The position numbers and the translations under genes are program-made. The notes under the pieces are model-generated. The model had not been told where the DNA came from. It worked only from the letters and a program-made list of their open reading frames with translations, and did no database searches. From assembly GCA_001515945.1 (NCBI GenBank), contig LOER01000016.1, positions 124,001 through 188,000 on the forward strand: 64,000 bases of DNA. The letters are read 5' to 3'. The DNA comes from Desulfitibacter sp. BRH_c19. GTDB lineage: Bacteria > Bacillota > DSM-16504 > Desulfitibacterales > Desulfitibacteraceae. Below are positions 1-64,000 of the stretch, in pieces (within the stretch, counting starts at the first letter, position 1; every line of letters starts with the position of its first letter).

Positions 1-88
1 AATCATCAGAATTTAATACCATGTGAACAACTTCTTTTCCCATTTTTCCATATGCACCTATAACTAATACTGCTATTTTTTTATCCAA
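1..88 (-). CDS. dapB: 4-hydroxy-tetrahydrodipicolinate reductase, N-terminal part
   Basis: Only the first 29 codons lie in the window; the gene runs off the left edge. The protein starts at a TTG codon preceded by an AAGGAGAG ribosome-binding site. It shows the dinucleotide-binding start of DapB, with a GAYGKMGKEV motif following a hydrophobic beta strand. DapB reduces the diaminopimelate/lysine pathway intermediate with NAD(P)H in the cytoplasm. It lies downstream of ymxH on the same strand, as dipicolinate and lysine genes often do in this block. The identification rests on one motif and on gene order. Confidence 0.75.
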   Translation of the reverse strand, partial: MDKKIAVLVIGAYGKMGKEVVHMVLNSDD

Positions 89-147
89 TTTGGATCTCTC
101 CTTTTATTACTTCAATACTTATTTTAAGCAGATTATAATATATTATC

Positions 148-183
148 AAAAAGGACGATTTAAGGGTAAACTTAAATCGTCCT
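148..183 (-). terminator. Rho-independent terminator downstream of ymxH
   Basis: A perfect 13-bp stem (AGGACGATTTAAG and its complement) closes a 6-base loop. It is followed on the minus strand by TTTTT. It ends the ymxH transcript before dapB. Confidence 0.85.
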
Positions 184-289
184 AATAATAAATTTTAAAG
201 GTTAAGTTGTTACAAGTCAATTGATATAGCTGTTAAAATCTGTCCAAAGCTAACATTTTTCTTATTAGCAATAATTCTATTATGAATTA

Positions 290-556
290 TCATGAATTAA
301 GCTTCATTTTATGATAAGTTCTGTCTAGCTCAACAATTATTACCTGGTCACCAATCTTCTTAATAGCTTCCCATGGAATTGTAAGGGTACTTCTTTCTCC
401 AAAAACCCTTAAAAAACCATTGGGGTTTGGCAATAAAATACTATCAACGAAACCGCTATCTCTATCTATCATTAAATCAGAATCTCCTATAGTACCAAGT
501 CTTGCCCCATCATAAATATTTATTATTTCTTTACCTAATAAGTCACTTAGTTTCAT
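290..556 (-). CDS. ymxH: YlmC/YmxH family PRC-barrel sporulation-associated protein
   Basis: This 88-residue protein has the family signature: an N-terminal LxDLxGKEIINIYDGARLG-type stretch, then IPWEAIKKIGDQVIIV near residues 58-75. PRC-barrel proteins of this group are small cytoplasmic proteins linked to sporulation in Bacillus and Clostridia, but their biochemical role is not established. The start is ATG with a GAGGTGG ribosome-binding site. It follows a small membrane-protein gene by 4 bases and is probably co-transcribed with it. A strong terminator lies downstream. Confidence 0.85.
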   Translation of the reverse strand: MKLSDLLGKEIINIYDGARLGTIGDSDLMIDRDSGFVDSILLPNPNGFLRVFGERSTLTIPWEAIKKIGDQVIIVELDRTYHKMKLNS

Positions 557-560
557 TATT

Positions 561-893
561 TTACCACCTCTTTGTAATTTTTTTAAATATCTTTAAAATA
601 AATGGTTGTGCCAAAGTTAGTATAAGTGCTATTCCAGCAATAGTATCAATCTCAACGGAAACTAATTTCATTTTTGAGGGCAATTCTAACCCTAAAAAAG
701 TAGTTAACATAAGTAAAGAGAGATACACACCTCCTGCGATTGCCACTAATTCGGCTAAAGCTTGGGAAACTGGACTAGATTTTATTTCTTCAGGAATACC
801 AGATGCTGATGAGGTTCTTACCTTATGCTTTACTTTTTCACGGACTGCAAAGCCAATTAAAACTACTATCAGTAACAATACAAATATTTTCAT
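561..893 (-). CDS. Small membrane protein of unknown function
   Basis: This is a 110-residue protein that I do not recognise. It has three hydrophobic stretches: residues 2-17, about 47-67 and about 83-100. A charged region rich in Lys, Ser and Glu lies between the first two. It ends in a basic tail. The ATG is preceded by a GGGGGC stretch. It sits directly upstream of ymxH with a 4-base gap, which suggests an operon. The plus-strand frame over the same DNA shows no family features and is treated as a shadow. Confidence 0.65.
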   Translation of the reverse strand: MKIFVLLLIVVLIGFAVREKVKHKVRTSSASGIPEEIKSSPVSQALAELVAIAGGVYLSLLMLTTFLGLELPSKMKLVSVEIDTIAGIALILTLAQPFILKIFKKITKRW

Positions 894-964
894 ATATAGC
901 CCCCCACAAATATACTTTCATTATCGTTTTATGATTGGATAAGCATATATATGACTAAAAATTA

Positions 965-989
965 AACGAGTACATTGTATGCACTCGTT
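965..989 (-). terminator. Terminator downstream of dut
   Basis: Inverted repeat AACGAGT...ACTCGTT with an 11-base loop, followed on the minus strand by TTTAATTTTT. It separates dut from the membrane protein/ymxH pair. Confidence 0.65.
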
Positions 990-1036
990 ATAGAATCAAT
1001 TCAGATAATTAATATGATATACGACTGGTAACAAAA

Positions 1037-1477
1037 CTAAAAGCCTGTATGACCAAATCCTCCTTTGCCCCTATCAGATTTGGACAATTCATCTCCTATT
1101 TCAAAAGTAGCCTTTGCAACAGGAGAAAATACCATTTGAGCTATCCTGTCACCTCTATCTATAGAAAAGGTCTCTTGTCCATGGTTTATTATGATAACCT
1201 TAATTTCACCTCTGTAATCACTATCGATTGTACCTGGACTATTTAGTAGTGTAATTCCCCATTTTAATGCTAGTCCACTTCTAGGCCTTATTTGGGCCTC
1301 ATAACCATTTGGTATCTCAACAGATAATCCAGTAGGCACCAATGCGGTCTTGCCAGGTTCAATTGATAAGCTTTCAGTAACACAAGCATACAGATCCAAA
1401 CCTGCTGATCCAGTAGTCATGTATTCTGGAGGTGGCATGTCCTCATAGGTTAGTTTAATAGATACTTTAATCTTCAT
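1037..1477 (-). CDS. dut: Deoxyuridine 5'-triphosphate nucleotidohydrolase (dUTPase)
   Basis: A 146-residue trimeric dUTPase that hydrolyses dUTP to dUMP and pyrophosphate, keeping uracil out of DNA and supplying dTMP synthesis. All five family motifs are present in order: AGLDLYA (about residue 25), RPRSGLA, the TIDSDYRGE loop with the catalytic Asp, RGDRIAQ, and the C-terminal glycine-rich [10 protein letters not shown] arm. The ATG at 1477 is preferred over upstream in-frame starts because it follows a GGGAG ribosome-binding site and gives the family length. It lies between the M16 peptidase gene and the ymxH pair. Confidence 0.95.
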
Positions 1478-1626
1478 AAACAGTTCTCCCATTATCATAG
1501 TATGAAACTTCTATCAGTAGGTTTTCAACTGATAGTTAGCTAAACTAATCAGGAATTTAGCATCCGTTAAGACCAACTTACGCTGTGAAGTGGGGTATTA
1601 CGGATGGTTGATGCGTGACAAATTAA

Positions 1627-2862
1627 TCACTTTATATCGTTAGGTCCAACAGTTACAAGTGAATACTTGTCAAAATTATTTAAGATCTCAGTTAGCTTGT
1701 ATACATCATCCATTGAAACTTTTATTAGCTTATTTGTAACCTCTTCCGCAGTAATTATTCTACCATATGTAATCATGTTTCTCCCTAACCTGCTCATTCT
1801 GTGACTTACACTTTCCATATTAAGCAAGATGTTACCCTTTAGCTGATTTTTGGACCGCTCTAATTCAGTTAAACTTATCTCCTTACTACTTAAGCATTTA
1901 ATCTGACTATATATCTCATCTAGTATTTTTGCAGCGTTTTTAGGACCTGTTCCTGAATAGATCACAAAAAGCCCCGCATCACTAAAAACAGTCAAGTATG
2001 AATAAATGGAGTAAGCTAACCCCATATCTTCCCTGATGGATTGAAATAATCTTGAAGAAATACCACCTCCTAATAGATTATTAAAAACCATTAAAGAATA
2101 TAAATCATCACTATTTTGATGTAATCCTTTTGTTCCTAAACATAAGTGCATTTGTTCAGTATCTTTAAATTTTGTGTGCTTAACTGGTATGAAATCTGGT
2201 TCAGATTGTAATTTTTTTGTCTCTTTTCTAAGGGTAACTTTTGATAATAATAGATTTAATCTTTCCTCCAACTTCTCATGAGCTAGGTTGCCCGCTGCAC
2301 TTATAACAATATTTTCTGCTAAAAAGAAACTGTGATAGTGATTAATAATGTCCTCCCTATTATAATTGCAAACGGATTCCTTTGTTCCTAGAATTGCTCT
2401 CCCAAGTGGATGCCCATCCCATACTTTTTGTGTAAAAATATCATGAATTATTTCATCTGGTGTATCCTCATACATCATAATCTCTTCACAGACCACATTT
2501 TTTTCTTTTTTGATATCATCATCCTTAAAACATGAATTTAAAATCATATCTGACAATAATTCTGTTGCTAAATCAATGTCATCTTTGAGTACTCTCGCAT
2601 AGATACATGTATATTCTCTACTTGTAAAAGCATTTAAAGAACCACCAACTGTCTCCAATTCTTCAGCAATTTGTTTTGCTGACCTTTGTACTGTACCTTT
2701 AAAAAATAGGTGCTCCATAAAATGAGTGATGCCTTGAAGCCTATTTGTTTCATGCCTCGATCCTATCTTTATCCAAAACCCAATAGAAACCGAATTGGCA
2801 TAGGACATCTCCTCAGTAATTAATCTGATTCCATTTTCTAAATTTGATTGTTTTATCAACAC
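1627..2862 (-). CDS. M16 family zinc peptidase (YmxG/MlpA type)
   Basis: A 411-residue processing-peptidase-like protein. The inverted zinc motif HFMEH is at residues 47-51, with the downstream glutamate-containing EEIMMYED stretch near residues 125-132. The C-terminal M16 half carries the GGGISSRLFQ and YSIYSYL motifs. In Bacillus the equivalent gene (mlpA/ymxG) lies in the same place, downstream of pnp and ylxY, and its product affects regulatory proteases. Both M16 domains are intact. It follows dacF across a strong terminator, so it probably has its own promoter. The substrate is unknown. Confidence 0.9.
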   Translation of the reverse strand: MLIKQSNLENGIRLITEEMSYANSVSIGFWIKIGSRHETNRLQGITHFMEHLFFKGTVQRSAKQIAEELETVGGSLNAFTSREYTCIYARVLKDDIDLATELLSDMILNSCFKDDDIKKEKNVVCEEIMMYEDTPDEIIHDIFTQKVWDGHPLGRAILGTKESVCNYNREDIINHYHSFFLAENIVISAAGNLAHEKLEERLNLLLSKVTLRKETKKLQSEPDFIPVKHTKFKDTEQMHLCLGTKGLHQNSDDLYSLMVFNNLLGGGISSRLFQSIREDMGLAYSIYSYLTVFSDAGLFVIYSGTGPKNAAKILDEIYSQIKCLSSKEISLTELERSKNQLKGNILLNMESVSHRMSRLGRNMITYGRIITAEEVTNKLIKVSMDDVYKLTEILNNFDKYSLVTVGPNDIK

Positions 2863-2932
2863 AATCCTCCCTTTCTAGACATTTATTTCTTTTCAATAAA
2901 AAACCCTGAATACCTTTTTTATACTTAAAATT

Positions 2933-2957
2933 AAAAACTAGGTGCACCTAGTTTTTT
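2933..2957 (-). terminator. Terminator downstream of dacF
   Basis: A palindrome AAAACTAGGTGCACCTAGTTTT begins at the dacF stop codon and is followed by a T-rich run on the minus strand. The symmetry would also allow termination on the other strand. Confidence 0.85.
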
Positions 2958-4062
2958 AAAAATAACCTTTTAGTTTTTCGATAAAGTTGATTTTCTGAAT
3001 TGAGTTTTGTGCCGTGATTGGCACAGATCTTACTTTAATATCATCAATATATACTTCCAGCACACCAACCTCAGTTCCTGCAGCTACTGGAGGGTAAATA
3101 TTATTTTTAAGATTTTTTTTAACTGTTAATGTACTGCCTTTTTGATAAACCTCATTAATATTCTCTGAAAGTCTTAAGTTTAGTAGCTCATTCAATCCAT
3201 ATTTAATGGCAATTTGACCCATAAATGTGTTCTTTGGCAAACTATAACTAACCCAGTTTCCAAATCCATATTCAAATAGGTTGATAACATCTACATATCT
3301 AGCCTTACTACCGAGAACTACAGCTATCAATCCTAAATTATCTTTTTCTGCTGATGCTATCAGACATTGCCCTGCTGCCCTGGTTGTACCTGTTTTAATT
3401 CCGGTTGCATATGGATAATTCCATAATAGCTTATTAGTATTCTTTAGATATCTCCTTTCCCCTGATACAAATTGTAATTGATCTTCTTTAACCTTAACAA
3501 ATTCCGAAAATAAACTATTTTGCATAGAATATCTACCTATTAACGCAAGGTCATATGCAGAAGAAAAGTGCTTTTCATTTGGTAAACCATTTGTGTTATG
3601 AAAAGATGTGTTTTTTGCTCCAAGGATAGCAGCTTTTTTATTCATAATCATTAAAAACACACTCTCACTACCACCAATATGTTCTCCAATTGCATGCGCT
3701 GCATCGTTACCAGATTTAATTAACGCACCCCTAACTAAATCCTCAACATATACTTGCTGATTCTCTTCTAGGTAAATGCTGGCTTCAGATACTCTAGCGG
3801 AATTTTTAGAAATAGTGACAATCTCATCCATGCTAGCAAGTTCCAAACCTAATATTGCTGTCACTACTTTAGTTGTACTTGCAGGATATAAAGGTTGATG
3901 CGAGGCTTTTTCATATAAAATTTTTCCTGTCTTAGCTTCTATGAGTATTGCAGCCTTTGCAGTAACATGAGGTTCCGCTGCTAAAGAAGGTATTGGTAAG
4001 CACACAACAAGGATTATTAGTAAAGATAATCGAAAATATAATTTTAAATGCTGTAATCTCAT
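2956..4062 (-). CDS. dacF: D-alanyl-D-alanine carboxypeptidase (PBP5/DacF family)
   Basis: A 368-residue low-molecular-weight penicillin-binding protein that removes the terminal D-Ala from peptidoglycan stem peptides outside the membrane. A signal peptide covers about residues 1-29, ending SLAA. The serine-peptidase triad of motifs is present: STTK at 62-65, SGN at 117-119 and KTG near residue 222. The PBP5-type beta domain follows, but no obvious C-terminal amphipathic anchor is seen beyond the Lys-rich end. It lies downstream of ylxY with about 30 bases between. DacF is the best paralogue guess; dacB is possible. Confidence 0.9.
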   Translation of the reverse strand: MRLQHLKLYFRLSLLIILVVCLPIPSLAAEPHVTAKAAILIEAKTGKILYEKASHQPLYPASTTKVVTAILGLELASMDEIVTISKNSARVSEASIYLEENQQVYVEDLVRGALIKSGNDAAHAIGEHIGGSESVFLMIMNKKAAILGAKNTSFHNTNGLPNEKHFSSAYDLALIGRYSMQNSLFSEFVKVKEDQLQFVSGERRYLKNTNKLLWNYPYATGIKTGTTRAAGQCLIASAEKDNLGLIAVVLGSKARYVDVINLFEYGFGNWVSYSLPKNTFMGQIAIKYGLNELLNLRLSENINEVYQKGSTLTVKKNLKNNIYPPVAAGTEVGVLEVYIDDIKVRSVPITAQNSIQKINFIEKLKGYF

Positions 4063-4093
4063 TTTTCCAATCCCTTCTTTTTACTGCTATGTT

Positions 4094-4813
4094 TTATAGT
4101 GTATTTGAGACAGTATTTAGCTCATATCCTTTATTTTTTAAAGCTTCAATCATAATCGGAAGTGATCTGGTAGTATTCTCTGTAGGATGCATTAAAACTA
4201 TTGCACCATTTTCGGCATTTTTGATAACTTTATCTGCTATAACTTCGGCAGTTCTATCCTTTTGCCAATCTATCGTATCTATGGTCCAAAAAACAGTCGT
4301 ATATCCTAGCTCACCAGCTGCATCTATTACATGTTGTTTTTTTTCTCCATATGGTGTCGCAAAAAGAGTTGTATCCTTACCAGTTATATCTTTGATTATT
4401 TTTTGTGTTTTAAGTATTTCTTGTTTGTTTTCTTCTTTACTTAGTTGATCTACATGAGGATGGGAGTATCCGTGATTACCAATTTCGTGTCCTTTTTCAG
4501 CAATGAGCTTAATCTTTTCAGGGAATCTACTTGCCCACTTTCCAGTAGGAAAAAATGTTACTTTTACATTTTCTCTTGCAAAAATACCTAAAATTTCTTC
4601 AATATACTCCTCGCCCCAATCAATATTAATTGTGAGTGCGATAGCTTTTTTGCTAGTATCTCCTTGATATATTGGTTTATATACTGTTTCTGATAATACA
4701 AGCATTTCCTTTTGTTGGTAGAATCCGTATAAACCTATAGTAGCTATTAATAAGCATAAAAAAAGAACTGCTCCTTTGCCAAGTTGCTTTCTACTAACAT
4801 ATCCAATATACAT
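4094..4813 (-). CDS. ylxY: Polysaccharide deacetylase-like protein, YlxY family
   Basis: A 239-residue membrane-anchored NodB-fold protein with a hydrophobic segment at about residues 13-31. The second metal motif is present as NHGYSHP, and the motif 4 and 5 equivalents FWTIDTIDW and LMHPT are also there. The usual TFDDG is replaced by INIDWG, and the usual RxPYG reads ATPYG, without the arginine. This degenerate pattern, and the position next to pnp, fit YlxY, a sporulation-associated relative of PdaA/PdaB. Catalytic activity is therefore doubtful. It is probably transcribed separately from pnp, because a terminator lies upstream. Confidence 0.85.
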   Translation of the reverse strand: MYIGYVSRKQLGKGAVLFLCLLIATIGLYGFYQQKEMLVLSETVYKPIYQGDTSKKAIALTINIDWGEEYIEEILGIFARENVKVTFFPTGKWASRFPEKIKLIAEKGHEIGNHGYSHPHVDQLSKEENKQEILKTQKIIKDITGKDTTLFATPYGEKKQHVIDAAGELGYTTVFWTIDTIDWQKDRTAEVIADKVIKNAENGAIVLMHPTENTTRSLPIMIEALKNKGYELNTVSNTL

Positions 4814-4895
4814 CTGTTAACCCTCCCAATTATATAAAGTAGAAGTTTCACCTATAAAAATATATTCTGTTTGCAATCAGATATTCTAGAATGTA

Positions 4896-4931
4896 ATAAA
4901 AAAACCATAAACCCCATTTAGGCTTATGGTT
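4896..4931 (-). terminator. Terminator downstream of pnp
   Basis: Stem AACCATAA/TTATGGTT around a 13-base loop, followed on the minus strand by seven T residues. It lies just after the pnp stop codon. Confidence 0.85.
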
Positions 4932-4936
4932 AATTA

Positions 4937-7174
4937 TTAACTTCTATCTCGTGAAAAGGATTTTTTCCTCGGTCTTTCGTTCTTTTCAGAATTATCGTTG
5001 TTGCTCTCATAACCAGGTAGAGCTTCCTTACGGGACAGTTTCAACCTACCCTGTTGGTCAAAACTAATTGCCTTAACCATTACTTGCTCTCCTTCTTTAA
5101 CTATATCCTCAACTTTTTCTACTCGTTTTACATCTAATTGTGAAATATGCACTAAACCTTCTTTTCCTGGAAGTCCTAATACTCCTTCTATTACCTCTAC
5201 AAATGCCCCGAAATCAGTAACTCTTGTTACTTTACCCATATATATTTTTCCAATTTCAACATCTTGAGTTAACGCAGTAATCAACTTTTGAGCATTTTCA
5301 CCTGCTTTTCCATCTATAGCTGCAACAAAGACTGTACCATCGTCCTCAATATCTATCTTAGCACCAGTTTGCTCCACAATCTTTTTGATAATTTTTCCGC
5401 CAGGTCCAATTATGTCACGAATTTTGTCAGGGTCAACTTGCATACGTACTATTCTTGGTGAATAGGGCGATAATTCAGCTCTTGGTTCAGATAATACCTC
5501 CAACATCTTTCCAAGTATATGTAGGCGTCCTTCTTTTGCCTGGTCTAGTGCTCCTTTTAAAATTGCAACATCAATACCAGCTACTTTAATATCCATCTGC
5601 AGAGCAGTAATACCTTCTTTGGTGCCAGCAACTTTAAAATCCATATCGCCTAAGGCATCTTCAACACCTTGAATGTCTGAAAGAACCTCGACTTTATCAT
5701 CTTCTTTAACTAGCCCCATAGCTATCCCAGCTACAGGAGCTTTAATTGGTACACCTGCATCCATTAGACTTAAGGTGCTTCCACAAACACTACCCATAGA
5801 GGTAGATCCATTAGATCCAATTACTTCAGACACCACTCTAATTGTATATGGAAAGCTGTCTTCAGTTGGGATTACAGCTTCTAACGCTTTCTCGGCTAGT
5901 GCACCATGGCCAATCTCCCTCCTACCAGGACCCCGCATAAACCTCGCTTCTCCAACACTATATGGTGGGAAATTATAGTGATGCATATATCTTTTAGATT
6001 CTTCAACACCTAGACCATCAAGAACCTGTTCATCTCTTACTGCTCCCAAAGTCGCAACTGTTAATACCTGTGTTTCTCCTCTATTAAATAGGCCAGTTCC
6101 ATGTGTTCTAGCTAATAGTCCTACTTCACAGCTTATGGGTCTTATTTCATTTATTTTTCTACCATCTATTCTTATTCCTGTTTCTAGCATTGCTGTTCTC
6201 AGTACTTTTTTCTCAATTTTACCCATTAATTGCTTAATACTTTTTAGAAGGTTTGGATTTTCTAATAGTTCCTCTGCAAAAATATCCTGCAGTTTTTCAA
6301 TAATTTGCTTCTTTACTTCTTTTGTTTGTTTTTCCCGAATAGCTTTCTCCCATGGAATTGATGAGGCATTTTCAAATAATTCCTTTATTTTAGGAAGAGC
6401 AATTTCTTCAACCTTAGACTTAACTTCATCACTAGGCTGCTCAATTTCGACCTTCTGCTTTTCTGTAACTAGGCCCATTTCCTGTGCTTCATTCTTGAAT
6501 TTCTCTATAAAGCCAATAATATCCTTGATACATAAATGAGCTTTTTCCATAGCTTCTAAAATTATTTCTTCTCCTACTTCCTTACTTTTTGATTCAACCA
6601 TCATAATTCCGTCCTTAGTTCCGGCCACCACTAAATGTAATACGCTGTTCTCAGTTTCATTTAATGATGGGTTAACTACAACTTGTCCATTGACATAGCC
6701 AACTGAAACAGCCGCAATCGGTCCTAAAAAAGGTATTTTTGAAATTGTCAATGCTACTGATGCTCCAATGATTGCAGTAATATCAGGTGGGCAATCCTGA
6801 TCTACACTTAGAACAGTAGTAACAATTTGAACATCATTTCGATAACCTTCTGGGAAGAGGGGTCTGATTGGTCTATCAATCAACCTACTGCTTAAGATTG
6901 CTTTTTCACTAGGTCTTCCCTCTCTTTTTATAAATCCTCCTGGTATTTTGCCAACTGCATATAATCTTTCTTCATAGTCAACAGTTAATGGGAAAAAATC
7001 AATACCTTCCCTAGGTTCATCTGAAGCTGTTGCTGCTGCGAGTACAGTAGTATCGTTAAATTTAACCAAAACTGAACCACTAGCTTGTTTCGCCAACTTT
7101 CCTGTTTGTAGCGTTAGTGTCTTACCACCGCCTAAATCTAACGCTTTTTCTAAAAATAGATTTTCTGTTGCCAT
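4937..7174 (-). CDS. pnp: Polyribonucleotide nucleotidyltransferase (PNPase)
   Basis: A 745-residue 3'-5' phosphorolytic exoribonuclease that degrades RNA in the cytoplasm and acts in mRNA turnover. Two RNase PH-like domains are visible, the first with GRPSEKAIL and [10 protein letters not shown], the second with RGETQVLTV and [19 protein letters not shown] domain ([10 protein letters not shown]) and an S1 domain ([15 protein letters not shown]) follow, then a basic Ser/Arg-rich tail. The length is normal for the family. The start has an AAGGAGGT ribosome-binding site. It follows rpsO, as in most bacteria, with a terminator-like hairpin between them. Confidence 0.97.
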
Positions 7175-7276
7175 TCTTTTTCTACCTCCTTATTGGCTAA
7201 ATATTCTTTAGCTTATTATTAGTATTATTTCCTGCTATGTATTTTACAAACATCTTTCCATTAAATTTTTATCTAA

Positions 7277-7306
7277 GAAAAAAGAGCGTAATCCGCTCTT
7301 TTTTAT
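7277..7306 (-). terminator. Hairpin terminator between rpsO and pnp
   Basis: Perfect stem AGAGCG/CGCTCT with a 5-base loop, flanked by A6 and T6, so it can act on either strand. On the minus strand it would end or attenuate the rpsO transcript ahead of pnp. Confidence 0.8.
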
Positions 7307-7369
7307 ACCATCATAACGTATATATGTTTTTAATGGTTAGATAGTATAAGTTAACGCAAGAAAAGTTTT

Positions 7370-7639
7370 TTATCGACGTAATCCTAATTGTCCTAAAATT
7401 TGAGAATATCTGTTAAAATCTTTCTCTTTAATATAGTTCAATAGACCACGACGCTTACCAACCATTATTAAAAGACCTCTTCTGGAATGATGATCCTTCT
7501 TATGAACCTTTAAATGCTCAGTTAAATGTTTGATTTTAGCAGTTAGTATAGCTATTTGTACCTCCGGAGAACCTGTATCAGTTTCATGGACCTTAAACTT
7601 CTCAATAATCTCCTGCTTTTTTGCATCAATAATTGACAT
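7370..7639 (-). CDS. rpsO: 30S ribosomal protein S15
   Basis: An 89-residue primary 16S rRNA-binding protein of the small subunit platform. It carries the hallmark stretches [26 protein letters not shown] and [10 protein letters not shown]. The ATG at 7639 gives exactly the usual S15 length and follows an AGGAGGTG ribosome-binding site; a start three codons upstream would lie on top of that site. A consensus promoter sits about 85 bases upstream. The leader contains a small hairpin (AATCCT/AGGATT), which may serve autogenous control, but that is inference. Confidence 0.97.
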
Positions 7640-7725
7640 ATCTTTCACCTCCTTTTATATCCTCCTTAGCCAAGAAAATCGTCGGTGAATTCGATAATCC
7701 TAGCAAAGGATTCCAGCCATCTAAC

Positions 7726-7754
7726 ATTATAATCTAATTGAATTAAATAATCAA
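7726..7754 (-). promoter_or_regulatory. Sigma-A type promoter for rpsO
   Basis: On the minus strand TTGATT is followed after 17 bases by TATAAT. It lies in the gap between the small DUF4258-like gene and rpsO and reads toward rpsO. Confidence 0.7.
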
Positions 7755-7765
7755 CTAATTGATAT

Positions 7766-7987
7766 TTATTTTCCAATTATAGTAATAACTATCCTTCCTG
7801 TGATAGTATCTTTAACAACAATATCAAAAAACCTCCCTGATTTAGACCTAAAACCTCTAAATCGTGTGGCAGTTTGAATTTTTCCAGGAATTTTCTTTGC
7901 AGCTAAAAGTATATCCTCAACTTCTACTTTGGTTTGTCTATAGTCAGTTAGACGTTTTTTTGCATGCTCGGTAATCACTATTCTCAT
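7766..7987 (-). CDS. Small DUF4258-like protein of unknown function
   Basis: A 73-residue basic protein. The N-terminal pattern IVITEHAKKRL followed by an acidic VEVEDIL helix, and a C-terminal strand-rich half (RFFDIVVKD, RIVITIIG), resembles DUF4258 and other RelE/BrnT-fold small proteins. No antitoxin gene is adjacent, so it is not an obvious toxin-antitoxin pair. It sits alone between ribF and the rpsO promoter, on the same strand. The assignment to DUF4258 is from pattern memory and is uncertain. Confidence 0.6.
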   Translation of the reverse strand: MRIVITEHAKKRLTDYRQTKVEVEDILLAAKKIPGKIQTATRFRGFRSKSGRFFDIVVKDTITGRIVITIIGK

Positions 7988-8102
7988 CTGACTCGCCCCA
8001 AAAATAATAATATATGTGTATACTTATATTATATTCTTAGGGCTTGTTAAGGGTACCTAAATTGAAGCAAGTTCTTAATTCGGGAGAGGATGGATCACTT
8101 AC

Positions 8103-9038
8103 TCATGTCAATACCTTATCTAAAATGGTTTTTGCTATATTAACATCAAAACTAATTTGTTGTTTTAGTTCATTAACATTAGTAAACCTTTTTTCATCTC
8201 TTAATTTTTGTACAAAGCTAATCTGCAGGTTTTCTCCGTATAAGTTCTTTGTAAAATTCAATATATGTATTTCAACCGACAATGATTTTGCAGAAAATGT
8301 AGGCTTGAAGCCAATATTTGTTACAGACTTATATTTTTCCCCATCTAGAGTTGTATATGTTGCGTAAACTCCTGTCTTGGGTAATATGATATCATTATTA
8401 ATAAATAGATTTGCTGTAGGAAACCCTAACTGTCTACCCATCTTATCTCCACTTACTACCCTGCCTTCTAATTTTGGCCAATATCCCAATAAACTTTTGG
8501 CAAGATTTATATCTCCAACTTCCAAACATTGTCTTATTCTGCTACTACTTATTGGTAATTGATTTAAATAAACAGGAGGCTCAACCTGGGTTTGAAAATT
8601 ATACTTTTTACCTAACTCACTTAAAACAGCTGGATTACCTTTGCCACCTCTCCCGAAACTAAAATTAAAACCAACAAAAACTTTTTTAGGTTTTAAGTAT
8701 CGTACTAAATAGTCTTTTATAAATTCTTCTGGGGTCTTTAAAGAAAATTCTTTAGAAAATGGATGGTATATCAATATGTCAATGCCACATTCCTCTAAAA
8801 GTTGTTCTTTAATATTTGGAGATGTAATATATCCGCTAAATGAATCTGGAGAAAGCAACTGTTCAGGATGGGGTGAAAAAGTATATATTATAGATTTCCC
8901 TTTTTTATTCATTGATTGTTCTACACTCTTTTGGATTAGTTCACGATGACCTAGATGTACCCCATCAAAATTTCCTAAAATTACATAACTATTTTGTATT
9001 TGTTTGATTTCCTCAGAAATTTCTTTATATATACGCAT
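8103..9038 (-). CDS. ribF: Bifunctional riboflavin kinase/FAD synthetase
   Basis: This cytoplasmic enzyme phosphorylates riboflavin to FMN and adenylylates FMN to FAD. The N-terminal nucleotidyltransferase half shows GNFDGVHLGH near residue 23 and SSSRIRQCL, equivalent to the family ISSTxIR motif. The C-terminal flavokinase half shows GRQLGFPTANL and the NIGFKPTF stretch. The ATG at 9038 is preferred because a GAGG ribosome-binding site precedes it; the ATG 12 bases upstream overlaps that site. The gene follows truB with an 8-base gap after the truB stop. Confidence 0.95.
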   Translation of the reverse strand: MRIYKEISEEIKQIQNSYVILGNFDGVHLGHRELIQKSVEQSMNKKGKSIIYTFSPHPEQLLSPDSFSGYITSPNIKEQLLEECGIDILIYHPFSKEFSLKTPEEFIKDYLVRYLKPKKVFVGFNFSFGRGGKGNPAVLSELGKKYNFQTQVEPPVYLNQLPISSSRIRQCLEVGDINLAKSLLGYWPKLEGRVVSGDKMGRQLGFPTANLFINNDIILPKTGVYATYTTLDGEKYKSVTNIGFKPTFSAKSLSVEIHILNFTKNLYGENLQISFVQKLRDEKRFTNVNELKQQISFDVNIAKTILDKVLT

Positions 9039-9046
9039 TTTTAACC

Positions 9047-9931
9047 TCATTTAAAAACTTTGTTTATTTTGATTTTGCTGTTTTCGTATTTACCCAAAGC
9101 AATTAGTTTACTTTGTGAAGTAAATAAGGCAATTATTCTGTCAGTAGAATTTAATTCAGTTTTAATTGCCACTCCATTAAGAACTTTGGATACGTCATCT
9201 TCATGTAAAGTATACTTAATAAAACCCTTATTATCAATTACACTATCTAATGGACATAAGAAATCATATTGGTTTTGACTAGTTTTCTCTATTATTTCTT
9301 CTATCGAGAATGATGATGAAATATCAAACGAACCTACTTTTGTTCTAATTAAAAAGGACATATAACCTACTGTATTTAATTTAACAGCAATATCCTCGCA
9401 TAATGTTCTGATATATGTACCCTTTGAGCACTGCACATCAAATATTGCCCTAGTAATACCGTTATCCATGCATATATTTATAAGTTTTATACTTTTTATT
9501 TCAACCATCCTTGGCTTTCTATCCACAGTCTTACCTTCACGTGCCAATTCATATAGTTTCTTACCATGAACTTTTATGGCAGATGTCATAGGAGGTGTTT
9601 GCCAATGCTGACCTATAAAACTTGCTAATACTTCTTTCAAGTTTTCTTGAAATATATCGGTGTCTTTTCTGTCAATTATATCTCCGAAAATATCCCCTGT
9701 AGAGGTTTTAACCCCAAAGGTAATCTCTGCCCGATAATGTTTACTTGTATCTAAAAGGTATTCAAGAAGCCTCGTTCCCTTATTTATACCCAAAACTAAA
9801 ACCCCGGCAGCTCCGGGGTCTAAGGTTCCAGAATGACCTATTTTCTTTTGACCCAGAATTTTCCTAACCTTTACAACAACCTGATTAGAACTTATACCAG
9901 GAGGTTTTAATATGTTAATAAATCCATCCAT
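9047..9931 (-). CDS. truB: tRNA pseudouridine(55) synthase TruB
   Basis: It converts U55 of the tRNA T-loop to pseudouridine. The catalytic motif GTLDPGAAGVL, with the essential Asp, is near residue 37, preceded by GQKKIGHSG. The later motifs TPPMTSAIKVHGKKLYELAR and CSKGTYIRTL match the family. Length is normal at about 294 residues. I start it at ATG 9931, which follows AGGTGATAG; a GTG nine bases upstream is an alternative. It directly follows nrnA, and the two genes nearly touch. Confidence 0.95.
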   Translation of the reverse strand: MDGFINILKPPGISSNQVVVKVRKILGQKKIGHSGTLDPGAAGVLVLGINKGTRLLEYLLDTSKHYRAEITFGVKTSTGDIFGDIIDRKDTDIFQENLKEVLASFIGQHWQTPPMTSAIKVHGKKLYELAREGKTVDRKPRMVEIKSIKLINICMDNGITRAIFDVQCSKGTYIRTLCEDIAVKLNTVGYMSFLIRTKVGSFDISSSFSIEEIIEKTSQNQYDFLCPLDSVIDNKGFIKYTLHEDDVSKVLNGVAIKTELNSTDRIIALFTSQSKLIALGKYENSKIKINKVFK

Positions 9932-9940
9932 AGCTATCAC

Positions 9941-10909
9941 CTACTGTGGTAGTTTCTTTTCCAAGTAATCTATTACATTTTTAATTGCTATAGCTAACTC
10001 GGTATTGATGGTACATCCCGCAGCCTTTTTATGTCCTCCCCCACCAAAGGCAGAGGCAATTGACTGAACATCAATATTATTTTTTGCTCTAAAACTAACT
10101 TTAATTTCGTTCATATTTATTTCTTTAAATATCATAGCTACCTCTATTCCTTGGACGGACTTTGGGTAACTAACAAAACTTTCCAATTCCCCATGGTTAC
10201 CCTTCCATCTTTCCATAATCTCTCTAGTGACAGTAATATATGCTACTTTTCTATTGCAGGCAAATTTCATTGTTGATAGAACATCGACAAGTAAATTTAT
10301 ACTATTGTATGTTTTATTCTCCCACAAGTTTATGCGTATAGCAGATAAATTTACTCCCACTTTGATTAAATGACTAGAAATGGCGAAAGTTTTAGCCGTA
10401 GTATTGTCAAACCGGAAACTACCTGTATCTGTAACCATAGAAATATATAAAGCATTAGCAATGTCTTCATCAATTTCTACACCTAACAGATCCAGTAAAT
10501 CGTAGATGATTTCTCCAGTAGATGAAGCTTTTACATCAATATAGTTGACATCAGCAAAGTTGGTATTTCCAGTATGATGATCAATATTAATACTAAGGAG
10601 ACACTTTTCCCTATATGAATCTATTAGTGCTCCTGCTCTGGTTTCATCAGCACAATCCAAAAAAATTACAGTACTATCACTATGAACCTCTATATCTTTT
10701 GGCTTTCTAAAATCTTTTGCTCCTGCTAAAAATTGATAATCTCTAGGCACATCACTATCTATAATAGTTTTTACTACTTTACCTAATTTTAATAACCCTT
10801 TAGATAACGCAATTGAAGAACCAATACTGTCACCATCTGGATACTCATGGGAAACTATCACTAACTCGGAAGAATTAATAATCGCCTGTTTGACTTCACT
10901 TAGATACAT
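9941..10909 (-). CDS. nrnA: DHH/DHHA1 phosphoesterase, NrnA (nanoRNase/pAp phosphatase)
   Basis: A 322-residue DHH-family phosphoesterase that degrades very short RNA oligonucleotides and dephosphorylates 3'-phosphoadenosine 5'-phosphate. Metal-binding motifs are visible: HEYPDGDSIGSS near residue 20, LDCAD, and the DHH motif in NIDHHTGNTNF. The C-terminal DHHA1 domain ends with the substrate-binding GGGHKKAAGC. It lies between rbfA and truB in the conserved nusA-infB operon, where this gene is usual in Firmicutes. Length and order are normal. Confidence 0.93.
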   Translation of the reverse strand: MYLSEVKQAIINSSELVIVSHEYPDGDSIGSSIALSKGLLKLGKVVKTIIDSDVPRDYQFLAGAKDFRKPKDIEVHSDSTVIFLDCADETRAGALIDSYREKCLLSINIDHHTGNTNFADVNYIDVKASSTGEIIYDLLDLLGVEIDEDIANALYISMVTDTGSFRFDNTTAKTFAISSHLIKVGVNLSAIRINLWENKTYNSINLLVDVLSTMKFACNRKVAYITVTREIMERWKGNHGELESFVSYPKSVQGIEVAMIFKEINMNEIKVSFRAKNNIDVQSIASAFGGGGHKKAAGCTINTELAIAIKNVIDYLEKKLPQ

Positions 10910-10911
10910 GT

Positions 10912-11274
10912 TTACTCTTCCTTTTCTTTCTCATCAGATTTTATTTCAGATAAAATCCGTGATATCTTTACTCCATGCTCTATTGAATTATCAATTCTAA
11001 ATAATATCTCTGGTGCATACCTTAACTGAATACGCTGGGCTATTTCCTTTCGAATAAAACCCTTAGCCTTTTCCAGTCCTTCTAATGATTTTTTTTGCTC
11101 TTCATCATTACCTAGAGAACTAAAAAATATTTTTGCATGCCTTAAGTCATTAGACAGCTCGACATTAGTTATTGTAATAAATCCAATTCGGGGATCTTTT
11201 ACCTGGTGTTCAATAATTGCCGCCATCTCTTTTTTCATTTGTTCAGCTACTCTATTCGGTCTCATTGATACCAT
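10912..11274 (-). CDS. rbfA: Ribosome-binding factor A
   Basis: A 120-residue KH-like protein that binds the 30S subunit and helps late 16S rRNA maturation, especially in the cold. Family features are the N-terminal RPNRVAEQMKKE, then DPRIGFITITNVELSNDL and the C-terminal APEILFRIDNSIEHGVKI. It ends in an acidic tail. It is preceded by infB with an 18-base gap and followed almost directly by nrnA. The start could also be the ATG four codons in. Confidence 0.95.
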   Translation of the reverse strand: MVSMRPNRVAEQMKKEMAAIIEHQVKDPRIGFITITNVELSNDLRHAKIFFSSLGNDEEQKKSLEGLEKAKGFIRKEIAQRIQLRYAPEILFRIDNSIEHGVKISRILSEIKSDEKEKEE

Positions 11275-11292
11275 CTTTTTACCCCCAAAATA

Positions 11293-13389
11293 TTATAATT
11301 CTCTTTTTATTTCTTCGAATTTATATGCTTCGATAATATCCTGTTCTTTGATATCATTAAAATTCTCTACACCAATTCCACATTCATATCCATGTGCTAC
11401 TTCTTTTACATCGTCTTTAAACCTTTTTAATGAATCTATTTTTCCTTCATGAATAACAGCACCATTTCTAATTATACGAACAAATGCAGAATTAATAAAT
11501 TTACCATCAGTAATATATGAACCAGCTATAACTCCTGCTTTTGGCACCTTAAACGTGGCCCTAACCTCTGCTCTGCCTAACACAACCTCTTTAATATCCG
11601 GATCCAAAAGTCCTGACATTGCTTTTTTAATATCATCCAATGCTTCATAAATTACTCTATAAGCTCTTATATCTACCTGTTTATTTTCAGCAGCTTTTCT
11701 GGCATTTACATCTGGACGAACATTAAATCCTATAATAATGGCACCAGATGCTGATGCTAACATTACATCGGTTTCGGTAATTGCTCCTACCCCGCCATGA
11801 ATTATCACTAACTTTACTTCTTCCGTACTAAGTTGAAGCAAGGATTGCTGCATGGCTTCAACAGATCCATGAACATCAGCCTTGACAATAACATTAAGTT
11901 CTTTGACTTCCCCAGTCTCCATTTGTTTAAATATATCATCTAAATTCACAGAACGAGACTTTTTAAGTTCTCCTTCTCGTTTCTGATCTTTTCTTTTATC
12001 GACTAAGTTTCTAATGATTTTATCATCTACTACACGTACAACTTCTCCCGAATCTGGTACATCCGATAACCCCAATATCTCTACTGGAGTAGAAGGACCT
12101 GCCTTTTTTATACGTACACCTAGATCATTTATCATTGCCCTAACTTTTCCATAGGAGGTACCTGCTATCAAGCTATCCCCAATAGTAATTGTTCCCTTTT
12201 GTATCAAGATGGTAGCTACTGGTCCTCTGCCCTTATCTAATTTTGCCTCAATTACTATGCCTACAGCTTCTCTGTTGGGGTTGGCCTTTAACTCTTCCAT
12301 TTCAGCAGCTAGAAGCACCATCTCCAGTAAATTATCTATTCCCTGCTTCTTAATGGCGGATACTGGAACCATAATAGTCTCTCCGCCCCACTCTTCCGCA
12401 ACTAAACCATACTCTGTTAGTTCCTGTTTTACTTTTTCAATATTGGCATTAGGTCTATCTATTTTGTTAATCGCCACAATGATTGGAACTTTGGCAGCTT
12501 TTGCATGGTTAATTGCTTCAATGGTTTGAGGCATTACACCGTCATCTGCAGCTACAACTAGAATAGCTATATCAGTTGCTTGTGCTCCCCTGGCTCTCAT
12601 TGCAGTAAAAGCTTCGTGCCCAGGTGTATCCAAAAAAGTTATTTGCCTTTCTCCCACTTTAACCTGGTACGCACCAATATGCTGTGTAATTCCTCCAGCT
12701 TCTGTAGATACTACATTTTCATTCCTTATACAGTCAAGTAAGGATGTCTTTCCATGGTCAACGTGCCCCATAACGGTAACAACTGGTGGTCTCTCAACTT
12801 GTGTACCTTTATCATCTTCTTCATCGACTAGTTCTAACAAATCTTTGTTCTCATCTAGAATTGACTCAACGCCATAATCTGATGCCATTATGGAAGCAGT
12901 ATCAAAATCAATTTCTTGGTTAATGGTAGTCATAAAGCCTGAACTAATCAACTTCTTAATGAGTTCAGTACCAGAAATTCCTAACTTATCAGCTAACTCT
13001 TGAACAACAATTTTGTCTTTTATCTTAATTTCTTTGGGCCTATTTTCTAAAGTTGTTATAGTACTATCTCCTTTTATTCTGCTTTTTTTATGCTTCTTAT
13101 TTCTCTGTGGCTTACTTTTTGCTTGAGATACTACCTTTTTCTTAATCTGCTTGTTATCGGTTACAGCTTTTTTTTCAGTTACATTACTGGGTTCACTCTT
13201 CTGTTGAACTTTTGGCTCTTCCTTAGTTTGGCTAATATTAAAGTATTTAAGTATCTTTTCTATATCTTTTCTTTCTACCATGCTCATGTGAGATTTGACT
13301 TTAATCTCAATCTTATCTAATGCCCACATTATTTCTTTACTTGATAAATTATATTCTTTAGCAACTTCATAAACTCTCATTTTTGTCAT
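11293..13389 (-). CDS. infB: Translation initiation factor IF-2
   Basis: A 698-residue GTPase that brings initiator tRNA to the 30S subunit. The N-terminal region holds an IF2-N domain ([14 protein letters not shown]) and a Lys-rich linker. The G domain follows, with [14 protein letters not shown] near residue 205, [15 protein letters not shown] and NKID. Domains II to IV are complete, ending with the initiator-tRNA-binding [20 protein letters not shown]. The N-terminal extension is short compared with enteric IF-2, as is common in Clostridia. It lies after ylxQ in the conserved operon. Confidence 0.97.
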
Positions 13390-13424
13390 ATAACCTTCAC
13401 CCCCAAAATTTTGCTTTTAAACTA

Positions 13425-13745
13425 TCATACCTCACCTCCTATCAGTTCCTCGATTTTTTGTGATAGATTCCTGTCAATTAATGCTAAAACTGTTCTAGGA
13501 GATTTTCCAATAGATAATCCCAGTTTTTCTTTATCTCCAAATAGAAGGTATTCTACTTTATTATTTATAGCTTTATTAACGAATCTCTTTTTTACCGCCT
13601 CAGAAGCGTCGGTGGCAATAACCAATAACATGTATCTATTAAAGTTACCCTTGCTTAACAGGGTGTTCTCTCCGGAAACAATCTTTCCTGCTCTTTGTGC
13701 AATTCCTAAATAATTATATACATCATTCTCATTCATCAAAACCAT
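13425..13745 (-). CDS. ylxQ: L7Ae/L30e-family ribosomal protein YlxQ
   Basis: A 106-residue L7Ae-fold RNA-binding protein, probably binding kink-turn RNA. Seen are NYLGIAQRAGKIVSGE, the LLVIATDAS strand and the SPRTVLALID tail typical of the family. The gene overlaps the end of ylxR by 17 bases, which implies translational coupling. The start may be the first ATG at 13745 or the one three codons in at 13736. It stands between ylxR and infB, its normal place in Firmicutes. Confidence 0.9.
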   Translation of the reverse strand: MVLMNENDVYNYLGIAQRAGKIVSGENTLLSKGNFNRYMLLVIATDASEAVKKRFVNKAINNKVEYLLFGDKEKLGLSIGKSPRTVLALIDRNLSQKIEELIGGEV

Positions 13746-13995
13746 ACTTCCTTAAACTCTCCGTGATTTCTGGCGTTATTGAACAATTTAATGCTCTATC
13801 TAAACCTTTTGTTTTGATTGCCTTTTCTAAGCACTCAATTTTACCACACAGATATGCTCCCCGACCTGCCTTTTTACCAGTAGGATCAACAATAACCTCT
13901 TCTTGTGGTGTTCTTACGACCCTTATTAGATTTCTTTTTTCCATTCTTTCACGACAACCTATACACATGCGTTGGGGTATTTGCTTTTTTTTCAT
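13729..13995 (-). CDS. ylxR: YlxR/RnpM family RNA-binding protein
   Basis: An 88-residue member of the YlxR family, recently linked to modulation of RNase P in Bacillus (RnpM). Visible hallmarks are RMCIGCRERMEKRNLIRVV at the N-terminus, then DPTGKKAGRGAYLCG, which holds the conserved GRGAY. A cysteine pair (CIGC) and further cysteines suggest a metal site. It lies between nusA and ylxQ, with an 18-base gap after nusA. Confidence 0.93.
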   Translation of the reverse strand: MKKKQIPQRMCIGCRERMEKRNLIRVVRTPQEEVIVDPTGKKAGRGAYLCGKIECLEKAIKTKGLDRALNCSITPEITESLRKYGFDE

Positions 13996-14013
13996 AAATA
14001 GCTCTCCCCTTTG

Positions 14014-15105
14014 CTATAAAGTGCCATTCGTTAAATCATCATCTAAGTATTCAGCAACTATTTCCTCATCTTTTGGGGCTGCACTTTGACTTTTAATATC
14101 AATTTTCCAATTTGTTAGCTTTGCAGCTAATCGAGCATTCTGCCCTTCTTTGCCAATAGCTAGCGAAAGTTGATAATCTGGTACAGTAACTTTTGCTACC
14201 TTATCAGTTTCATTTATCTTTACTTCAATAACCTTTGCAGGGCTCAAGGCGTTAGCAACATATTTAATTTGATCGTTACTATATCTGACTATATCTACTT
14301 TTTCTCCATTAAGTTCATTTACAATGGTCTGGACTCGCATGCCCTTAGGGCCAACACAAGCACCAACAGGATCAACATTTTCATCATTAGAGTGTACTGA
14401 TATTTTTGACCTTGAACCAGCCTCTCGAGCAATAGACTTGATTTCTACTATACCATCATGAATTTCTGGAACTTCAAGTTCAAAGAGTCTTTTTAATAAT
14501 CCCGGATGTGTTCTTGACAGTAAGATTTGTGGACCTTTGGGAGTATTCTTTACTTCTAGTACGTAGGCTTTTATTCTTTCATTTTGTAAGTAGTTTTCAC
14601 TAGGAATTTGCTCAGATGAAGCAAGGATTGCCTCTGTTTTTCCTAAATCGATAAATATATTGCCTGATTCAATTCTCTGGATTTGACCAGTAACGATATC
14701 ATTTTCTCTGTTTAAATATTCTTCATAAATAATACCACGTTCTGCTTCTCTAATCCTTTGAACAACAACCTGCTTAGCAGTTTGGGCTGCAATTCTACCA
14801 AAATTTCTTGGTGTAACCTCAAATTCTAAAATATCACCTATTTCATACTTCAAGTTGATCTCTTGTGCATCCTTCAAAGAAATTTCCGCATTTTCATCCA
14901 TTACTTCTTCAACTACTTCTTTCCTAGAAAAAACGATAAATTCACCAGTTGCTCTATCAATATGTACACGTGCATTTTGTGATGAACCAAAGTTCTTTTT
15001 GTATGCCGATAATAAAGCTTGTTCAATGGCTTCAAATAGTATGTCGGAAGAAACGCCTTTTTCTTTTTCTATATCATGAATAGCTTCAATAAAATCAATA
15101 TTCAT
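14014..15105 (-). CDS. nusA: Transcription termination/antitermination protein NusA
   Basis: A 363-residue RNA polymerase-binding factor affecting pausing, termination and antitermination. It has the N-terminal RNAP-binding domain, an S1 domain (TGQIQRIESGNIFIDLGKTE) and two KH domains, with DPVGACVGPKGMRVQTIV and the IGKEGQNARLAAKLTNWKI motif. As usual in Firmicutes, the C-terminal acidic repeats of enteric NusA are missing. The ATG at 15105 follows GAGGGTTG. It sits after rimP with a 15-base gap. Confidence 0.96.
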   Translation of the reverse strand: MNIDFIEAIHDIEKEKGVSSDILFEAIEQALLSAYKKNFGSSQNARVHIDRATGEFIVFSRKEVVEEVMDENAEISLKDAQEINLKYEIGDILEFEVTPRNFGRIAAQTAKQVVVQRIREAERGIIYEEYLNRENDIVTGQIQRIESGNIFIDLGKTEAILASSEQIPSENYLQNERIKAYVLEVKNTPKGPQILLSRTHPGLLKRLFELEVPEIHDGIVEIKSIAREAGSRSKISVHSNDENVDPVGACVGPKGMRVQTIVNELNGEKVDIVRYSNDQIKYVANALSPAKVIEVKINETDKVAKVTVPDYQLSLAIGKEGQNARLAAKLTNWKIDIKSQSAAPKDEEIVAEYLDDDLTNGTL

Positions 15106-15120
15106 TTTCAACCCTCCCTC

Positions 15121-15579
15121 TTAAAAATCTACAGTCAAATTTGCGGAGGCTATTTTATCTAATGAAATGTCAACATCTTTTCCATCAGCAATGATAGTTA
15201 CAATGCCTTCCTTAAATTCTTTCAATTGTCCTTTGAAAGCTTTTTGCCCATTTATTGCTTCAAATGTTTTCACCATAATTTCACTATCCACAAATCTCAA
15301 AAAATCTTCTGCCCTTTTAAGTGGTCTATCAATTCCTGGTGAACTAACTTCTAATATATACCTTGTTTTAATTGGTTCAATATCATCGAGGAGTTGTCCT
15401 GCTTCTCTACTAATTAATTCACAATCATCTAATGTAATTCCTTCTGGTTTATCAATAAATACACGCAAATACCATTCTTTTCCTTCTTTAGCATAAACAA
15501 CATCCACTAAATCATAATTATGTTTTTCGATGATGGGCTTAATTAAATCTTCTACTTTACTTGAGACATTCTGTGCCAT
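15121..15579 (-). CDS. rimP: Ribosome maturation factor RimP
   Basis: A 152-residue factor needed for assembly of the 30S subunit. The family pattern is clear: DVVYAKEGKEWYLRVFID, then GITLDDCELISREAGQLLD and LEVSSPGIDRPLK. It is the first gene of the nusA-infB block, with a GGGGGTAGG ribosome-binding site. A polC terminator lies about 80 bases upstream, so a promoter is expected in that gap, but I could not pick a convincing one. Confidence 0.95.
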   Translation of the reverse strand: MAQNVSSKVEDLIKPIIEKHNYDLVDVVYAKEGKEWYLRVFIDKPEGITLDDCELISREAGQLLDDIEPIKTRYILEVSSPGIDRPLKRAEDFLRFVDSEIMVKTFEAINGQKAFKGQLKEFKEGIVTIIADGKDVDISLDKIASANLTVDF

Positions 15580-15659
15580 AACCTACCCCCTTAAACTCTA
15601 CCTTATTATTTTAACATATTATGTATAAACATATACTTAGAGGATTTATAAATAAAATG

Positions 15660-15681
15660 AGAGTGGGCCTGAACCCACTCT
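15660..15681 (-). terminator. Terminator downstream of polC
   Basis: Perfect 8-bp stem AGAGTGGG/CCCACTCT with a 6-base loop, followed on the minus strand by CATTTTATTTAT. It separates the uppS-polC block from the rimP operon. Confidence 0.8.
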
Positions 15682-15749
15682 TTTGCTAAGTTTCTGTAAT
15701 ATTAATCATTCCATAATGGAGTATAACATATACACTTACGCTTATCAAG

Positions 15750-18700
15750 CTAAAACAGAGTTAGTTGGTTTTTTTCTGGTAATTCTTTTAAAATACCATT
15801 GTCTTTTAAAACTTGAACAACAGTTTTAGTCAATTTTGCTTTTTTCTGCAAATCTTCAATTGATCTTATTTCACCACTTGCCCTGACTTCCACTATTTTT
15901 TTTGCAGCAATATCTCCAAGACCTTGTAACGAAATAAAGGGGCATAACAGTTCGCCATTAGCTATCTTAAACTTAAAGGAATCTGATTCCCATAGATTTA
16001 TCATTTTCAACTTAATTCCTCGCAAATACATCTCTAATGCCACTTCTAAAACATTGTATAATCCTTTTTCTTTTGCAGTTGCTTCATTTCCTAATCCTTC
16101 AATTTCCTGCATTCTAGATAATACATTTTCTTCCCCCTGACATATTATTTCTGCATCAAAATCGTCTCCTCTTACAGAAAAAAAGGCAGCATAGAAAGCC
16201 TCGGGATGTATTACTTTGAAAAAAGCGATTTTGAAAGCCATTGTCACATAAGCAACAGCATGGGCTTTTGGAAACATATATTTTATTTTTTCACAAGAAT
16301 CTATATACCAATCAGGCACTTCCCATGTTTTCATTAATTTAATATATTCCTTTTTTAATCCTTTACCTTTACGAACATCCTCCATTATTTTAAAAGAATC
16401 AAGGGGTGGCAAGCCTTTTTCAATTAAATAAACCATAATATCATCTCTACAGGCAATAGTTTCATTTAATGTGGCAATCCTAGTTTTAATAAGGTTCTGA
16501 GCATTGTTTAACCAGACATCTGTACCATGTGAGAGACCACTTATGCGAACTAGTTCTGCAAAAGTGCTTGGTTTAGTATCTTCTAGCATTCCTCTCACAA
16601 ATTTAGTCCCAAACTCTGGTATACCAATAGTCCCAATTGATGATTTTAATAATTTTTCATCTCTTAGTTTTAAAGAGCCCACTCCAGAGAAAATCCCCAT
16701 AGTCTCTTGATGGTTTAATGGTATTTTTTTTGCATCAATCCCTGTGAAATCCTCAAGCATCTTGATTACAGTAGGATCATCATGGCCTAATATATCCAAT
16801 TTCACAAGACAATCATGAATTGAATGATAGTCAAAATGAGTGGTTATGGTGTTAGATTTTGTATCATCTGCAGGTCTCTGAATAGGCGTAAAAGCATAGA
16901 TATCTTTATCGTGGGGCACTATCATTAAACCTCCTGGATGCTGTCCAGTAGTTCTTTTAACGCCGGTACAGTTCTTAATTAATCTATCCCTTTCAGCTAA
17001 TCTACATTTCGCATTACTTTCTTCTAGATAATTTTTTACAAAGCCAAAAGCCGTTTTTTCTGCAACAGTACCTATTGTTCCTGCTCTAAATACCTTATCT
17101 GATCCAAAAAGCTCTTCTGTATATTTATGGGCTAATGTTTGATATTCTCCTGAGAAATTCAAATCAATATCAGGGACTTTATCTCCTTTGAAACCCATGA
17201 ATACTTCAAATGGAATTTGATGACCATCAGCATTTAGCTTGGTACTACACTCAGGACAAAGCTTTTCAACTAAATCTGCACCACATCCTACAGAACCATC
17301 TGTTATAAACTCGCTATATTTACAGTTTTCACAAAGATAATGTGGTGGTAGCGGATTCACCTCAGTAATCCCAGTAAAAGTAGCCACAAGTGATGAACCT
17401 ACTGAACCCCTTGAGCCCACCAAGAAGCCATCCTCATTTGATTTTTTTACTAACTTATGGGAAATAAGATATAAGACTGCGTAACCATTTGAGATTATTG
17501 AATCTAATTCTCTATTTATGCGTTGTGTAATAATCTCTGGCAAAGGGTCTCCATATATTTTTTTTGCAGTACTCCATGTCATATTACTAATCTCATCTTC
17601 TGCTCCATCAATTTTAGGTGGAAAGAAGCCGCTAGGTATTGGTGCTAATTCTTCAATCATATCTGCAACAATATGAGGATTGTCAATCACAACTGCCTCT
17701 CTATCATCTAGGTCAAGATAGGCAAACTCATCAAGCATTTGTTGTGTAGTTCTATAATATAAGGGTGCCTGAGAATCATCTTTATAACCTTGCCCCATCA
17801 TCAGGATTTTTCTAAAAATTTCATCATAATCGTTTAAGAAATGCACATCACCAGTAGCAACAACTGGCTTACTCATATCTTTTCCTAGTCGTACAATCGT
17901 CTCATTCATAATCTGTAAATCTTGGTCAGACTTTAATACTCCATTTTCAATTAAAAAATTATTGTTTGCATTTGGTTGTATCTCTAAAAAATCATAAGAG
18001 GATGCTACCTCTTTTAACTTTTCATATTCTTCTCCATTAATATAACTTTGTATTAGCTCCCCTGCTTCACATGCTGTTCCTAAAACTAATCCTTCCTTAT
18101 ACTCTTGTAAGATGTTTTGAGGAATGAGTGGTTTACGATAATAATATTCTAAATGGGATAAAGAGACCAACCTATAAAGATTTTCTAAGCCAATCTTATT
18201 TTTTGCAAAAATTATAATATGATATCTGGTGGATTTTTTTAAATCTTTATCATCTTTTATCAAATATCCTTCGACACCATAAATGATTTTTACTCCATAC
18301 TTTCTACCTGCTGCAAAAGCATTGGGGAATCCCTGTACTACTCCATGATCGGTAATTGCAACTGCTTTATGCCCCCACTTAGCTGCCCTCTCCACACAAG
18401 CATCTATATCACATAAGCCATCCATTGAACTAAATTTAGTATGTATATGTAACTCTATCCTTTTCTTTTGAGCATTATCATTGATTCCGGGTAATGAACA
18501 TTTCTCAATTGCTTTAGCAATGATAATTTGCTCACCCGAATATCTATCATATTGTACATCACCAACCACCCTTACACTTAAACCATTGGTTAATGGGTGA
18601 TTTAGCATCATATTATCCTTTTCAAAAATTTTTACTGTTATTGAGTCAGTCATATCAGTAATATTAAAAGAAATCATATTATTGCCATTTTTTAATTTTA

Positions 18701-19430
18701 TAGTTTCTACATTGAAGATTTCACCTGAGGTTGCTACTTTTTTTTGTTGATCATTTCCTAATTGAGATATGCCAATCATGCTACATTTTTTTTGAGGTTT
18801 TCCATATATAGTAGCAGTACTATTATTAGTATCGTTTAACGCAGGAAGTGAATTAGCGCTTTTTTGATTAGCCATCTGTACTTTTCGAACATATTGTTCT
18901 AACAGGTTATCCTCTTTCGGTAATATAGCATCATTTCTTTGTTTTATCTCAACATCTATAGTTACTTTGAAATTGGTTCTCATATAATGATTTATTAATT
19001 TTTCATACCCACCTTTGCATAAAATTTCAACTCCCATCTTACTAGGGAGTTGAAATTGCAAAACTGAATCCATAAATGCTAAGTCGGCATTCATAAGCCA
19101 TATTTTTATATCTGGAAGAAGCCAATATAAGTTTTCCTTTATTAAATTGACTTCTTCATTCCCTATTTGGTCAAGATTAACCATAGATAAATCATAATAA
19201 GGAATCAGGGTAACCTTCTTCAAAGATTCACTACAATCCATTAACGCTTTACTAAACATTTGTAGATGCCTATATCTAAAAAGCTTAATAAATTCAATGT
19301 GAATAGTCCAACAGTTTTCTTTGCTACTAACCTCTACTGAACTAACCTTACACATTTTTAAAAACTCATCAATAAGTTCTCTATTACTAACTTTAGTTGT
19401 GTCTATATCACAAAGATGTAAACCAGACAT
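15750..19430 (-). CDS. polC: DNA polymerase III PolC-type alpha subunit lacking the exonuclease domain
   Basis: This 1226-residue polymerase is the replicative DNA polymerase type of low-GC Gram-positives. Domains seen in order: N-terminal domain, OB fold (about residues 235-310), PHP domain (HIHTKFSSMDG near 328), the zinc-binding CENCKYS...CPECSTKL loop, the catalytic PDIDLNFSGEYQ, and the tRNA-synthetase-like C-terminus. In typical PolC a DnaQ-like 3'-5' exonuclease of roughly 170-200 residues splits the PHP domain. Here PHP runs straight from GVEGYLI through KSTRYHIIIFAKN (residues 387-410) and no exonuclease motif is seen, which fits a length about 200 shorter than usual. Proofreading, if any, must come from elsewhere. 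Confidence 0.95.
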   Translation of the reverse strand: MSGLHLCDIDTTKVSNRELIDEFLKMCKVSSVEVSSKENCWTIHIEFIKLFRYRHLQMFSKALMDCSESLKKVTLIPYYDLSMVNLDQIGNEEVNLIKENLYWLLPDIKIWLMNADLAFMDSVLQFQLPSKMGVEILCKGGYEKLINHYMRTNFKVTIDVEIKQRNDAILPKEDNLLEQYVRKVQMANQKSANSLPALNDTNNSTATIYGKPQKKCSMIGISQLGNDQQKKVATSGEIFNVETIKLKNGNNMISFNITDMTDSITVKIFEKDNMMLNHPLTNGLSVRVVGDVQYDRYSGEQIIIAKAIEKCSLPGINDNAQKKRIELHIHTKFSSMDGLCDIDACVERAAKWGHKAVAITDHGVVQGFPNAFAAGRKYGVKIIYGVEGYLIKDDKDLKKSTRYHIIIFAKNKIGLENLYRLVSLSHLEYYYRKPLIPQNILQEYKEGLVLGTACEAGELIQSYINGEEYEKLKEVASSYDFLEIQPNANNNFLIENGVLKSDQDLQIMNETIVRLGKDMSKPVVATGDVHFLNDYDEIFRKILMMGQGYKDDSQAPLYYRTTQQMLDEFAYLDLDDREAVVIDNPHIVADMIEELAPIPSGFFPPKIDGAEDEISNMTWSTAKKIYGDPLPEIITQRINRELDSIISNGYAVLYLISHKLVKKSNEDGFLVGSRGSVGSSLVATFTGITEVNPLPPHYLCENCKYSEFITDGSVGCGADLVEKLCPECSTKLNADGHQIPFEVFMGFKGDKVPDIDLNFSGEYQTLAHKYTEELFGSDKVFRAGTIGTVAEKTAFGFVKNYLEESNAKCRLAERDRLIKNCTGVKRTTGQHPGGLMIVPHDKDIYAFTPIQRPADDTKSNTITTHFDYHSIHDCLVKLDILGHDDPTVIKMLEDFTGIDAKKIPLNHQETMGIFSGVGSLKLRDEKLLKSSIGTIGIPEFGTKFVRGMLEDTKPSTFAELVRISGLSHGTDVWLNNAQNLIKTRIATLNETIACRDDIMVYLIEKGLPPLDSFKIMEDVRKGKGLKKEYIKLMKTWEVPDWYIDSCEKIKYMFPKAHAVAYVTMAFKIAFFKVIHPEAFYAAFFSVRGDDFDAEIICQGEENVLSRMQEIEGLGNEATAKEKGLYNVLEVALEMYLRGIKLKMINLWESDSFKFKIANGELLCPFISLQGLGDIAAKKIVEVRASGEIRSIEDLQKKAKLTKTVVQVLKDNGILKELPEKNQLTLF

Positions 19431-19445
19431 TTCATTCCTCCGTAA

Positions 19446-20096
19446 TCAATCCTTTGTCCCTGTCTTTATGTTGCTAGAAACATATTTTGCAATTTCCCAG
19501 TACATTTTCATTCTAGCTACAAATCCCTTTACTAATCCTAACTTTTCCTCTTTCATCACATGAGTCATATCCTTTAATATTACTTCCTTCACAGGGAAAT
19601 GATTGTCTTTTGCATATTTCGTTAAGGCCACTTCCACTCCGAATCTAGTTGCATCTAAATTAGATACTTTAGAAAACAATTCCTTTTGAACAACTCTTTG
19701 TCCTGATAAAAAGGGGGCCAAAAATTGAGCTAGATCAGTAGCTATTCTACCGTGTTCAAAAATTCCTACTGTCATCATATAGCCATCCTCAATAACTGGT
19801 TGTATAAGATTACTAATATGTTCAACCTTTAAGCCTATAAGATCGGCATCTAAAAATAAGAGTATTGGGTGTGTAGCTGCCTTTGCACCAACCATCATAG
19901 CTCCGCCCTTGCCAAGATTCTCTCTTAGTTTTATAACCTCAATTCCATAGGACTTTGCTATTTCTGCAGTCCCATCCGAAGAACCATCATCCACTACTAT
20001 AATTTCATCTAGTAAGTTAATGCCAACTAGAACTTTTAATACATTACCTATGTTGGTTTCTTCATTGTAGGCTGGTATTACAGCGGTAACTTTCAT
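19446..20096 (-). CDS. Family 2 glycosyltransferase
   Basis: A 216-residue GT-A fold transferase. The N-terminal strand AVIPAYNEE, the nucleotide-binding VDDGSSDGT and the LFLDADLIGL motif, with its DxD metal site, are all present. The second half is helical and basic, with no clear membrane span. It resembles the small dolichyl-phosphate-mannose-synthase-like or glucosyl-phosphoglycerate-type transferases, but sugar and acceptor cannot be told. It lies between proS and polC, 15 bases from polC, so it is likely in the same transcript. Confidence 0.85.
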   Translation of the reverse strand: MKVTAVIPAYNEETNIGNVLKVLVGINLLDEIIVVDDGSSDGTAEIAKSYGIEVIKLRENLGKGGAMMVGAKAATHPILLFLDADLIGLKVEHISNLIQPVIEDGYMMTVGIFEHGRIATDLAQFLAPFLSGQRVVQKELFSKVSNLDATRFGVEVALTKYAKDNHFPVKEVILKDMTHVMKEEKLGLVKGFVARMKMYWEIAKYVSSNIKTGTKD

Positions 20097-20115
20097 TTTG
20101 TGCCCCCCTGTAGTT

Positions 20116-21840
20116 TTACGCTAAAGAATACTTTATTTCAGTTTGAACAATATTATCAATAAATTCTACAACATTTTCAACCTTTAAGGTTTTCTCTTCT
20201 TTATTCTTACGAACTATGACATCCACGGTACCTTCAATGATAGTCTTTTTGCCAACTATTATCTGTAAAGGATAACCAATTAGGTCAGCATCCTTAAATT
20301 TCACCCCTGCTCTTTCATCTCTATCATCTATAATGACTTGCAACCCTTGTTTTTTTAGTGCTTGATAGATGTTTTCTGCAGTCTGCATTTGCGCGTTATC
20401 CTTACTTGAAATAGGAACAACTACAACCTGGAAAGGGGCAATTGTCATTGGCCATATAATTCCATGGTCATCATGATTTTGTTCTATGGTCGCAGCCATA
20501 GTCCTTCCCACACCTATTCCATAGCATCCCATCACTATATGGTTATTATTTCCTTTCTCATCTGCATAAATGGCATTTAAAGATTCACTATATTTTGTCC
20601 CTAGTTGGAAAACCTGGCCAACTTCTATCCCTCTAGCAGCTTTTAAGTCCCCTCCACCACATGCACACTTTTCTCCTTCTTCTATTAATCTTAGATCTGC
20701 TTCAATATCAATCCTAAAATCTCTAACAGGATTTACGTTAATTAAATGGTAGTCATGTTCATTTGCTCCAACTACTATATTGCTTAAATGCTTTATCTCA
20801 AGATCTGCTAGAATTTTAATTTTTTGAGACAAACCAACTGGGCCTATGTATCCCATAGGATACCCTAATTCTTGTTTAATTAATTTTTCATCAGCTATAT
20901 CTAAGGATACACAATTTAGTAAATTTTTAACTTTTATTTCATTGACAGATCTATCTCCCCTTACAAGTACACATACAAGTTCTTCATCGGCCTTATATAA
21001 CATTGTTTTTATAGTTTTTGTTTTGGGTACTTCTAAATACTCGGCCAATTTGTCCATGGTTTTTGCACCTGGAGTGTGTATCTTTTGTAACTCTTTATAC
21101 TCTTCCTTTGGTAATACTTCAGGATAAGCTTCAGCTTTCTCGACATTTGCTGCATATTCACAATCAGAGCAATATACTATCTCGGCCTCACCGTTTTTTG
21201 CCAATACCATAAATTCATGGGATGTTTTTCCTCCAATTGCACCCGAGTCTGCTTCAACAGATCTAAATTCTAAGCCACATCTACTAAATATCTTTACGTA
21301 AGCATCGTACATTTTTTTATAGCTTATGTTCATTCCTTCTACATCTTTGTCAAAAGAATACAGGTCTTTCATTATAAATTCCCTGCCACGCATCAAGCCA
21401 AATCTAGGCCGACGTTCATCTCTATATTTATTTTGAATTTGATACAAAAGCAATGGTAATTGCTTATAAGAGCTAACTTCCTTTCTTACAATATCAGTAA
21501 GTACTTCCTCATGGGTTGGACCTAGGCAAAAATCACGCTGATGCCTGTCTTTTAATCTGAATAACTCATCACCATATACATCCCACCTACCAGTTTCCAT
21601 CCATAATTCGGCTGGATGGATGCTAGGTAACCCTACTTCTAAGCCTCCCGCATTATTCATTTCATCTCTAATGATATCCATAATTTTTTGCATAACACGC
21701 CAACCCATAGGAAGGTAACTGTAAATTCCTGACGCTACCTTTTTAATAAAACCAGCCCTTAATAAGAGCTTATGGGAAATAATTTCTGCTTCAGCTGGTA
21801 CTTCTCTTAAAGTATTTACAAGCATATTAGAAACTTTCAT
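20116..21840 (-). CDS. proS: Prolyl-tRNA synthetase (bacterial type)
   Basis: A class II aminoacyl-tRNA synthetase of about 574 residues that charges tRNA-Pro. Class II motifs are visible as [41 protein letters not shown] and the motif 3 stretch [10 protein letters not shown]. The editing INS domain, which removes mischarged Ala-tRNA-Pro, fills the middle. The C-terminal anticodon-binding domain ends in IIVGKKTI and beyond. Several in-frame starts crowd the 5' end; ATG 21840 has AAGG eight bases upstream. It overlaps the end of ispG by 14 bases. Confidence 0.96.
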
Positions 21841-22903
21841 CATTATCACCTTCTCTTAACATTCTTATAATCTCTTCTTCTAAAAGATCCACAAGTTCAT
21901 CTTGTGGAACATTTGCAATTATTTTACCATCTCTAAAAATCAGTCCATTTTTATTTCCACCTGCGATTCCCACATCACAATGTTTTGCTTCTCCAGGGCC
22001 ATTTACTGGGCATCCCATAACAGCAACCTTAATCGGCTTGTCTACCCAGGCTAGTCTCTTTTCCACTTCTTCAGCCATGCTTATAAGATTAACCTGGCAT
22101 CTTCCACAGGTTGGACAAGATATTAATTCCAGACCCTTATTTCTTAATCCTAATGAATTTAAGATTTGATATCCTACAAACACCTCCGTTTCAGGAGGTC
22201 CTGTCAAAGATACTCTAACCGTATCTCCTATACCCTCAGATAGTAAAACCCCTAAACCAACTGCAGATTTTACTGTTCCCCTTAATATGGTTCCAGCTTC
22301 TGTAACACCTAGATGAAGTGGATAATTAACTTTTTCTGCCAATAGCCGGTAACCCTCAATCATTAATCTTACATCTGAGGATTTAATGGATATTTTAATT
22401 AAATCATAGTCAAGATTTTCTAATATAGCAACATGTCTAAGAGCACTATCCACTAATGCTGATGCAGTGGGCTTGCCATATTTTGCTAATAAGTCTTTTT
22501 CTAATGAACCTGAATTAACACCAATTCTAATGGGAATACTTCTTTCCTTGGCTTTAAAAACAACCTTTTTAATATATTCATAATTACCTATGTTACCTGG
22601 ATTTAAACGTAATCCATCAATTCCAGCATCAATTGACTGGAGAGCTAGTCTGTAATCAAAATGAATATCTGCAATCAAAGGAATTTGTATATTGGACTTA
22701 ATTTCCTTCAGGGCATTAGCCGCTTCAGTATTGATTACAGCCACTCGAACTAATTCACATCCAGCATCTGCTAAACTATTAATCTGTCTTATAGTTGTAT
22801 TTATATCGCGGGTGTCAGTATTGGTCATTGACTGAACCACTATAGAGTTATCTCCACCTACAGGAACATTTCCAATATTAATTACTTTACTTTTTCTTCT
22901 CAA
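21827..22903 (-). CDS. ispG: 4-hydroxy-3-methylbut-2-enyl-diphosphate synthase
   Basis: A 358-residue iron-sulfur enzyme (GcpE) of the MEP isoprenoid pathway that reduces MEcPP to HMBPP. The TIM-barrel half starts [19 protein letters not shown] and contains [14 protein letters not shown] and [10 protein letters not shown]. The C-terminal half has the cluster cysteines in SCPTCGRCQ and [17 protein letters not shown]. It belongs with dxr, two genes upstream, which acts earlier in the same pathway. It follows rseP with a 13-base gap and overlaps proS. Confidence 0.96.
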
Positions 22904-22916
22904 TTTTTGGACCCTC

Positions 22917-23930
22917 TCAGTTAAAGATTCTAATTATATCCTGATATGTTATTAATATCATTAAAAGGATTAACAACGTAAAACCAATTAAGTGCACAAA
23001 GTTTTCTCTTTCTGGGCTAATAGGTTTTCCCCTAACACCCTCTATTGCAAGGAATACCAGTCTGCTACCATCTAAGGCTGGTATTGGAAGCAGGTTTATC
23101 AACCCCAAGTTTAAACTTAAAAGAGCAGCAAAGTTAAAAACTGTCCCAATTCCATACTGTGCAACCTCACCTATCATTTGAACTATCCCGACAGGTCCAG
23201 CCACTTCAGCTGGAGCTTGGCCTGTAATTATTTGTACTAAGCTACTAACAATTAATACTAAGATTGAAACGGCACGTTCCGCACCTAATTTTAAACCAGA
23301 CCAGACATCATAAGTCATTAAGCTATCTCTAATTCCAATTAGACCTAGACCCGTTTCTGGATCCTTTTGAGGTGTAATAGTAACTTCACTTAGTTCGTTA
23401 TCACGATTAATAGTAATTGTTAAGGGTCTTTCGGGATTATTTTGGATTATTTGAGTCAGTTCTACCCAATCATTAACAGGCTCTCCATCTATTGCAGTCA
23501 ACTGATCTCCCTCTTGTAAGCCTGCCTGTTCTGCAGGAAAGCCTGCAATAGTATCTCCTATAATATTTGAATTAGCTGGAACACCTATAAAGGAAAAAAC
23601 TAGAACAAACAATACTATTGCCAATAAAAAATTCATCAATGATCCAGCACTAATAACCATCATTCTTTGCAATACAGTTTTTTTATTAAAACCTTTTTCA
23701 TCATTCTCTTGTTCTGACTCCATACCAGACATTTTATTATATCCGCCTATTGGTAACAAACGTAAAGAGTAATCAGTTTCTCCATGTTTAATACCCAGCA
23801 GTTTTGGACCCATACCTATAGCAAACTCTTCAACTCTAATACCAGTAGCTTTTGCAAGTATAAAATGTCCCAACTCATGTACAAGAATTAGTATTCCAAA
23901 TATGATTATAGTTAGTACTACAGTATTCAT
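22917..23930 (-). CDS. rseP: Site-2 intramembrane metalloprotease RseP/RasP
   Basis: A 337-residue M50 protease cleaving membrane-bound regulators and signal-peptide remnants within the membrane. The zinc motif HELGHF lies in the first transmembrane helix (about residue 18), the third ligand is in NLLPIPALDG near the C-terminus, and a PDZ domain (about residues 115-200) lies between. Four hydrophobic segments are visible. Its start overlaps the dxr stop by 4 bases, a classic coupled arrangement also seen in Bacillus. Confidence 0.95.
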   Translation of the reverse strand: MNTVVLTIIIFGILILVHELGHFILAKATGIRVEEFAIGMGPKLLGIKHGETDYSLRLLPIGGYNKMSGMESEQENDEKGFNKKTVLQRMMVISAGSLMNFLLAIVLFVLVFSFIGVPANSNIIGDTIAGFPAEQAGLQEGDQLTAIDGEPVNDWVELTQIIQNNPERPLTITINRDNELSEVTITPQKDPETGLGLIGIRDSLMTYDVWSGLKLGAERAVSILVLIVSSLVQIITGQAPAEVAGPVGIVQMIGEVAQYGIGTVFNFAALLSLNLGLINLLPIPALDGSRLVFLAIEGVRGKPISPERENFVHLIGFTLLILLMILITYQDIIRIFN

Positions 23931-25099
23931 GAATTAATCAACCCCTTGGTATAGACATTTTCTGTTTCTATTCTCGTGCTCTTATCAACTGCAAGGATGT
24001 CTTCTAGAGATGGGTTAACAATTTGCCCACTTTTTTGCAAAGATTTTTCAACTAACATAGGAATATGTAAAAATTTTATTTTTCCTTTTAAAAACATTTC
24101 CACCGCCACTTCATTGGCCGCATTTAAAACTGTTGGTTTAATGCCACCTTCTTTTCCTGCATTATATGCTAATTGTAGGGATGGGAACTTTTGTAAATCT
24201 GGTTTCTCAAAAGTTAAAGTAGCTACTTCTGTAAAATCAAGCTGTTTTAATTGGTTTTCCCATCTTTCTGGATATGTTAAAGCATATTGAATTGGGATAC
24301 GCATATCAGGAAATCCAAGGTGAGCTAATATTGAACCATCCATGTACCTTACCATAGAATGGATTATGCTTTGGGGATGAATAACAACTTCTATCCTATT
24401 ATAATCCATTCTAAAAAGCCAATGAGCTTCAATTACCTCTAGACCTTTATTCATCAGCGTAGCAGAGTCTATAGATATTTTGTTTCCCATAGACCAATTT
24501 GGGTGTTTTAAAGCTTCTCTAGGAGTAACACTCTCAAGCATCTTTAAAGAATACTTTCTAAATGGACCTCCTGAAGCAGTTAAAACTATTGACTCAATTG
24601 AGCTAACTTGCTCTGGTACAAGACACTGGAAAATGGCAGAGTGTTCACTATCAACAGGTAGTATTTTAATACCCTTTTGTTTCACTTCCTTCATAACTAA
24701 AGAACCAGCTGTCACCAAAGTTTCTTTATTAGCCAAGGCAACATCTTTTCCATTTTTAATGGCTGCTAATGTGGGAATTAAACCGGCAGCTCCACTAATA
24801 GCTGCAACTACAATATCTGCATCATCTACAACTGCAGCTTCAACAACTCCATCTAGCCCAGATATTATCTTTGTGTGTCCTGAACCATACTTATGTTGTA
24901 ATCTCTTTGCAGATTCTTCATTACAAATTGAAACAATCTTAGGCTTATATTTAGCTATTTGCTCTTCCAATAATTCTATTTTGTTTCCACTTGCAGCAAT
25001 TGATACAATCTTAAATTTATCTGGAAACATATCAACTACCTGTAAAGTTTGTATCCCTATGGATCCCGTACTACCTAACAATGAAATGTTTTTTTGCAT
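23927..25099 (-). CDS. dxr: 1-deoxy-D-xylulose 5-phosphate reductoisomerase
   Basis: A 390-residue NADPH enzyme that makes MEP, the committed step of the non-mevalonate isoprenoid pathway. The N-terminal GSTGSIGIQTL binds NADPH; LANKETLVTAGSLV, SEHSAIFQCL and the SGGPFR loop follow. The active-site lid HPNWSMGNKISIDSATLMNK is complete. It sits with uppS, which uses the isoprenoid product, and with ispG in one block. It follows the YtvI-like gene by 14 bases. Confidence 0.96.
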   Translation of the reverse strand: MQKNISLLGSTGSIGIQTLQVVDMFPDKFKIVSIAASGNKIELLEEQIAKYKPKIVSICNEESAKRLQHKYGSGHTKIISGLDGVVEAAVVDDADIVVAAISGAAGLIPTLAAIKNGKDVALANKETLVTAGSLVMKEVKQKGIKILPVDSEHSAIFQCLVPEQVSSIESIVLTASGGPFRKYSLKMLESVTPREALKHPNWSMGNKISIDSATLMNKGLEVIEAHWLFRMDYNRIEVVIHPQSIIHSMVRYMDGSILAHLGFPDMRIPIQYALTYPERWENQLKQLDFTEVATLTFEKPDLQKFPSLQLAYNAGKEGGIKPTVLNAANEVAVEMFLKGKIKFLHIPMLVEKSLQKSGQIVNPSLEDILAVDKSTRIETENVYTKGLINS

Positions 25100-25113
25100 A
25101 AATCCTCCAGCAA

Positions 25114-26217
25114 TTAGTAGTTGCGATTAAATACGCCTGATTTCCAACTAGCTTTAATAACCACCCAGATAATAGGACCCAATATTAGACCCAAAACCCC
25201 CATCAGCCTCAAACCAATAAATAGAGCCATTAATGCTTCTAATGGATGTAAGCCGATACTATCTCCTACAATCTTAGGTTGAATAACCTGTCTTACGACA
25301 CTAACAATAGTATATATAATTAGAAGTATAACTGCAAAGCTATAATTGCCATTTATTATTTCCACAAAAATCCAAGGAACAAATACTGCACCTGGCCCGA
25401 ATACTGGTAGGATATCAGCAATACCAACTAAAACTGCTACTAACAAAGAGTAAGTAGCCCCTACAATCTGCAGACCTAAAAAAGTAACGCTTGCTGTAAT
25501 AAACATCAATATAACCTGTGCTCTTATATAACCAGTTACTGCACTACCCGATTCTGAACCAACAGCTACAATTCTTTTATAAATTGATGGTGGCAGATGG
25601 TTATTGAAAGATTTAAGAATAATGTTTTTATCTCTACTAATAAAAAATACAGCTATGACTGCAAAAACAAAAACTAGTATTCCCATAGGTAATAGAGCTG
25701 CCATATCAATTAAGAAATTGAGTAAAAGTAGACTAATATCTCTAACAGAAGCCAAGATAGTAGAAATGCTCTCCTCAAGTAAATCCATTAACTGAGGGGG
25801 TACATCAATAGCAGTATAAATATTTTGTAAGTTGTCAATGCTCTCAAGAACTGACTCGTTAATACTACTAGCAAATTTTGGATATTCATTAGAAAACTTT
25901 ACTAGTTCAATCACCAGCATAGAAATAAGCCAAGTAAATAATCCAATAATACCTGCAAAGAATAGTGCAATAACTAGCAAAATTATTAGTGTTCTAGATA
26001 CTTTTAAATTGTTTTCAAAGAAGCTTACAATTGGTTCTAAAAGACCTACAAAAACTAAAGCAATAATAAATGGTAATATTAATGGTATGGTTCGATGCAC
26101 TATATTCCACGCTGCAGGAAAAAGATAGTAGTAAAATAGAAAAATTGCTAAAAGTATTAAAACTACTGTAGCGGCTTTTAATAAATTCTTTAATTCTTTT
26201 TCCAGCAAGCCTTTCAT
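25114..26217 (-). CDS. AI-2E family / YtvI-like membrane permease
   Basis: A 367-residue polytopic membrane protein with about eight hydrophobic segments, the N-terminal pair at about residues 15-33 and 41-58. The C-terminal core contains the family stretches GIADILPVFGPGAVFVPW, QPKIVGDSIGLHPL and LGLILGPI. Members range from quorum-signal exporters to the sporulation protein YtvI; the position in the cdsA-dxr block is typical in sporulating Clostridia. Substrate unknown. Confidence 0.88.
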   Translation of the reverse strand: MKGLLEKELKNLLKAATVVLILLAIFLFYYYLFPAAWNIVHRTIPLILPFIIALVFVGLLEPIVSFFENNLKVSRTLIILLVIALFFAGIIGLFTWLISMLVIELVKFSNEYPKFASSINESVLESIDNLQNIYTAIDVPPQLMDLLEESISTILASVRDISLLLLNFLIDMAALLPMGILVFVFAVIAVFFISRDKNIILKSFNNHLPPSIYKRIVAVGSESGSAVTGYIRAQVILMFITASVTFLGLQIVGATYSLLVAVLVGIADILPVFGPGAVFVPWIFVEIINGNYSFAVILLIIYTIVSVVRQVIQPKIVGDSIGLHPLEALMALFIGLRLMGVLGLILGPIIWVVIKASWKSGVFNRNY

Positions 26218-26234
26218 TTAAAAAGTCACCTCAG

Positions 26235-27023
26235 TTAAAAGATTTTTGAAATAATCACAAAATAGTAGGTGACAGGTACTGTAAACAGTATACTGTCAAA
26301 CCTATCAAGGATACCCCCATGCCCTGGTAAAATATTTCCAGAATCTTTTATATTTGCACTTCGCTTTAATAGTGATTCAAACAAATCACCTATCTGACCA
26401 ATAATGGATACCAATAGACCAAGGATTATTGCGTTAAAGATTCCTAGTGGGATTAATGTAAAATGTAGAATAATTGCAACTAATATCGTAATAACAACAC
26501 CACCAATGGCGCCTTCCTGGGTCTTATTAGGACTAATACTTGGAGCTAATTTTCTGTTACCAAATAGTCGTCCGCTGAAATATGCACCCGTGTCTACCAT
26601 CCACGTTAAAAGAAATACCATAAATATTAGCAAAAACCCATTGGGTAAATCTCTTAATAATAAGATATATTTTAGAAAACTAAGATATATTACTCCTAGG
26701 AGACTTACTGCTATTGTATCTAAACTTATTTCACTTTTAATGAGCAAATGAATTATTAAGAACATAAAAACTATAAAAAAAACGATTAAAGCTTTTTCTC
26801 CTTTATATATGTATGACTCTGCCAGTAATAAAAACCCACCAATGTACATGGATAACTTCAATGGGGAAAATCCTGCATTTTCAATTAAATTAATAAATTC
26901 TCGTAATCCCAAAAAGAATACTACTGCAACAGCCAATAAAAGAGGAATAGAACCTAAATAACTCAAGGCTATTAACATAGGAATTCCAAGCAAAGCAGTA
27001 ATTAATCTATGTTTAAGCACCAA
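26235..27023 (-). CDS. cdsA: Phosphatidate cytidylyltransferase
   Basis: A 262-residue membrane enzyme that makes CDP-diacylglycerol from phosphatidic acid and CTP, the branch point of phospholipid synthesis. About seven hydrophobic spans are visible. The C-terminal signature SPNKTQEGAIGG and the later QIGDLFESLLKR...DSGNILPGHGGILDRFDS motif, with the catalytic acidic residues, are intact. It follows uppS by about 10 bases, the standard uppS-cdsA pairing. Confidence 0.95.
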   Translation of the reverse strand: MVLKHRLITALLGIPMLIALSYLGSIPLLLAVAVVFFLGLREFINLIENAGFSPLKLSMYIGGFLLLAESYIYKGEKALIVFFIVFMFLIIHLLIKSEISLDTIAVSLLGVIYLSFLKYILLLRDLPNGFLLIFMVFLLTWMVDTGAYFSGRLFGNRKLAPSISPNKTQEGAIGGVVITILVAIILHFTLIPLGIFNAIILGLLVSIIGQIGDLFESLLKRSANIKDSGNILPGHGGILDRFDSILFTVPVTYYFVIISKIF

Positions 27024-27032
27024 ATCTCCTCC

Positions 27033-27809
27033 TTACTTGTTTATTCCCCCAAATCTTCTATCTCTATTTTGAAAATCAACAATGGCCTCTACTAAATGTT
27101 TTTTTCTGAAATCTGGCCATAACACTCCAGATACATATATTTCAGTATAGGCAGTTTGCCAAAGATAGAAATTAGATAGTCTCATTTCACCAGAAGGCCT
27201 TATAAGCAAATCAGGATCCGGTTGTCCTTCTGTAAATAAATTCCTTGAAAAAAAATCCTCTGTAATGTCTTCTGGATCTAGATTGCCCTCAGAAACTTTA
27301 ACAGCAATTTTTTTGGCAGTTTCTACTATTTCTAGTCTACCTCCGTAATTCAAAGCAATATTAAGAATCAGCTTTTGATTATCTTTAGTTAATGAATATG
27401 CTTTTGAAATCTCTTTTTGTGCAGAAACTGGTAGCTTATCCAGACTGCCGATGCAATTAATCCTTACACCATTTTTATGTAAATTACCCATTTCCGTAGC
27501 CAAATGTCTTGTTAAAAGATCCATTAGAATGCTTACTTCTTCCTTAGGCCTTTTCCAATTCTCAGTTGAGAAAGCAAAAACGCTAAGTATTTTCACATTT
27601 AAGTTTATGCAAGCTTTGACTATCTCCTTTAAAGCTTCTACTCCAGCTTTATGCCCAGCATATCTTGGCAAACCTCTCTTTTGTGCCCAACGCCCGTTTC
27701 CATCCATAATTATTGCCACATGTTGGGGAATTTTATCCCTATTAAAGGTAACTAATGGCTGTTCAGGAACCTTTTGCTTATTATTTTTTGTAAATTTCAA
27801 AAAAACCAT
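27033..27809 (-). CDS. uppS: Undecaprenyl diphosphate synthase
   Basis: A 258-residue cis-prenyltransferase that elongates farnesyl diphosphate to the C55 lipid carrier used for peptidoglycan and other envelope polymers. The catalytic IIMDGNGRWAQKRG motif lies near residue 33, followed by GHKAGVEALK. The diphosphate-binding LLIRPSGEMRLSNFYLWQ and C-terminal LWPDFRK stretches match the family. A 30-residue polar extension precedes the core. It is the first gene of its block, after a terminator. Confidence 0.95.
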   Translation of the reverse strand: MVFLKFTKNNKQKVPEQPLVTFNRDKIPQHVAIIMDGNGRWAQKRGLPRYAGHKAGVEALKEIVKACINLNVKILSVFAFSTENWKRPKEEVSILMDLLTRHLATEMGNLHKNGVRINCIGSLDKLPVSAQKEISKAYSLTKDNQKLILNIALNYGGRLEIVETAKKIAVKVSEGNLDPEDITEDFFSRNLFTEGQPDPDLLIRPSGEMRLSNFYLWQTAYTEIYVSGVLWPDFRKKHLVEAIVDFQNRDRRFGGINK

Positions 27810-27847
27810 TTTCTGTTACTCCTAACCTCTATAATGAATAGAATAAT

Positions 27848-27870
27848 AAACCCCCTCTTCAAAGGGGGTT
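27848..27870 (-). terminator. Terminator downstream of the pyrH-frr group
   Basis: GC-rich inverted repeat AACCCCCT/AGGGGGTT with a short loop, followed on the minus strand by TATTATTC. It lies between the small gene after frr and uppS. Confidence 0.7.
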
Positions 27871-27908
27871 GTCTGTATACCGCCAATTGATTGAAGTAGG
27901 ATCTTAAT

Positions 27909-28124
27909 TCAAAAAAACAACTCATTGCCTTTTGCTTCATACCCAATTACCAAATATACAGAGTCTAAATCATTATTCTGCCTTAATATCCTTGCCTTAT
28001 TTAGATCTATGTCATAGCCTGATTTCGTGTGTATAACATTAACTTCTATATCTGCTTCCTTGAATACTTCGAGTGCCACAGATAGCTTATAACCTAATAG
28101 ATTGGGAATAATGTATTCTTTAAT
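27909..28124 (-). CDS. Small PASTA-like protein with an ATT start codon
   Basis: A 71-residue reading frame immediately downstream of frr, with no ATG, GTG or TTG at its 5' end. A strong GGAGGT ribosome-binding site, overlapping the frr stop, is spaced six bases from an in-frame ATT codon. ATC and ATA codons just upstream are less well placed. The product contains IPNLLGYKLSVALEVF, then strands and a LVIGYEAKG end, similar in layout to a single PASTA-type unit. I recall small proteins of this kind between frr and uppS in other Clostridia. The function is unknown. The uninterrupted frame, ribosome-binding site and position support a real gene. Confidence 0.6.
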   Translation of the reverse strand: MKEYIIPNLLGYKLSVALEVFKEADIEVNVIHTKSGYDIDLNKARILRQNNDLDSVYLVIGYEAKGNELFF

Positions 28125-28126
28125 GA

Positions 28127-28684
28127 TTATACCTCCATTATTTCCATTTCTTTATTTTCTAGTATTTGATTAATCTTTTCAACATATTTATCAGTAAGTT
28201 CCTGAATTTTATCTACACCTTTTCGCGCATCATCTTCACTTATCTCGCCTTCTTTTTCAAACATTTTTACCTGATCGTTAGCATCTCTTCTAGCATTTCG
28301 TATCTCTACCCGGAAGTCCTCTGACTTTCTCTTAACCATTTTCACGAGATCTTTTCGTCTCTCTTCAGTTAATTGAGGAATAGATATCCTAATAATCGAA
28401 CCATCATTATTTGGATTTAATCCCAAATCTGATTTAAGAATTGCCTTTTCAATATTGCCTATCACACTCTTATCCCATGGTGTAACCATTAATAGCCTTG
28501 GTTCTGGTACTGAAATATTTGCCATTTGATTAATCGGGGTTGGCACACCATAATAATCAACCCTGACCTTATCTAAGATTGCTGGGTTAGCCCTTCCAGC
28601 TCGGATAGATGCAAAATCCTTTTTTAAGACTTCAATAGATTTACCCATTCTTTGTTCAGCTTCACCATAAATCTCTTTTAACAT
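28127..28684 (-). CDS. frr: Ribosome recycling factor
   Basis: A 185-residue tRNA-mimicking protein that, with EF-G, splits post-termination ribosomes. Family features are SIRAGRANPAILDKVRVDYYG, LNPNNDGSIIRISIPQLTEERRKDLVK and the C-terminal helix KIQELTDKYVEKINQILENKE. Length is standard. It follows pyrH by four bases. Its stop codon overlaps the ribosome-binding site of the small ATT-start gene. Confidence 0.97.
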   Translation of the reverse strand: MLKEIYGEAEQRMGKSIEVLKKDFASIRAGRANPAILDKVRVDYYGVPTPINQMANISVPEPRLLMVTPWDKSVIGNIEKAILKSDLGLNPNNDGSIIRISIPQLTEERRKDLVKMVKRKSEDFRVEIRNARRDANDQVKMFEKEGEISEDDARKGVDKIQELTDKYVEKINQILENKEMEIMEV

Positions 28685-28688
28685 TTTC

Positions 28689-29408
<720 letters not shown>

Positions 29409-29469
29409 CTAATCCCTCCATCAAATAAATAATTTCTACGTATACGTCCAAAAACCTTTTAAGTATTCA

Positions 29470-29499
29470 AAAAAAAGAGAACACAAAAGGTGTTCTCTT
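29470..29499 (-). terminator. Terminator downstream of tsf
   Basis: Perfect 10-bp stem AAGAGAACAC/GTGTTCTCTT with a 5-base loop, followed on the minus strand by a run of T residues. It begins within the tsf stop region. Confidence 0.88.
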
Positions 29500-30146
29500 T
29501 AATTTTGAGTCATAGATTGAACTTCTGATGCAAAGTCAGCCTTTTGTTTTTCTATGCCTTCACCAAGCTCAAAGCGACTAAACCTTCTTACAGAAATGTT
29601 TTCCCCAATTTTTGCAATTTTTTCTTTAATCAAATCTTTAACTGTTATATCAGTATCCTTAATAAAAGGTTGCTCAATTAAGCAAATTTCCTTCAAGTGT
29701 TTTTCAAGTCTACCAATTACCATTTTTTCAACAACTTTTTCTGGTTTGCCCTCATTTAGTGCTTGTGCTTTTAAGATGGCCTTTTCTTTTTCTAGGTCTT
29801 CCTGGGGCATCTCATCCGGTGTTACATATATAGGATTTGAAGCTGCTATTTGCATTGCTATATCGTGACACAGTTCTTTAAATTCATCAGTCTTAGCAAC
29901 AAAATCAGTTTCACAATTAATTTCAACTAAAACACCTATTCTGCCATTTCCATGTATGTAAGAGGCAACCATTCCTTCTGAAGCAACTCTACCTGATTTT
30001 TTGGCAGCATCAGCTAGTCCTTTCTCACGTAAATAATCAACTGCTTTTTCTAGATTTCCATCACATTTTTGGAGTGCCTTTTTACAGTCCATCATACCAG
30101 CACCAGTTTTTTCTCTAAGTTCTTTAACCATTGAAGCGGTGATCAT
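29499..30146 (-). CDS. tsf: Translation elongation factor Ts
   Basis: A 215-residue guanine-nucleotide exchange factor for EF-Tu. The N-terminal UBA-like part [20 protein letters not shown] and the core motif [15 protein letters not shown] are clear. It is of the shorter type with a reduced C-terminal dimerisation region, as in many Firmicutes. It lies downstream of rpsB, separated by a hairpin that could attenuate. Confidence 0.97.
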
Positions 30147-30181
30147 TATCTACACCCCCTGTTTTTTACTTATTTTATTAA

Positions 30182-30204
30182 GGGGATTGAATAAATCAAT
30201 CCCC
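30182..30204 (-). terminator. Hairpin between rpsB and tsf
   Basis: Perfect 9-bp stem GGGGATTGA/TCAATCCCC with a 5-base loop. It is followed on the minus strand by TTAATAAAATAAG, a weak T tract, so attenuation rather than full termination is likely. Confidence 0.6.
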
Positions 30205-30213
30205 AATGATAAT

Positions 30214-30933
30214 CTATTCATTAATTACTTCTAACTCCTCTTCACCTATAGCAGCCTGATTTCCGTCAATAACTGCATCAGCCATTTTTGCTGTTAAAAG
30301 TCTAACAGCCCTAATAGCGTCATCGTTACCTGGAATAATAACATCAATTTCATCAGGATCACAATTTGTATCGACAATTGCAACAATAGGTATCTTCAGC
30401 CTTCTAGCTTCAGCAATGGCAATTCTTTCTTTTCTAGGATCCACAACAAATAGAGCTCCTGGTAATTCAGTCATTTCCTTAATGCCACCAAGAAATCTTT
30501 GAAGTTTATCCCTCTCATGCATTAATTGAGCTACTTCTTTTTTTGGCAAAAGATTAAATGTACCATCCATTTCCATCTTTTCAAGTTCATACAAACGGTC
30601 AACTCTTTTTCTGATGGTTCCAAAGTTAGTTAACATACCACCAAGCCAACGCTCATTAATATAAAACATGCCGGAACGTTCGGCTTCTTCTTTTACTGAT
30701 TCTTGAGCTTGTTTTTTGGTTCCTACAAATAATATCTTCTTCCCGTCAGCAACTACATCACGGATAAAGTTATATGCATCATCAACCATTCTTACAGTTT
30801 TTTGTAAGTCAATAATGTATATCCCATTTCTTTCAGTAAAAATGAAACGAGCCATTTTGGGATTCCATCTTCTTGTTTGATGGCCGAAATGCACACCTGC
30901 TTCTAGCAATTGTTTCATTGAGATAACACTCAT
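30214..30933 (-). CDS. rpsB: 30S ribosomal protein S2
   Basis: A 239-residue small-subunit protein. It starts [20 protein letters not shown] and carries [25 protein letters not shown] and the [14 protein letters not shown] motif. The ATG at 30933 follows AGGAGGTG and gives the family length; the frame extends upstream, but that part is leader. A consensus promoter lies about 120 bases upstream of the gene. Confidence 0.97.
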
Positions 30934-31046
30934 ACATACACCTCCTCTCAGGTTATATCCTCCGCATATTATCATCATTCGACAAAGACTAAATAAATAG
31001 CCACCCGTGGCGAATTCCAATAGCGTGTGTATTTTTCACCTAAAAA

Positions 31047-31075
31047 AGTATATCACAGACTTAAATTATTAACAA
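31047..31075 (-). promoter_or_regulatory. Sigma-A type promoter for rpsB-tsf
   Basis: On the minus strand TTGTTA is followed after 17 bases by TATACT, about 115 bases ahead of the rpsB start codon. The leader contains a short GCCAC/GTGGC hairpin. Confidence 0.65.
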
Positions 31076-31161
31076 TGATTCATACAGTAAATTTTAACAA
31101 AATTTTAACCCAGATGGTTTGTTTTTATACTAAAAATCACAAAACTATAAGAAAAGTATTA

Positions 31162-31186
31162 TACAGATGGTTTTAACCCATCTGTA
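31162..31186 (-). terminator. Terminator downstream of codY
   Basis: Perfect 9-bp stem TACAGATGG/CCATCTGTA around a 7-base loop, ten bases after the codY stop. The following minus-strand sequence is TAATACTTTTC, so the T tract is modest. Confidence 0.7.
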
Positions 31187-31195
31187 TAGTTCAAA

Positions 31196-31981
31196 TTAGT
31201 TTCTTATTTTTGCTAATTCATCCAGTAAATTTTCATTTAGGACTCTAATATAGGTTCCTTTCATACCAAGCGATTTTGATTCAATAACACCTGCACTTTC
31301 AAATTTCCTTAATGCATTTACAATCACTGATCTTGTTATGCCTGCTCTGTCTGCAATTTTACTAGCAACTAAAACTCCTTCATCACCATCTAATTCGGCA
31401 AAAATATGCTCTACTGCCTCTAGTTCTGAATAAGAAAGGGTACCTAGCGCAATATGAACAGATGCCCTTTTTCGAGCCTCATCTTCAATCCTCTCAGCTT
31501 TTGACCTCAGCACTTCCATGCCAACCACAGTTGCACCATATTCTGCTAGTATTAAGTCTTCACTTGTAAACTCATTGTTAAACTTAGCAAGTACTAGGGT
31601 GCCTAAACGCTGACCTCCCCCAATAATAGGTACAATTGTGGATAATTTACTATTAAACAAACACACTTGACCTGCGCTATTAAAAACACATGAATTTTCA
31701 TTTTGGCTAAAGTTACCTTTAGTTTCATTAATTCTCAAAAGTTCATCATTGTATGTTTCTGGGAATCTTTCAGACCGATATACTATGTTTTCCATGATTT
31801 CACATGCAAAGCCTTCAATAAAAGCATGTCCAAGGATTTTGCCATGTCTACTAACTATATAACAGTTGGCATCAATCTCCTGGCATAAAACTTGAGCAAT
31901 CTCGTCAAAATCTACAGGGTTACCTGCTGTTTTTTGTAATAATCTATTGATGTTTCTTGTTTTCTCTAATAACGATTTCAT
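31196..31981 (-). CDS. codY: GTP- and branched-chain-amino-acid-sensing repressor CodY
   Basis: A 261-residue global regulator that represses nutrient-limitation genes when GTP and Ile/Leu/Val are high. The N-terminal GAF-like sensing domain ([14 protein letters not shown] onward) covers about the first 150 residues. The C-terminal winged helix contains the recognition helix [23 protein letters not shown] and the [12 protein letters not shown] strand. It is the last gene of the dprA-topA-trmFO-xerC-hslVU-codY block, the same order as in Bacillus. Confidence 0.96.
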
Positions 31982-32025
31982 GTTTTTCCTCCTTGTTTCT
32001 GAGCAATTGAGTAGTATATTATCTA

Positions 32026-33432
32026 TTAAAGTATATAGCGACTCAAATCCTGATCTTGTACTATATTATTTAATTTATCTTCAACATTTTTTTTGTCTAT
32101 AGTAATAGTCTTTTGTTCGATTTCGGGGGCATCAAAAAATAGATCCTCTAAAAGTTTTTCTAATATGGTATGCAACCGGCGTGCACCTATATTTTCTGTC
32201 TGTGAATTAACTGTATAGGCGATCTCTGCTATTGTAGTTATAGCTTCTTCTAGAAAAACAATTTTTATTCCTTCTGTTTCTAATAATGCTGTATATTGTT
32301 TGATAAGGGAATTTTTGGGTTCAGTAAGGATTTCCTTAAAGTCATCCTTTGACAAACTTTGCAACTCAACTCTAATTGGGAATCTTCCCTGCAATTCTGG
32401 AATTAGATCCGAAGGTTTACTTGTATGGAACGCTCCTGCAGCAATAAATAATACGTGATCGGTTTTTACCGGCCCATGCTTTGTCATCACAGTAGAACCT
32501 TCAACTATAGGAAGGATGTCTCTTTGTACACCACCCCTAGAAACATCTGGCCCATGTCCACTTTCCTGTACTGCAATTTTATCAATTTCATCTAAGAAAA
32601 CTATGCCTTCTTGTTCTGCAATATTAATAGCAGCACCTATAACTTCATCCATATCAATTAGTTTATCTGCTTCTTGTTGAAGCAATATTTTTTTTGCTTC
32701 TTTAATTGGCAGTCTCTTCTTCTTATTTTTTTTGGGTAAAATACCTCCTAACATGTCTTGAAAATTAATTCCCATTTCTTCCATGCCAGAACCAGAAAAT
32801 ATTTCTAAAGTAGGTGATGCATTATCTTGAACTTCAATTTCAACCAATTCATCTTCTAATTCCAGGCGTTTAAGCTTATTTCTGATTATTTCTCTCTGTT
32901 CTTTTATTCTATCAGTTTTTGTCTTTAGATCCTGTTCTAAAACCTCTGCATCGGAAGAAGAAGAATCAGTTCCAAACAACAATTCTAGCGGGTTTTTATT
33001 ATTTTTAGTTTTTTTCGGTAAAGGCATTAGGATGTCTAGAATTCTATCCTCAACTGCTTTTCCTGCTTGTTGTTCTACTGTATCCCTTTTTGAGGTTTTA
33101 ATCATTCTAATAGAGGTTTCTACTAAATCTCTAACTATGGATTCTACGTCTCTTCCAACATAGCCTACTTCGGTAAACTTTGTAGCTTCAATTTTTATGA
33201 AGGGTGCATTAACCAATTTAGCAAGTCTCCGAGCTATTTCAGTTTTTCCAACACCCGTTGGTCCAATCATTATTATATTCTTCGGGAAAATCTCCTCTTG
33301 GAGCTCTTGCTCTACCTGTTTACGTCTATATCTATTTCTTAATGCAATTGCTACAGCTTTTTTTGCATCCTTTTGACCAACTATATATTTATCTAAATGA
33401 ATAACTATTTCTCTAGGAGTTAAATAATTCAA
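32026..33432 (-). CDS. hslU: ATP-dependent protease ATPase subunit HslU (ClpY)
   Basis: A 468-residue AAA+ unfoldase that feeds substrates to HslV. Visible are the N-terminal [17 protein letters not shown], Walker [15 protein letters not shown], the pore-region [14 protein letters not shown], Walker [12 protein letters not shown] and the C-terminal sensor region with [18 protein letters not shown]. The variable I domain lies in the middle. It follows hslV by 16 bases. Confidence 0.96.
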
Positions 33433-33448
33433 TCCTATACCTCCTTAT

Positions 33449-33979
33449 CTACATGACTTCAATTGTTATATTGTTATTTGTGAAAACACAAATTGATGAA
33501 GCAATCTTCAATGATTCATTAACTATCTCCTCAGGGGATAAATTTGTGTGATTTGCTAAAGCTTTAGCCGCTGCTAAAGCGTAGGGTCCTCCAGAACCTA
33601 TGGCTGCTATATTATCATCTGGTTCAATTATTTCGCCATTTCCCGAAATTATAATAAGTTGTTCATAATTTCCTACCACAAGCAATGCTTCCAGTTTTTG
33701 CAATATTCTATCTGAACGCCACTCTTTTGCTAATTCTACTGCAGCTCTTTGAATATTCCCATGGTATTGCTCTAACTTTTTTTCAAATTTATCAAACAAA
33801 GTAAATGCATCTGCAACAGATCCAGCGAATCCTGCTAATACTTTGCCATTAAACAATCTCCTAACCTTTTTTGCTTTATGCTTCATGACAGTTTTATCTC
33901 CAAAGGTAACTTGCCCATCACCACCAACTGCCAGTTTGTTTCCCACTTTTACGGCTACTATAGTTGTCGCATGAAACAT
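33449..33979 (-). CDS. hslV: ATP-dependent protease peptidase subunit HslV (ClpQ)
   Basis: A 176-residue proteasome-like threonine protease. [11 protein letters not shown] would be processed to expose an N-terminal threonine; [16 protein letters not shown] and the [11 protein letters not shown] stretch are conserved. The ATG at 33979 follows AAAGGTGTG and is favoured over the start 18 bases upstream, which would add six residues ahead of the processed end. It is next to hslU and downstream of xerC. Confidence 0.95.
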
Positions 33980-34036
33980 CGCAGTCACACCTTTCATTGC
34001 CTCTTGTATCTTGCCTCTTGAATAGGAATACCCAAC

Positions 34037-34939
34037 CTATGCTCGAGGGTGAGCCTTATCATAAACCTGCTTAACCCGACTTTTAGTAAAATGTGTATAA
34101 ATCTGTGTAGTTGATAATTCCACATGACCAAGTAGTTCTTGAACTGAACGTAAATCGGCTCCATTATCTAGCATATGTGTTGCAAAACTGTGTCTGAAGG
34201 TATGGGGACTAGCATCTTTGTTTATTGCAGCTATTTTAATGTATTTTTTCACAATGTTCCTAATGCTTCGATCAGTTAGCCTATCTCCCCTGTTGTTTAA
34301 AAAGAGAGCCTTAGTTTCATGTGCTGAGTTAAGTAGTTTTACTCTACTATTATTTATATAAAGCTTTAAATAATAAACAGCCATATCAGATAGCAACGCA
34401 ATTCTTTCTTTATTTCTCTTACCTAATACCTTTATAAATTTCTGTGACCAATATATATCATCAAAACTTAGAGCTACTAATTCACTAACTCTTATGCCTG
34501 AGGAATACAAAACCTCCATAATTGCTCTATCTCTTACTCCACAGTTCTTCTGCATATCTGGCGATTCCAATACAGCTACAACTTCTTCCCCATATAGAAA
34601 ACTCGGAAGTTTTTTTTCTGTTTTGGGAAGAGATAACCTTAATACTGGAGAACGTTCAAGAATACCCTTATTTACAAGATGGGTAAAAAAGCAACGTAGT
34701 GCAGACATCTTCCTAGAAATAGAGTTTCTACTTAGTCTCTTAGAATATAAAAATGCCAGATACTTTCTAACAATCAAGAGGTTAATATCCTCTAAAGTAA
34801 TATTAACACTATTACAATAGATTAAGAAATCTTTTACATCATGACTATAGGCCTCAACTGTTTTTTCTGATAAATTTTTTTCTATAAATAGATGGTTATT
34901 AAACACAACAAGATATCCATCTACATTCATGAAAACCAC
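34037..34939 (-). CDS. xerC: Tyrosine recombinase XerC
   Basis: A 300-residue site-specific recombinase that resolves chromosome dimers at dif. The N-terminal SAM-like core-binding domain covers about residues 1-95. The catalytic set is visible: Arg in SSGIRVSELVAL, Lys in VLGKRNKERI, HTFRHSFATHML, GHVELSTTQIYTH with the final Tyr. It lies between trmFO and hslV, its usual place in Firmicutes, which supports XerC over a phage integrase. Confidence 0.93.
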   Translation of the reverse strand: MVFMNVDGYLVVFNNHLFIEKNLSEKTVEAYSHDVKDFLIYCNSVNITLEDINLLIVRKYLAFLYSKRLSRNSISRKMSALRCFFTHLVNKGILERSPVLRLSLPKTEKKLPSFLYGEEVVAVLESPDMQKNCGVRDRAIMEVLYSSGIRVSELVALSFDDIYWSQKFIKVLGKRNKERIALLSDMAVYYLKLYINNSRVKLLNSAHETKALFLNNRGDRLTDRSIRNIVKKYIKIAAINKDASPHTFRHSFATHMLDNGADLRSVQELLGHVELSTTQIYTHFTKSRVKQVYDKAHPRA

Positions 34940-35081
34940 CTACAGTACTAATTGTAAATTCTATATTCGAGTTGTTGGGTTAATCTTAAGCAACAAGAAT
35001 CCTAATTCTAATGTTAACATATGATTGTGTGTTATGACAAGACAAAAAAAAATATATTTTTGTAATATTCAAAATATAAAG

Positions 35082-36392
35082 TTATAGTTCTTCTATAATT
35101 TTAGCTAGATCTTTCATTGCTCTGCTGGCCAATATCGTCTTTTTTAGTTTCTTATCCTTAATAGTCTTACCTAATGGGCTGAATAATCCAAAGTTAATAT
35201 TCATAGGTTGAAATTTCCCAGAATTAGACCTAGTAATATAATTACTTAGTGCACCTATTGCAGTTGTACTTGGGAAAATAACAGGTTCTTTCCCATTAAT
35301 TAAATTATAACAATTAATACCTGCAACTAAACCACTAGCTGTACTTTCAACATACCCTTCTACACCGGTAATTTGACCTGCAAAAAATATATCTCTTTGG
35401 GAAATTAATTGGTAAGATGGTTTTAATAACTCGGGACTATTTAAAAAAGTATTCTTATGAATAACACCATAACGCACTATCTCTGCTTTTTCTAGACCTG
35501 GTATCATCCTTACTAGCTTCTCCTGATCTTTCCACTTTAAACTAGTTTGAAAACCCACAAGATTAAATAAGGATCCTTCTAGATTATCTATGCGAAGTTG
35601 AACAACTGCGTAGGGTTGAGTATTATTGTTAGGATTATTGAGACCAACTGGTTTTAAGGGCCCAAAGAGTAAAGTTTTGTAACCTCGTTTCCCCATTACT
35701 TCTATTGGCATGCATCCTTCAAAATACACTTCTTTCTCAAATTCTTTTGGTTTATTAACATCTGCTGTTATTAAAAAATCATAAAAGGATCTATATTCAT
35801 CTTCTGTCATTGGACAATTAAGGTATGCTGGTTCTCCTTTTTCATATCTTGATGCCCAGTACACTTTTTCCATATCAATACTTTCTTTTGTAACAATCGG
35901 AGCAGCAGCATCAAAAAAATGCAAATATTTTGCACCTGTGTTTTCTATAATAGAGTTAGCTAAGCTATCACTTGTCAATGGACCTGAAGCAATAATCAAC
36001 GGTCTATGCTTAGGTATTTCTTTAACTTCTTCTGTATAAACCTCAATATTCTGATGACTATAAATGGTCTCTGTGACCAAACTCGCAAATTTACTTCTAT
36101 CTACAGCTAATGCCCCACCTGCTGGAACACGAGTTTTATCTGCACATTTAATTATAATAGAATTTAACAAGCGCATTTCTTCTTTTAAAACTCCGACGGC
36201 ATTATCAAGAGAATCAGCTCTTAACGAATTACTGCATACTAATTCAGCTAATAAATCTGTTTTATGAGCTGGAGTCATTATTTTTGGTCTCATTTCTTTT
36301 AATATCACCTTTACTCCGCGCTCTGCTAACTGCCATGCAGCTTCTGACCCTGCTAATCCTCCACCAACAATCATTACAGTATTAGTGAACAT
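35082..36392 (-). CDS. trmFO: Folate-dependent tRNA m5U54 methyltransferase TrmFO
   Basis: A 436-residue FAD enzyme that uses methylenetetrahydrofolate to make ribothymidine at tRNA position 54 in Gram-positive bacteria. The FAD-binding start [19 protein letters not shown] is followed by [20 protein letters not shown] and the C-terminal [17 protein letters not shown] loop. Its first base overlaps the topA stop by one base, so the two genes are coupled. Confidence 0.95.
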
Positions 36393-38509
36393 CAGCTTTT
36401 ATCACCCTTCATTTCCTCTGTCTCTATAATATCCTCAAAATCGCATTCCTTTGAAGTGCAAACAATTTTTTTCTCTCTCTTGGTATTTTTCTCTACTAAT
36501 ATCCCTTTGCACTTTGAACAAGCTACTCCTGTTGGCTTATCCCAAGAAACAAAGTCGCATTCAGGATACCCAGTACAACCATAAAATATTCTTCCTTTTT
36601 TGCTTTTACGAATTATTATATCCCCATCTTGGCACTGAGGACACTTTACTCCTATACTCTCTACAATTGGTTTGGTATTTCTACACTCAGGAAACCCAGG
36701 GCAAGCAAGAAATTTACCATATTTGCCCATTTTTATTACCATGTTTCTGCCACATTTCTCGCAAACTTCATCAGAAACTTCGTCTTCTATCTCAATTTTA
36801 CCTATCTCATTTTCTGCCCTTTCAAGTAATTTTTCGAATGGACTAAAAAATTCACCGATAACTTCTTTCCAGGTGGTACTTCCCGCTTCTATTTTATCTA
36901 ATTCTTCTTCCATTTTAGCAGTAAATTCCACATTAATAATAGAAGAAAAGTATTCATCTAGCAATTCTGTAACTAAATATCCTAATTCAGTTGGCTGAAT
37001 GTTTTTTTGAATTCTCTGTACATAACCCCTTGCAAGAATAGTTTCAATAATGGGGGCATATGTACTCGGTCTACCTATACCCAATTCCTCCAATGTTTTT
37101 ACTAGAGAAGCCTCTGTAAACTTAGGAGGTGGTTGAGTGAAGTGTTGCTTAGAGAATATTTCTAATGCTAACAACCTATCACCTTCATTTAGCTCTGGCA
37201 AAATCCCGGATTCCTGCTCTTGTTCAGCATTATCATTACCTTCAATATAGAGTTTCATAAATCCATGAAATTTTATTGCTGAACCATTGGCTCTAAACAT
37301 ATACTTACCTGTAATTATATCTAAAGTTACTGTATCAAAAACAGCTGATGCCATTTGACTTGCAACAAGCCTTTCCCAAATCAATTTGTATAATCTAAAT
37401 TGATCCTTGGATAAACTAGGCTTAATTTCATCTGGCACCTTGTAAATCGATGCAGGTCTTATGGCCTCGTGGGCGTCTTGTGATTGTTTTTTAACTGAAT
37501 ACTCACGTGTTTTTTGTGGGTAATATTCCTTGCCATAATTATCTAAAATGTAATCTTTGGCTTCAGCCTGAGCAACTTCCGAGATTCGTGTTGAGTCAGT
37601 TCTTATGTAAGTAATTAAACCCATCAAACCCTGTTTTTTACCCAGGTCAATCCCTTCGTATAGTTGCTGAGCAATTCTCATGGTTTTCTTTGCTGTGAAG
37701 TTAAGTTTCCTAAATGCTTCCTGCTGAAGGCTGCTGGTAACAAATGGAGGTGCAGGATTCCTACGTCTTTCCTTTTTCGTTACCTTTGAAACATGGACTT
37801 CCTTATCCTTAACTAAATCCACTATAGTGGTTGCTTCATCCTCTGTCTTTATATCTGCTTTTATTCCATCCACTTTATATAGCTTAGCTTCAAAATTCTT
37901 ATCTTTTTTGTTTAACCCAAATTTCCCTGTAATAGTCCAGTATTCTTCAGGTATAAATCCATCTATTTCATCTTCTCTATCACATATAATTTTTACTGCT
38001 ATTGACTGAACACGCCCAGCACTCAGACCTTTTCTAATTTTTTTCCATAGTAGTGGACTTAATTTATAACCTACAAGTCTATCTAAAATTCTCCTAGCTT
38101 GCTGTGCATCTACTACATTCATATCTATTGGCCTGGGCTTTTTAACAGCATCCGCTATTGCTCCCTTGGTTATTTCATTGAACTCTATCCTGCAAGGTTC
38201 ATCAGCATTAATATTTAATGCCTGCTGTAAATGCCAAGCAATAGCCTCTCCTTCCCGATCCGGATCCGCAGCCAGTAACACCTTTTTGGATTTTTTTGCA
38301 CTTTCTTTTAGGTCCTTGAGAATACTTCCTTTACCTCGTATAGTTATGTATTTAGGTTCATAATTATTTTCAGGCTCAACACCTAGTTGGCTTTTAGGTA
38401 AATCTCTAATATGTCCCATTGATGATTTAACTATATACTTTCGTCCTAGGAATCTACTAAGGGTTTTAGCTTTAGCAGGAGACTCCACTATTACTAATAT
38501 TTCAGCCAT
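36392..38509 (-). CDS. topA: DNA topoisomerase I
   Basis: A 705-residue type IA topoisomerase that relaxes negative supercoils. The TOPRIM domain starts [18 protein letters not shown], with the [15 protein letters not shown] acidic motif. The catalytic tyrosine lies in [14 protein letters not shown]. Three C-terminal four-cysteine zinc modules follow, beginning [16 protein letters not shown] and CSKCKGIL; the last is divergent but keeps its cysteines. It follows dprA by 37 bases. Confidence 0.96.
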
Positions 38510-38546
38510 TTTTTCACCCCGCTCATTCTATAATGCAAATTTTTTG

Positions 38547-39647
38547 TTATTGAAAGGAACTCTTTACTATTCTTTTACCAAAAATATGACTAATTAAACC
38601 CTTTAACTCTAATAAAGTTAATAAACTATTTAATTCATCTGCTTTTAATCCAGTTTTTTCACATAAAACATCTATTTCAGTAGGTTCATTATCAAGAGAA
38701 TTTAATACCAACTCTTCTTGCTGTGTTAAGCATAAGTTATTATTTACACGTTTTAATGAAGGACTTTTTTCTATATTCCAATTTTCAATATATTCTTCTA
38801 GAATAGAATCAACATCAGTAATTATTTTTGCGCCCTGTTTTATTAGATTGTTAGTTCCTTTGCTATTTTTACTCGTTATATTTCCTGGAACTGCAAAAAC
38901 ATCTCTTCCTTGTTCAAGTGCAAAATCAACAGTTATCAAAGAACCACTTTTAGCTGCTGCCTCTATGACAATTACGCCTTGTGAAAGACCGCTAATGATT
39001 CTATTTCTTGCTGGAAAATTACCAGCTTCAGGACTTACCCCAGGATGATATTCACTTATAACCAAGCCCGTTTGAACTATTCTATTATACATCCCCACAT
39101 TTTCAGGTGGATAAATAACATCTAATCCAGACCCTAGAACAGCAGTTGTATACCCACCCGCTGATAAAGCTCCTAAGTGAGCATGTGAATCAATTCCCCT
39201 GGCCATTCCACTAACGACGTTGATTCCCTTTTCTGCAAGTTTTATAGAAAGATACTTTGCAACCTCTTTCCCATAATGGCTACATTTTCTCGAACCAACT
39301 ATAGCAATGTTCAATTTGTGTTTTTTTAGCTCCCCTCTGTAAAAAAGGACGGGTGGAGGATCATGTATTTGTTTTAAGAGTGATGGATAATCAAAGTCCT
39401 CTATTGTAATATAATTTATCCCTTTTGATAAAACAAATTCATGATATTTTAGAATATCCATTTCTCCTCGAACTTTTACAAATTCTTCAGAAATATTATT
39501 ATATCCCCCTAAAGCCATGCTCCATTCACTAGCATCTGCCTCCCAAGCTTTTTTCGCATCACCAAAATATGAGAGTAACAACTCAAACCTAGTAGGACCA
39601 ATACCCTTAATTTTTGATATTGCTAAATAGTAACTTTTTTTCTCCAT
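38547..39647 (-). CDS. dprA: DNA processing protein DprA
   Basis: A 366-residue Rossmann-fold protein that loads RecA on incoming single-stranded DNA during transformation; it is also common in non-competent species. Visible are an N-terminal SAM-like region, IAIVGSRKCSHYGKE, SGMARGIDSHAHLGAL, the FPARNRIISGLSQGVIVIEA core and a C-terminal winged-helix domain. The ATG at 39647 with AGAGGTT is chosen; the open frame continues upstream through the promoter but is leader. First gene of the topA-codY block. Confidence 0.93.
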   Translation of the reverse strand: MEKKSYYLAISKIKGIGPTRFELLLSYFGDAKKAWEADASEWSMALGGYNNISEEFVKVRGEMDILKYHEFVLSKGINYITIEDFDYPSLLKQIHDPPPVLFYRGELKKHKLNIAIVGSRKCSHYGKEVAKYLSIKLAEKGINVVSGMARGIDSHAHLGALSAGGYTTAVLGSGLDVIYPPENVGMYNRIVQTGLVISEYHPGVSPEAGNFPARNRIISGLSQGVIVIEAAAKSGSLITVDFALEQGRDVFAVPGNITSKNSKGTNNLIKQGAKIITDVDSILEEYIENWNIEKSPSLKRVNNNLCLTQQEELVLNSLDNEPTEIDVLCEKTGLKADELNSLLTLLELKGLISHIFGKRIVKSSFQ

Positions 39648-39732
39648 ATTAAACCTCTTTAAAAATATTAAAAACAACACCAAACAATACAGTATTAATC
39701 TTGCAACCGTCTCTGTCTGGGTTGTCCTTAAA

Positions 39733-39785
39733 CTAATAGTATTATCTTCATAGCGAATACTATTATAACTTATATTAATTGTCAA
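39733..39785 (-). promoter_or_regulatory. Promoter for dprA operon with overlapping inverted repeat
   Basis: On the minus strand TTGACA (39780-39785) is followed after 17 bases by TAGTAT (39757-39762). A perfect 9-bp inverted repeat AATAGTATT/AATACTATT with a 12-base spacer covers the -10 region and start site. This is a possible operator, or a hairpin at the 5' end of the leader. Confidence 0.65.
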
Positions 39786-39790
39786 GGAAA

Positions 39791-39832
39791 ATTTTGTCAT
39801 ATAAGGTGAGTTCTAATTTTGTCATATAAGGT
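39791..39832. repeat. Direct repeat of ATTTTGTCATATAAGGT
   Basis: Two exact 17-bp copies at 39791-39807 and 39816-39832 are spaced 25 bases start to start, just upstream of the dprA promoter. The 14-mer TGTCATATAAGGTG from the first copy recurs at 59485-59498 inside the mobile element. Confidence 0.8.
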
Positions 39833-39858
39833 AAGCTCCATTGACTTAATCTGCTTGA

Positions 39859-42045
39859 TTAGTTAGTTTCTATTGAATCTTGTAACATAGTCAATGAGAT
39901 CCTTCCTTTATTCATGTCAACATTATCCACCCAGACTGTGACAACATCTCCAATAGATACAACATCCATAGGGTGTTTTACATAATTTCTCTGTAACTTG
40001 GAGATATGTATTAGCCCATCCTGCTTTACACCTATATCAACAAATGCCCCAAAATCAACTACATTTCTAACTGTTCCTCGTAATTCCATACCTTTTCTAA
40101 GATCTTGCATTTGTAGCACGTCTGTCCGCAAAATAGGTTTTGGAACATCATCCCTAGGATCTCTTTCTGGACTTATCAAATTTTCAACAATATCCATTAA
40201 TGTAGGTTTTCCCAATTCTAAATTTACGCTTAACTCCTCTATATCTATTTTCTTTAATGCGTCCTTAAGTTCTATAGAACCAATACTATCTTGAGATATA
40301 CCAACTTTTTGTAAAAGAAGCTTTGTTTCTTTATATGTTTCTGGATGGATACCCGTTCTATCCAAATCATTATCACCATCCATAATTCTTAAAAATCCTA
40401 CACATTGCTCATAAGTCTTTTTACCTAACTTTTGTACTTTTTTCAAGTGAATTCTATCTCTAAATTTTCCATCTTCATTACGCTTCTTAACAATATTCAA
40501 GGCAACAGTTTTATTAAGACCTGCAACATACTGTAATAAGGAGACAGATGCAGTATTAACATTTACACCAACCTGGTTCACAACTGTCTCAACAACAAAT
40601 TTTAAAGTGGAATTAAGTCTTTGTTGTGCTACATCATGCTGATACTGTCCTACTCCTACTGACTTTGGGTCAATCTTTACTAACTCTGCTAGTGGATCCT
40701 GTATCCTTCTGGCAATAGATACAGCACTTCTTTCTTCTACCTGAAATTCAGGGAACTCTTCTCTTCCCTGATCAGAAGCGGAGTATACACTAGCACCTGC
40801 TTCATTTACAATTATATATGCTAGAGAATTATTCATCTCCTTTATCGTTTCAATAATGAACTGCTCAGTCTCCCTAGACGCCGTTCCGTTTCCAATGGCA
40901 ATTACATCTACAGAGTGGGTAATTACTAAGGACTTTATTATCTCTTTGGATTTTTCTATTTCACTCTTGGGGGGAGTTGGATAAATAACTGCGATATCAA
41001 GCAACTTTCCGGTTTCATCCACAACTGCTATTTTACAACCCGTCCTATAAGCTGGGTCAATACCTAAAATAATCTTATTTTTTAAAGGTGGTTGGAGTAA
41101 TAGATTGCGAAGATTTTGGGAAAAGATGTATATAGCCTGTTCCTCAGCCTTTTCAGTTAAATTATTGCGTATTTCCCTTTCTATGGCTGGTTCTATTAAC
41201 CTCTTATAGCCATCTTCCAATGCATCTTCTATGTAGCTTGTTACCGGAGACGAACTATTTTTAATAATTTGGGTTTTTATATAAGCTATGTTTTTTTCTA
41301 ATGGGCACAATAGCTTAACTCTTAATACATCTTCTTTTTCTCCCCTGTTAATAGCAAGTATCCTATGAGAAGGCATCTTACAAGCAACTTCATTGTATTC
41401 ATAATAATTCTCATATATTTTCTTTTGATCCATTTCCTTATTCTTAACACAGCTTTGCAAGATACTTTCCTTGTAAGTTTTTTCTCTTAGCGCTTTTCGA
41501 ATGCTAGGATCATCAGATACTATTTCAGCGATAATATCTTTTGCTCCTTGAATAGCATCCTCAGCAGTATGTATTTCATGTTCTATGGATAGGTATTTTT
41601 CAGCCTCTAATAAGATATTACCCTCTATTGGTAATGAAAGTATCCATAAAGCTAAGGGCTCTAGTCCTTTTTCCTTGGCTATTGACGCCTTTGTACGACG
41701 TTTCTGTTTATACGGCCTATATAAATCTTCCACTTCCTGCAATATTTTGGCACTTTCAATTTTCTTAAACAACTCATCTGTGAGTTTACCCTGCTCATTG
41801 ATTAGTCTAGTTACCTCTTCTTTTCTAGAGTGTAAAGCATTCCCATATTCCCAATTCTCCCATATATTACGAATTATAACCTCATCAAGACTTCCAGTTA
41901 ACTCTTTACGATAACGTGCAATGAAAGGTATTGTATTTCCTTGTGATAATAGGTCTATTACATTTTTTACACTTTTCTCTCCTAAATTCATATCTTTTGC
42001 TATAACATTTACTAGTAATTCTTGTGATATATTTATATTAGTCAT
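39859..42045 (-). CDS. tex: Tex family RNA-binding protein (S1 domain accessory factor)
   Basis: A 728-residue homologue of Tex, a nucleic-acid-binding protein implicated in transcription and stress survival. The N-terminal helical region is followed by a YqgF/RNase H-like domain (ILGIDPAYRTGCKIAVVD), a helix-hairpin-helix domain (NTASVSLLQYVAGLNKTVA), and a C-terminal S1 domain (GTVRNVVDFGAFVDIGVKQDG). It lies between comM and dprA with GGAGGC ahead of the ATG. Full length for the family. Confidence 0.94.
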   Translation of the reverse strand: MTNINISQELLVNVIAKDMNLGEKSVKNVIDLLSQGNTIPFIARYRKELTGSLDEVIIRNIWENWEYGNALHSRKEEVTRLINEQGKLTDELFKKIESAKILQEVEDLYRPYKQKRRTKASIAKEKGLEPLALWILSLPIEGNILLEAEKYLSIEHEIHTAEDAIQGAKDIIAEIVSDDPSIRKALREKTYKESILQSCVKNKEMDQKKIYENYYEYNEVACKMPSHRILAINRGEKEDVLRVKLLCPLEKNIAYIKTQIIKNSSSPVTSYIEDALEDGYKRLIEPAIEREIRNNLTEKAEEQAIYIFSQNLRNLLLQPPLKNKIILGIDPAYRTGCKIAVVDETGKLLDIAVIYPTPPKSEIEKSKEIIKSLVITHSVDVIAIGNGTASRETEQFIIETIKEMNNSLAYIIVNEAGASVYSASDQGREEFPEFQVEERSAVSIARRIQDPLAELVKIDPKSVGVGQYQHDVAQQRLNSTLKFVVETVVNQVGVNVNTASVSLLQYVAGLNKTVALNIVKKRNEDGKFRDRIHLKKVQKLGKKTYEQCVGFLRIMDGDNDLDRTGIHPETYKETKLLLQKVGISQDSIGSIELKDALKKIDIEELSVNLELGKPTLMDIVENLISPERDPRDDVPKPILRTDVLQMQDLRKGMELRGTVRNVVDFGAFVDIGVKQDGLIHISKLQRNYVKHPMDVVSIGDVVTVWVDNVDMNKGRISLTMLQDSIETN

Positions 42046-42069
42046 TAAACTGCCTCCAAACGAATTATT

Positions 42070-43542
42070 CTAAAAAATGTGGTAGTCTTTTATCATTCTA
42101 TCATAATCTCTATATTGAATAGCCTCTGCCAAGTGATTCTGCTTTATCTCTTCTGATGCATCTAGATCAGCTATTGTTCTTGCAAGCTTAAGAACTTTGT
42201 TATATGAACGCATTGAGAATGAATATTTTTCATAAATAATGTCATACAATTGTAATGCGTCTTTATCTAGCTGACAGAATTTCTTTGTTTGTTTTATATT
42301 CATTTCCGAGTTAGATACTATACTACTTCTGTTAAATCTTTTGTTTTGTACTAGCTTAGCTTTTTCCACCCTTTGTTTAACCTTCTCGCTAGATTCCCCT
42401 CTTCCTGACTTATGTAAGTCTAATTCATTTTTTTTCACCCTTGGAACTTGAACTTGCAAATCAAATCTGTCTAGTAAAGGTCCTGATATTTTAGCTAAAT
42501 ATTTTTTTACTTGAATTGGTGTACATATACATTCTTTTGTATCATCACCTAGATATCCACATGGACAAGGATTTAATGCTACTATAAGTGTAAAGCTGGC
42601 AGGAAATTTAATTGCTGCAGATACTCTACTTATTAATACTTCTCTGTCCTCTAAAGGTTGCCGCAAAGCTTCCAAAACCCTTTTGGGATACTCAGTTAAC
42701 TCATCTAGAAAAAGAACACCATGCATCGCATGACTTATTTCACCAGGTTTAGGAATAGAACCTCCTCCTATTAAGCTAGCCTGACTAATGTTGTGGTGTG
42801 GAGCACGAAAAGGTCTTTCTGTAATTAAAGGGTTGTCTCTTGGTAGAAGGCCACTAACACTATAAATTTTTGTAACATCTAGCGATTCCTTTAGTGACAT
42901 CTTTGAAAGAATGCTAACCATAGATCTAGCAAGCATTGTTTTTCCAGAACCAGGTGGTCCAATAAAAAGTACATTGTGTCCACCTGCAGCAGCTATTTCC
43001 AAAGCTCTTTTAGCATTTAACTGTCCAACAATATCAGCAAGGTCTGTTTCTATATTCTCAGTCTTATTTGGGGGTCTATAGAACCTTGCAGCATTTATTT
43101 TTATGTCACCGTTTAAAAATTCCACTACTTCTTTTAAAGTATTTAACCCATAAGCCTTTATGTCCGACACTAAAGCAGCTTCTTGTACGTTGCCTTCAGG
43201 AACTAATATTTTATCTATATGTTCATTAGCAATTCCACTAGCCATTACCAATACACCTGGGACTCTTCTTAATTCACCTGATAATGATAGTTGTCCAAGC
43301 ATATAGAAATTCTCTAGCTTTTTCATGCTTACCTGTTCTGTAGCAGCGAGCACGCCTATGGCAATAGCTAAATCATAGATAGGACCTTCTTTTTTAATAT
43401 CTGCTGGTGCAAGGTTAATTGTAACTCTTTTGGGAGGAAACTGAAATCCAGAATTTTTTATTGCAGCACGTACCCTTTCTTTGGACTCTCGAATTGATGT
43501 ATCTGGAAGCCCAACAATATCCCTCGTGGGAAAGTTCGCCAA
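42070..43542 (-). CDS. comM: ComM/YifB-family AAA ATPase, 5' end replaced by mobile-element insertion
   Basis: A Mg-chelatase-like AAA+ helicase; ComM promotes branch migration during natural transformation. From DIVGLPDT onward the protein is intact: Walker A GPPGSGKTMLARS, Walker B GVLFLDELTEY, and CPCGYLGD with its cysteines. The normal first 25-30 residues, including the N-terminal S5-like strands, are missing. Instead a TTG-start frame encodes LANFPTR from element DNA. The serine recombinase gene overlaps by 128 bases. The remaining protein may be made poorly or be inactive; excision would restore the gene. Confidence 0.88.
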   Translation of the reverse strand: MANFPTRDIVGLPDTSIRESKERVRAAIKNSGFQFPPKRVTINLAPADIKKEGPIYDLAIAIGVLAATEQVSMKKLENFYMLGQLSLSGELRRVPGVLVMASGIANEHIDKILVPEGNVQEAALVSDIKAYGLNTLKEVVEFLNGDIKINAARFYRPPNKTENIETDLADIVGQLNAKRALEIAAAGGHNVLFIGPPGSGKTMLARSMVSILSKMSLKESLDVTKIYSVSGLLPRDNPLITERPFRAPHHNISQASLIGGGSIPKPGEISHAMHGVLFLDELTEYPKRVLEALRQPLEDREVLISRVSAAIKFPASFTLIVALNPCPCGYLGDDTKECICTPIQVKKYLAKISGPLLDRFDLQVQVPRVKKNELDLHKSGRGESSEKVKQRVEKAKLVQNKRFNRSSIVSNSEMNIKQTKKFCQLDKDALQLYDIIYEKYSFSMRSYNKVLKLARTIADLDASEEIKQNHLAEAIQYRDYDRMIKDYHIF

Positions 43543-45097
43543 CCTTTATTAACTCATTACTAAAAGGCCATTCTATTTCTACTGTTTTATTGGCATATAT
43601 ATGTATCTTAACATCTAGAAGTTTAATAATTTCTTTCTTTTCATCAAAAGACAAGCTGTCTAATTTGTCTGCTATTAGTTTACAGTAATTTTCAATGTTT
43701 TGGGAAAAATTTTGTTTTTCTTCTATATATAATAGCTTGTTTTTTGTATTAGATATTTCCTGTATCACGGATTTCTTCTTTTGCTCTATTTTCTGTATCC
43801 TTTTTTTAAGTTCATCGGGCTCAACATAACCTTCAAGTCTCATTTCCCATGCTTCATCCACCTGTTTTTCCAAATCGTCAATTTGCTTTTGTTTTTTATC
43901 TAGCTTCCTCAAAAGTTCTTCTATAATTTCGGCTTCACTATTATCTTTAGCTTTGTTTACTTCACGTGTTATAAGGTCTGGATTTTTAAGAGCGGAATCA
44001 AGGAAATTCCAAACCATGTCATCTAAGCCTCTCATCCCTCCTATACTGTTTGCTGGGAACATTGGCACTTCACATGGCGTTAAGGTAACCTCTCTTTTTC
44101 TCCCAGCACACCTGTAGTATAAATGGGCTCCTGTATTTGTGGTCTTAGGGGTTGTGTATACACGCCTTCCACATTCACCACAATAAATATGCCCTACCAA
44201 GAGGTATTGATGTTTCCGTCTCCTAGATATAGCGGCGTTTTGAGATATTTTTCTTTGTACCCCTTCCCATTGTACTTTGGATATTATCGATGGTATTTTG
44301 ACGGGTATCCATTGTTCTTGAGGTCTTATTTCTACTGATAAGGTTTTTCCTGACTTTGAGCAAGTCTTTCGTTTGAAATTATTAAAAGTTCCTGCATACG
44401 CTTCGTTATGTAGAATCCTGCCAACTGTGCTGGTATGCCATCTGCAGCCTTTTGGACTGGGTATTCTCTCTTCATTTAAAGCAATAGTAATCTTAGAAAT
44501 TCCCATTCCTTCATTATCACACATAGTATATATTTTCTTAACAATACCTGCTTCCTTTTCATTAATTACAAATTGTGATCTTTCAGCGTCATAATCGTAA
44601 CCGAACGGACCCGGATGCCCTGCCCAACCTCCGGTACAACTTACCATCCCCTTTTGAGCCTTTGCTTTTCTACCCGCTATGGTTCTCTGACGAATTTTAG
44701 CTTTTTCATATTCTGCAAAAGCACCTTTCATATAGAAAAACATAGTATCCTCGGGACTTTCTTTATCGCCTCTTGAATGAGTAACAAATTCCAATCTAGC
44801 ATATTTTTCGACGCTTCGTGCAAACATAATCTGGTCTCCTAGGTCCCTTGCCCAACGGTCCAGATCATAACAAACAACCAGATCAAATTCACCCTGTTCC
44901 ACCCTGGAAGTTAATTCTATCATATTGGGTCTTTCGGAATCATCCCCGCTATAACCATCATCAACAAATTCAGCTATATCGCCCACCGCACCTAGTTCTA
45001 TAGCCTTTAATTTAGAATGTTTTATTTGTTCACCAAGTGAATGCCCTTTCAGGGCTTGTTCTTCTGTTGAAACCCTAGCATATATACAAGCTCTCAT
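43415..45097 (-). CDS. Large serine recombinase (integrase) of the comM-integrated element
   Basis: A 560-residue site-specific recombinase that would integrate and excise the element. The resolvase domain has the catalytic Ser10 in YARVSTEEQ and DRWARD. A Recombinase domain with the HTSTVGRILHNEAYAG segment follows, then a zinc ribbon (CGECGRRVY...CAGRK...CEVPM) and a long coiled coil (about residues 400-500). The last roughly 35 codons are read from comM DNA out of frame, so the C-terminus depends on the integrated state. ATG follows AGAGGT. Its position at the element end, beside the target gene, fits an integrase. Confidence 0.93.
   Translation of the reverse strand: MRACIYARVSTEEQALKGHSLGEQIKHSKLKAIELGAVGDIAEFVDDGYSGDDSERPNMIELTSRVEQGEFDLVVCYDLDRWARDLGDQIMFARSVEKYARLEFVTHSRGDKESPEDTMFFYMKGAFAEYEKAKIRQRTIAGRKAKAQKGMVSCTGGWAGHPGPFGYDYDAERSQFVINEKEAGIVKKIYTMCDNEGMGISKITIALNEERIPSPKGCRWHTSTVGRILHNEAYAGTFNNFKRKTCSKSGKTLSVEIRPQEQWIPVKIPSIISKVQWEGVQRKISQNAAISRRRKHQYLLVGHIYCGECGRRVYTTPKTTNTGAHLYYRCAGRKREVTLTPCEVPMFPANSIGGMRGLDDMVWNFLDSALKNPDLITREVNKAKDNSEAEIIEELLRKLDKKQKQIDDLEKQVDEAWEMRLEGYVEPDELKKRIQKIEQKKKSVIQEISNTKNKLLYIEEKQNFSQNIENYCKLIADKLDSLSFDEKKEIIKLLDVKIHIYANKTVEIEWPFSNELIKVGELSHEGYCWASRYINSRVQRKGTCCNKKFWISVSSQKSYN
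43505..43525. other. Probable attachment-site junction (element/comM)
   Basis: On the minus strand, sequence coding for DIVGLPD of ComM begins at 43521, while the bases before it encode nothing ComM-like. The crossover therefore lies near GATATTGTTGGGCTTCC. The exact core cannot be set without the other junction, which is not in this window. Confidence 0.65.
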
Positions 45098-45116
45098 TTA
45101 GAATACCTCTTATTAT

Positions 45117-45266
45117 TTACTTATTATATTGTACTTGATTATACTTTTTATCCAAAGCAATTTTTTTAGGTTTTTCCACACTAACTAATTTTAGGAGTTT
45201 CGAAAATACTATAGAAATTTTTTTGTCTGCTTCGGGATCTTTAGTTGGCTTTAAAATTAGCTTCAT
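45117..45266 (-). CDS. Small basic protein upstream of the recombinase
   Basis: A 49-residue protein rich in Lys, beginning MKLILKPTKDPEADKK, with no recognised domain. The ATG at 45266 has GGAGG ten bases upstream; the frame extends a further 20 codons, but that part overlaps a terminator hairpin. It ends 19 bases before the recombinase start, so the two are probably co-transcribed. It may act with the recombinase as a directionality or accessory factor, but that is only inferred from position. Confidence 0.6.
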   Translation of the reverse strand: MKLILKPTKDPEADKKISIVFSKLLKLVSVEKPKKIALDKKYNQVQYNK

Positions 45267-45296
45267 TATACATAGACCTCCTTTCACCCATAATAT

Positions 45297-45316
45297 AAAA
45301 CAAGCCTCTTCGGCTT
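45297..45316 (-). terminator. Short hairpin terminator
   Basis: Stem AAGCC/GGCTT with a 5-base loop, followed on the minus strand by GTTTTATATT. It lies between two small genes. Confidence 0.5.
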
Positions 45317-45377
45317 TACCTATCATAAAAGTTTGACATATATATTAATGATATATATACTTAAAATAATCTAATAA

Positions 45378-45563
45378 TTAAGTTGCCAGGTATTTTTCCT
45401 GAGCAGCTTCTTTTTTTATGAGCTGCAAACCACTCATTTTTATATATTTTGCTTCTATATAATAAGTTAAACTTGCTGCAGCTGAAGAACTATCAATCTC
45501 ACCATTTTCCAACATTACTAACACCTTTTTTATTCTCTCCTTTAAACTACACTCTTGTGGCAT
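45378..45563 (-). CDS. Small helical protein of unknown function
   Basis: A 61-residue protein with a strong AGGAGGAGGTG ribosome-binding site. It looks fully helical, with an acidic-amphipathic middle (IKKVLVMLENGEIDSSSAAASLTYYIEAKYIKM, split here by description as residues 11-43). No domain is recognised. It belongs to the run of short genes between the resolvase-like protein and the recombinase, a typical place for element-regulatory proteins. Confidence 0.6.
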   Translation of the reverse strand: MPQECSLKERIKKVLVMLENGEIDSSSAAASLTYYIEAKYIKMSGLQLIKKEAAQEKYLAT

Positions 45564-45607
45564 AATGACACCTCCTCCTCTATTTCTTGCTAATCATACT
45601 TAAAAAC

Positions 45608-45772
45608 TTACTTAGTAATTTCAAAACTAATGGAATTGCATTTAGGGCATCTACCTCCTTTTATTATGTATTCTCTCAATATTGAATTTGGTTTTGATTT
45701 TTCATATCCAACAATGGTAGCCTTTCGACCGCAACAGATGCATTGGGCCTTAATGGTATAGGTTTTCTCCAA
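45608..45772 (-). CDS. Small zinc-ribbon-like protein (TTG start)
   Basis: A 54-residue frame starting at TTG, four bases after AGGGGGTGG. It has two cysteine pairs, CICC near residue 10 and CPKC near residue 43, separated by about 30 residues. This layout suggests one zinc ribbon; the first pair is preceded by Ala-Gln. No function is known. It follows the stand-alone resolvase-like gene after a terminator hairpin. Confidence 0.6.
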   Translation of the reverse strand: MEKTYTIKAQCICCGRKATIVGYEKSKPNSILREYIIKGGRCPKCNSISFEITK

Positions 45773-45802
45773 TACTCCACCCCCTAAGACAATATTTTAA
45801 GA

Positions 45803-45832
45803 CAAAAAAATCTCCCAATACTTAAGAGAGAT
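45803..45832 (-). terminator. Terminator downstream of the resolvase-like gene
   Basis: Stem ATCTCTC/GGGAGAT (one G-T pair) with a 9-base loop, followed on the minus strand by TTTTTTTG. Confidence 0.7.
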
Positions 45833-45894
45833 CTTGCTTAACATCCACATCCATGATTTCTTTTATAAATCTCATCAGTCTAACCTTTTGTAAA

Positions 45895-46275
45895 CTAATT
45901 TGAGCCCTGAAAGTTGAGTAATTCATCAATAACCTTAACAGCATTCAGCTCTAACGAATTGATTACATCAATTCCTAGTATGGTATCATAAAGTTTAATA
46001 TTTTTATCTTTTAACAGTTTATAAAGCTCTAATAGTTTATTTGAATTTCTATAAATTCTATCTACTGAACTTACAGTAATGCTTTTTATAGTGTCCAGAT
46101 TATTGATTATTTGATTTAATCCTGGTCTATCCATTATATATCCAGAAAAACCATCATCAATATATATTTTGTCTACTGTCATATGTTTAGATTCTAAAAA
46201 TTTTCTACATTTATATTGCTTTACATCGATTGCAGCCTGGTGTTTTTGTGCTGTTCTACAATAAATAATGTTCAT
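45895..46275 (-). CDS. Stand-alone resolvase-domain protein lacking the catalytic serine
   Basis: A 126-residue protein matching the N-terminal catalytic domain of serine recombinases: YCRTAQKHQ at residues 5-13, then YIDDGFSGYIMDRPGL and VSSVDRIYRN. In active enzymes the first motif is YxRxS; here the position of the nucleophile is Ala9. There is no DNA-binding domain. It is therefore probably not a recombinase by itself, but could bind to, or modulate, the large recombinase encoded about 0.8 kb away. A terminator follows. Confidence 0.8.
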   Translation of the reverse strand: MNIIYCRTAQKHQAAIDVKQYKCRKFLESKHMTVDKIYIDDGFSGYIMDRPGLNQIINNLDTIKSITVSSVDRIYRNSNKLLELYKLLKDKNIKLYDTILGIDVINSLELNAVKVIDELLNFQGSN

Positions 46276-46424
46276 TACATGATCTCCCCCCCAAATTTAA
46301 TTTCTTTCATATTTACCAACTTGTATGGGAAAAGTATATTACATCCCAGCTTCCTTAATCACCACCTATGTCAATCCATATCTAATTTCTGGTACCTTTA
46401 ACACTATCAAAAAAGAAACTGATG

Positions 46425-46697
46425 CTATTCATTGATAATTATCCCTGGTAAACCAAATAATTGCGTTTGAACCGGTCTTGCACGTTCTAAAATATGAAGA
46501 TGTTTTCCTTCACAGATTATTACCTCGTTTTTTACTTGAATAGTATTAATGATGCATCTATGCCCTCTTTGATCTTCATAATTCAATGTGTAGAAATCTC
46601 CACGAGGGCCGTAGATACCTGTAACAATTCCACCTGTATCATAGTGAGTTCTAATTTGGCACCCTATGATTTCCTGCAAGCGTTCCTTTGCATCCAT
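46425..46697 (-). CDS. Conserved hypothetical small protein
   Basis: A 90-residue protein I cannot assign. It is beta-rich, with RTHYDTGGIVTGIYGPRGDFYTLNY at about residues 16-40 and an IQVKNEVIICEGKHLHI segment. I recall similar small proteins beside resolvase-like genes in Clostridia elements, but no function is known. A GGAGGGG stretch lies about 13 bases ahead of the ATG, which is far. It stands between toxN and the resolvase-like gene. Confidence 0.55.
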   Translation of the reverse strand: MDAKERLQEIIGCQIRTHYDTGGIVTGIYGPRGDFYTLNYEDQRGHRCIINTIQVKNEVIICEGKHLHILERARPVQTQLFGLPGIIINE

Positions 46698-46774
46698 TGA
46701 ATTATCATCCCCTCCATTTACATAATTCAGGAAATAAAAAGAAGCCTTTCAGCATCTGTATTAAGTCACTAATA

Positions 46775-47311
46775 TTACCTTTCATAATCTTCTTCTAGTG
46801 TTGCTGCAGCTTCTTTTCTAACAACAGAAATACCAGGGGTATATTCCAGACACTTTTCTTCTAACAGCTTAAATTTCACACAACGTTTATTAAGATGTGT
46901 CTCACCACTTGTAACCTTTTCATAAAGACGCGCGGCTTTCTTCATTATAATATCAGCATTCTTATTTATAAATGAAAGCTGATTTAATAATAAATTACGA
47001 TAGGCAATATCCTGTTCCTTCATTATATTATATTCAATTAATGCACTTTCAACGATAGGAAGCATATTATTAAGATTAATAACCCCATATTTACCCTTGT
47101 CAATTTTTATAAAATCCAAGCTATTTTTCATTTTATTATGTTTAGGTCTAGGTGAAGCCAGAGGAGCAAAGTATTTAATTCCATTTACAACTAATACTAC
47201 TCCTACATATGGTCTCTTGCTGTTTTTGTTGTATTTTACATTAATATTGTCATACCTTCTTAAAAACTCAATGTAATCATCTTCGATTCTATAAATCCTT
47301 AGCTTTTTCAT
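46775..47311 (-). CDS. toxN: Type III toxin-antitoxin toxin, ToxN/AbiQ family endoribonuclease
   Basis: A 178-residue RNase toxin of the ToxN/AbiQ family; such toxins cut cellular and phage RNA and are held inactive by a repeat RNA. Family features are the N-terminal YRIEDDYIEFLRRYD, then KRPYVGVVLVVNGIKYFAPLASP, the PKHNKMKN stretch and IDKGKYGVINLNNMLP. The gene is preceded by three 37-38-base repeats and a hairpin terminator, the standard ToxI-terminator-ToxN layout. ATG follows GAGGTG. Such systems can abort phage infection and stabilise elements. Confidence 0.9.
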   Translation of the reverse strand: MKKLRIYRIEDDYIEFLRRYDNINVKYNKNSKRPYVGVVLVVNGIKYFAPLASPRPKHNKMKNSLDFIKIDKGKYGVINLNNMLPIVESALIEYNIMKEQDIAYRNLLLNQLSFINKNADIIMKKAARLYEKVTSGETHLNKRCVKFKLLEEKCLEYTPGISVVRKEAAATLEEDYER

Positions 47312-47331
47312 GGTCTCACCTCAAATATAAA

Positions 47332-47357
47332 GAGAGACAGCATAATCGCTGCCTCTC
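47332..47357 (-). terminator. Attenuating terminator between toxI repeats and toxN
   Basis: Ten-base-pair stem GAGAGGCAGC/GCTGTCTCTC (one G-T pair) with a 6-base loop, then TTTATATTTG on the minus strand. In type III systems such a hairpin limits toxin mRNA relative to antitoxin RNA. Confidence 0.85.
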
Positions 47358-47358
47358 A

Positions 47359-47488
47359 CTCTTTTAGCTCTCCACTTATAGGTAGGAGTTCACCGCTCTT
47401 TTAGCTCTCCACTTATACGGTAGGAGTTCACCACTCTTTTAGCCCTCCACTTATATGGTAGGAGTTCACCGCTCTTTGTATCTATCTT
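47359..47488 (-). ncRNA. toxI: Type III antitoxin RNA (ToxI), three tandem repeats
   Basis: Three tandem repeats of 37, 38 and 38 bases lie at 47359-47395, 47396-47433 and 47434-47471, differing at only a few positions. On the transcribed minus strand each unit reads GGTGAACTCCTACC, then TATAAGTGGAG, then GCTAAAAGAG. A sixth-base remnant of a fourth unit follows. Each repeat would be cut out by ToxN and bind it as a pseudoknot. The transcript should start near 47488 from the promoter just upstream. Confidence 0.88.
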
Positions 47489-47494
47489 ATTTAG

Positions 47495-47523
47495 AGTATA
47501 TCAAAGTAGCATAATCACTGCAA
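47495..47523 (-). promoter_or_regulatory. Promoter for the toxI-toxN locus
   Basis: On the minus strand TTGCAG is followed after 17 bases by TATACT, about 24 bases before the first full repeat. Confidence 0.8.
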
Positions 47524-47554
47524 TAATAAAATCCTCTGAATAAGGATTGAAAAC

Positions 47555-47575
47555 AAAAAGAAGCCTTCCGGCTTC
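47555..47575 (-). terminator. Terminator downstream of hepT
   Basis: Stem GAAGCC/GGCTTC with a GGAA loop, followed by TTTTTG on the minus strand. Confidence 0.8.
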
Positions 47576-47585
47576 GACTTCGGTA

Positions 47586-48019
47586 TTATCTTTCAAATTC
47601 CTCTTCTTTCACTTTCCTTTTTTTATTAACAAATCTTTCTCGATTAAGAAAAAAATCAAGAATATTGTTTGCAATAGACAAGGCCTCTTCAGCAATATCC
47701 TTACTGGGCATGCCTTTTGATGTAGATCCAATCGGGGCAACTGGATATCGTGTAGGTATATAAAACTGATTTAAAATCCTAGCAGCTGACATAAACTGTT
47801 TTAAATCAGAATTGATTTCGATGCATAGGTTACATAGTTCAATAAGGTTATGAGTTCTAGGAGGACTAACATTATTCTCAACTAAAAAACCTTTAAAAGC
47901 TTTTTCTACCGCTTGATGTGAAAAGAAACAAACATTATTGTTTTATCTTCTCTTAATATTATTTTTGCTGAATCTATGTCATCATAGGCAAACTCATACC
48001 ATTTATTGGAGAGCATCAT
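47586..48019 (-). pseudogene. HEPN-domain toxin (HepT-like), frameshifted
   Basis: The gene starts MMLSNKWYEFAYDDIDSAKIIL, overlapping the mntA end by 17 bases. The correct frame is lost near 47935-47948. It resumes in another frame as CFFSHQAVEKAFKGFL and continues to IPTRYPVAPIGST and the end at 47586. Joined, the two halves give a typical HEPN protein of about 145 residues. The frameshift (one base, or a sequencing error) should abolish the full protein. The partner mntA is intact. HEPN/MNT pairs form type VII toxin-antitoxin systems, in which MntA adenylylates the HEPN protein. Confidence 0.8.
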
Positions 48020-48338
48020 ATATAACCCTCCCCTTCTTTAAAATTTCTTCTCTATAAAACAAATCATCTTTTAATTCTTCTTCTTCCTTTGGAGTATAGA
48101 CAAGGATATCTACCGCTATATTTGGTTCTGCAATTTCAATAACCTCTTTTAACCTCTCATAAAACGACTTTTCTGTATCTTTAATTATCACTAGATCTAT
48201 GTCGCTCCATTCATTAATATTTCCCATAACAAACGAACCAAAGATAATAATCTTTAGGGGTTTGTATTCAGTAATTAAAACATTAATCATTCTAGAGAGT
48301 TCATCATTTAGTTGCCTCGAACGCTCCAATGATTTCAC
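48003..48338 (-). CDS. mntA: MNT-type nucleotidyltransferase antitoxin (MntA-like)
   Basis: A 111-residue minimal nucleotidyltransferase. The catalytic GS-x10-DxD motif is present as GSFVMGNINEWSDID, and a third acidic position in VDILVYT. It starts at GTG with GGAGG seven bases ahead. In characterised pairs this protein adds AMP units to a tyrosine on the HEPN toxin and neutralises it. Its stop codon overlaps the start of the HEPN gene, a coupled layout. Intact, whereas its partner is frameshifted. Confidence 0.85.
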   Translation of the reverse strand: MKSLERSRQLNDELSRMINVLITEYKPLKIIIFGSFVMGNINEWSDIDLVIIKDTEKSFYERLKEVIEIAEPNIAVDILVYTPKEEEELKDDLFYREEILKKGRVIYDALQ

Positions 48339-48479
48339 AACCAGTCCTCCTCAGTATGGATATCATAAAAAGCATACCTTATAATATAAGGATATCTTTG
48401 TAATATAAACTGTCTCTTTGTTATTCTATAACTAAATTATACAAAAATATTACCATCCTTAAAATAATAAAATAAAAAT

Positions 48480-48800
48480 GTTAAAAAAAAGTTCAAAATC
48501 GGTTGTGCTCACTACTGCACATGCCTTCCCTGCCTTTGGATCTAACCGACGGTTCTCCCACCAGCAGACAGAATCACTCTACGCCTATACACTCCTGGAA
48601 AATGCAGGTTCCTCGAACCTGGAAGCCTATCTCCATCAGACACCGTACATTCATGAAGCTAAACCTCATTCCTGTAGCGTGCCTAAGTAATAATAAATAG
48701 ACTAACAGGTCAAGTACACCAGCGTAAGCCCGATTTCAAACTCTCCCTGGAGTTACTTATCTCCCTCCAGCCTCCAGGAAGCTAAATTGTCAAAGAACTA
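48480..48800 (-). ncRNA. Candidate structured noncoding RNA (GC-rich island)
   Basis: About 320 bases that are clearly richer in G+C than either flank and hold no convincing gene. On the minus strand it contains several hairpins: CCTGGAG/CTCCAGG with a 20-base spacer, CAGGTTC/GAACCTG with a 3-base loop, AACC/GGTT, and TGTGC/GCACA. It ends in eight T residues near 48485. This fits a transcribed structured RNA reading toward mntA. An insertion-sequence end, or a guide RNA of a lost TnpB/IscB-type nuclease, is also possible. No family was recognised. Confidence 0.45.
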
Positions 48801-48949
48801 AGTTATATATCATACCAATAAATGGTATAATAGCGATAAGTAGAAATAATTACTGAAGTTCTATCCTCATCTCAAGCACATAATTCATAATCCATACATG
48901 TTATTTAACAACACTTTCTATCAACCATCTTCGGTAAGGGATGCTTGGA

Positions 48950-49204
48950 TTAAACAACATCTGAATTTTGATTTCCATTGTCCGTAGACAATGGTTTATT
49001 GAAAAAAATATAGTTTTCTAGATCAAGTTTTTCTTCTTTGCATAAAAGGTAGAGGCCTTTAAATACTTTTACTCCACCAATTTTTTCTTTATTAAGTACT
49101 CTGAATAAATAAGAATAATCTACTCCAAGCTTACCTGCAAGATCAGGTATACTCCAATTACGTTGTTCTGCCAGTTTTTGAAGTGCAATTGTATTTATTA
49201 ACAT
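48950..49204 (-). CDS. XRE-like HTH repressor of the element
   Basis: An 84-residue protein with a helix-turn-helix in its first 60 residues (LQKLAEQRNWSIPDLAGKLGVDYSYLFRVLN, residues about 7-37). The ATG at 49204 follows GAGAGGTG and is preferred over a start 57 bases upstream, which would run through the promoter. It is divergent from the plus-strand regulator/ImmA genes and overlaps four related operators. It is likely the master repressor of this control region and autoregulated. Confidence 0.75.
   Translation of the reverse strand: MLINTIALQKLAEQRNWSIPDLAGKLGVDYSYLFRVLNKEKIGGVKVFKGLYLLCKEEKLDLENYIFFNKPLSTDNGNQNSDVV
48975..48994. promoter_or_regulatory. Perfect operator palindrome inside the repressor gene
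   Basis: CCATTGTC-CGTA-GACAATGG has perfect 8-bp arms. It lies in the last codons of the repressor gene and matches the ATTGTC-N4-GACAAT consensus of the three sites upstream of the gene. Confidence 0.7.
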
Positions 49205-49232
49205 TTTTTCACCTCTCATATAACTTAAAACA

Positions 49233-49261
49233 ATTTTATCATGTCTGCAGACAATGGTCAA
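49233..49261 (-). promoter_or_regulatory. Repressor promoter with operator in the spacer
   Basis: On the minus strand TTGACC is followed after 17 bases by TAAAAT. The palindrome TGTCTGCAGACA (49242-49253) lies wholly in the spacer, so bound repressor would block RNA polymerase. Confidence 0.75.
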
Positions 49262-49269
49262 GTTATTTT

Positions 49270-49319
49270 ATTGTCTCATAACAATTTTTTTGATAGAACT
49301 AGTATTGTCTTTGGGCAAT
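49270..49319. promoter_or_regulatory. Two further operators in the divergent intergenic region
   Basis: ATTGTCTCATAACAAT (49270-49285) and ATTGTCTTTGGGCAAT (49304-49319) share the ATTGTC-N4-(G)ACAAT design. The second overlaps the -35 box of the rightward promoter. Confidence 0.7.
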
Positions 49320-49338
49320 ATTATGGTTACAATATAAT
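49311..49338 (+). promoter_or_regulatory. Rightward promoter for the HTH regulator gene
   Basis: TTGGGC followed after 16 bases by TATAAT, 25 bases ahead of the GTG start at 49363. An operator covers the -35 box. Confidence 0.7.
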
Positions 49339-49362
49339 AGCAATGTTATAGGAGGTAATTAT

Positions 49363-49755
49363 GTGGATTTTAATAAAAGTAAGTTTGCTCAGCTACTAAC
49401 TCTAGCAAAAGGTGAGCGTTCAATAAATAAATATGGTAATGATGCTGGAGTAGATCCAGGTTACATTTCTCGGTTATTAAGAGAATTAATTGATACTGCA
49501 CCTAGTGCTGCTATTATAATCAAACTGGCTTCTAAAGCCTATAATGAAGTATCAGCAGAGCAACTTTTAGCAGCTGCAGGTTACCTTAATGACTCGCAAA
49601 ATGATTTATTAGATTGTATCCCTCCAGAAGGTTTGATGTATTTTAGAAAGCTTAAAAACCTTCCACCTGATGCTCAAAAGGAATTTTTAGAAGCATTTAA
49701 ACAACATACAAAATTAATTGAGCAGTTTGAGAAAAATAAAAATAAAAAAGATTAA
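49363..49755 (+). CDS. HTH regulator preceding an ImmA-like peptidase
   Basis: A 130-residue protein starting at GTG, with GGAGG seven bases upstream. The N-terminal XRE-type fold is visible in FAQLLTLAKGERSINKYGNDAGVDPGYISRLL (about residues 8-40), followed by a helical region and a C-terminal acidic/Lys-rich tail. It is followed by an ImmA-type metallopeptidase; in ICEBs1-like elements such pairs (ImmR/ImmA) control induction, with ImmA cleaving the repressor. Here either HTH protein could be the ImmA target. Confidence 0.78.
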   Translation: MDFNKSKFAQLLTLAKGERSINKYGNDAGVDPGYISRLLRELIDTAPSAAIIIKLASKAYNEVSAEQLLAAAGYLNDSQNDLLDCIPPEGLMYFRKLKNLPPDAQKEFLEAFKQHTKLIEQFEKNKNKKD

Positions 49756-49758
49756 AAA

Positions 49759-49800
49759 GAAACTACCAATCTTCGACAGATTAGGTAGTTTCCTGTTTTT
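49759..49800 (+). terminator. Terminator between the HTH regulator and immA
   Basis: Long stem GAAACTACC-AATCT / AGATT-A-GGTAGTTTC with a one-base bulge and a 5-base loop, followed by CTGTTTTT. Confidence 0.8.
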
Positions 49801-49863
49801 CTGGATATTTCGACAAAATTCCACATATTTTATGTTGTTTCAAATTTAATAAGAGGTGACCTA

Positions 49864-50517
49864 ATGACAAATAGTATGATGAAATACGCAGAGATTGAGA
49901 GCCTTGTCTTTGCCAATGGTAGGGATATTACTACATTTCCAGTAGACGTTTTTGAAGTAGTTAAAAAACTCAAGTTGGATAAACCTGTTGAAGTAATTAA
50001 GACCCAAATGCCTAATTGCATTGGGGGCTATACTCGAAAGGAGAAAAATGGATATTATATCATGATCAACGAAAGGCATTTACACAGAAGACAAAGGTTT
50101 TCTGTTGCTCATGAAATAGGCCATCTTTATTTTAAACATAAAGAAGCATCTATACATTCTTGGAATTATTGGGATATTCATGATAACCTTCAAGAGAATC
50201 AAGCAAATGAGTTTGCGGCCAGACTTTTAATGCCGGCTACTGAGATGTATCAGCTTTCAAATATTTACAATAGATACACTTTAAAACTACTAGAGCAAAT
50301 TCAAGTGTTTTTTGATGTTTCATTATCTGCTACAGCCCGTAGAGTTACTTCTTTGGGTATTATTGAAGGTTCTATTATATTAAAAGATGGGAAAAAGACT
50401 TGTTTTTCCTACTCATCCCCTCACTTTCCTACTGAATCAAATTATAAGACCAAGTATAAAAGGAAGCTTTCAAGTGGAAAGACTCTTTATATTTTGGTTG
50501 CTGAGAGCTGGGGTTAA
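49864..50517 (+). CDS. ImmA/IrrE family metallo-endopeptidase
   Basis: A 217-residue M78 peptidase. The zinc motif HEIGH is at residues 83-87 (RFSVAHEIGHLYFKH), and the third ligand probably lies in NQANEFAARLLMP. ImmA-type proteins cleave the element repressor when cells are stressed, releasing excision genes. GAGGTG precedes the ATG. A truncated second copy of its last 35 codons lies at 54.15 kb, beyond a restriction-like block and an IS30 remnant. Confidence 0.88.
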   Translation: MTNSMMKYAEIESLVFANGRDITTFPVDVFEVVKKLKLDKPVEVIKTQMPNCIGGYTRKEKNGYYIMINERHLHRRQRFSVAHEIGHLYFKHKEASIHSWNYWDIHDNLQENQANEFAARLLMPATEMYQLSNIYNRYTLKLLEQIQVFFDVSLSATARRVTSLGIIEGSIILKDGKKTCFSYSSPHFPTESNYKTKYKRKLSSGKTLYILVAESWG

Positions 50518-50584
50518 TGGAGGAAATGTTGAGAGTGGGTAGTGAAAAAGATGTTAGAGCCAGCCTCTTCGTATTCCCCTTTGC
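50427..50584 (+). repeat. Duplicated segment, copy 1 (3' end of immA and flank)
   Basis: This stretch, from CTACTGAATCAAATTA in immA through GAGCCAGC..TTCGTATTC downstream, is repeated with many small differences at 54147-54290. It brackets the methyltransferase/DUF262/IS30 block. Confidence 0.85.
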
Positions 50585-50660
50585 ATGGGTACATGAACGA
50601 TATAACGCTGTACTGTAAAAAGTGATGACGGGCAAGGCGAGAACTCGCTGGCCTTTCATA

Positions 50661-51773
50661 TTATTTGTTTGATTTACGGCGGTTGCAGTCGAGGCAGAGC
50701 ATTTGACAGTTTTCGGCGGTTGTCCTGCCGCCCTGGCTCCACGGCGTTATATGGTCTGCTTCCATTTCTGATAGCTCAAAATGCTTGTCACATTTTGAGC
50801 AAATCCCCTTTTGCCGTTCATAGGCTTCACGCTTTTGGTTTTCGGTAAAAGCACGAATACTGAGGTGCTTCTCCTCACCAGTCAAAATATAGGTGTAAAT
50901 GCCTTTTTTGTTTGAAATATCATCATCCAGCATAAGTGAAGATATGCGGCTTTCGAGTTTGTCTGGGTCTAATTCAGCGTCTTTATAATCGTTATACAGA
51001 TAGCCCCATTCAACGCCTTTCATCTCTCTACGCTTTACGGGGAAAATAGTTTGGACCCAGTCAATGACTCGCCTAAAATAAATCCATAACTGATTTGCGT
51101 TTTCATCTTTTTGGTGGAGTGCCATGTACTCCTCAATGGTATCAAGCCCGTCACGTGCGGCAATCCATTTGATACCTGTTTCAAGATATTCCTGCCGAAT
51201 AGGTGATCCACTCATATAATCTTTCGCCATATCTTTTGCAGTACAATTCGGCTTTGACAGGTAAGTTTTTGCGTCGGAAAGCCAAGTTCCGGTATATGCG
51301 GTATTGCGTAATTCCTGCTCTGAGAGACGCACACCCGCAATATTTATTACCTTAAACCATGAAAGCACTTCTGACGGTGTACCGTCGCATATATAAATAT
51401 CAAGCACATAATCCAATATGGCTTCTTGCTCATCGTTTTCAAGATTGAAGTAATATCTATAATCAACGGCAAATGTGCGTTCGCTTTCTGCGGCATACCT
51501 GCAAATTGAAATAGTGCGTTGCTGCCCGTCCATTAGTTCGTAATGATCATCGTCTACCTTTGACCAATACATAACATTGACCGGGAACCCTTTCATAACC
51601 GAGCGGATAACCTCATCACGGTCTTTGCCCGAATAGATATATTCGCGCTGATAAGCGGGGCGTACGTCAAGTTTGCCGCTATAAGCGACAACGCCTTCAA
51701 TCCCGTTTTGCCCTTTTTCTTCATAGCCTGCAATAAGTTCTCTGATAGTAACTTGTCTGCGATCAATATTCAC
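50661..51773 (-). CDS. DUF262 and HNH nuclease domain protein (GmrSD-like)
   Basis: A 370-residue protein. The DUF262 half has RPAYQRE at 38-44 and the nucleotide-site motif DGQQRT at 82-87. The C-terminal HNH nuclease has ICSKCDKHFELSEMEADHI, then WSQGGRTTAENCQMLCLDCNRRK (residues about 327-368), with paired cysteines. Related GmrSD enzymes are NTP-dependent restriction enzymes for modified DNA. It lies three bases after an EcoRI-type methyltransferase gene, so the two probably form one restriction or defence unit. Higher G+C than the neighbours suggests separate transfer. Confidence 0.85.
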   Translation of the reverse strand: MNIDRRQVTIRELIAGYEEKGQNGIEGVVAYSGKLDVRPAYQREYIYSGKDRDEVIRSVMKGFPVNVMYWSKVDDDHYELMDGQQRTISICRYAAESERTFAVDYRYYFNLENDEQEAILDYVLDIYICDGTPSEVLSWFKVINIAGVRLSEQELRNTAYTGTWLSDAKTYLSKPNCTAKDMAKDYMSGSPIRQEYLETGIKWIAARDGLDTIEEYMALHQKDENANQLWIYFRRVIDWVQTIFPVKRREMKGVEWGYLYNDYKDAELDPDKLESRISSLMLDDDISNKKGIYTYILTGEEKHLSIRAFTENQKREAYERQKGICSKCDKHFELSEMEADHITPWSQGGRTTAENCQMLCLDCNRRKSNK

Positions 51774-51776
51774 AGG

Positions 51777-52784
51777 TTATTCACCCGCCTTTTCTGGCCG
51801 TCTATTCCGTATGGCAATACGCGTATATTTGGCCTTTCCGTTTACAATCGGCACAGCTAAATCAAATTTATTATCGCAACCATGTCTGAATTCACCAACA
51901 ATTTCAAATTGCTCATTACAATGGTATGCCAAGAAAGTAATCGGAACCCCAATGACTTTATCTGTATCCATTGGTATCTCATTATAACGCCCACATTCAA
52001 TCGCTTCATATGTATCGTATGTCGGGTATTTTTCCGGGGTATATCGCTTAAATAAATTAAGCGGCTGATGGCGTTTCTGAATATCCATGTTCGTAAACCA
52101 ACAGCAGTTACCCATACGTCTCCACTTCTGCCCAGTTTCATCAATCTTAAAATCTGTCTTTTTTTCTTCGTAATAGTCTGGCACCTTAAACCAAAAGTGA
52201 CCACTATTGTGCCCGAGCCATACTTTGTTTTCCTTAAAATACACAAATGTTTCATTAAACGTGGCGTGATTAATATTCCCAAGAATTAGAAATTGCTTCC
52301 CGCTATTAACCATAAGCGGTAAATACTCTTTCATAAGCGAAAACGGCGGATTAGTTACGACAATATCACAGTCCTGAAGCAGTTCCAAACATTCCGGCGA
52401 ACGAAAGTCACCGTTCTGTTTCAATGGGGTTTTCACAACATTAAGGCGGTTATTTTTTTCGTCGTTGTTACTGTGATCTACTAACTCTAATTTATATGTT
52501 GGCTTGTTCGGGTCGTAGTGAGTAGCGATTAGTTTTTTGATACCAAGCTGTTCAAAGTTTAATTGAAAGTATCTAAAAAAATTACTTGTATAACCGCCAA
52601 GCCCGTCACCGAAATGGTCTTGTCCATCTTCGCCATATGCCGGGTCGTCTGCGTTGCAAAAAATAGTTTTGTCCTTGAAATATTCACGGTAATGACGGAG
52701 TTCATCTTCTATTGTCGGAAGCTGGGTATAAAATTCATCTGTTTTACCTGCTCTTGATACATGTAAATTACTATTACCTACCAT
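51777..52784 (-). CDS. EcoRI-family adenine-specific DNA methyltransferase
   Basis: A 335-residue methyltransferase of the M.EcoRI family. The start GNSNLHVSRAGKTDEFYTQL, FCNADDPAYGE near residues 42-52 and the catalytic NPPFS at 145-149 match that family, which methylates adenine in a short DNA site. ATG 52784 has AGGGGG seven bases ahead and gives the normal N-terminus; upstream frame is leader. No EcoRI-type endonuclease is present; a DUF262-HNH protein follows instead. It may protect host DNA from that partner. Confidence 0.88.
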   Translation of the reverse strand: MVGNSNLHVSRAGKTDEFYTQLPTIEDELRHYREYFKDKTIFCNADDPAYGEDGQDHFGDGLGGYTSNFFRYFQLNFEQLGIKKLIATHYDPNKPTYKLELVDHSNNDEKNNRLNVVKTPLKQNGDFRSPECLELLQDCDIVVTNPPFSLMKEYLPLMVNSGKQFLILGNINHATFNETFVYFKENKVWLGHNSGHFWFKVPDYYEEKKTDFKIDETGQKWRRMGNCCWFTNMDIQKRHQPLNLFKRYTPEKYPTYDTYEAIECGRYNEIPMDTDKVIGVPITFLAYHCNEQFEIVGEFRHGCDNKFDLAVPIVNGKAKYTRIAIRNRRPEKAGE

Positions 52785-52923
52785 TACTTTCCCCCTACAA
52801 TCGACATTGCGACCATTATTCTTACACAATAATTGCTTAATCCACAATTATTGCCCGCATGGATATAAAAACACATGAAAATTATAGCATAATCAGTCTG
52901 TTATCACAATGAATAGCTGTGAA

Positions 52924-52955
52924 TTTTACAACTTACCGAGTTTTACAACTTACCG
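52924..52955. repeat. Tandem direct repeat TTTTACAACTTACCG
   Basis: Two exact 15-bp copies with a two-base spacer (period 17) lie upstream of the methyltransferase gene, in a roughly 300-base stretch (52785-53085) without genes. A regulatory site is possible; nothing else is seen in the stretch except the inverted repeat at 53036. Confidence 0.7.
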
Positions 52956-53035
52956 TGAATTTTTTGACTATATAAATTGGAAGTTTAAATGCCCACCATA
53001 TTTTGTAAGAACCCCTAATATAAAGTAATCTTCCT

Positions 53036-53084
53036 GGATGTCAAGGGCGAGCGTTTTTTGCTCGTTTATTTATCCTTGACATCC
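53036..53084. repeat. Inverted repeat at the end of the IS30 remnant
   Basis: GGATGTCAAGG and its exact complement CCTTGACATCC (11 bp) flank a 27-base spacer that itself holds GAGC/GCTC. It lies just beyond the stop of the transposase remnant and may be an IS terminal structure or a terminator. Confidence 0.6.
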
Positions 53085-53085
53085 G

Positions 53086-54140
53086 TTAGTTAAATATCCT
53101 ATTTTTAAGGTCTGTGCCAACAGACCTTCTGCCTCCGGTGAGGGCAGGGGTTTGGGGACAGAGTCCCCAAGGTTTTCTATAAGCTACTAAAGCTACCATG
53201 TCATTTGCTGATTTATAATTAAATATCCGTCTAGGATAATTGGTCATCCAGTACTCAATTCTCTTTATTGCTGCCTCGCTTATGGTATTCATATCTATAC
53301 CTTTAGGTATAAATCTTCTTACTAATTTATTTGAATTCTCATTTGTGCCTCTTTCCCAAGAACTATATGGATAAGCATAGTATAGCTTCATCCTCTTTTA
53401 TCGGGATTTATTACTGATCTTTCTATTGCTTTAAAATCTAAAAACTCTGTCCCATTATCTACTGTAATAGTTTTGAATTTCCTTCAAAATTATCCTCATT
53501 TATCTCCAGTATATCTAATGCATTACATACTGCTTGTTGAGTCTTATTTGGTATTTTAACTATTATTTCTTGCCTTGTTAGTCTTTCACTTAATACTAGG
53601 AACACAGCACCCTTACCAGCTCTTTTGCCTATGACACAGTCCATCTCCCAATGCCCATACTCTTCTCGTTTCTCTACTTCTTGGGGTATTTCTTCAATGC
53701 TGGTTCCCCTTAGGTTTTTATGCGCTATTTTAGTCTTCCTATACATTCCTTTTTTCTTGTTTTTCTTTACTGGCAAGTCTTTGTTGCTGATGTTGGCAAA
53801 GACACCCTTATCTATATAGTTGTATAACGTCTTGGTGCAAATACAACTCTTAAATACCATTTCTTTAACTTTAATTTCTCCAATTACTGCATCTGGTGAA
53901 TACTTTTCCTTTATTATCTTATCTTCTATATGCTTAGCCAATTTATGATCATAGCCTATTTTTAACGTTGGACCCTTATTCTGTGCATTTTTATCATACC
54001 TAGCTTGGGCTATATCTGCACAGTACTCGTCTCTATAGGTTAAATTGCTATTTAGAAGCTTTATTTTGCCTCTGGAGATCTCTCTTTCTATGGTTCTTCT
54101 ATCTCGTTGTAAATGATATAGTAAAAGTATACCACTGGGG
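53086..54140 (-). mobile_element. IS30-family transposase remnant (5'-truncated, two frameshifts)
   Basis: The translated pieces read HLQRDRRTIEREISRG (end of the N-terminal helix-turn-helix), then YSPDAVIGEI, HWEMDCVIGKRAGKGA with the first DDE aspartate, ITVDNGTEF with the second, and the C-terminal WERGTNENSNKLVRRFIPKG with the catalytic glutamate. Frameshifts lie near 53460-53485 and near 53395. The N-terminus beyond the helix-turn-helix is missing and joins the immA fragment at about 54140. The element is not functional. Confidence 0.85.
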
Positions 54141-54146
54141 GTGCTT

Positions 54147-54290
54147 CCCTACTGAATCAAATTACAAGACTAAATATAAAAAGAAGCTCTCAAGTGGCAA
54201 GACTCTTTACATTTTGGTTGCTGAGAATTGGGGTACAGGGAGGGTAGTGAAATAAGGATGGTAGAGCCAGCTCTTTCGTATTCGCTTTGC
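54147..54290 (+). pseudogene. 3' fragment of a second ImmA-like peptidase gene (duplicated segment, copy 2)
   Basis: The plus strand encodes PTESNYKTKYKKKLSSGKTL and on to VAENWG, almost identical to the end of the immA product at 50.4-50.5 kb. It then differs by continuing six residues to a stop at 54254. No upstream part of the gene remains; the IS30 remnant begins at its left edge. It marks either a duplication or the fusion of two related elements. Confidence 0.85.
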
Positions 54291-54580
54291 ACATTGTTCA
54301 ATGCATAAGATTATTTTAGTGTCATAATCGGAACTTTGAATTAATATCACCGGCACTTTTAGATTAGCAGATACATCCATTCTATTAATAATACCTCTTG
54401 TTTAGGAGTAACTTATAGGCCTATGCATTGATGCCTTGAAAACTATCAATCTAATTCAGGTAATAATTTTATGTATGCAAGATGAGTGTTTACAAAACCT
54501 TTCAAGGAATTACAAATCTTAACAATTAATACTATATTTCGAAAGATGTATGTTAATTCCTTCTACTTGTGCAAATTAAT
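54291..54580. other. Stretch without a recognisable gene
   Basis: Between the immA fragment and the next terminator I see no convincing reading frame, repeat or structured element. Confidence 0.5.
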
Positions 54581-54610
54581 AAAAAAATCCCAAATCTTTA
54601 TGATCTGGGA
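54581..54610 (-). terminator. Terminator downstream of the small Lys/Ala-rich gene
   Basis: Stem TCCCAgATC/GATttGGGA with a 5-base loop, followed on the minus strand by TTTTTTT. Confidence 0.8.
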
Positions 54611-54626
54611 ACTAGTAAAGTTGCAT

Positions 54627-54770
54627 CTATTTCTTTTTGCATTTTGCCTGAGCTAATGCAGATCCAGCTAAAGTTTTTGTAGTTTTACTAGTGCGACCGT
54701 CTTTAAGGGCTTTAGAAGCTGCTGTAGCAACCTTTGAACTTGTAGCCTTCTTACAACTTTTTTTAGCCAT
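54627..54770 (-). CDS. Small Lys/Ala/Ser-rich protein
   Basis: A 47-residue basic protein, MAKKSCKKATSSKVATAASK then LKDGRTSKTTK and LAGSALAQ, ending KCKKK. It has an AGGAGGTC ribosome-binding site and its own terminator, so it is very likely expressed. I recall a widespread family of about 50 residues with the same SKVAxxASKxLxDGRTSK...LAGSALSQ pattern in bacteria and mobile elements, without known function. A longer overlapping frame on this strand is out of frame and rejected. Confidence 0.8.
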   Translation of the reverse strand: MAKKSCKKATSSKVATAASKALKDGRTSKTTKTLAGSALAQAKCKKK

Positions 54771-55007
54771 TTTGACCTCCTTGGAGCTCGAACACACAAA
54801 ACGTATGTTCTATTTATGCCTTTATTATACTTAGCCATATTTAACATGTCAAATATTATTTTACAACTTTCTGGTAATGATATTAGTATCTTCATCCGTA
54901 CTATCAAGTAAAACTCAGGTATTACTCTCCTTGTCCTACCCCTTAGCAATAAGCGTGACAGTGTGTAATTTAGGTCGGAGCGTTAGCGTAGCCGCTACAT
55001 GTACTTG

Positions 55008-56108
55008 TTAGGCGATGCCACAATTCTCAATTAATTGTGAGACTATATCTATCTCCGAGCCGATATCTATATTGCCGTTTTTTCTCCATTGGGATTTACC
55101 ACAAGTTTTATGTTCACATACATATTGTGACTTCCTAGGTACTACTCTATAGTCTCTTGCTTTCCAATTATGCAGAAAGAAGTATCCATCAACAATTTGC
55201 CAATTTGGTATCTCACCCAATTTATGCAAGTCTAATAGGAACTCACTTGTCATCTGATATCTCTTGGTAATATCGGGATTAGTAGCAACCCGAATTATTT
55301 TCTTTACTCGTTGAGGTACGTAAATAGGTAAGGTGTTAAGTTTGGTTAGTTGTCCTTTTTTACTACACTTAAATAGAACTTCCTCGATAAATTGCCACTT
55401 TTCAAATTCATCATCCAACTTTTTAAACCTTCTCATTTCTACTTTATTAAACCAAGCTAAAGGATCGTATGGTAGGTGTCCACCCAGTAATTGATAAAGA
55501 ACTAACCCTACTTGATAAAGATCTGACGAATATGTATATATATCTTTCTCAAAAGCCTCCGGTGGTCTATATAGTGCAGCATGTTTTGACCCAGAAACAT
55601 ACTCACCTCCGTCTGGGAGTCTTTTGACTGAGCCAAAATCAGCAATAAGAGGTAGACCTTTTGCATCCAAGAGTATATTTGCAGGTTTTAAATCCCTATG
55701 GAGGATATTATTCGGTTCATTGTGCATAGCCCCTAGGCCGTCAAGAATTCCTCTTGTGATATTTATTGCTTCAATTAAACCAACATTTCTTCCGCCAATA
55801 TGTTCATCTAAATCCCCTATTCCAACCTCTGAAGTAATAAAAAATGCCCATCCATTCCCAACGGTTCTTGCATCCCAAACTTTCATTATATTAGGATGGT
55901 CAATTTTTGCTAATAGCTCAACTTCTGAATTTGCGTCACCTTCATAAAAGTAAAACTTAAGGGCTACCCTTCGTTTAAGTAGGTTATGGAACCCAAAAAA
56001 AACGTAACCATTGCCTCCTTTTTCTGAAAATCCATCAATAGTAATATCACTTAGTCCTCTCACACAATCAATAATTTCAGGTGGTGCATCAATATTTTGA
56101 AAATCCAT
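55008..56108 (-). CDS. Serine/threonine protein kinase (Hanks type)
   Basis: A 366-residue soluble kinase without transmembrane segment. The glycine-rich loop GGNGYVFFG spans 31-39, with the ATP lysine in VALK (Lys51), the catalytic loop HRDLKPAN at 137-144 and DFG at 157-159. The activation segment leads to RPPEAFE. The C-terminal third is unrelated to known sensor domains and ends with a Cys-containing VCEHKTCGKSQWRKNG part. It starts one base after the DUF3010 stop, so the two are tightly coupled. Soluble kinases in elements often act in phage defence. Confidence 0.88.
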   Translation of the reverse strand: MDFQNIDAPPEIIDCVRGLSDITIDGFSEKGGNGYVFFGFHNLLKRRVALKFYFYEGDANSEVELLAKIDHPNIMKVWDARTVGNGWAFFITSEVGIGDLDEHIGGRNVGLIEAINITRGILDGLGAMHNEPNNILHRDLKPANILLDAKGLPLIADFGSVKRLPDGGEYVSGSKHAALYRPPEAFEKDIYTYSSDLYQVGLVLYQLLGGHLPYDPLAWFNKVEMRRFKKLDDEFEKWQFIEEVLFKCSKKGQLTKLNTLPIYVPQRVKKIIRVATNPDITKRYQMTSEFLLDLHKLGEIPNWQIVDGYFFLHNWKARDYRVVPRKSQYVCEHKTCGKSQWRKNGNIDIGSEIDIVSQLIENCGIA

Positions 56109-56109
56109 T

Positions 56110-56526
56110 TTAGTCCTCCAATAGATAATAGGCTACTTTATAAGCCTCATGTTGATATTTAAATAGATTTTTTGGAGTAATGTCGACAGGACACTTTTTT
56201 AGAGCAGCCTTTATCGTTGCTGGGTGAACAATAACAACACGTATATCAATTGTTTGAATGACCCCTTCCAGCTTAAACGAAATAGGTCCCCCACTATATT
56301 GACCTTTTGTTGCACGACCTTTTATTCCTACAACTGAAACACTCTCATTATCAAAATGGTTTAAAATAGCTTGTTTAAAGGAATGAATTTCTGCTTGATT
56401 GTTATGATCCTTAATGTTAATTTTAGTGAAAGATCTAGCTATTGAATGATCCCCTTTTGTCCCATTTAGAGTAACTACAATTGCACACGAACCATCAAAA
56501 CTAATGCCGCAAACTGTTTTTGACAT
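56110..56526 (-). CDS. DUF3010 family protein (RNase H-fold-like)
   Basis: A 138-residue protein matching DUF3010: VCGISFDGSCAIVV at the N-terminus, then KGRATKGQYSGGPISFKLEG at about residues 69-88, VIVHPATIKAALKKCP and YQHEAYKVAYY at the end. The fold resembles RuvC/RNase H proteins. The N-terminal Asp11 and C-terminal Glu could be metal ligands, but that is inference. It is translationally coupled to the downstream kinase gene, so a joint role is likely. Function unknown. Confidence 0.82.
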   Translation of the reverse strand: MSKTVCGISFDGSCAIVVTLNGTKGDHSIARSFTKINIKDHNNQAEIHSFKQAILNHFDNESVSVVGIKGRATKGQYSGGPISFKLEGVIQTIDIRVVIVHPATIKAALKKCPVDITPKNLFKYQHEAYKVAYYLLED

Positions 56527-56713
56527 AAAAATCCTCCCCGAAATAGTGGTTTCGCCTAAAAATTATTTATAAAATAACAATATTCTAGGACTCTCATTCA
56601 CAATCTAGAATTATAAGTATACATCAGTTAGTTCCTTGATTTATCAGTTATTAATCTCATAAAATTATGCTAAAATAATTACTATTAAAGCTAAATATGT
56701 ATTTATTCCAAAG

Positions 56714-56792
56714 GTGGTGATCTCAATGCACCAAAAGAAGCCTTAATCTTACTATTGATCGTATTGATAATAATATAGTGAAATTTAGTTAA
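56714..56792 (+). other. Possible remnant of a small hydrophobic toxin gene
   Basis: Within 56527-57033, which holds no normal gene, an AAGGTGGTG-like ribosome-binding site precedes ATG (56726). In one frame a stop follows after six codons. One base over, APKEALILLL and then IVLIII appear, as in short holin-like type I toxins. A single-base loss after ATG would explain this. A hairpin terminator lies downstream on the same strand. Confidence 0.3.
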
Positions 56793-56875
56793 CACTTAGG
56801 TTTCTGGAATAACCGAAGCAACCGTTTATTCTTTGGAATAAAGTCAAAAACTAAAAGTGTGCGTTTTTATTCGAA

Positions 56876-56907
56876 AGAATACTCAAAGTGAATGTATTCT
56901 TTTTTTA
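56876..56907 (+). terminator. Rho-independent terminator
   Basis: Stem AGAATAC/GTATTCT with an 11-base loop, followed by TTTTTTTA on the plus strand. It lies downstream of the possible small toxin remnant. Confidence 0.7.
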
Positions 56908-57033
56908 TTTCCATTAATTTAAATATAAATTATAAAACAGTATGCTACGTTAAATTTGGGTTTTCTATTTTTTAATCTTCGTTCAAATAGATAATTATTT
57001 AGTGGGCTTTTGAAAAATGCTTTCAATGCTTTT

Positions 57034-57588
57034 CTACTGCACTCCTAGCAACATCCTAAACTCCTTTTCTAGAGTATCTTTTAGTCTAGGCACCTTTTCT
57101 TTAACACTTTCCCAACCTTCTAACCTTTTTTGAATGGTCTGTTCCCTTATCTCATTGCTATCAATTTCGTGAGGTTGATATTCACAGTTCCAACTAGCAT
57201 AGAAATAGTTATTATGAGTAGTCTTTACTATTTCTTCAATTAATTCTGATAGGTCTTTTTGAAAGTAAACCCTATTTTCTTCAAAGAAATATTTTGCATC
57301 CAATATTTGATTTATAGCTTCATTTGCTTTTTCTTTATTGGCGTGACCAGTTAAATCATTCATAATTCTTTCCATTCTAACCAGTTTAGTGTATAACTCT
57401 TTAATTACTTTAGCACGATCATCATGAAGCCTTGAATAAATTATTTGATGGTCTAAGGTTGCTATATGCAAATCATTCTTAAACTTTTCCAAATCTTTAT
57501 CTATGACCAGTTTAATTATTTGCTTAGCAACATATACAACGGCACCAGTTATTAAGGTTATAATTCCTATAAATTGTACTATTTCCAT
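57034..57588 (-). CDS. Membrane-anchored coiled-coil protein of unknown function
   Basis: A 184-residue protein with one N-terminal hydrophobic segment (about residues 2-23), then a long charged helical region (VIDKDLEKFKNDLHIATLDHQ, then IIYSRLHDDRAKVIKELYTKL). The ATG at 57588 is preferred because GGAGG lies seven bases ahead of it, inside the codons of a start four codons upstream. No domain is recognised. It is flanked by 300-500 bases without genes, so it stands alone. Confidence 0.65.
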   Translation of the reverse strand: MEIVQFIGIITLITGAVVYVAKQIIKLVIDKDLEKFKNDLHIATLDHQIIYSRLHDDRAKVIKELYTKLVRMERIMNDLTGHANKEKANEAINQILDAKYFFEENRVYFQKDLSELIEEIVKTTHNNYFYASWNCEYQPHEIDSNEIREQTIQKRLEGWESVKEKVPRLKDTLEKEFRMLLGVQ

Positions 57589-57957
57589 TGGTCCCTCCAT
57601 ATTTATAAATCTATTCTGCTTGTCAACTTAATGGATAAACAAAAGCTGTAAAACTACCTTAAGACTGTTAGTTATATTTCCTGTAGCTATACTCAAAAGT
57701 TTACCACTTTAGAGCTTAATATATGGAAACACCTGTAATGGTATTTCTCTGAATAACGTTGAATAAAAAGACTTATCTAGTTATGGAACTTCAATGAAGT
57801 TTTCTGACAGAGCATTACAGGGTTTCTATTTTTGCTTCTAGTTCCATACACAAATGATAAGTGACTGGAGAACTACCACCTATATGTATGTATCTCCTTC
57901 CTATTACTAAGATAAGAAACATTAGCTATAGTTACTATATAAACGATCTCTTTATTA
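57589..57957. other. Stretch without a recognisable gene
   Basis: No convincing reading frame, RNA or repeat is seen in these 369 bases; small inverted repeats are present, but none has a T tract. Confidence 0.5.
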
Positions 57958-58773
57958 CTACACTTTATTAACATTAACTACCTTTTCATTGATAATCGAA
58001 ATTTTCATATCTTGGTCTTGTCCTTTTAAAATAAGAATTGGCTTTCCAATGGCAATTTCAAAACTGACATTATATTCTTTTGGGACTGTACTAAATACTT
58101 CATCAATGCTTAAGGATTCTTTATCAACAATTGATAAAATAGCAAATACCTTACTTTCTTCAAAAAATAATTCTCCTCCTCTGTTTATGAACTCAAGTTT
58201 ATATAATTCAGTATCAATTGATAGTCCAGTATGTAGGAATTCATCAATTGATTTGAACTCACCTTTTTGAGGAAATAGATTAACATTTAATAGATAGTTG
58301 CCAATAGTCTGCCTAATATATAGTTTGCTTATTGCTCCCTTTGAACTGGTAAATCCATCAGCCCTTTCCCAAGTAAAATGACCGCCTTCAACTATACCAT
58401 CAAAGTAGTTATGTGTTCCAACGTTCAAAAAATCGTACTGCGGATTATGCTTTTTGAGTTTTTGTATTTGAATATCATTAAGTTCTACTGTTCTATAGTC
58501 TTTAGCTGGCATAGTGAATTCTGGTGGAACTATGTCTTTAACCATGTAATCTTGTCCAGCTTTCCTTATTTCAAACTTCTCACCCGCAGTAGTTTCAATA
58601 AAGAACCTGCTATACTTAGCCAATTCAGCTTTTGTATAAACTTCTAAGCCGTAAACACTTACATTAAATAGGTCATTATCATCAATCTCAATAGGCTCCC
58701 TATTTATACAACAATGCTTATACTTTTTTCCACTTCCACAGGGACAAGTGTCATTTCTGCCTACTTTACTCAT
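57958..58773 (-). CDS. SEC-C motif protein of unknown function
   Basis: A 271-residue protein starting with a SEC-C zinc motif: [17 protein letters not shown], cysteines at residues 10, 12, 21 and 22. The rest is beta-rich and unrecognised, with no catalytic motif. SEC-C modules bind zinc and often mediate protein contact (as in SecA); many stand-alone SEC-C proteins occur in mobile and defence regions. A small frame ends three bases upstream of its start. Confidence 0.75.
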
Positions 58774-58775
58774 AG

Positions 58776-58982
58776 CTATACACCTCGCAAATCTATTATC
58801 TTTATCCTTTTAATGTAGTAGTTTTGTAAGTTCCCCTTCCACGAGTGACCAAGAAGATAACGTTCAGCTTCCTCACCGCATACTGCAATATACTTTTTGT
58901 GAGGAACATAAGTTCGGCACTTCCATCCCAGTATATGGATAATTCTAAGTGAAAGTATTATTATATAGATATACATTAGCAA
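58776..58982 (-). CDS. Short hypothetical protein, possibly a truncated gene
   Basis: A 68-residue frame with a hydrophobic N-terminus and a polar second half ([19 protein letters not shown], then KGNLQNYY). The second half reads like a normal soluble protein; the first half may be a chance extension. No clear ribosome-binding site was found. It touches the SEC-C gene, so it may be an upstream coupled gene or the C-terminal remnant of a larger one. Confidence 0.35.
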
Positions 58983-59105
58983 CTAAACAACGAATCCTTT
59001 TCATCATCTAATTTGGGGAACGTCCATCAAAAGGTCGTTGTTTCGGTGATATGACATATTCTGTAATATCATAATCAACAATTTCGAATTTTGAAATTTT
59101 ACCAC

Positions 59106-59366
59106 TCAAATATCAGTAAAAGTATTATAATCACCCATTAAAAAATTTATTTCACAAAAGCATTTTCCTTCTAGTTTTAATTTTCGCGTGACAGTATAAT
59201 TATGATTTTCAAACCATAATACTAATTTATAATTTTTATTAACTATTTCTTTAGTAAGATCTGATTTAATAATTGTATCTAAGAATAAGTTGTTCTTTCT
59301 CCATTCGTCATCCCATTCCATGAATCTAGAGTCTTGTTTAAAGTTTTATATTTCAACTTTTCCCAT
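59106..59366 (-). pseudogene. Small hypothetical gene broken by a nonsense codon
   Basis: An ATG at 59366 follows AGGAGATAAG and starts MGKVEI, but codon 7 is TAA. The same frame continues NFKQDSRFMEWDDEWRKNNL and stays open to 59106. Intact, it would encode about 86 residues. Reinitiation at the internal ATG (59321) has no ribosome-binding site. The product has no recognised domain. Confidence 0.55.
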
Positions 59367-59572
59367 AATAACTTATCTCCTGAAAATAAGATCTTGTCAT
59401 TCCAGTTTTTATAATAGTGTCAAAAATAATAGATTTTCATTCATGCTATCACTCCTCAAGTTTGATAGCATGGGTTTAATGCTCTGTCATATAAGGTGCG
59501 GCAATATATCGAGTTACAAAATATAAAAACTTTATCCGGTTAACCAAATTTAAAGCACTCTTTTACTATTAG

Positions 59573-59866
59573 TTATTGACATGTTTCTTTTTTATTTGCA
59601 GATACAAGAGTGACTCCACCTTTTAATGTGAATTCACCACTCAACTTATTACAAGAATCACAAGCCGGAACAATTTTTTCTCCAGATACCTCTGAATTAA
59701 TAATATGTGCACCTAAAGTTGCTTTGTTTGTGCATCCTGAAATGGAGCATTCATTTGGCCAAGACTTACCCAAACAGTTAATCCAGTGCTGCTTCCATGT
59801 CCCACAATTACATGATCGACTACCAGTTCCACCTCTGTTTTTCCATCCACTAGCTGTTACTTTCAT
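59573..59866 (-). CDS. Small zinc-binding HNH-like protein
   Basis: A 97-residue protein with a GGGAGG ribosome-binding site. Cysteines and a histidine fall in a treble-clef-like pattern: C19/C21 in SRSCNCGTW, C40 and C45 in NECSISGCTNKATLGAH, and the pair in PACDSCNKLSG (69 and 72). I recall a family with the same CSVSGCxNxATLGAH...CDSCNKLSG...GGVTLVSAN layout, seen in many bacteria without assigned function. It could be a nuclease or a nucleic-acid-binding protein. Confidence 0.72.
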   Translation of the reverse strand: MKVTASGWKNRGGTGSRSCNCGTWKQHWINCLGKSWPNECSISGCTNKATLGAHIINSEVSGEKIVPACDSCNKLSGEFTLKGGVTLVSANKKETCQ

Positions 59867-60119
59867 ATAATACCTCCCTATTTTATAGGTTAACCTGATA
59901 AAGTCTAAATATTAAACCATAACACTACCTCTTCTAGTACTGCTCCATAATTGATAACAGCCTGCATATATGAAGGATATTTCATACTTGCTCACTAAAG
60001 TCTTTCAAATCATTCTTTATGCTGTTCCATAAAACTGCGCATTTTGCCTACTGAGTAGTTTCCCTTTTCTCACTATTATTAAGAAAGTTCTTTATAATCT
60101 AGGGCAATATGATTCTATA

Positions 60120-62300
60120 TTATCTCGTATTTAGGCTAACCACTTCATTATATAGTTTAATGAGGTGCTCAATAGTTAAGTCAAGGATTGGTTCATACAT
60201 AAACGAGTTCAAATGGATGTTTGAACTTGCTGTAATGCTAACCTTTTCTAGCGTGCGAATAGCAGGTGCTGATGGAGACAATGATGTAAACTCTTTAATA
60301 AGATATCCAAATTGACTATTGGAACTACACCAGTATTCCGAATCGTTTTTTAGTATTCGAAGCTTTTCAGTCATGAATATCTCGGAATTAATCCGTATCG
60401 CCATACATAGCAATACTTTATTCTCAAGGTTTAATCCATCATGCATATCACTTCTGCAAATTTCATCAGCTTTCTGAAATAATAAATTTTTCAATATACC
60501 TTGATTATTTGTAGAATAATTTGTTCCAAAAAGGCTGTTGTATATGTATAAATAGTCACCAATGGTGATTTCATCAGTATCCTTCTTCCAATGTAGAAGG
60601 CTAGTAAGTTTAATGTAATCAGGGTCGCTTTCACCTTTAGTATATTCAATCAGATTTCTAGAGAATGGAATAGTGGCACATAGAATAATATCACAACGGT
60701 TTATGTTATTTTTCCACTTACCGATAAAGTAGTTTTTTACCCCCTCTGCTTTTGCAAGACAGATAGAAGTGTTATTTTTTATGGTCATTAGGCATCTGTC
60801 ACGATGCACATATGTCGTTGCAAGTGTTCGAAAGAAATCATAGTTGTGAGTTAATATAATCTGATAAAAATACTCGGTATTGGTCAAGTCTCTTAAGTAT
60901 TGAGTGATTGCATGTTTATTCTTGTAGTCAAACGAATCTGCAATATCATCAACCACAAATAGTGTTTCCTGACTATTCAGTTTCCTTGATTCGACTTCAA
61001 AAATGAAGCTAAGAAGATATAAAGCTCGTTTTTCTCCTTGACTAAGTGTTTTTAGTTCAGATCGTGACCATTCAACAGAGTCGTTACCATCTCGGAAAAT
61101 AAATCTTAATTGAGCATTCTCTTTACCAAGTGTAACTTCTGTCTGATTTGCAATAAACAAGGTAAACGGCATATCTACAAAGCGATCATTAAATAGATCT
61201 ACTGCTTGTGTCCATCGGGGAGCTATTTGCGAAGCTTCAGCCTCAATCCTTTGAAGTTCATCTTTGTTTACATTAAATGACCTTAAATATGCCTCAGCAT
61301 CAGGGCTTTTTTGCATATAATAAGACCAAAGATTCTGACGAAACTGGCCTTGATTTTCTGGCTTAAGCTTGTCAAGGAGAAACTCTACTTGTGTATAAGT
61401 TAAGCTCTCAATGAGATCAACTAAAGCATGAGTTTTTGCGTTTTTTGCGAGGTTAATTCTTAGTTTTTTAAGTGTCTCGTCTGTATCGAGCCTTTCCAGA
61501 ATTCGTTTATGCCTCTGATCGAGTTCATCTTGGCTAATTGAAAATTCATCACCTCTGAGGTGAACACGGTGCCCACCCATAAAATATCCTTGTTTTTTTA
61601 ACGTTTCAAATGATGTTTCTGCTTTTGTAGGATTAAAAACACCTTTTGTATAAATTGATCCATCACTATTAAAAAGTTCCTGATAGCGATTATTAAACTC
61701 ATTTGCTTTTAATATAAACTCTTGGCTATTCAGTATCTCTATGGCTTTGGGATCAAAAATGGTTGCATATTCATATGGTTCTAAGTCATCCTCAGCTGAA
61801 TGCTCTAGTGTTTTAGTAATACAAGTAGGAAAATCACTTATATCCCAATCTTTAAGAATGACTTGTTCGATATCATTTTTTTTTACTTTCGATAACTTCT
61901 GAAGGGTGCCTATAAGCTTATTTTTCAACTTATCTAGCTCAATAAGAAGTTCATCGTATCTTGCTTTATGCTCAGGATTAACAAGTATATTTGTTATAGC
62001 AGGGTTTTCGGACTTGATGTCTATTTCTGACTTCAAGACATAAATAGTTTCTTTCGAGATGGGGCTTTCATTTAATTTGATTTTACATGTTGTTGGTCGG
62101 TGATAACGTTCCTCTTTAGGTTGTTCGCCTCTTGAAATATCTTCAAATGTCTTAGTGAAAGAAGTCTTCATCACTCCATTTGGAGCATATATAACGTAAG
62201 CTTTCGCTTTAGGGTTTTCTGTACTTGTAGTAAATACAAAATCTTGCTCGAAATCCTTTATGCCATAGCAGTTCTTTAAGATAACATTTAGCGTACTCAT
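60120..62300 (-). CDS. AAA family ATPase, ABC/SMC-like (AAA_13/RloC-type)
   Basis: A 726-residue ATPase. Walker A is APNGVMKTS at residues 39-47; the ABC signature LSQGEKRALYLLSFIFEVE and the Walker B region LFVVDDIADSFD lie near residues 430-465, followed by the LTHNYDF histidine loop. The intervening part is helical. Layout resembles RloC/PrrC-type and other ATPases that sense phage and activate an effector. The C-terminal 200 residues would be the effector; no known nuclease motif is certain (a CRSDMH sequence is present). ATG follows GAGGG. It stands alone, suggesting a one-gene system. Confidence 0.82.
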   Translation of the reverse strand: MSTLNVILKNCYGIKDFEQDFVFTTSTENPKAKAYVIYAPNGVMKTSFTKTFEDISRGEQPKEERYHRPTTCKIKLNESPISKETIYVLKSEIDIKSENPAITNILVNPEHKARYDELLIELDKLKNKLIGTLQKLSKVKKNDIEQVILKDWDISDFPTCITKTLEHSAEDDLEPYEYATIFDPKAIEILNSQEFILKANEFNNRYQELFNSDGSIYTKGVFNPTKAETSFETLKKQGYFMGGHRVHLRGDEFSISQDELDQRHKRILERLDTDETLKKLRINLAKNAKTHALVDLIESLTYTQVEFLLDKLKPENQGQFRQNLWSYYMQKSPDAEAYLRSFNVNKDELQRIEAEASQIAPRWTQAVDLFNDRFVDMPFTLFIANQTEVTLGKENAQLRFIFRDGNDSVEWSRSELKTLSQGEKRALYLLSFIFEVESRKLNSQETLFVVDDIADSFDYKNKHAITQYLRDLTNTEYFYQIILTHNYDFFRTLATTYVHRDRCLMTIKNNTSICLAKAEGVKNYFIGKWKNNINRCDIILCATIPFSRNLIEYTKGESDPDYIKLTSLLHWKKDTDEITIGDYLYIYNSLFGTNYSTNNQGILKNLLFQKADEICRSDMHDGLNLENKVLLCMAIRINSEIFMTEKLRILKNDSEYWCSSNSQFGYLIKEFTSLSPSAPAIRTLEKVSITASSNIHLNSFMYEPILDLTIEHLIKLYNEVVSLNTR

Positions 62301-62603
62301 AACACCCTCAATCCTCTCTGATTAGGAATATGACAATTTATCATTCAATTAAACTTAACTCACAAGAACTCTTTTCATGTGCTCCCAACTGTTAATTATA
62401 GATATTAGTTTAATTATTTATCATTCAATGTTTATAAAAAGCTATATAAACTATCCTTAGTAAATAAGTTCAATAATTAACTTACATTTCCTTGAGATAT
62501 AATGTCATATCCTGTCGAATTGCTAATATTTACAAGGATATTGAGAATATTTGTCTAATAAGTTCAAAAATAGGGCTCACAAAAGGTAATACAGGAGGTG
62601 TCT
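62301..62603. other. Stretch without a recognisable gene
   Basis: A 303-base gap between two divergent genes. A 13-base sequence TTTATCATTCAAT occurs twice (near 62336 and 62416); otherwise nothing is seen. Confidence 0.5.
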
Positions 62604-62876
62604 ATGCAGAAGGATTTTCATCATGCAGTTATATATGTTTTGTGCAGAATTGCTGGAATGAAAAGTGAATATGCTAGGGTAGTTGCTTACGCTTCCCAAC
62701 AAGTAGATGATGCCACACATGGACATGCCTTAAAGTTTATTAATGGCGGCGTGTTTAGGCAGACAATGACAGCACATAAAACACTTTCTACCAGGAACTT
62801 TAATGTTAATAATGCAGTAGAGGTTTGGCTTCCTTTTCATTTTTTACCACAGGGAGGGATGGACACAAATAGCTGA
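62604..62876 (+). CDS. DUF6765-like protein, probably truncated
   Basis: A 90-residue product starting MQKDFHHAVIYVLCRIAGM, with VVAYASQQVDDATHGHALKF and AVEVWLPFHFLPQGG. These stretches match the N-terminal quarter of DUF6765 proteins, which are normally several hundred residues long. The frame stops soon after the FHFLP motif, so the rest of the gene appears lost. GGAGG lies six bases before the ATG. Function of the family is unknown. Confidence 0.6.
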   Translation: MQKDFHHAVIYVLCRIAGMKSEYARVVAYASQQVDDATHGHALKFINGGVFRQTMTAHKTLSTRNFNVNNAVEVWLPFHFLPQGGMDTNS

Positions 62877-62963
62877 TGCAACAGTCTTCTTCCCTAATAA
62901 ATAGCAGGGAAATGATGATGAGAAATCTAAATCGGATAATTTATTAATAAGAGGGTGAAATTC

Positions 62964-63292
62964 ATGAATAGGAACTTTAAAAATAAAATATTTCAACCTG
63001 ACTATGCAGTCTATACGCTGCAATTGTAGGATTTTCTATTTTTGTATGGCTTAGAACAGGGAGTTTTTCAATAGGTATAGCTGTCTTTATCATTGGATCA
63101 TTACTTTTAATTGTTGGTGTTCCATTATTAGAAAAAAAGTCTAGGAAAACTGGAGCTACATATACTGCTTCAGGTTTAAAAGGAGAAAGTTGTCCTAGAT
63201 GTGGTAATCAGCTAGTATTACGGAATGGCAGAGCAGGTAAATTTTTGGGATGCTCTAGTTTCCCCAGATGCAGGTTTACAAGAGACTATTAA
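62964..63292 (+). pseudogene. Membrane protein with topoisomerase-type zinc finger, frameshifted
   Basis: The first frame starts [18 protein letters not shown] and stops near 63030. One base over, the frame continues [19 protein letters not shown], a second hydrophobic segment, and the four-cysteine module CPRCGNQ...[11 protein letters not shown], ending at 63292. A single base lost near 63011-63020 would explain the break. Intact, it would be about 109 residues. A restriction-like or DNA-binding role is guesswork. Confidence 0.65.
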
Positions 63293-63356
63293 TAACGTGT
63301 CAAGTTAAAATAGCTCTAAACAACATATATTATTCAAAAATAGCCTCTAAAAGGTT

Positions 63357-64000
63357 TTATTTACTATCTGTATACTTAATGTATTTTTCGGTATGTTGAC
63401 ATAATGGATAATTCGAGCAGCCATAAAACAATCCATAAGGCCCTTTTTTAATATTTAATTGACCTTTTTTGCAGCTCGGACAATAAAAAACATCTTCTGT
63501 TGAAATTGATACTAAGGTATCCTTTTCTAATTCTTTAATAAATTTAGATTTGCTATTATTTTCAACAGTAAGGAAGACCGTCTTTTTTGCTCTTGTTAAG
63601 GCCACATAAAATAATCTTCGCTCCTCTGCATGTTCACAACTCTCAATATCTTCTACTATAAGATTTAATACTTTATCATCAGCTATATTACTGGGAAAAC
63701 CAAGTTTCTTGTTACTATTGTTCAGGATGAATACATAGTCCCCCTGGAGACCTTTAGAGCTATGAACAGTCAGATATTCCATCTTCAGATCTGACCTCAT
63801 ATTATATTTAACTTGCTTTTGCTGCCTATTAGCCTGTAATACAAAGTCATCGTTTTCAATAATACACCTAATGTCTTCCTTATAACGCCCCAGTAACAAA
63901 ACAGTAGCATTCTCAGGTAAATCATTTAACCTTGCTTTAATTAAACCGACTAATTCGTTTTTCGTATCTCCATATAATATCTCAATTGCCCTATCATCAT
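63357..64000 (-). CDS. UvrD/Rep-type helicase with C-terminal zinc finger, 5' part outside the window
   Basis: The frame is open to the right edge, so the N-terminal part (including Walker A) is missing. The C-terminal UvrD core shows TVHSSKGLQGDYVFIL (helicase motif V) and EERRLFYVALTRAKKTVFL (motif VI). A four-cysteine topoisomerase-type module follows: CPSCKKGQ...YGCSNYPLC. Helicase IV-like enzymes of this build act in DNA repair or in defence. Whether it belongs to the element or the flanking host chromosome cannot be told here. Confidence 0.85.
   Translation of the reverse strand, partial: DDRAIEILYGDTKNELVGLIKARLNDLPENATVLLLGRYKEDIRCIIENDDFVLQANRQQKQVKYNMRSDLKMEYLTVHSSKGLQGDYVFILNNSNKKLGFPSNIADDKVLNLIVEDIESCEHAEERRLFYVALTRAKKTVFLTVENNSKSKFIKELEKDTLVSISTEDVFYCPSCKKGQLNIKKGPYGLFYGCSNYPLCQHTEKYIKYTDSK

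Follow-up and report, generated by a model that had tools for sequence, protein, structure and literature searches.

The window, a stretch of 64,000 nucleotides from Desulfitibacter sp. BRH_c19, carries a gene for a DUF3010 protein followed by a gene for a serine/threonine kinase, and together these form a self-contained, horizontally mobile two-gene unit. We think it probable that the pair is a mobile anti-phage module of an abortive or toxin-antitoxin-like kind, with the kinase as effector and a non-cleaving DUF3010 protein as its sensor or regulator. By guilt by association, its function is probably anti-phage.

Both open reading frames lie on the minus strand. The DUF3010 gene comes first (56110 to 56526, 138 amino acids); its product matches Pfam PF11215 (E=1.2e-31; 110 bits, cut-off 25), making it a member of Pfam DUF3010. 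The kinase gene (55008 to 56108, 366 amino acids) follows, with a match to PF00069 across residues 30–287 (E=1.5e-30). Exactly one base separates the two. At this junction (56108 to 56123, minus strand), the ribosome-binding site of the kinase (TTGGAGGACTAAAATG, Shine-Dalgarno motif GGAGGA) overlaps the stop codon of DUF3010, making translational coupling plausible. An earlier note on this DNA had described a kinase coupled to a DUF3010 protein across one base. The adjacency, the coordinates and both family assignments are real, but the kinase is not the lead gene: DUF3010 is upstream and the kinase downstream. DUF3010 is present in a single copy in this genome and is rare in its phylum, occurring in 1 of 399 sampled genomes.

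The kinase is predicted, from its sequence, to be an active enzyme. It has the VAIK lysine (Lys51), HRD aspartate (Asp139) and DFG aspartate (Asp157) of PF00069 kinases, and an alignment of 16 members of its family shows Lys51, Glu62, Asp139 (in HRDLKP), Asn144 and Asp157 to be invariant. The AF2 model (pLDDT 90) consists of a standard kinase and a C-terminal domain of four strands and a helix, which occupies residues ~302–366 (55008 to 55205, minus strand) and contains a Trp303, Leu312 and Tyr320 conserved in the family alignment. As the note had claimed, this end of the protein contains no known domain: residues ~290–366 have no match in Pfam, and neither Pfam nor a PDB sequence search gave a significant relative of the C-terminal domain. 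The domain is confined to the kinase family that is paired with DUF3010.

We searched for the pair from both sides. Searches that used the kinase alone found 21 further loci of the family, and in 21 of 21 a DUF3010 gene or its remnant was the immediate upstream neighbour, at a distance of about -4 to +11 nucleotides. Their hosts are Pseudomonadota, Bacteroidota, one deltaproteobacterium and prophages. A tblastn search with the C-terminal part of the kinase alone gave matches in Cupriavidus pHG1 and a Rhizobium plasmid, both with an unannotated DUF3010-like reading frame directly upstream of the kinase. When 84,980 genomes were scanned with a query made from the C-terminal half of the family kinases, 22 loci came up: 15 were true family kinases, all 15 with DUF3010 directly upstream, damaged copies included; the other seven (L029–L035) were ordinary kinases, mostly with TPR-like tails, that lacked DUF3010 and served as a built-in control. 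Viral contigs added four loci (L013, L086–L088), all paired, and the remaining viral kinases had no DUF3010. On the other side, sampled censuses found DUF3010 above the cut-off in 11 of 369 gammaproteobacterial, 3 of 396 Bacteroidota and 3 of 385 alphaproteobacterial genomes. The gammaproteobacterial copies were mostly solitary, and these unbiased censuses also yielded two new paired loci (L049, L052). Taken together, the two kinds of search indicate that DUF3010 often occurs without the kinase, while the kinase family was not found without a DUF3010 locus. Partner proteins from other loci passed the Pfam DUF3010 cut-off in ten cases of ten. The distance matrices of the two proteins are correlated across 17 pairs (mirror-tree Mantel r=0.81), with none of 5000 permutations as high. 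The conserved co-occurrence proposed as a check in the note is thus borne out by both linkage and congruent trees. No third gene recurred among the neighbours read at 17 loci.

Searches of viruses from the DUF3010 side were empty: the window protein found nothing in a phage genome collection or, as a single query, in a viral scan, and a scan of viruses with an alignment of DUF3010 proteins gave no conserved pattern. Two viral contigs (L091, 5156–6675; L092, 1170–2689) encode a weakly DUF3010-like protein of 161 amino acids, at 15 bits under the Pfam cut-off, whose gene overlaps by 4 nucleotides that of a different kinase of 345 amino acids and adjoins a CI/S24-like repressor. They may represent a distant second class with this gene arrangement, located in phage immunity regions.

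The note had placed the pair in a defence-rich element, and we found this to be so. In the window, a GmrSD_N/HNH type II restriction enzyme (50661 to 51773, minus strand; PADLOC REase_II, E=3e-134) and an EcoRI-type adenine methyltransferase (MTase_II; 51777 to 52847, minus strand; PF13651 E=5e-100 and PADLOC) lie outside the unit on one side, and an AAA-type protein (60120–62300) is a full-length match to the PADLOC candidate PDC-S46 (E=2e-221). Between the pair and the restriction-modification genes, at 53086–53941 and 54144–54243, stand remnants of an IS30-like transposase together with an 87% copy of the terminal part of the M78 peptidase gene at 49864–50517. Just downstream of the kinase we read a small lysine-rich open reading frame of 47 amino acids (MAKKSCKKATSSKVA...; 54624–54770, minus strand), preceded by a perfect TTGACA-17-TATAAT promoter match. 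A Billgrantia locus (L022) has the order seen in the window, DUF3010, kinase, EcoRI-type methyltransferase and GmrSD/HNH restriction enzyme, followed by Gabija. Its proteins are 38–51% identical to those of the window, with DUF3010 too divergent for a BLAST match, and the shared order is thus not a recent copy. We considered a four-gene system with the type II restriction-modification genes as obligatory members and rejected it, because most loci of the pair lack them. The same type II system is present in 50 plasmids, and of the plasmids in the collection no more than a few have any DUF3010. In another Billgrantia locus (L046, 1495–3030), a solitary DUF3010 gene is followed by a restriction-endonuclease-like reading frame.

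Elsewhere the pair keeps similar company. In Chryseobacterium (L018) it is inside a type I restriction-modification operon, flanked on one side by hsdS and on the other by a CBASS cyclase-effector followed by hsdR, and at another locus (L023) it lies directly before hsdR. Near other copies we found a type IIG enzyme (L013), an Mrr-like type IV enzyme with a methyltransferase (L017), IetAS (L010 and L024) and Mza genes (L019). Beyond the loci just described, PADLOC added only a few matches, and several loci gave none; in all, roughly half of the paired loci lack a recognised defence neighbour (L014, L016, L020, L026, L011, L025 and others). The neighbours of generic kinases, our control, gave no PADLOC match at 1e-20 in 42. 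The enrichment near defence genes that the note had asked for is present: about 20 of 116 neighbours at paired loci matched defence genes against 0 of 42 in the control (Fisher p=0.002), the former figure being an approximate hand count because the matching proteins were chosen by reading.

Several of these features are also those of a plain toxin-antitoxin or addiction pair, in which DUF3010 neutralises a toxic kinase and the two stabilise mobile elements with no anti-phage role. The small partner comes first and the putative toxin second, the genes overlap or touch, DUF3010 often lacks the kinase and the kinase never lacks a DUF3010 locus, and the pair travels on plasmids, an integron and prophages. 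Its repeated residence in or beside restriction and other defence systems exceeds what stabilisation would predict, however, and two damaged loci also speak against such a role: DUF3010 has a nonsense codon in L010 (7011–7013) and is split by an IS30-type element in L015 (836–1855), with the kinase intact in both. We therefore judge pure addiction unlikely, although it is compatible with the reading that we favour, as defence is a role of many toxin-antitoxin pairs. The damage was of other kinds elsewhere, with a nonsense codon in the kinase in L014 and both genes broken in L027, where DUF3010 is only a remnant. Within the anti-phage module that we favour, a DUF3010 antitoxin would agree with the order of the genes and with the DUF3010s that stand alone, and a DUF3010 activator with L010 and L015. 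A strict antitoxin role is weakened by those two loci, where polarity may silence the kinase.

The DUF3010 protein has, in its AF2 model (pLDDT 85), the RuvC-like RNase H fold, RuvC being a Holliday-junction resolvase. The best PDB matches found by Foldseek were RuvC structures (7w8d, 7xhj and 4ld0; TM about 0.7), a junction-bound RuvC among them, and phage RuvC proteins matched the model in a viral library. A PDB sequence search gave no significant match. An RNase H-like assignment of DUF3010 was made in 2014, with the remark that the family keeps its active-site residues (PMC3985635). In the window protein, the acids that RuvC uses for catalysis (strand 1, strand 4 and C-terminal helix) are not all retained: Ser9 and Lys70 stand where RuvC has Asp and Glu, a mapping that rests mainly on the fold and strand order, the sequence alignment being weak. 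By hhalign, again with weak scores, the strand-4 Lys/Arg of DUF3010 aligns with the RuvC Glu. The strand-1 position is D or E in all 17 solitary DUF3010s but, among the paired, in only 5 of 17, or 8 of 20 once later loci are counted, whereas strand 4 is K, R or N in nearly all DUF3010s, the solitary included. The paired proteins that keep the strand-1 acid are those of L014, L022, L026, L049 (E by alignment), L052 and L086–L088. On the tree, the state of this residue changed at least three times, with non-acid states in paired copies only; the tree offers too few independent pairs for kinship-corrected statistics of the loss to be significant. Conserved residues of DUF3010 are Glu87, which is invariant, Gly75 and Arg71.

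These observations bear on the suggestion of the note that DUF3010 might be a nuclease or a sensor controlled by phosphorylation. The sensor half survives, as a protein that would be controlled by the kinase or control it. The nuclease half, in which phosphorylation would switch cutting, draws on the RuvC fold, the strand-1 acid of all solitary and some paired members and the invariant Glu87. The K, R or N at strand 4 in nearly the whole family, the recurrent acid changes confined to paired copies and, in the window protein itself, Ser and Lys at the two positions speak against it, and we hold a phosphorylation-switched nuclease to be quite improbable. Because of Ser9 and Lys70, cutting by the window protein is unlikely; we predict it to be non-catalytic and regard a binding or regulatory role as likely. 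Paired DUF3010s that keep the strand-1 acid may still be nucleases. Our non-catalytic reading differs from the 2014 remark, which concerned mostly solitary gammaproteobacterial DUF3010s.

The mobility of the pair as a unit is clearest in a 6.5 kb contig labelled as a Bacteroidia MAG (L021). Here, six attC-like repeats of about 137 nucleotides, with the ends CTAACAAAG...GTCCGTTA, separate short open reading frames (160–5748), and the pair fills the interval between the repeats at 2040–2176 and 3726–3862. Both genes thus make up one integron cassette. Neighbouring cassettes contain a WGR-domain-like and a PIN-like reading frame. The closest kin of this pair are gammaproteobacterial, so the contig may be wrongly binned. 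In Pseudomonas (L020, 6945–8777), the conserved flanks of a site downstream of nrdB enclose the pair and no other cargo. Other species have at this place a CAP12/Pycsar-type TIR gene (L056), an AAA ATPase (L057) or other and unknown reading frames, so that with its conserved, repeat-like flanks it looks like a small hotspot (L020, L056–L070). Prophages carry the pair in three loci (L013, L086, L087): it is near a portal gene in L086 and between the divergent gpO and gpP of a P2-like prophage in L087, with a weak SIR2-like match further on. We also considered a cassette origin for the window copy. Directly past its kinase stop, which itself overlaps GCCTAAC, there is an attC-like left end (54977–55013) consisting of GCCTAACAAG and a GC-rich stretch found nowhere else in the genome; reading the sequence, we recognised no matching right-hand site.

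Such carriage, in prophage, plasmid, integron and island, would also suit a regulator of mobile elements, a kinase that controls whether elements in the same cell are induced, excised or silenced and protects only as a side effect. The remote look-alikes in L091 and L092 touch a phage repressor, and the kinase-kinase-phosphatase (KKP) system, which acts through MvaU, provides a precedent (PMC11341870). The pair also stands in core-gene contexts with no surrounding mobile element (L020, L026, L016), however, and its neighbours are the same as those of stand-alone defence systems, which makes this role very unlikely in our view. That the genes are neighbours by chance, or form a housekeeping pair for signalling, is scarcely credible: nothing beyond the rarity of DUF3010 in the phylum of the window favours it, and the complete linkage across phyla, the congruent trees and the patchy distribution contradict it.

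Kinase-based defence is already known; the kinase-DUF3010 composition is new. The KKP kinases of Pf prophages are toxins that stop phage (PMC11341870). Like the pair, KKP is a mobile multi-gene module, and its Ser/Thr kinase effector blocks phages by its toxicity, but its kinases are two, carry FHA/CSD domains and are joined by a phosphatase that acts as antitoxin, whereas the pair has one kinase, a RuvC-fold partner and no phosphatase. PD-T4-6, an anti-phage protein listed in PADLOC that is itself a Ser/Thr kinase, is similar in its kinase domain (E=4e-28), but it is one gene with another C-terminal part and no DUF3010; its profile covers the kinase domain only, the match ending at residue ~215–296, and the window kinase has an obligate second gene. 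The best PADLOC match of the kinase domain was to Mad6 of MADS (E=5.5e-37), over positions 61–311 only of a 659-position profile and with 80 bits against an NCBIfam cut-off of 460; no other MADS genes are near the window pair. RuvC resolvases share the fold, but the paired DUF3010 family is small (130–140 amino acids), kinase-linked and mobile, and the window member lacks the catalytic acids. Staphylococcal Stk2 is reportedly an abortive-infection kinase and thus a similar effector, but it is not known to have a paired RuvC-fold gene. In EcoprrI, the anticodon nuclease PrrC is encoded between hsdS and hsdR, a position like that of the pair in L018 and, directly before hsdR, in L023, where it could likewise back up restriction; the putative effector of the pair is a kinase, though, and many of its copies have no restriction genes. 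In PADLOC-DB 2.0.0, DUF3010 occurs in none of the families and the kinase is matched by its domain only, never at full length. The statement of the note that no system of this composition had been characterised holds for PADLOC-DB 2.0.0, Pfam, NCBIfam and open papers, the scope of our comparison; nor did we find in the literature a defence system that joins a RuvC/RNase H-like protein to a kinase.

How might such a module work? We infer that its steps are contact between the two proteins, recognition of branched DNA, arrest of growth and protection. DUF3010 would be an obligate partner that probably binds the kinase and, as a sensing or regulatory subunit, would restrain or trigger it on a phage-specific signal, which might be a phage resolvase or the branched DNA of replication or recombination. 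Once released, the kinase would phosphorylate both itself and proteins of the host, and growth would stop before phage release. By analogy with KKP, kinase toxicity could serve as a mode of defence. A more specific version, which we put forward tentatively as a possibility, is that a catalytically dead resolvase fold senses branched phage DNA or recombination proteins and signals shutdown through the kinase, both alone and as a backup to restriction-modification.

If the pair is what we think it is, it would be a widespread, compact family of kinase-based defence with an unusual partner. Since natural copies exist in several phyla, one of them as a single integron cassette, cloning and testing it should be easy. 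DUF3010 has had no known function since 2014 (PMC3985635), and at least its kinase-paired branch would gain a first testable role. Such a role would also suggest that a resolvase fold can be put to new use as a sensor.
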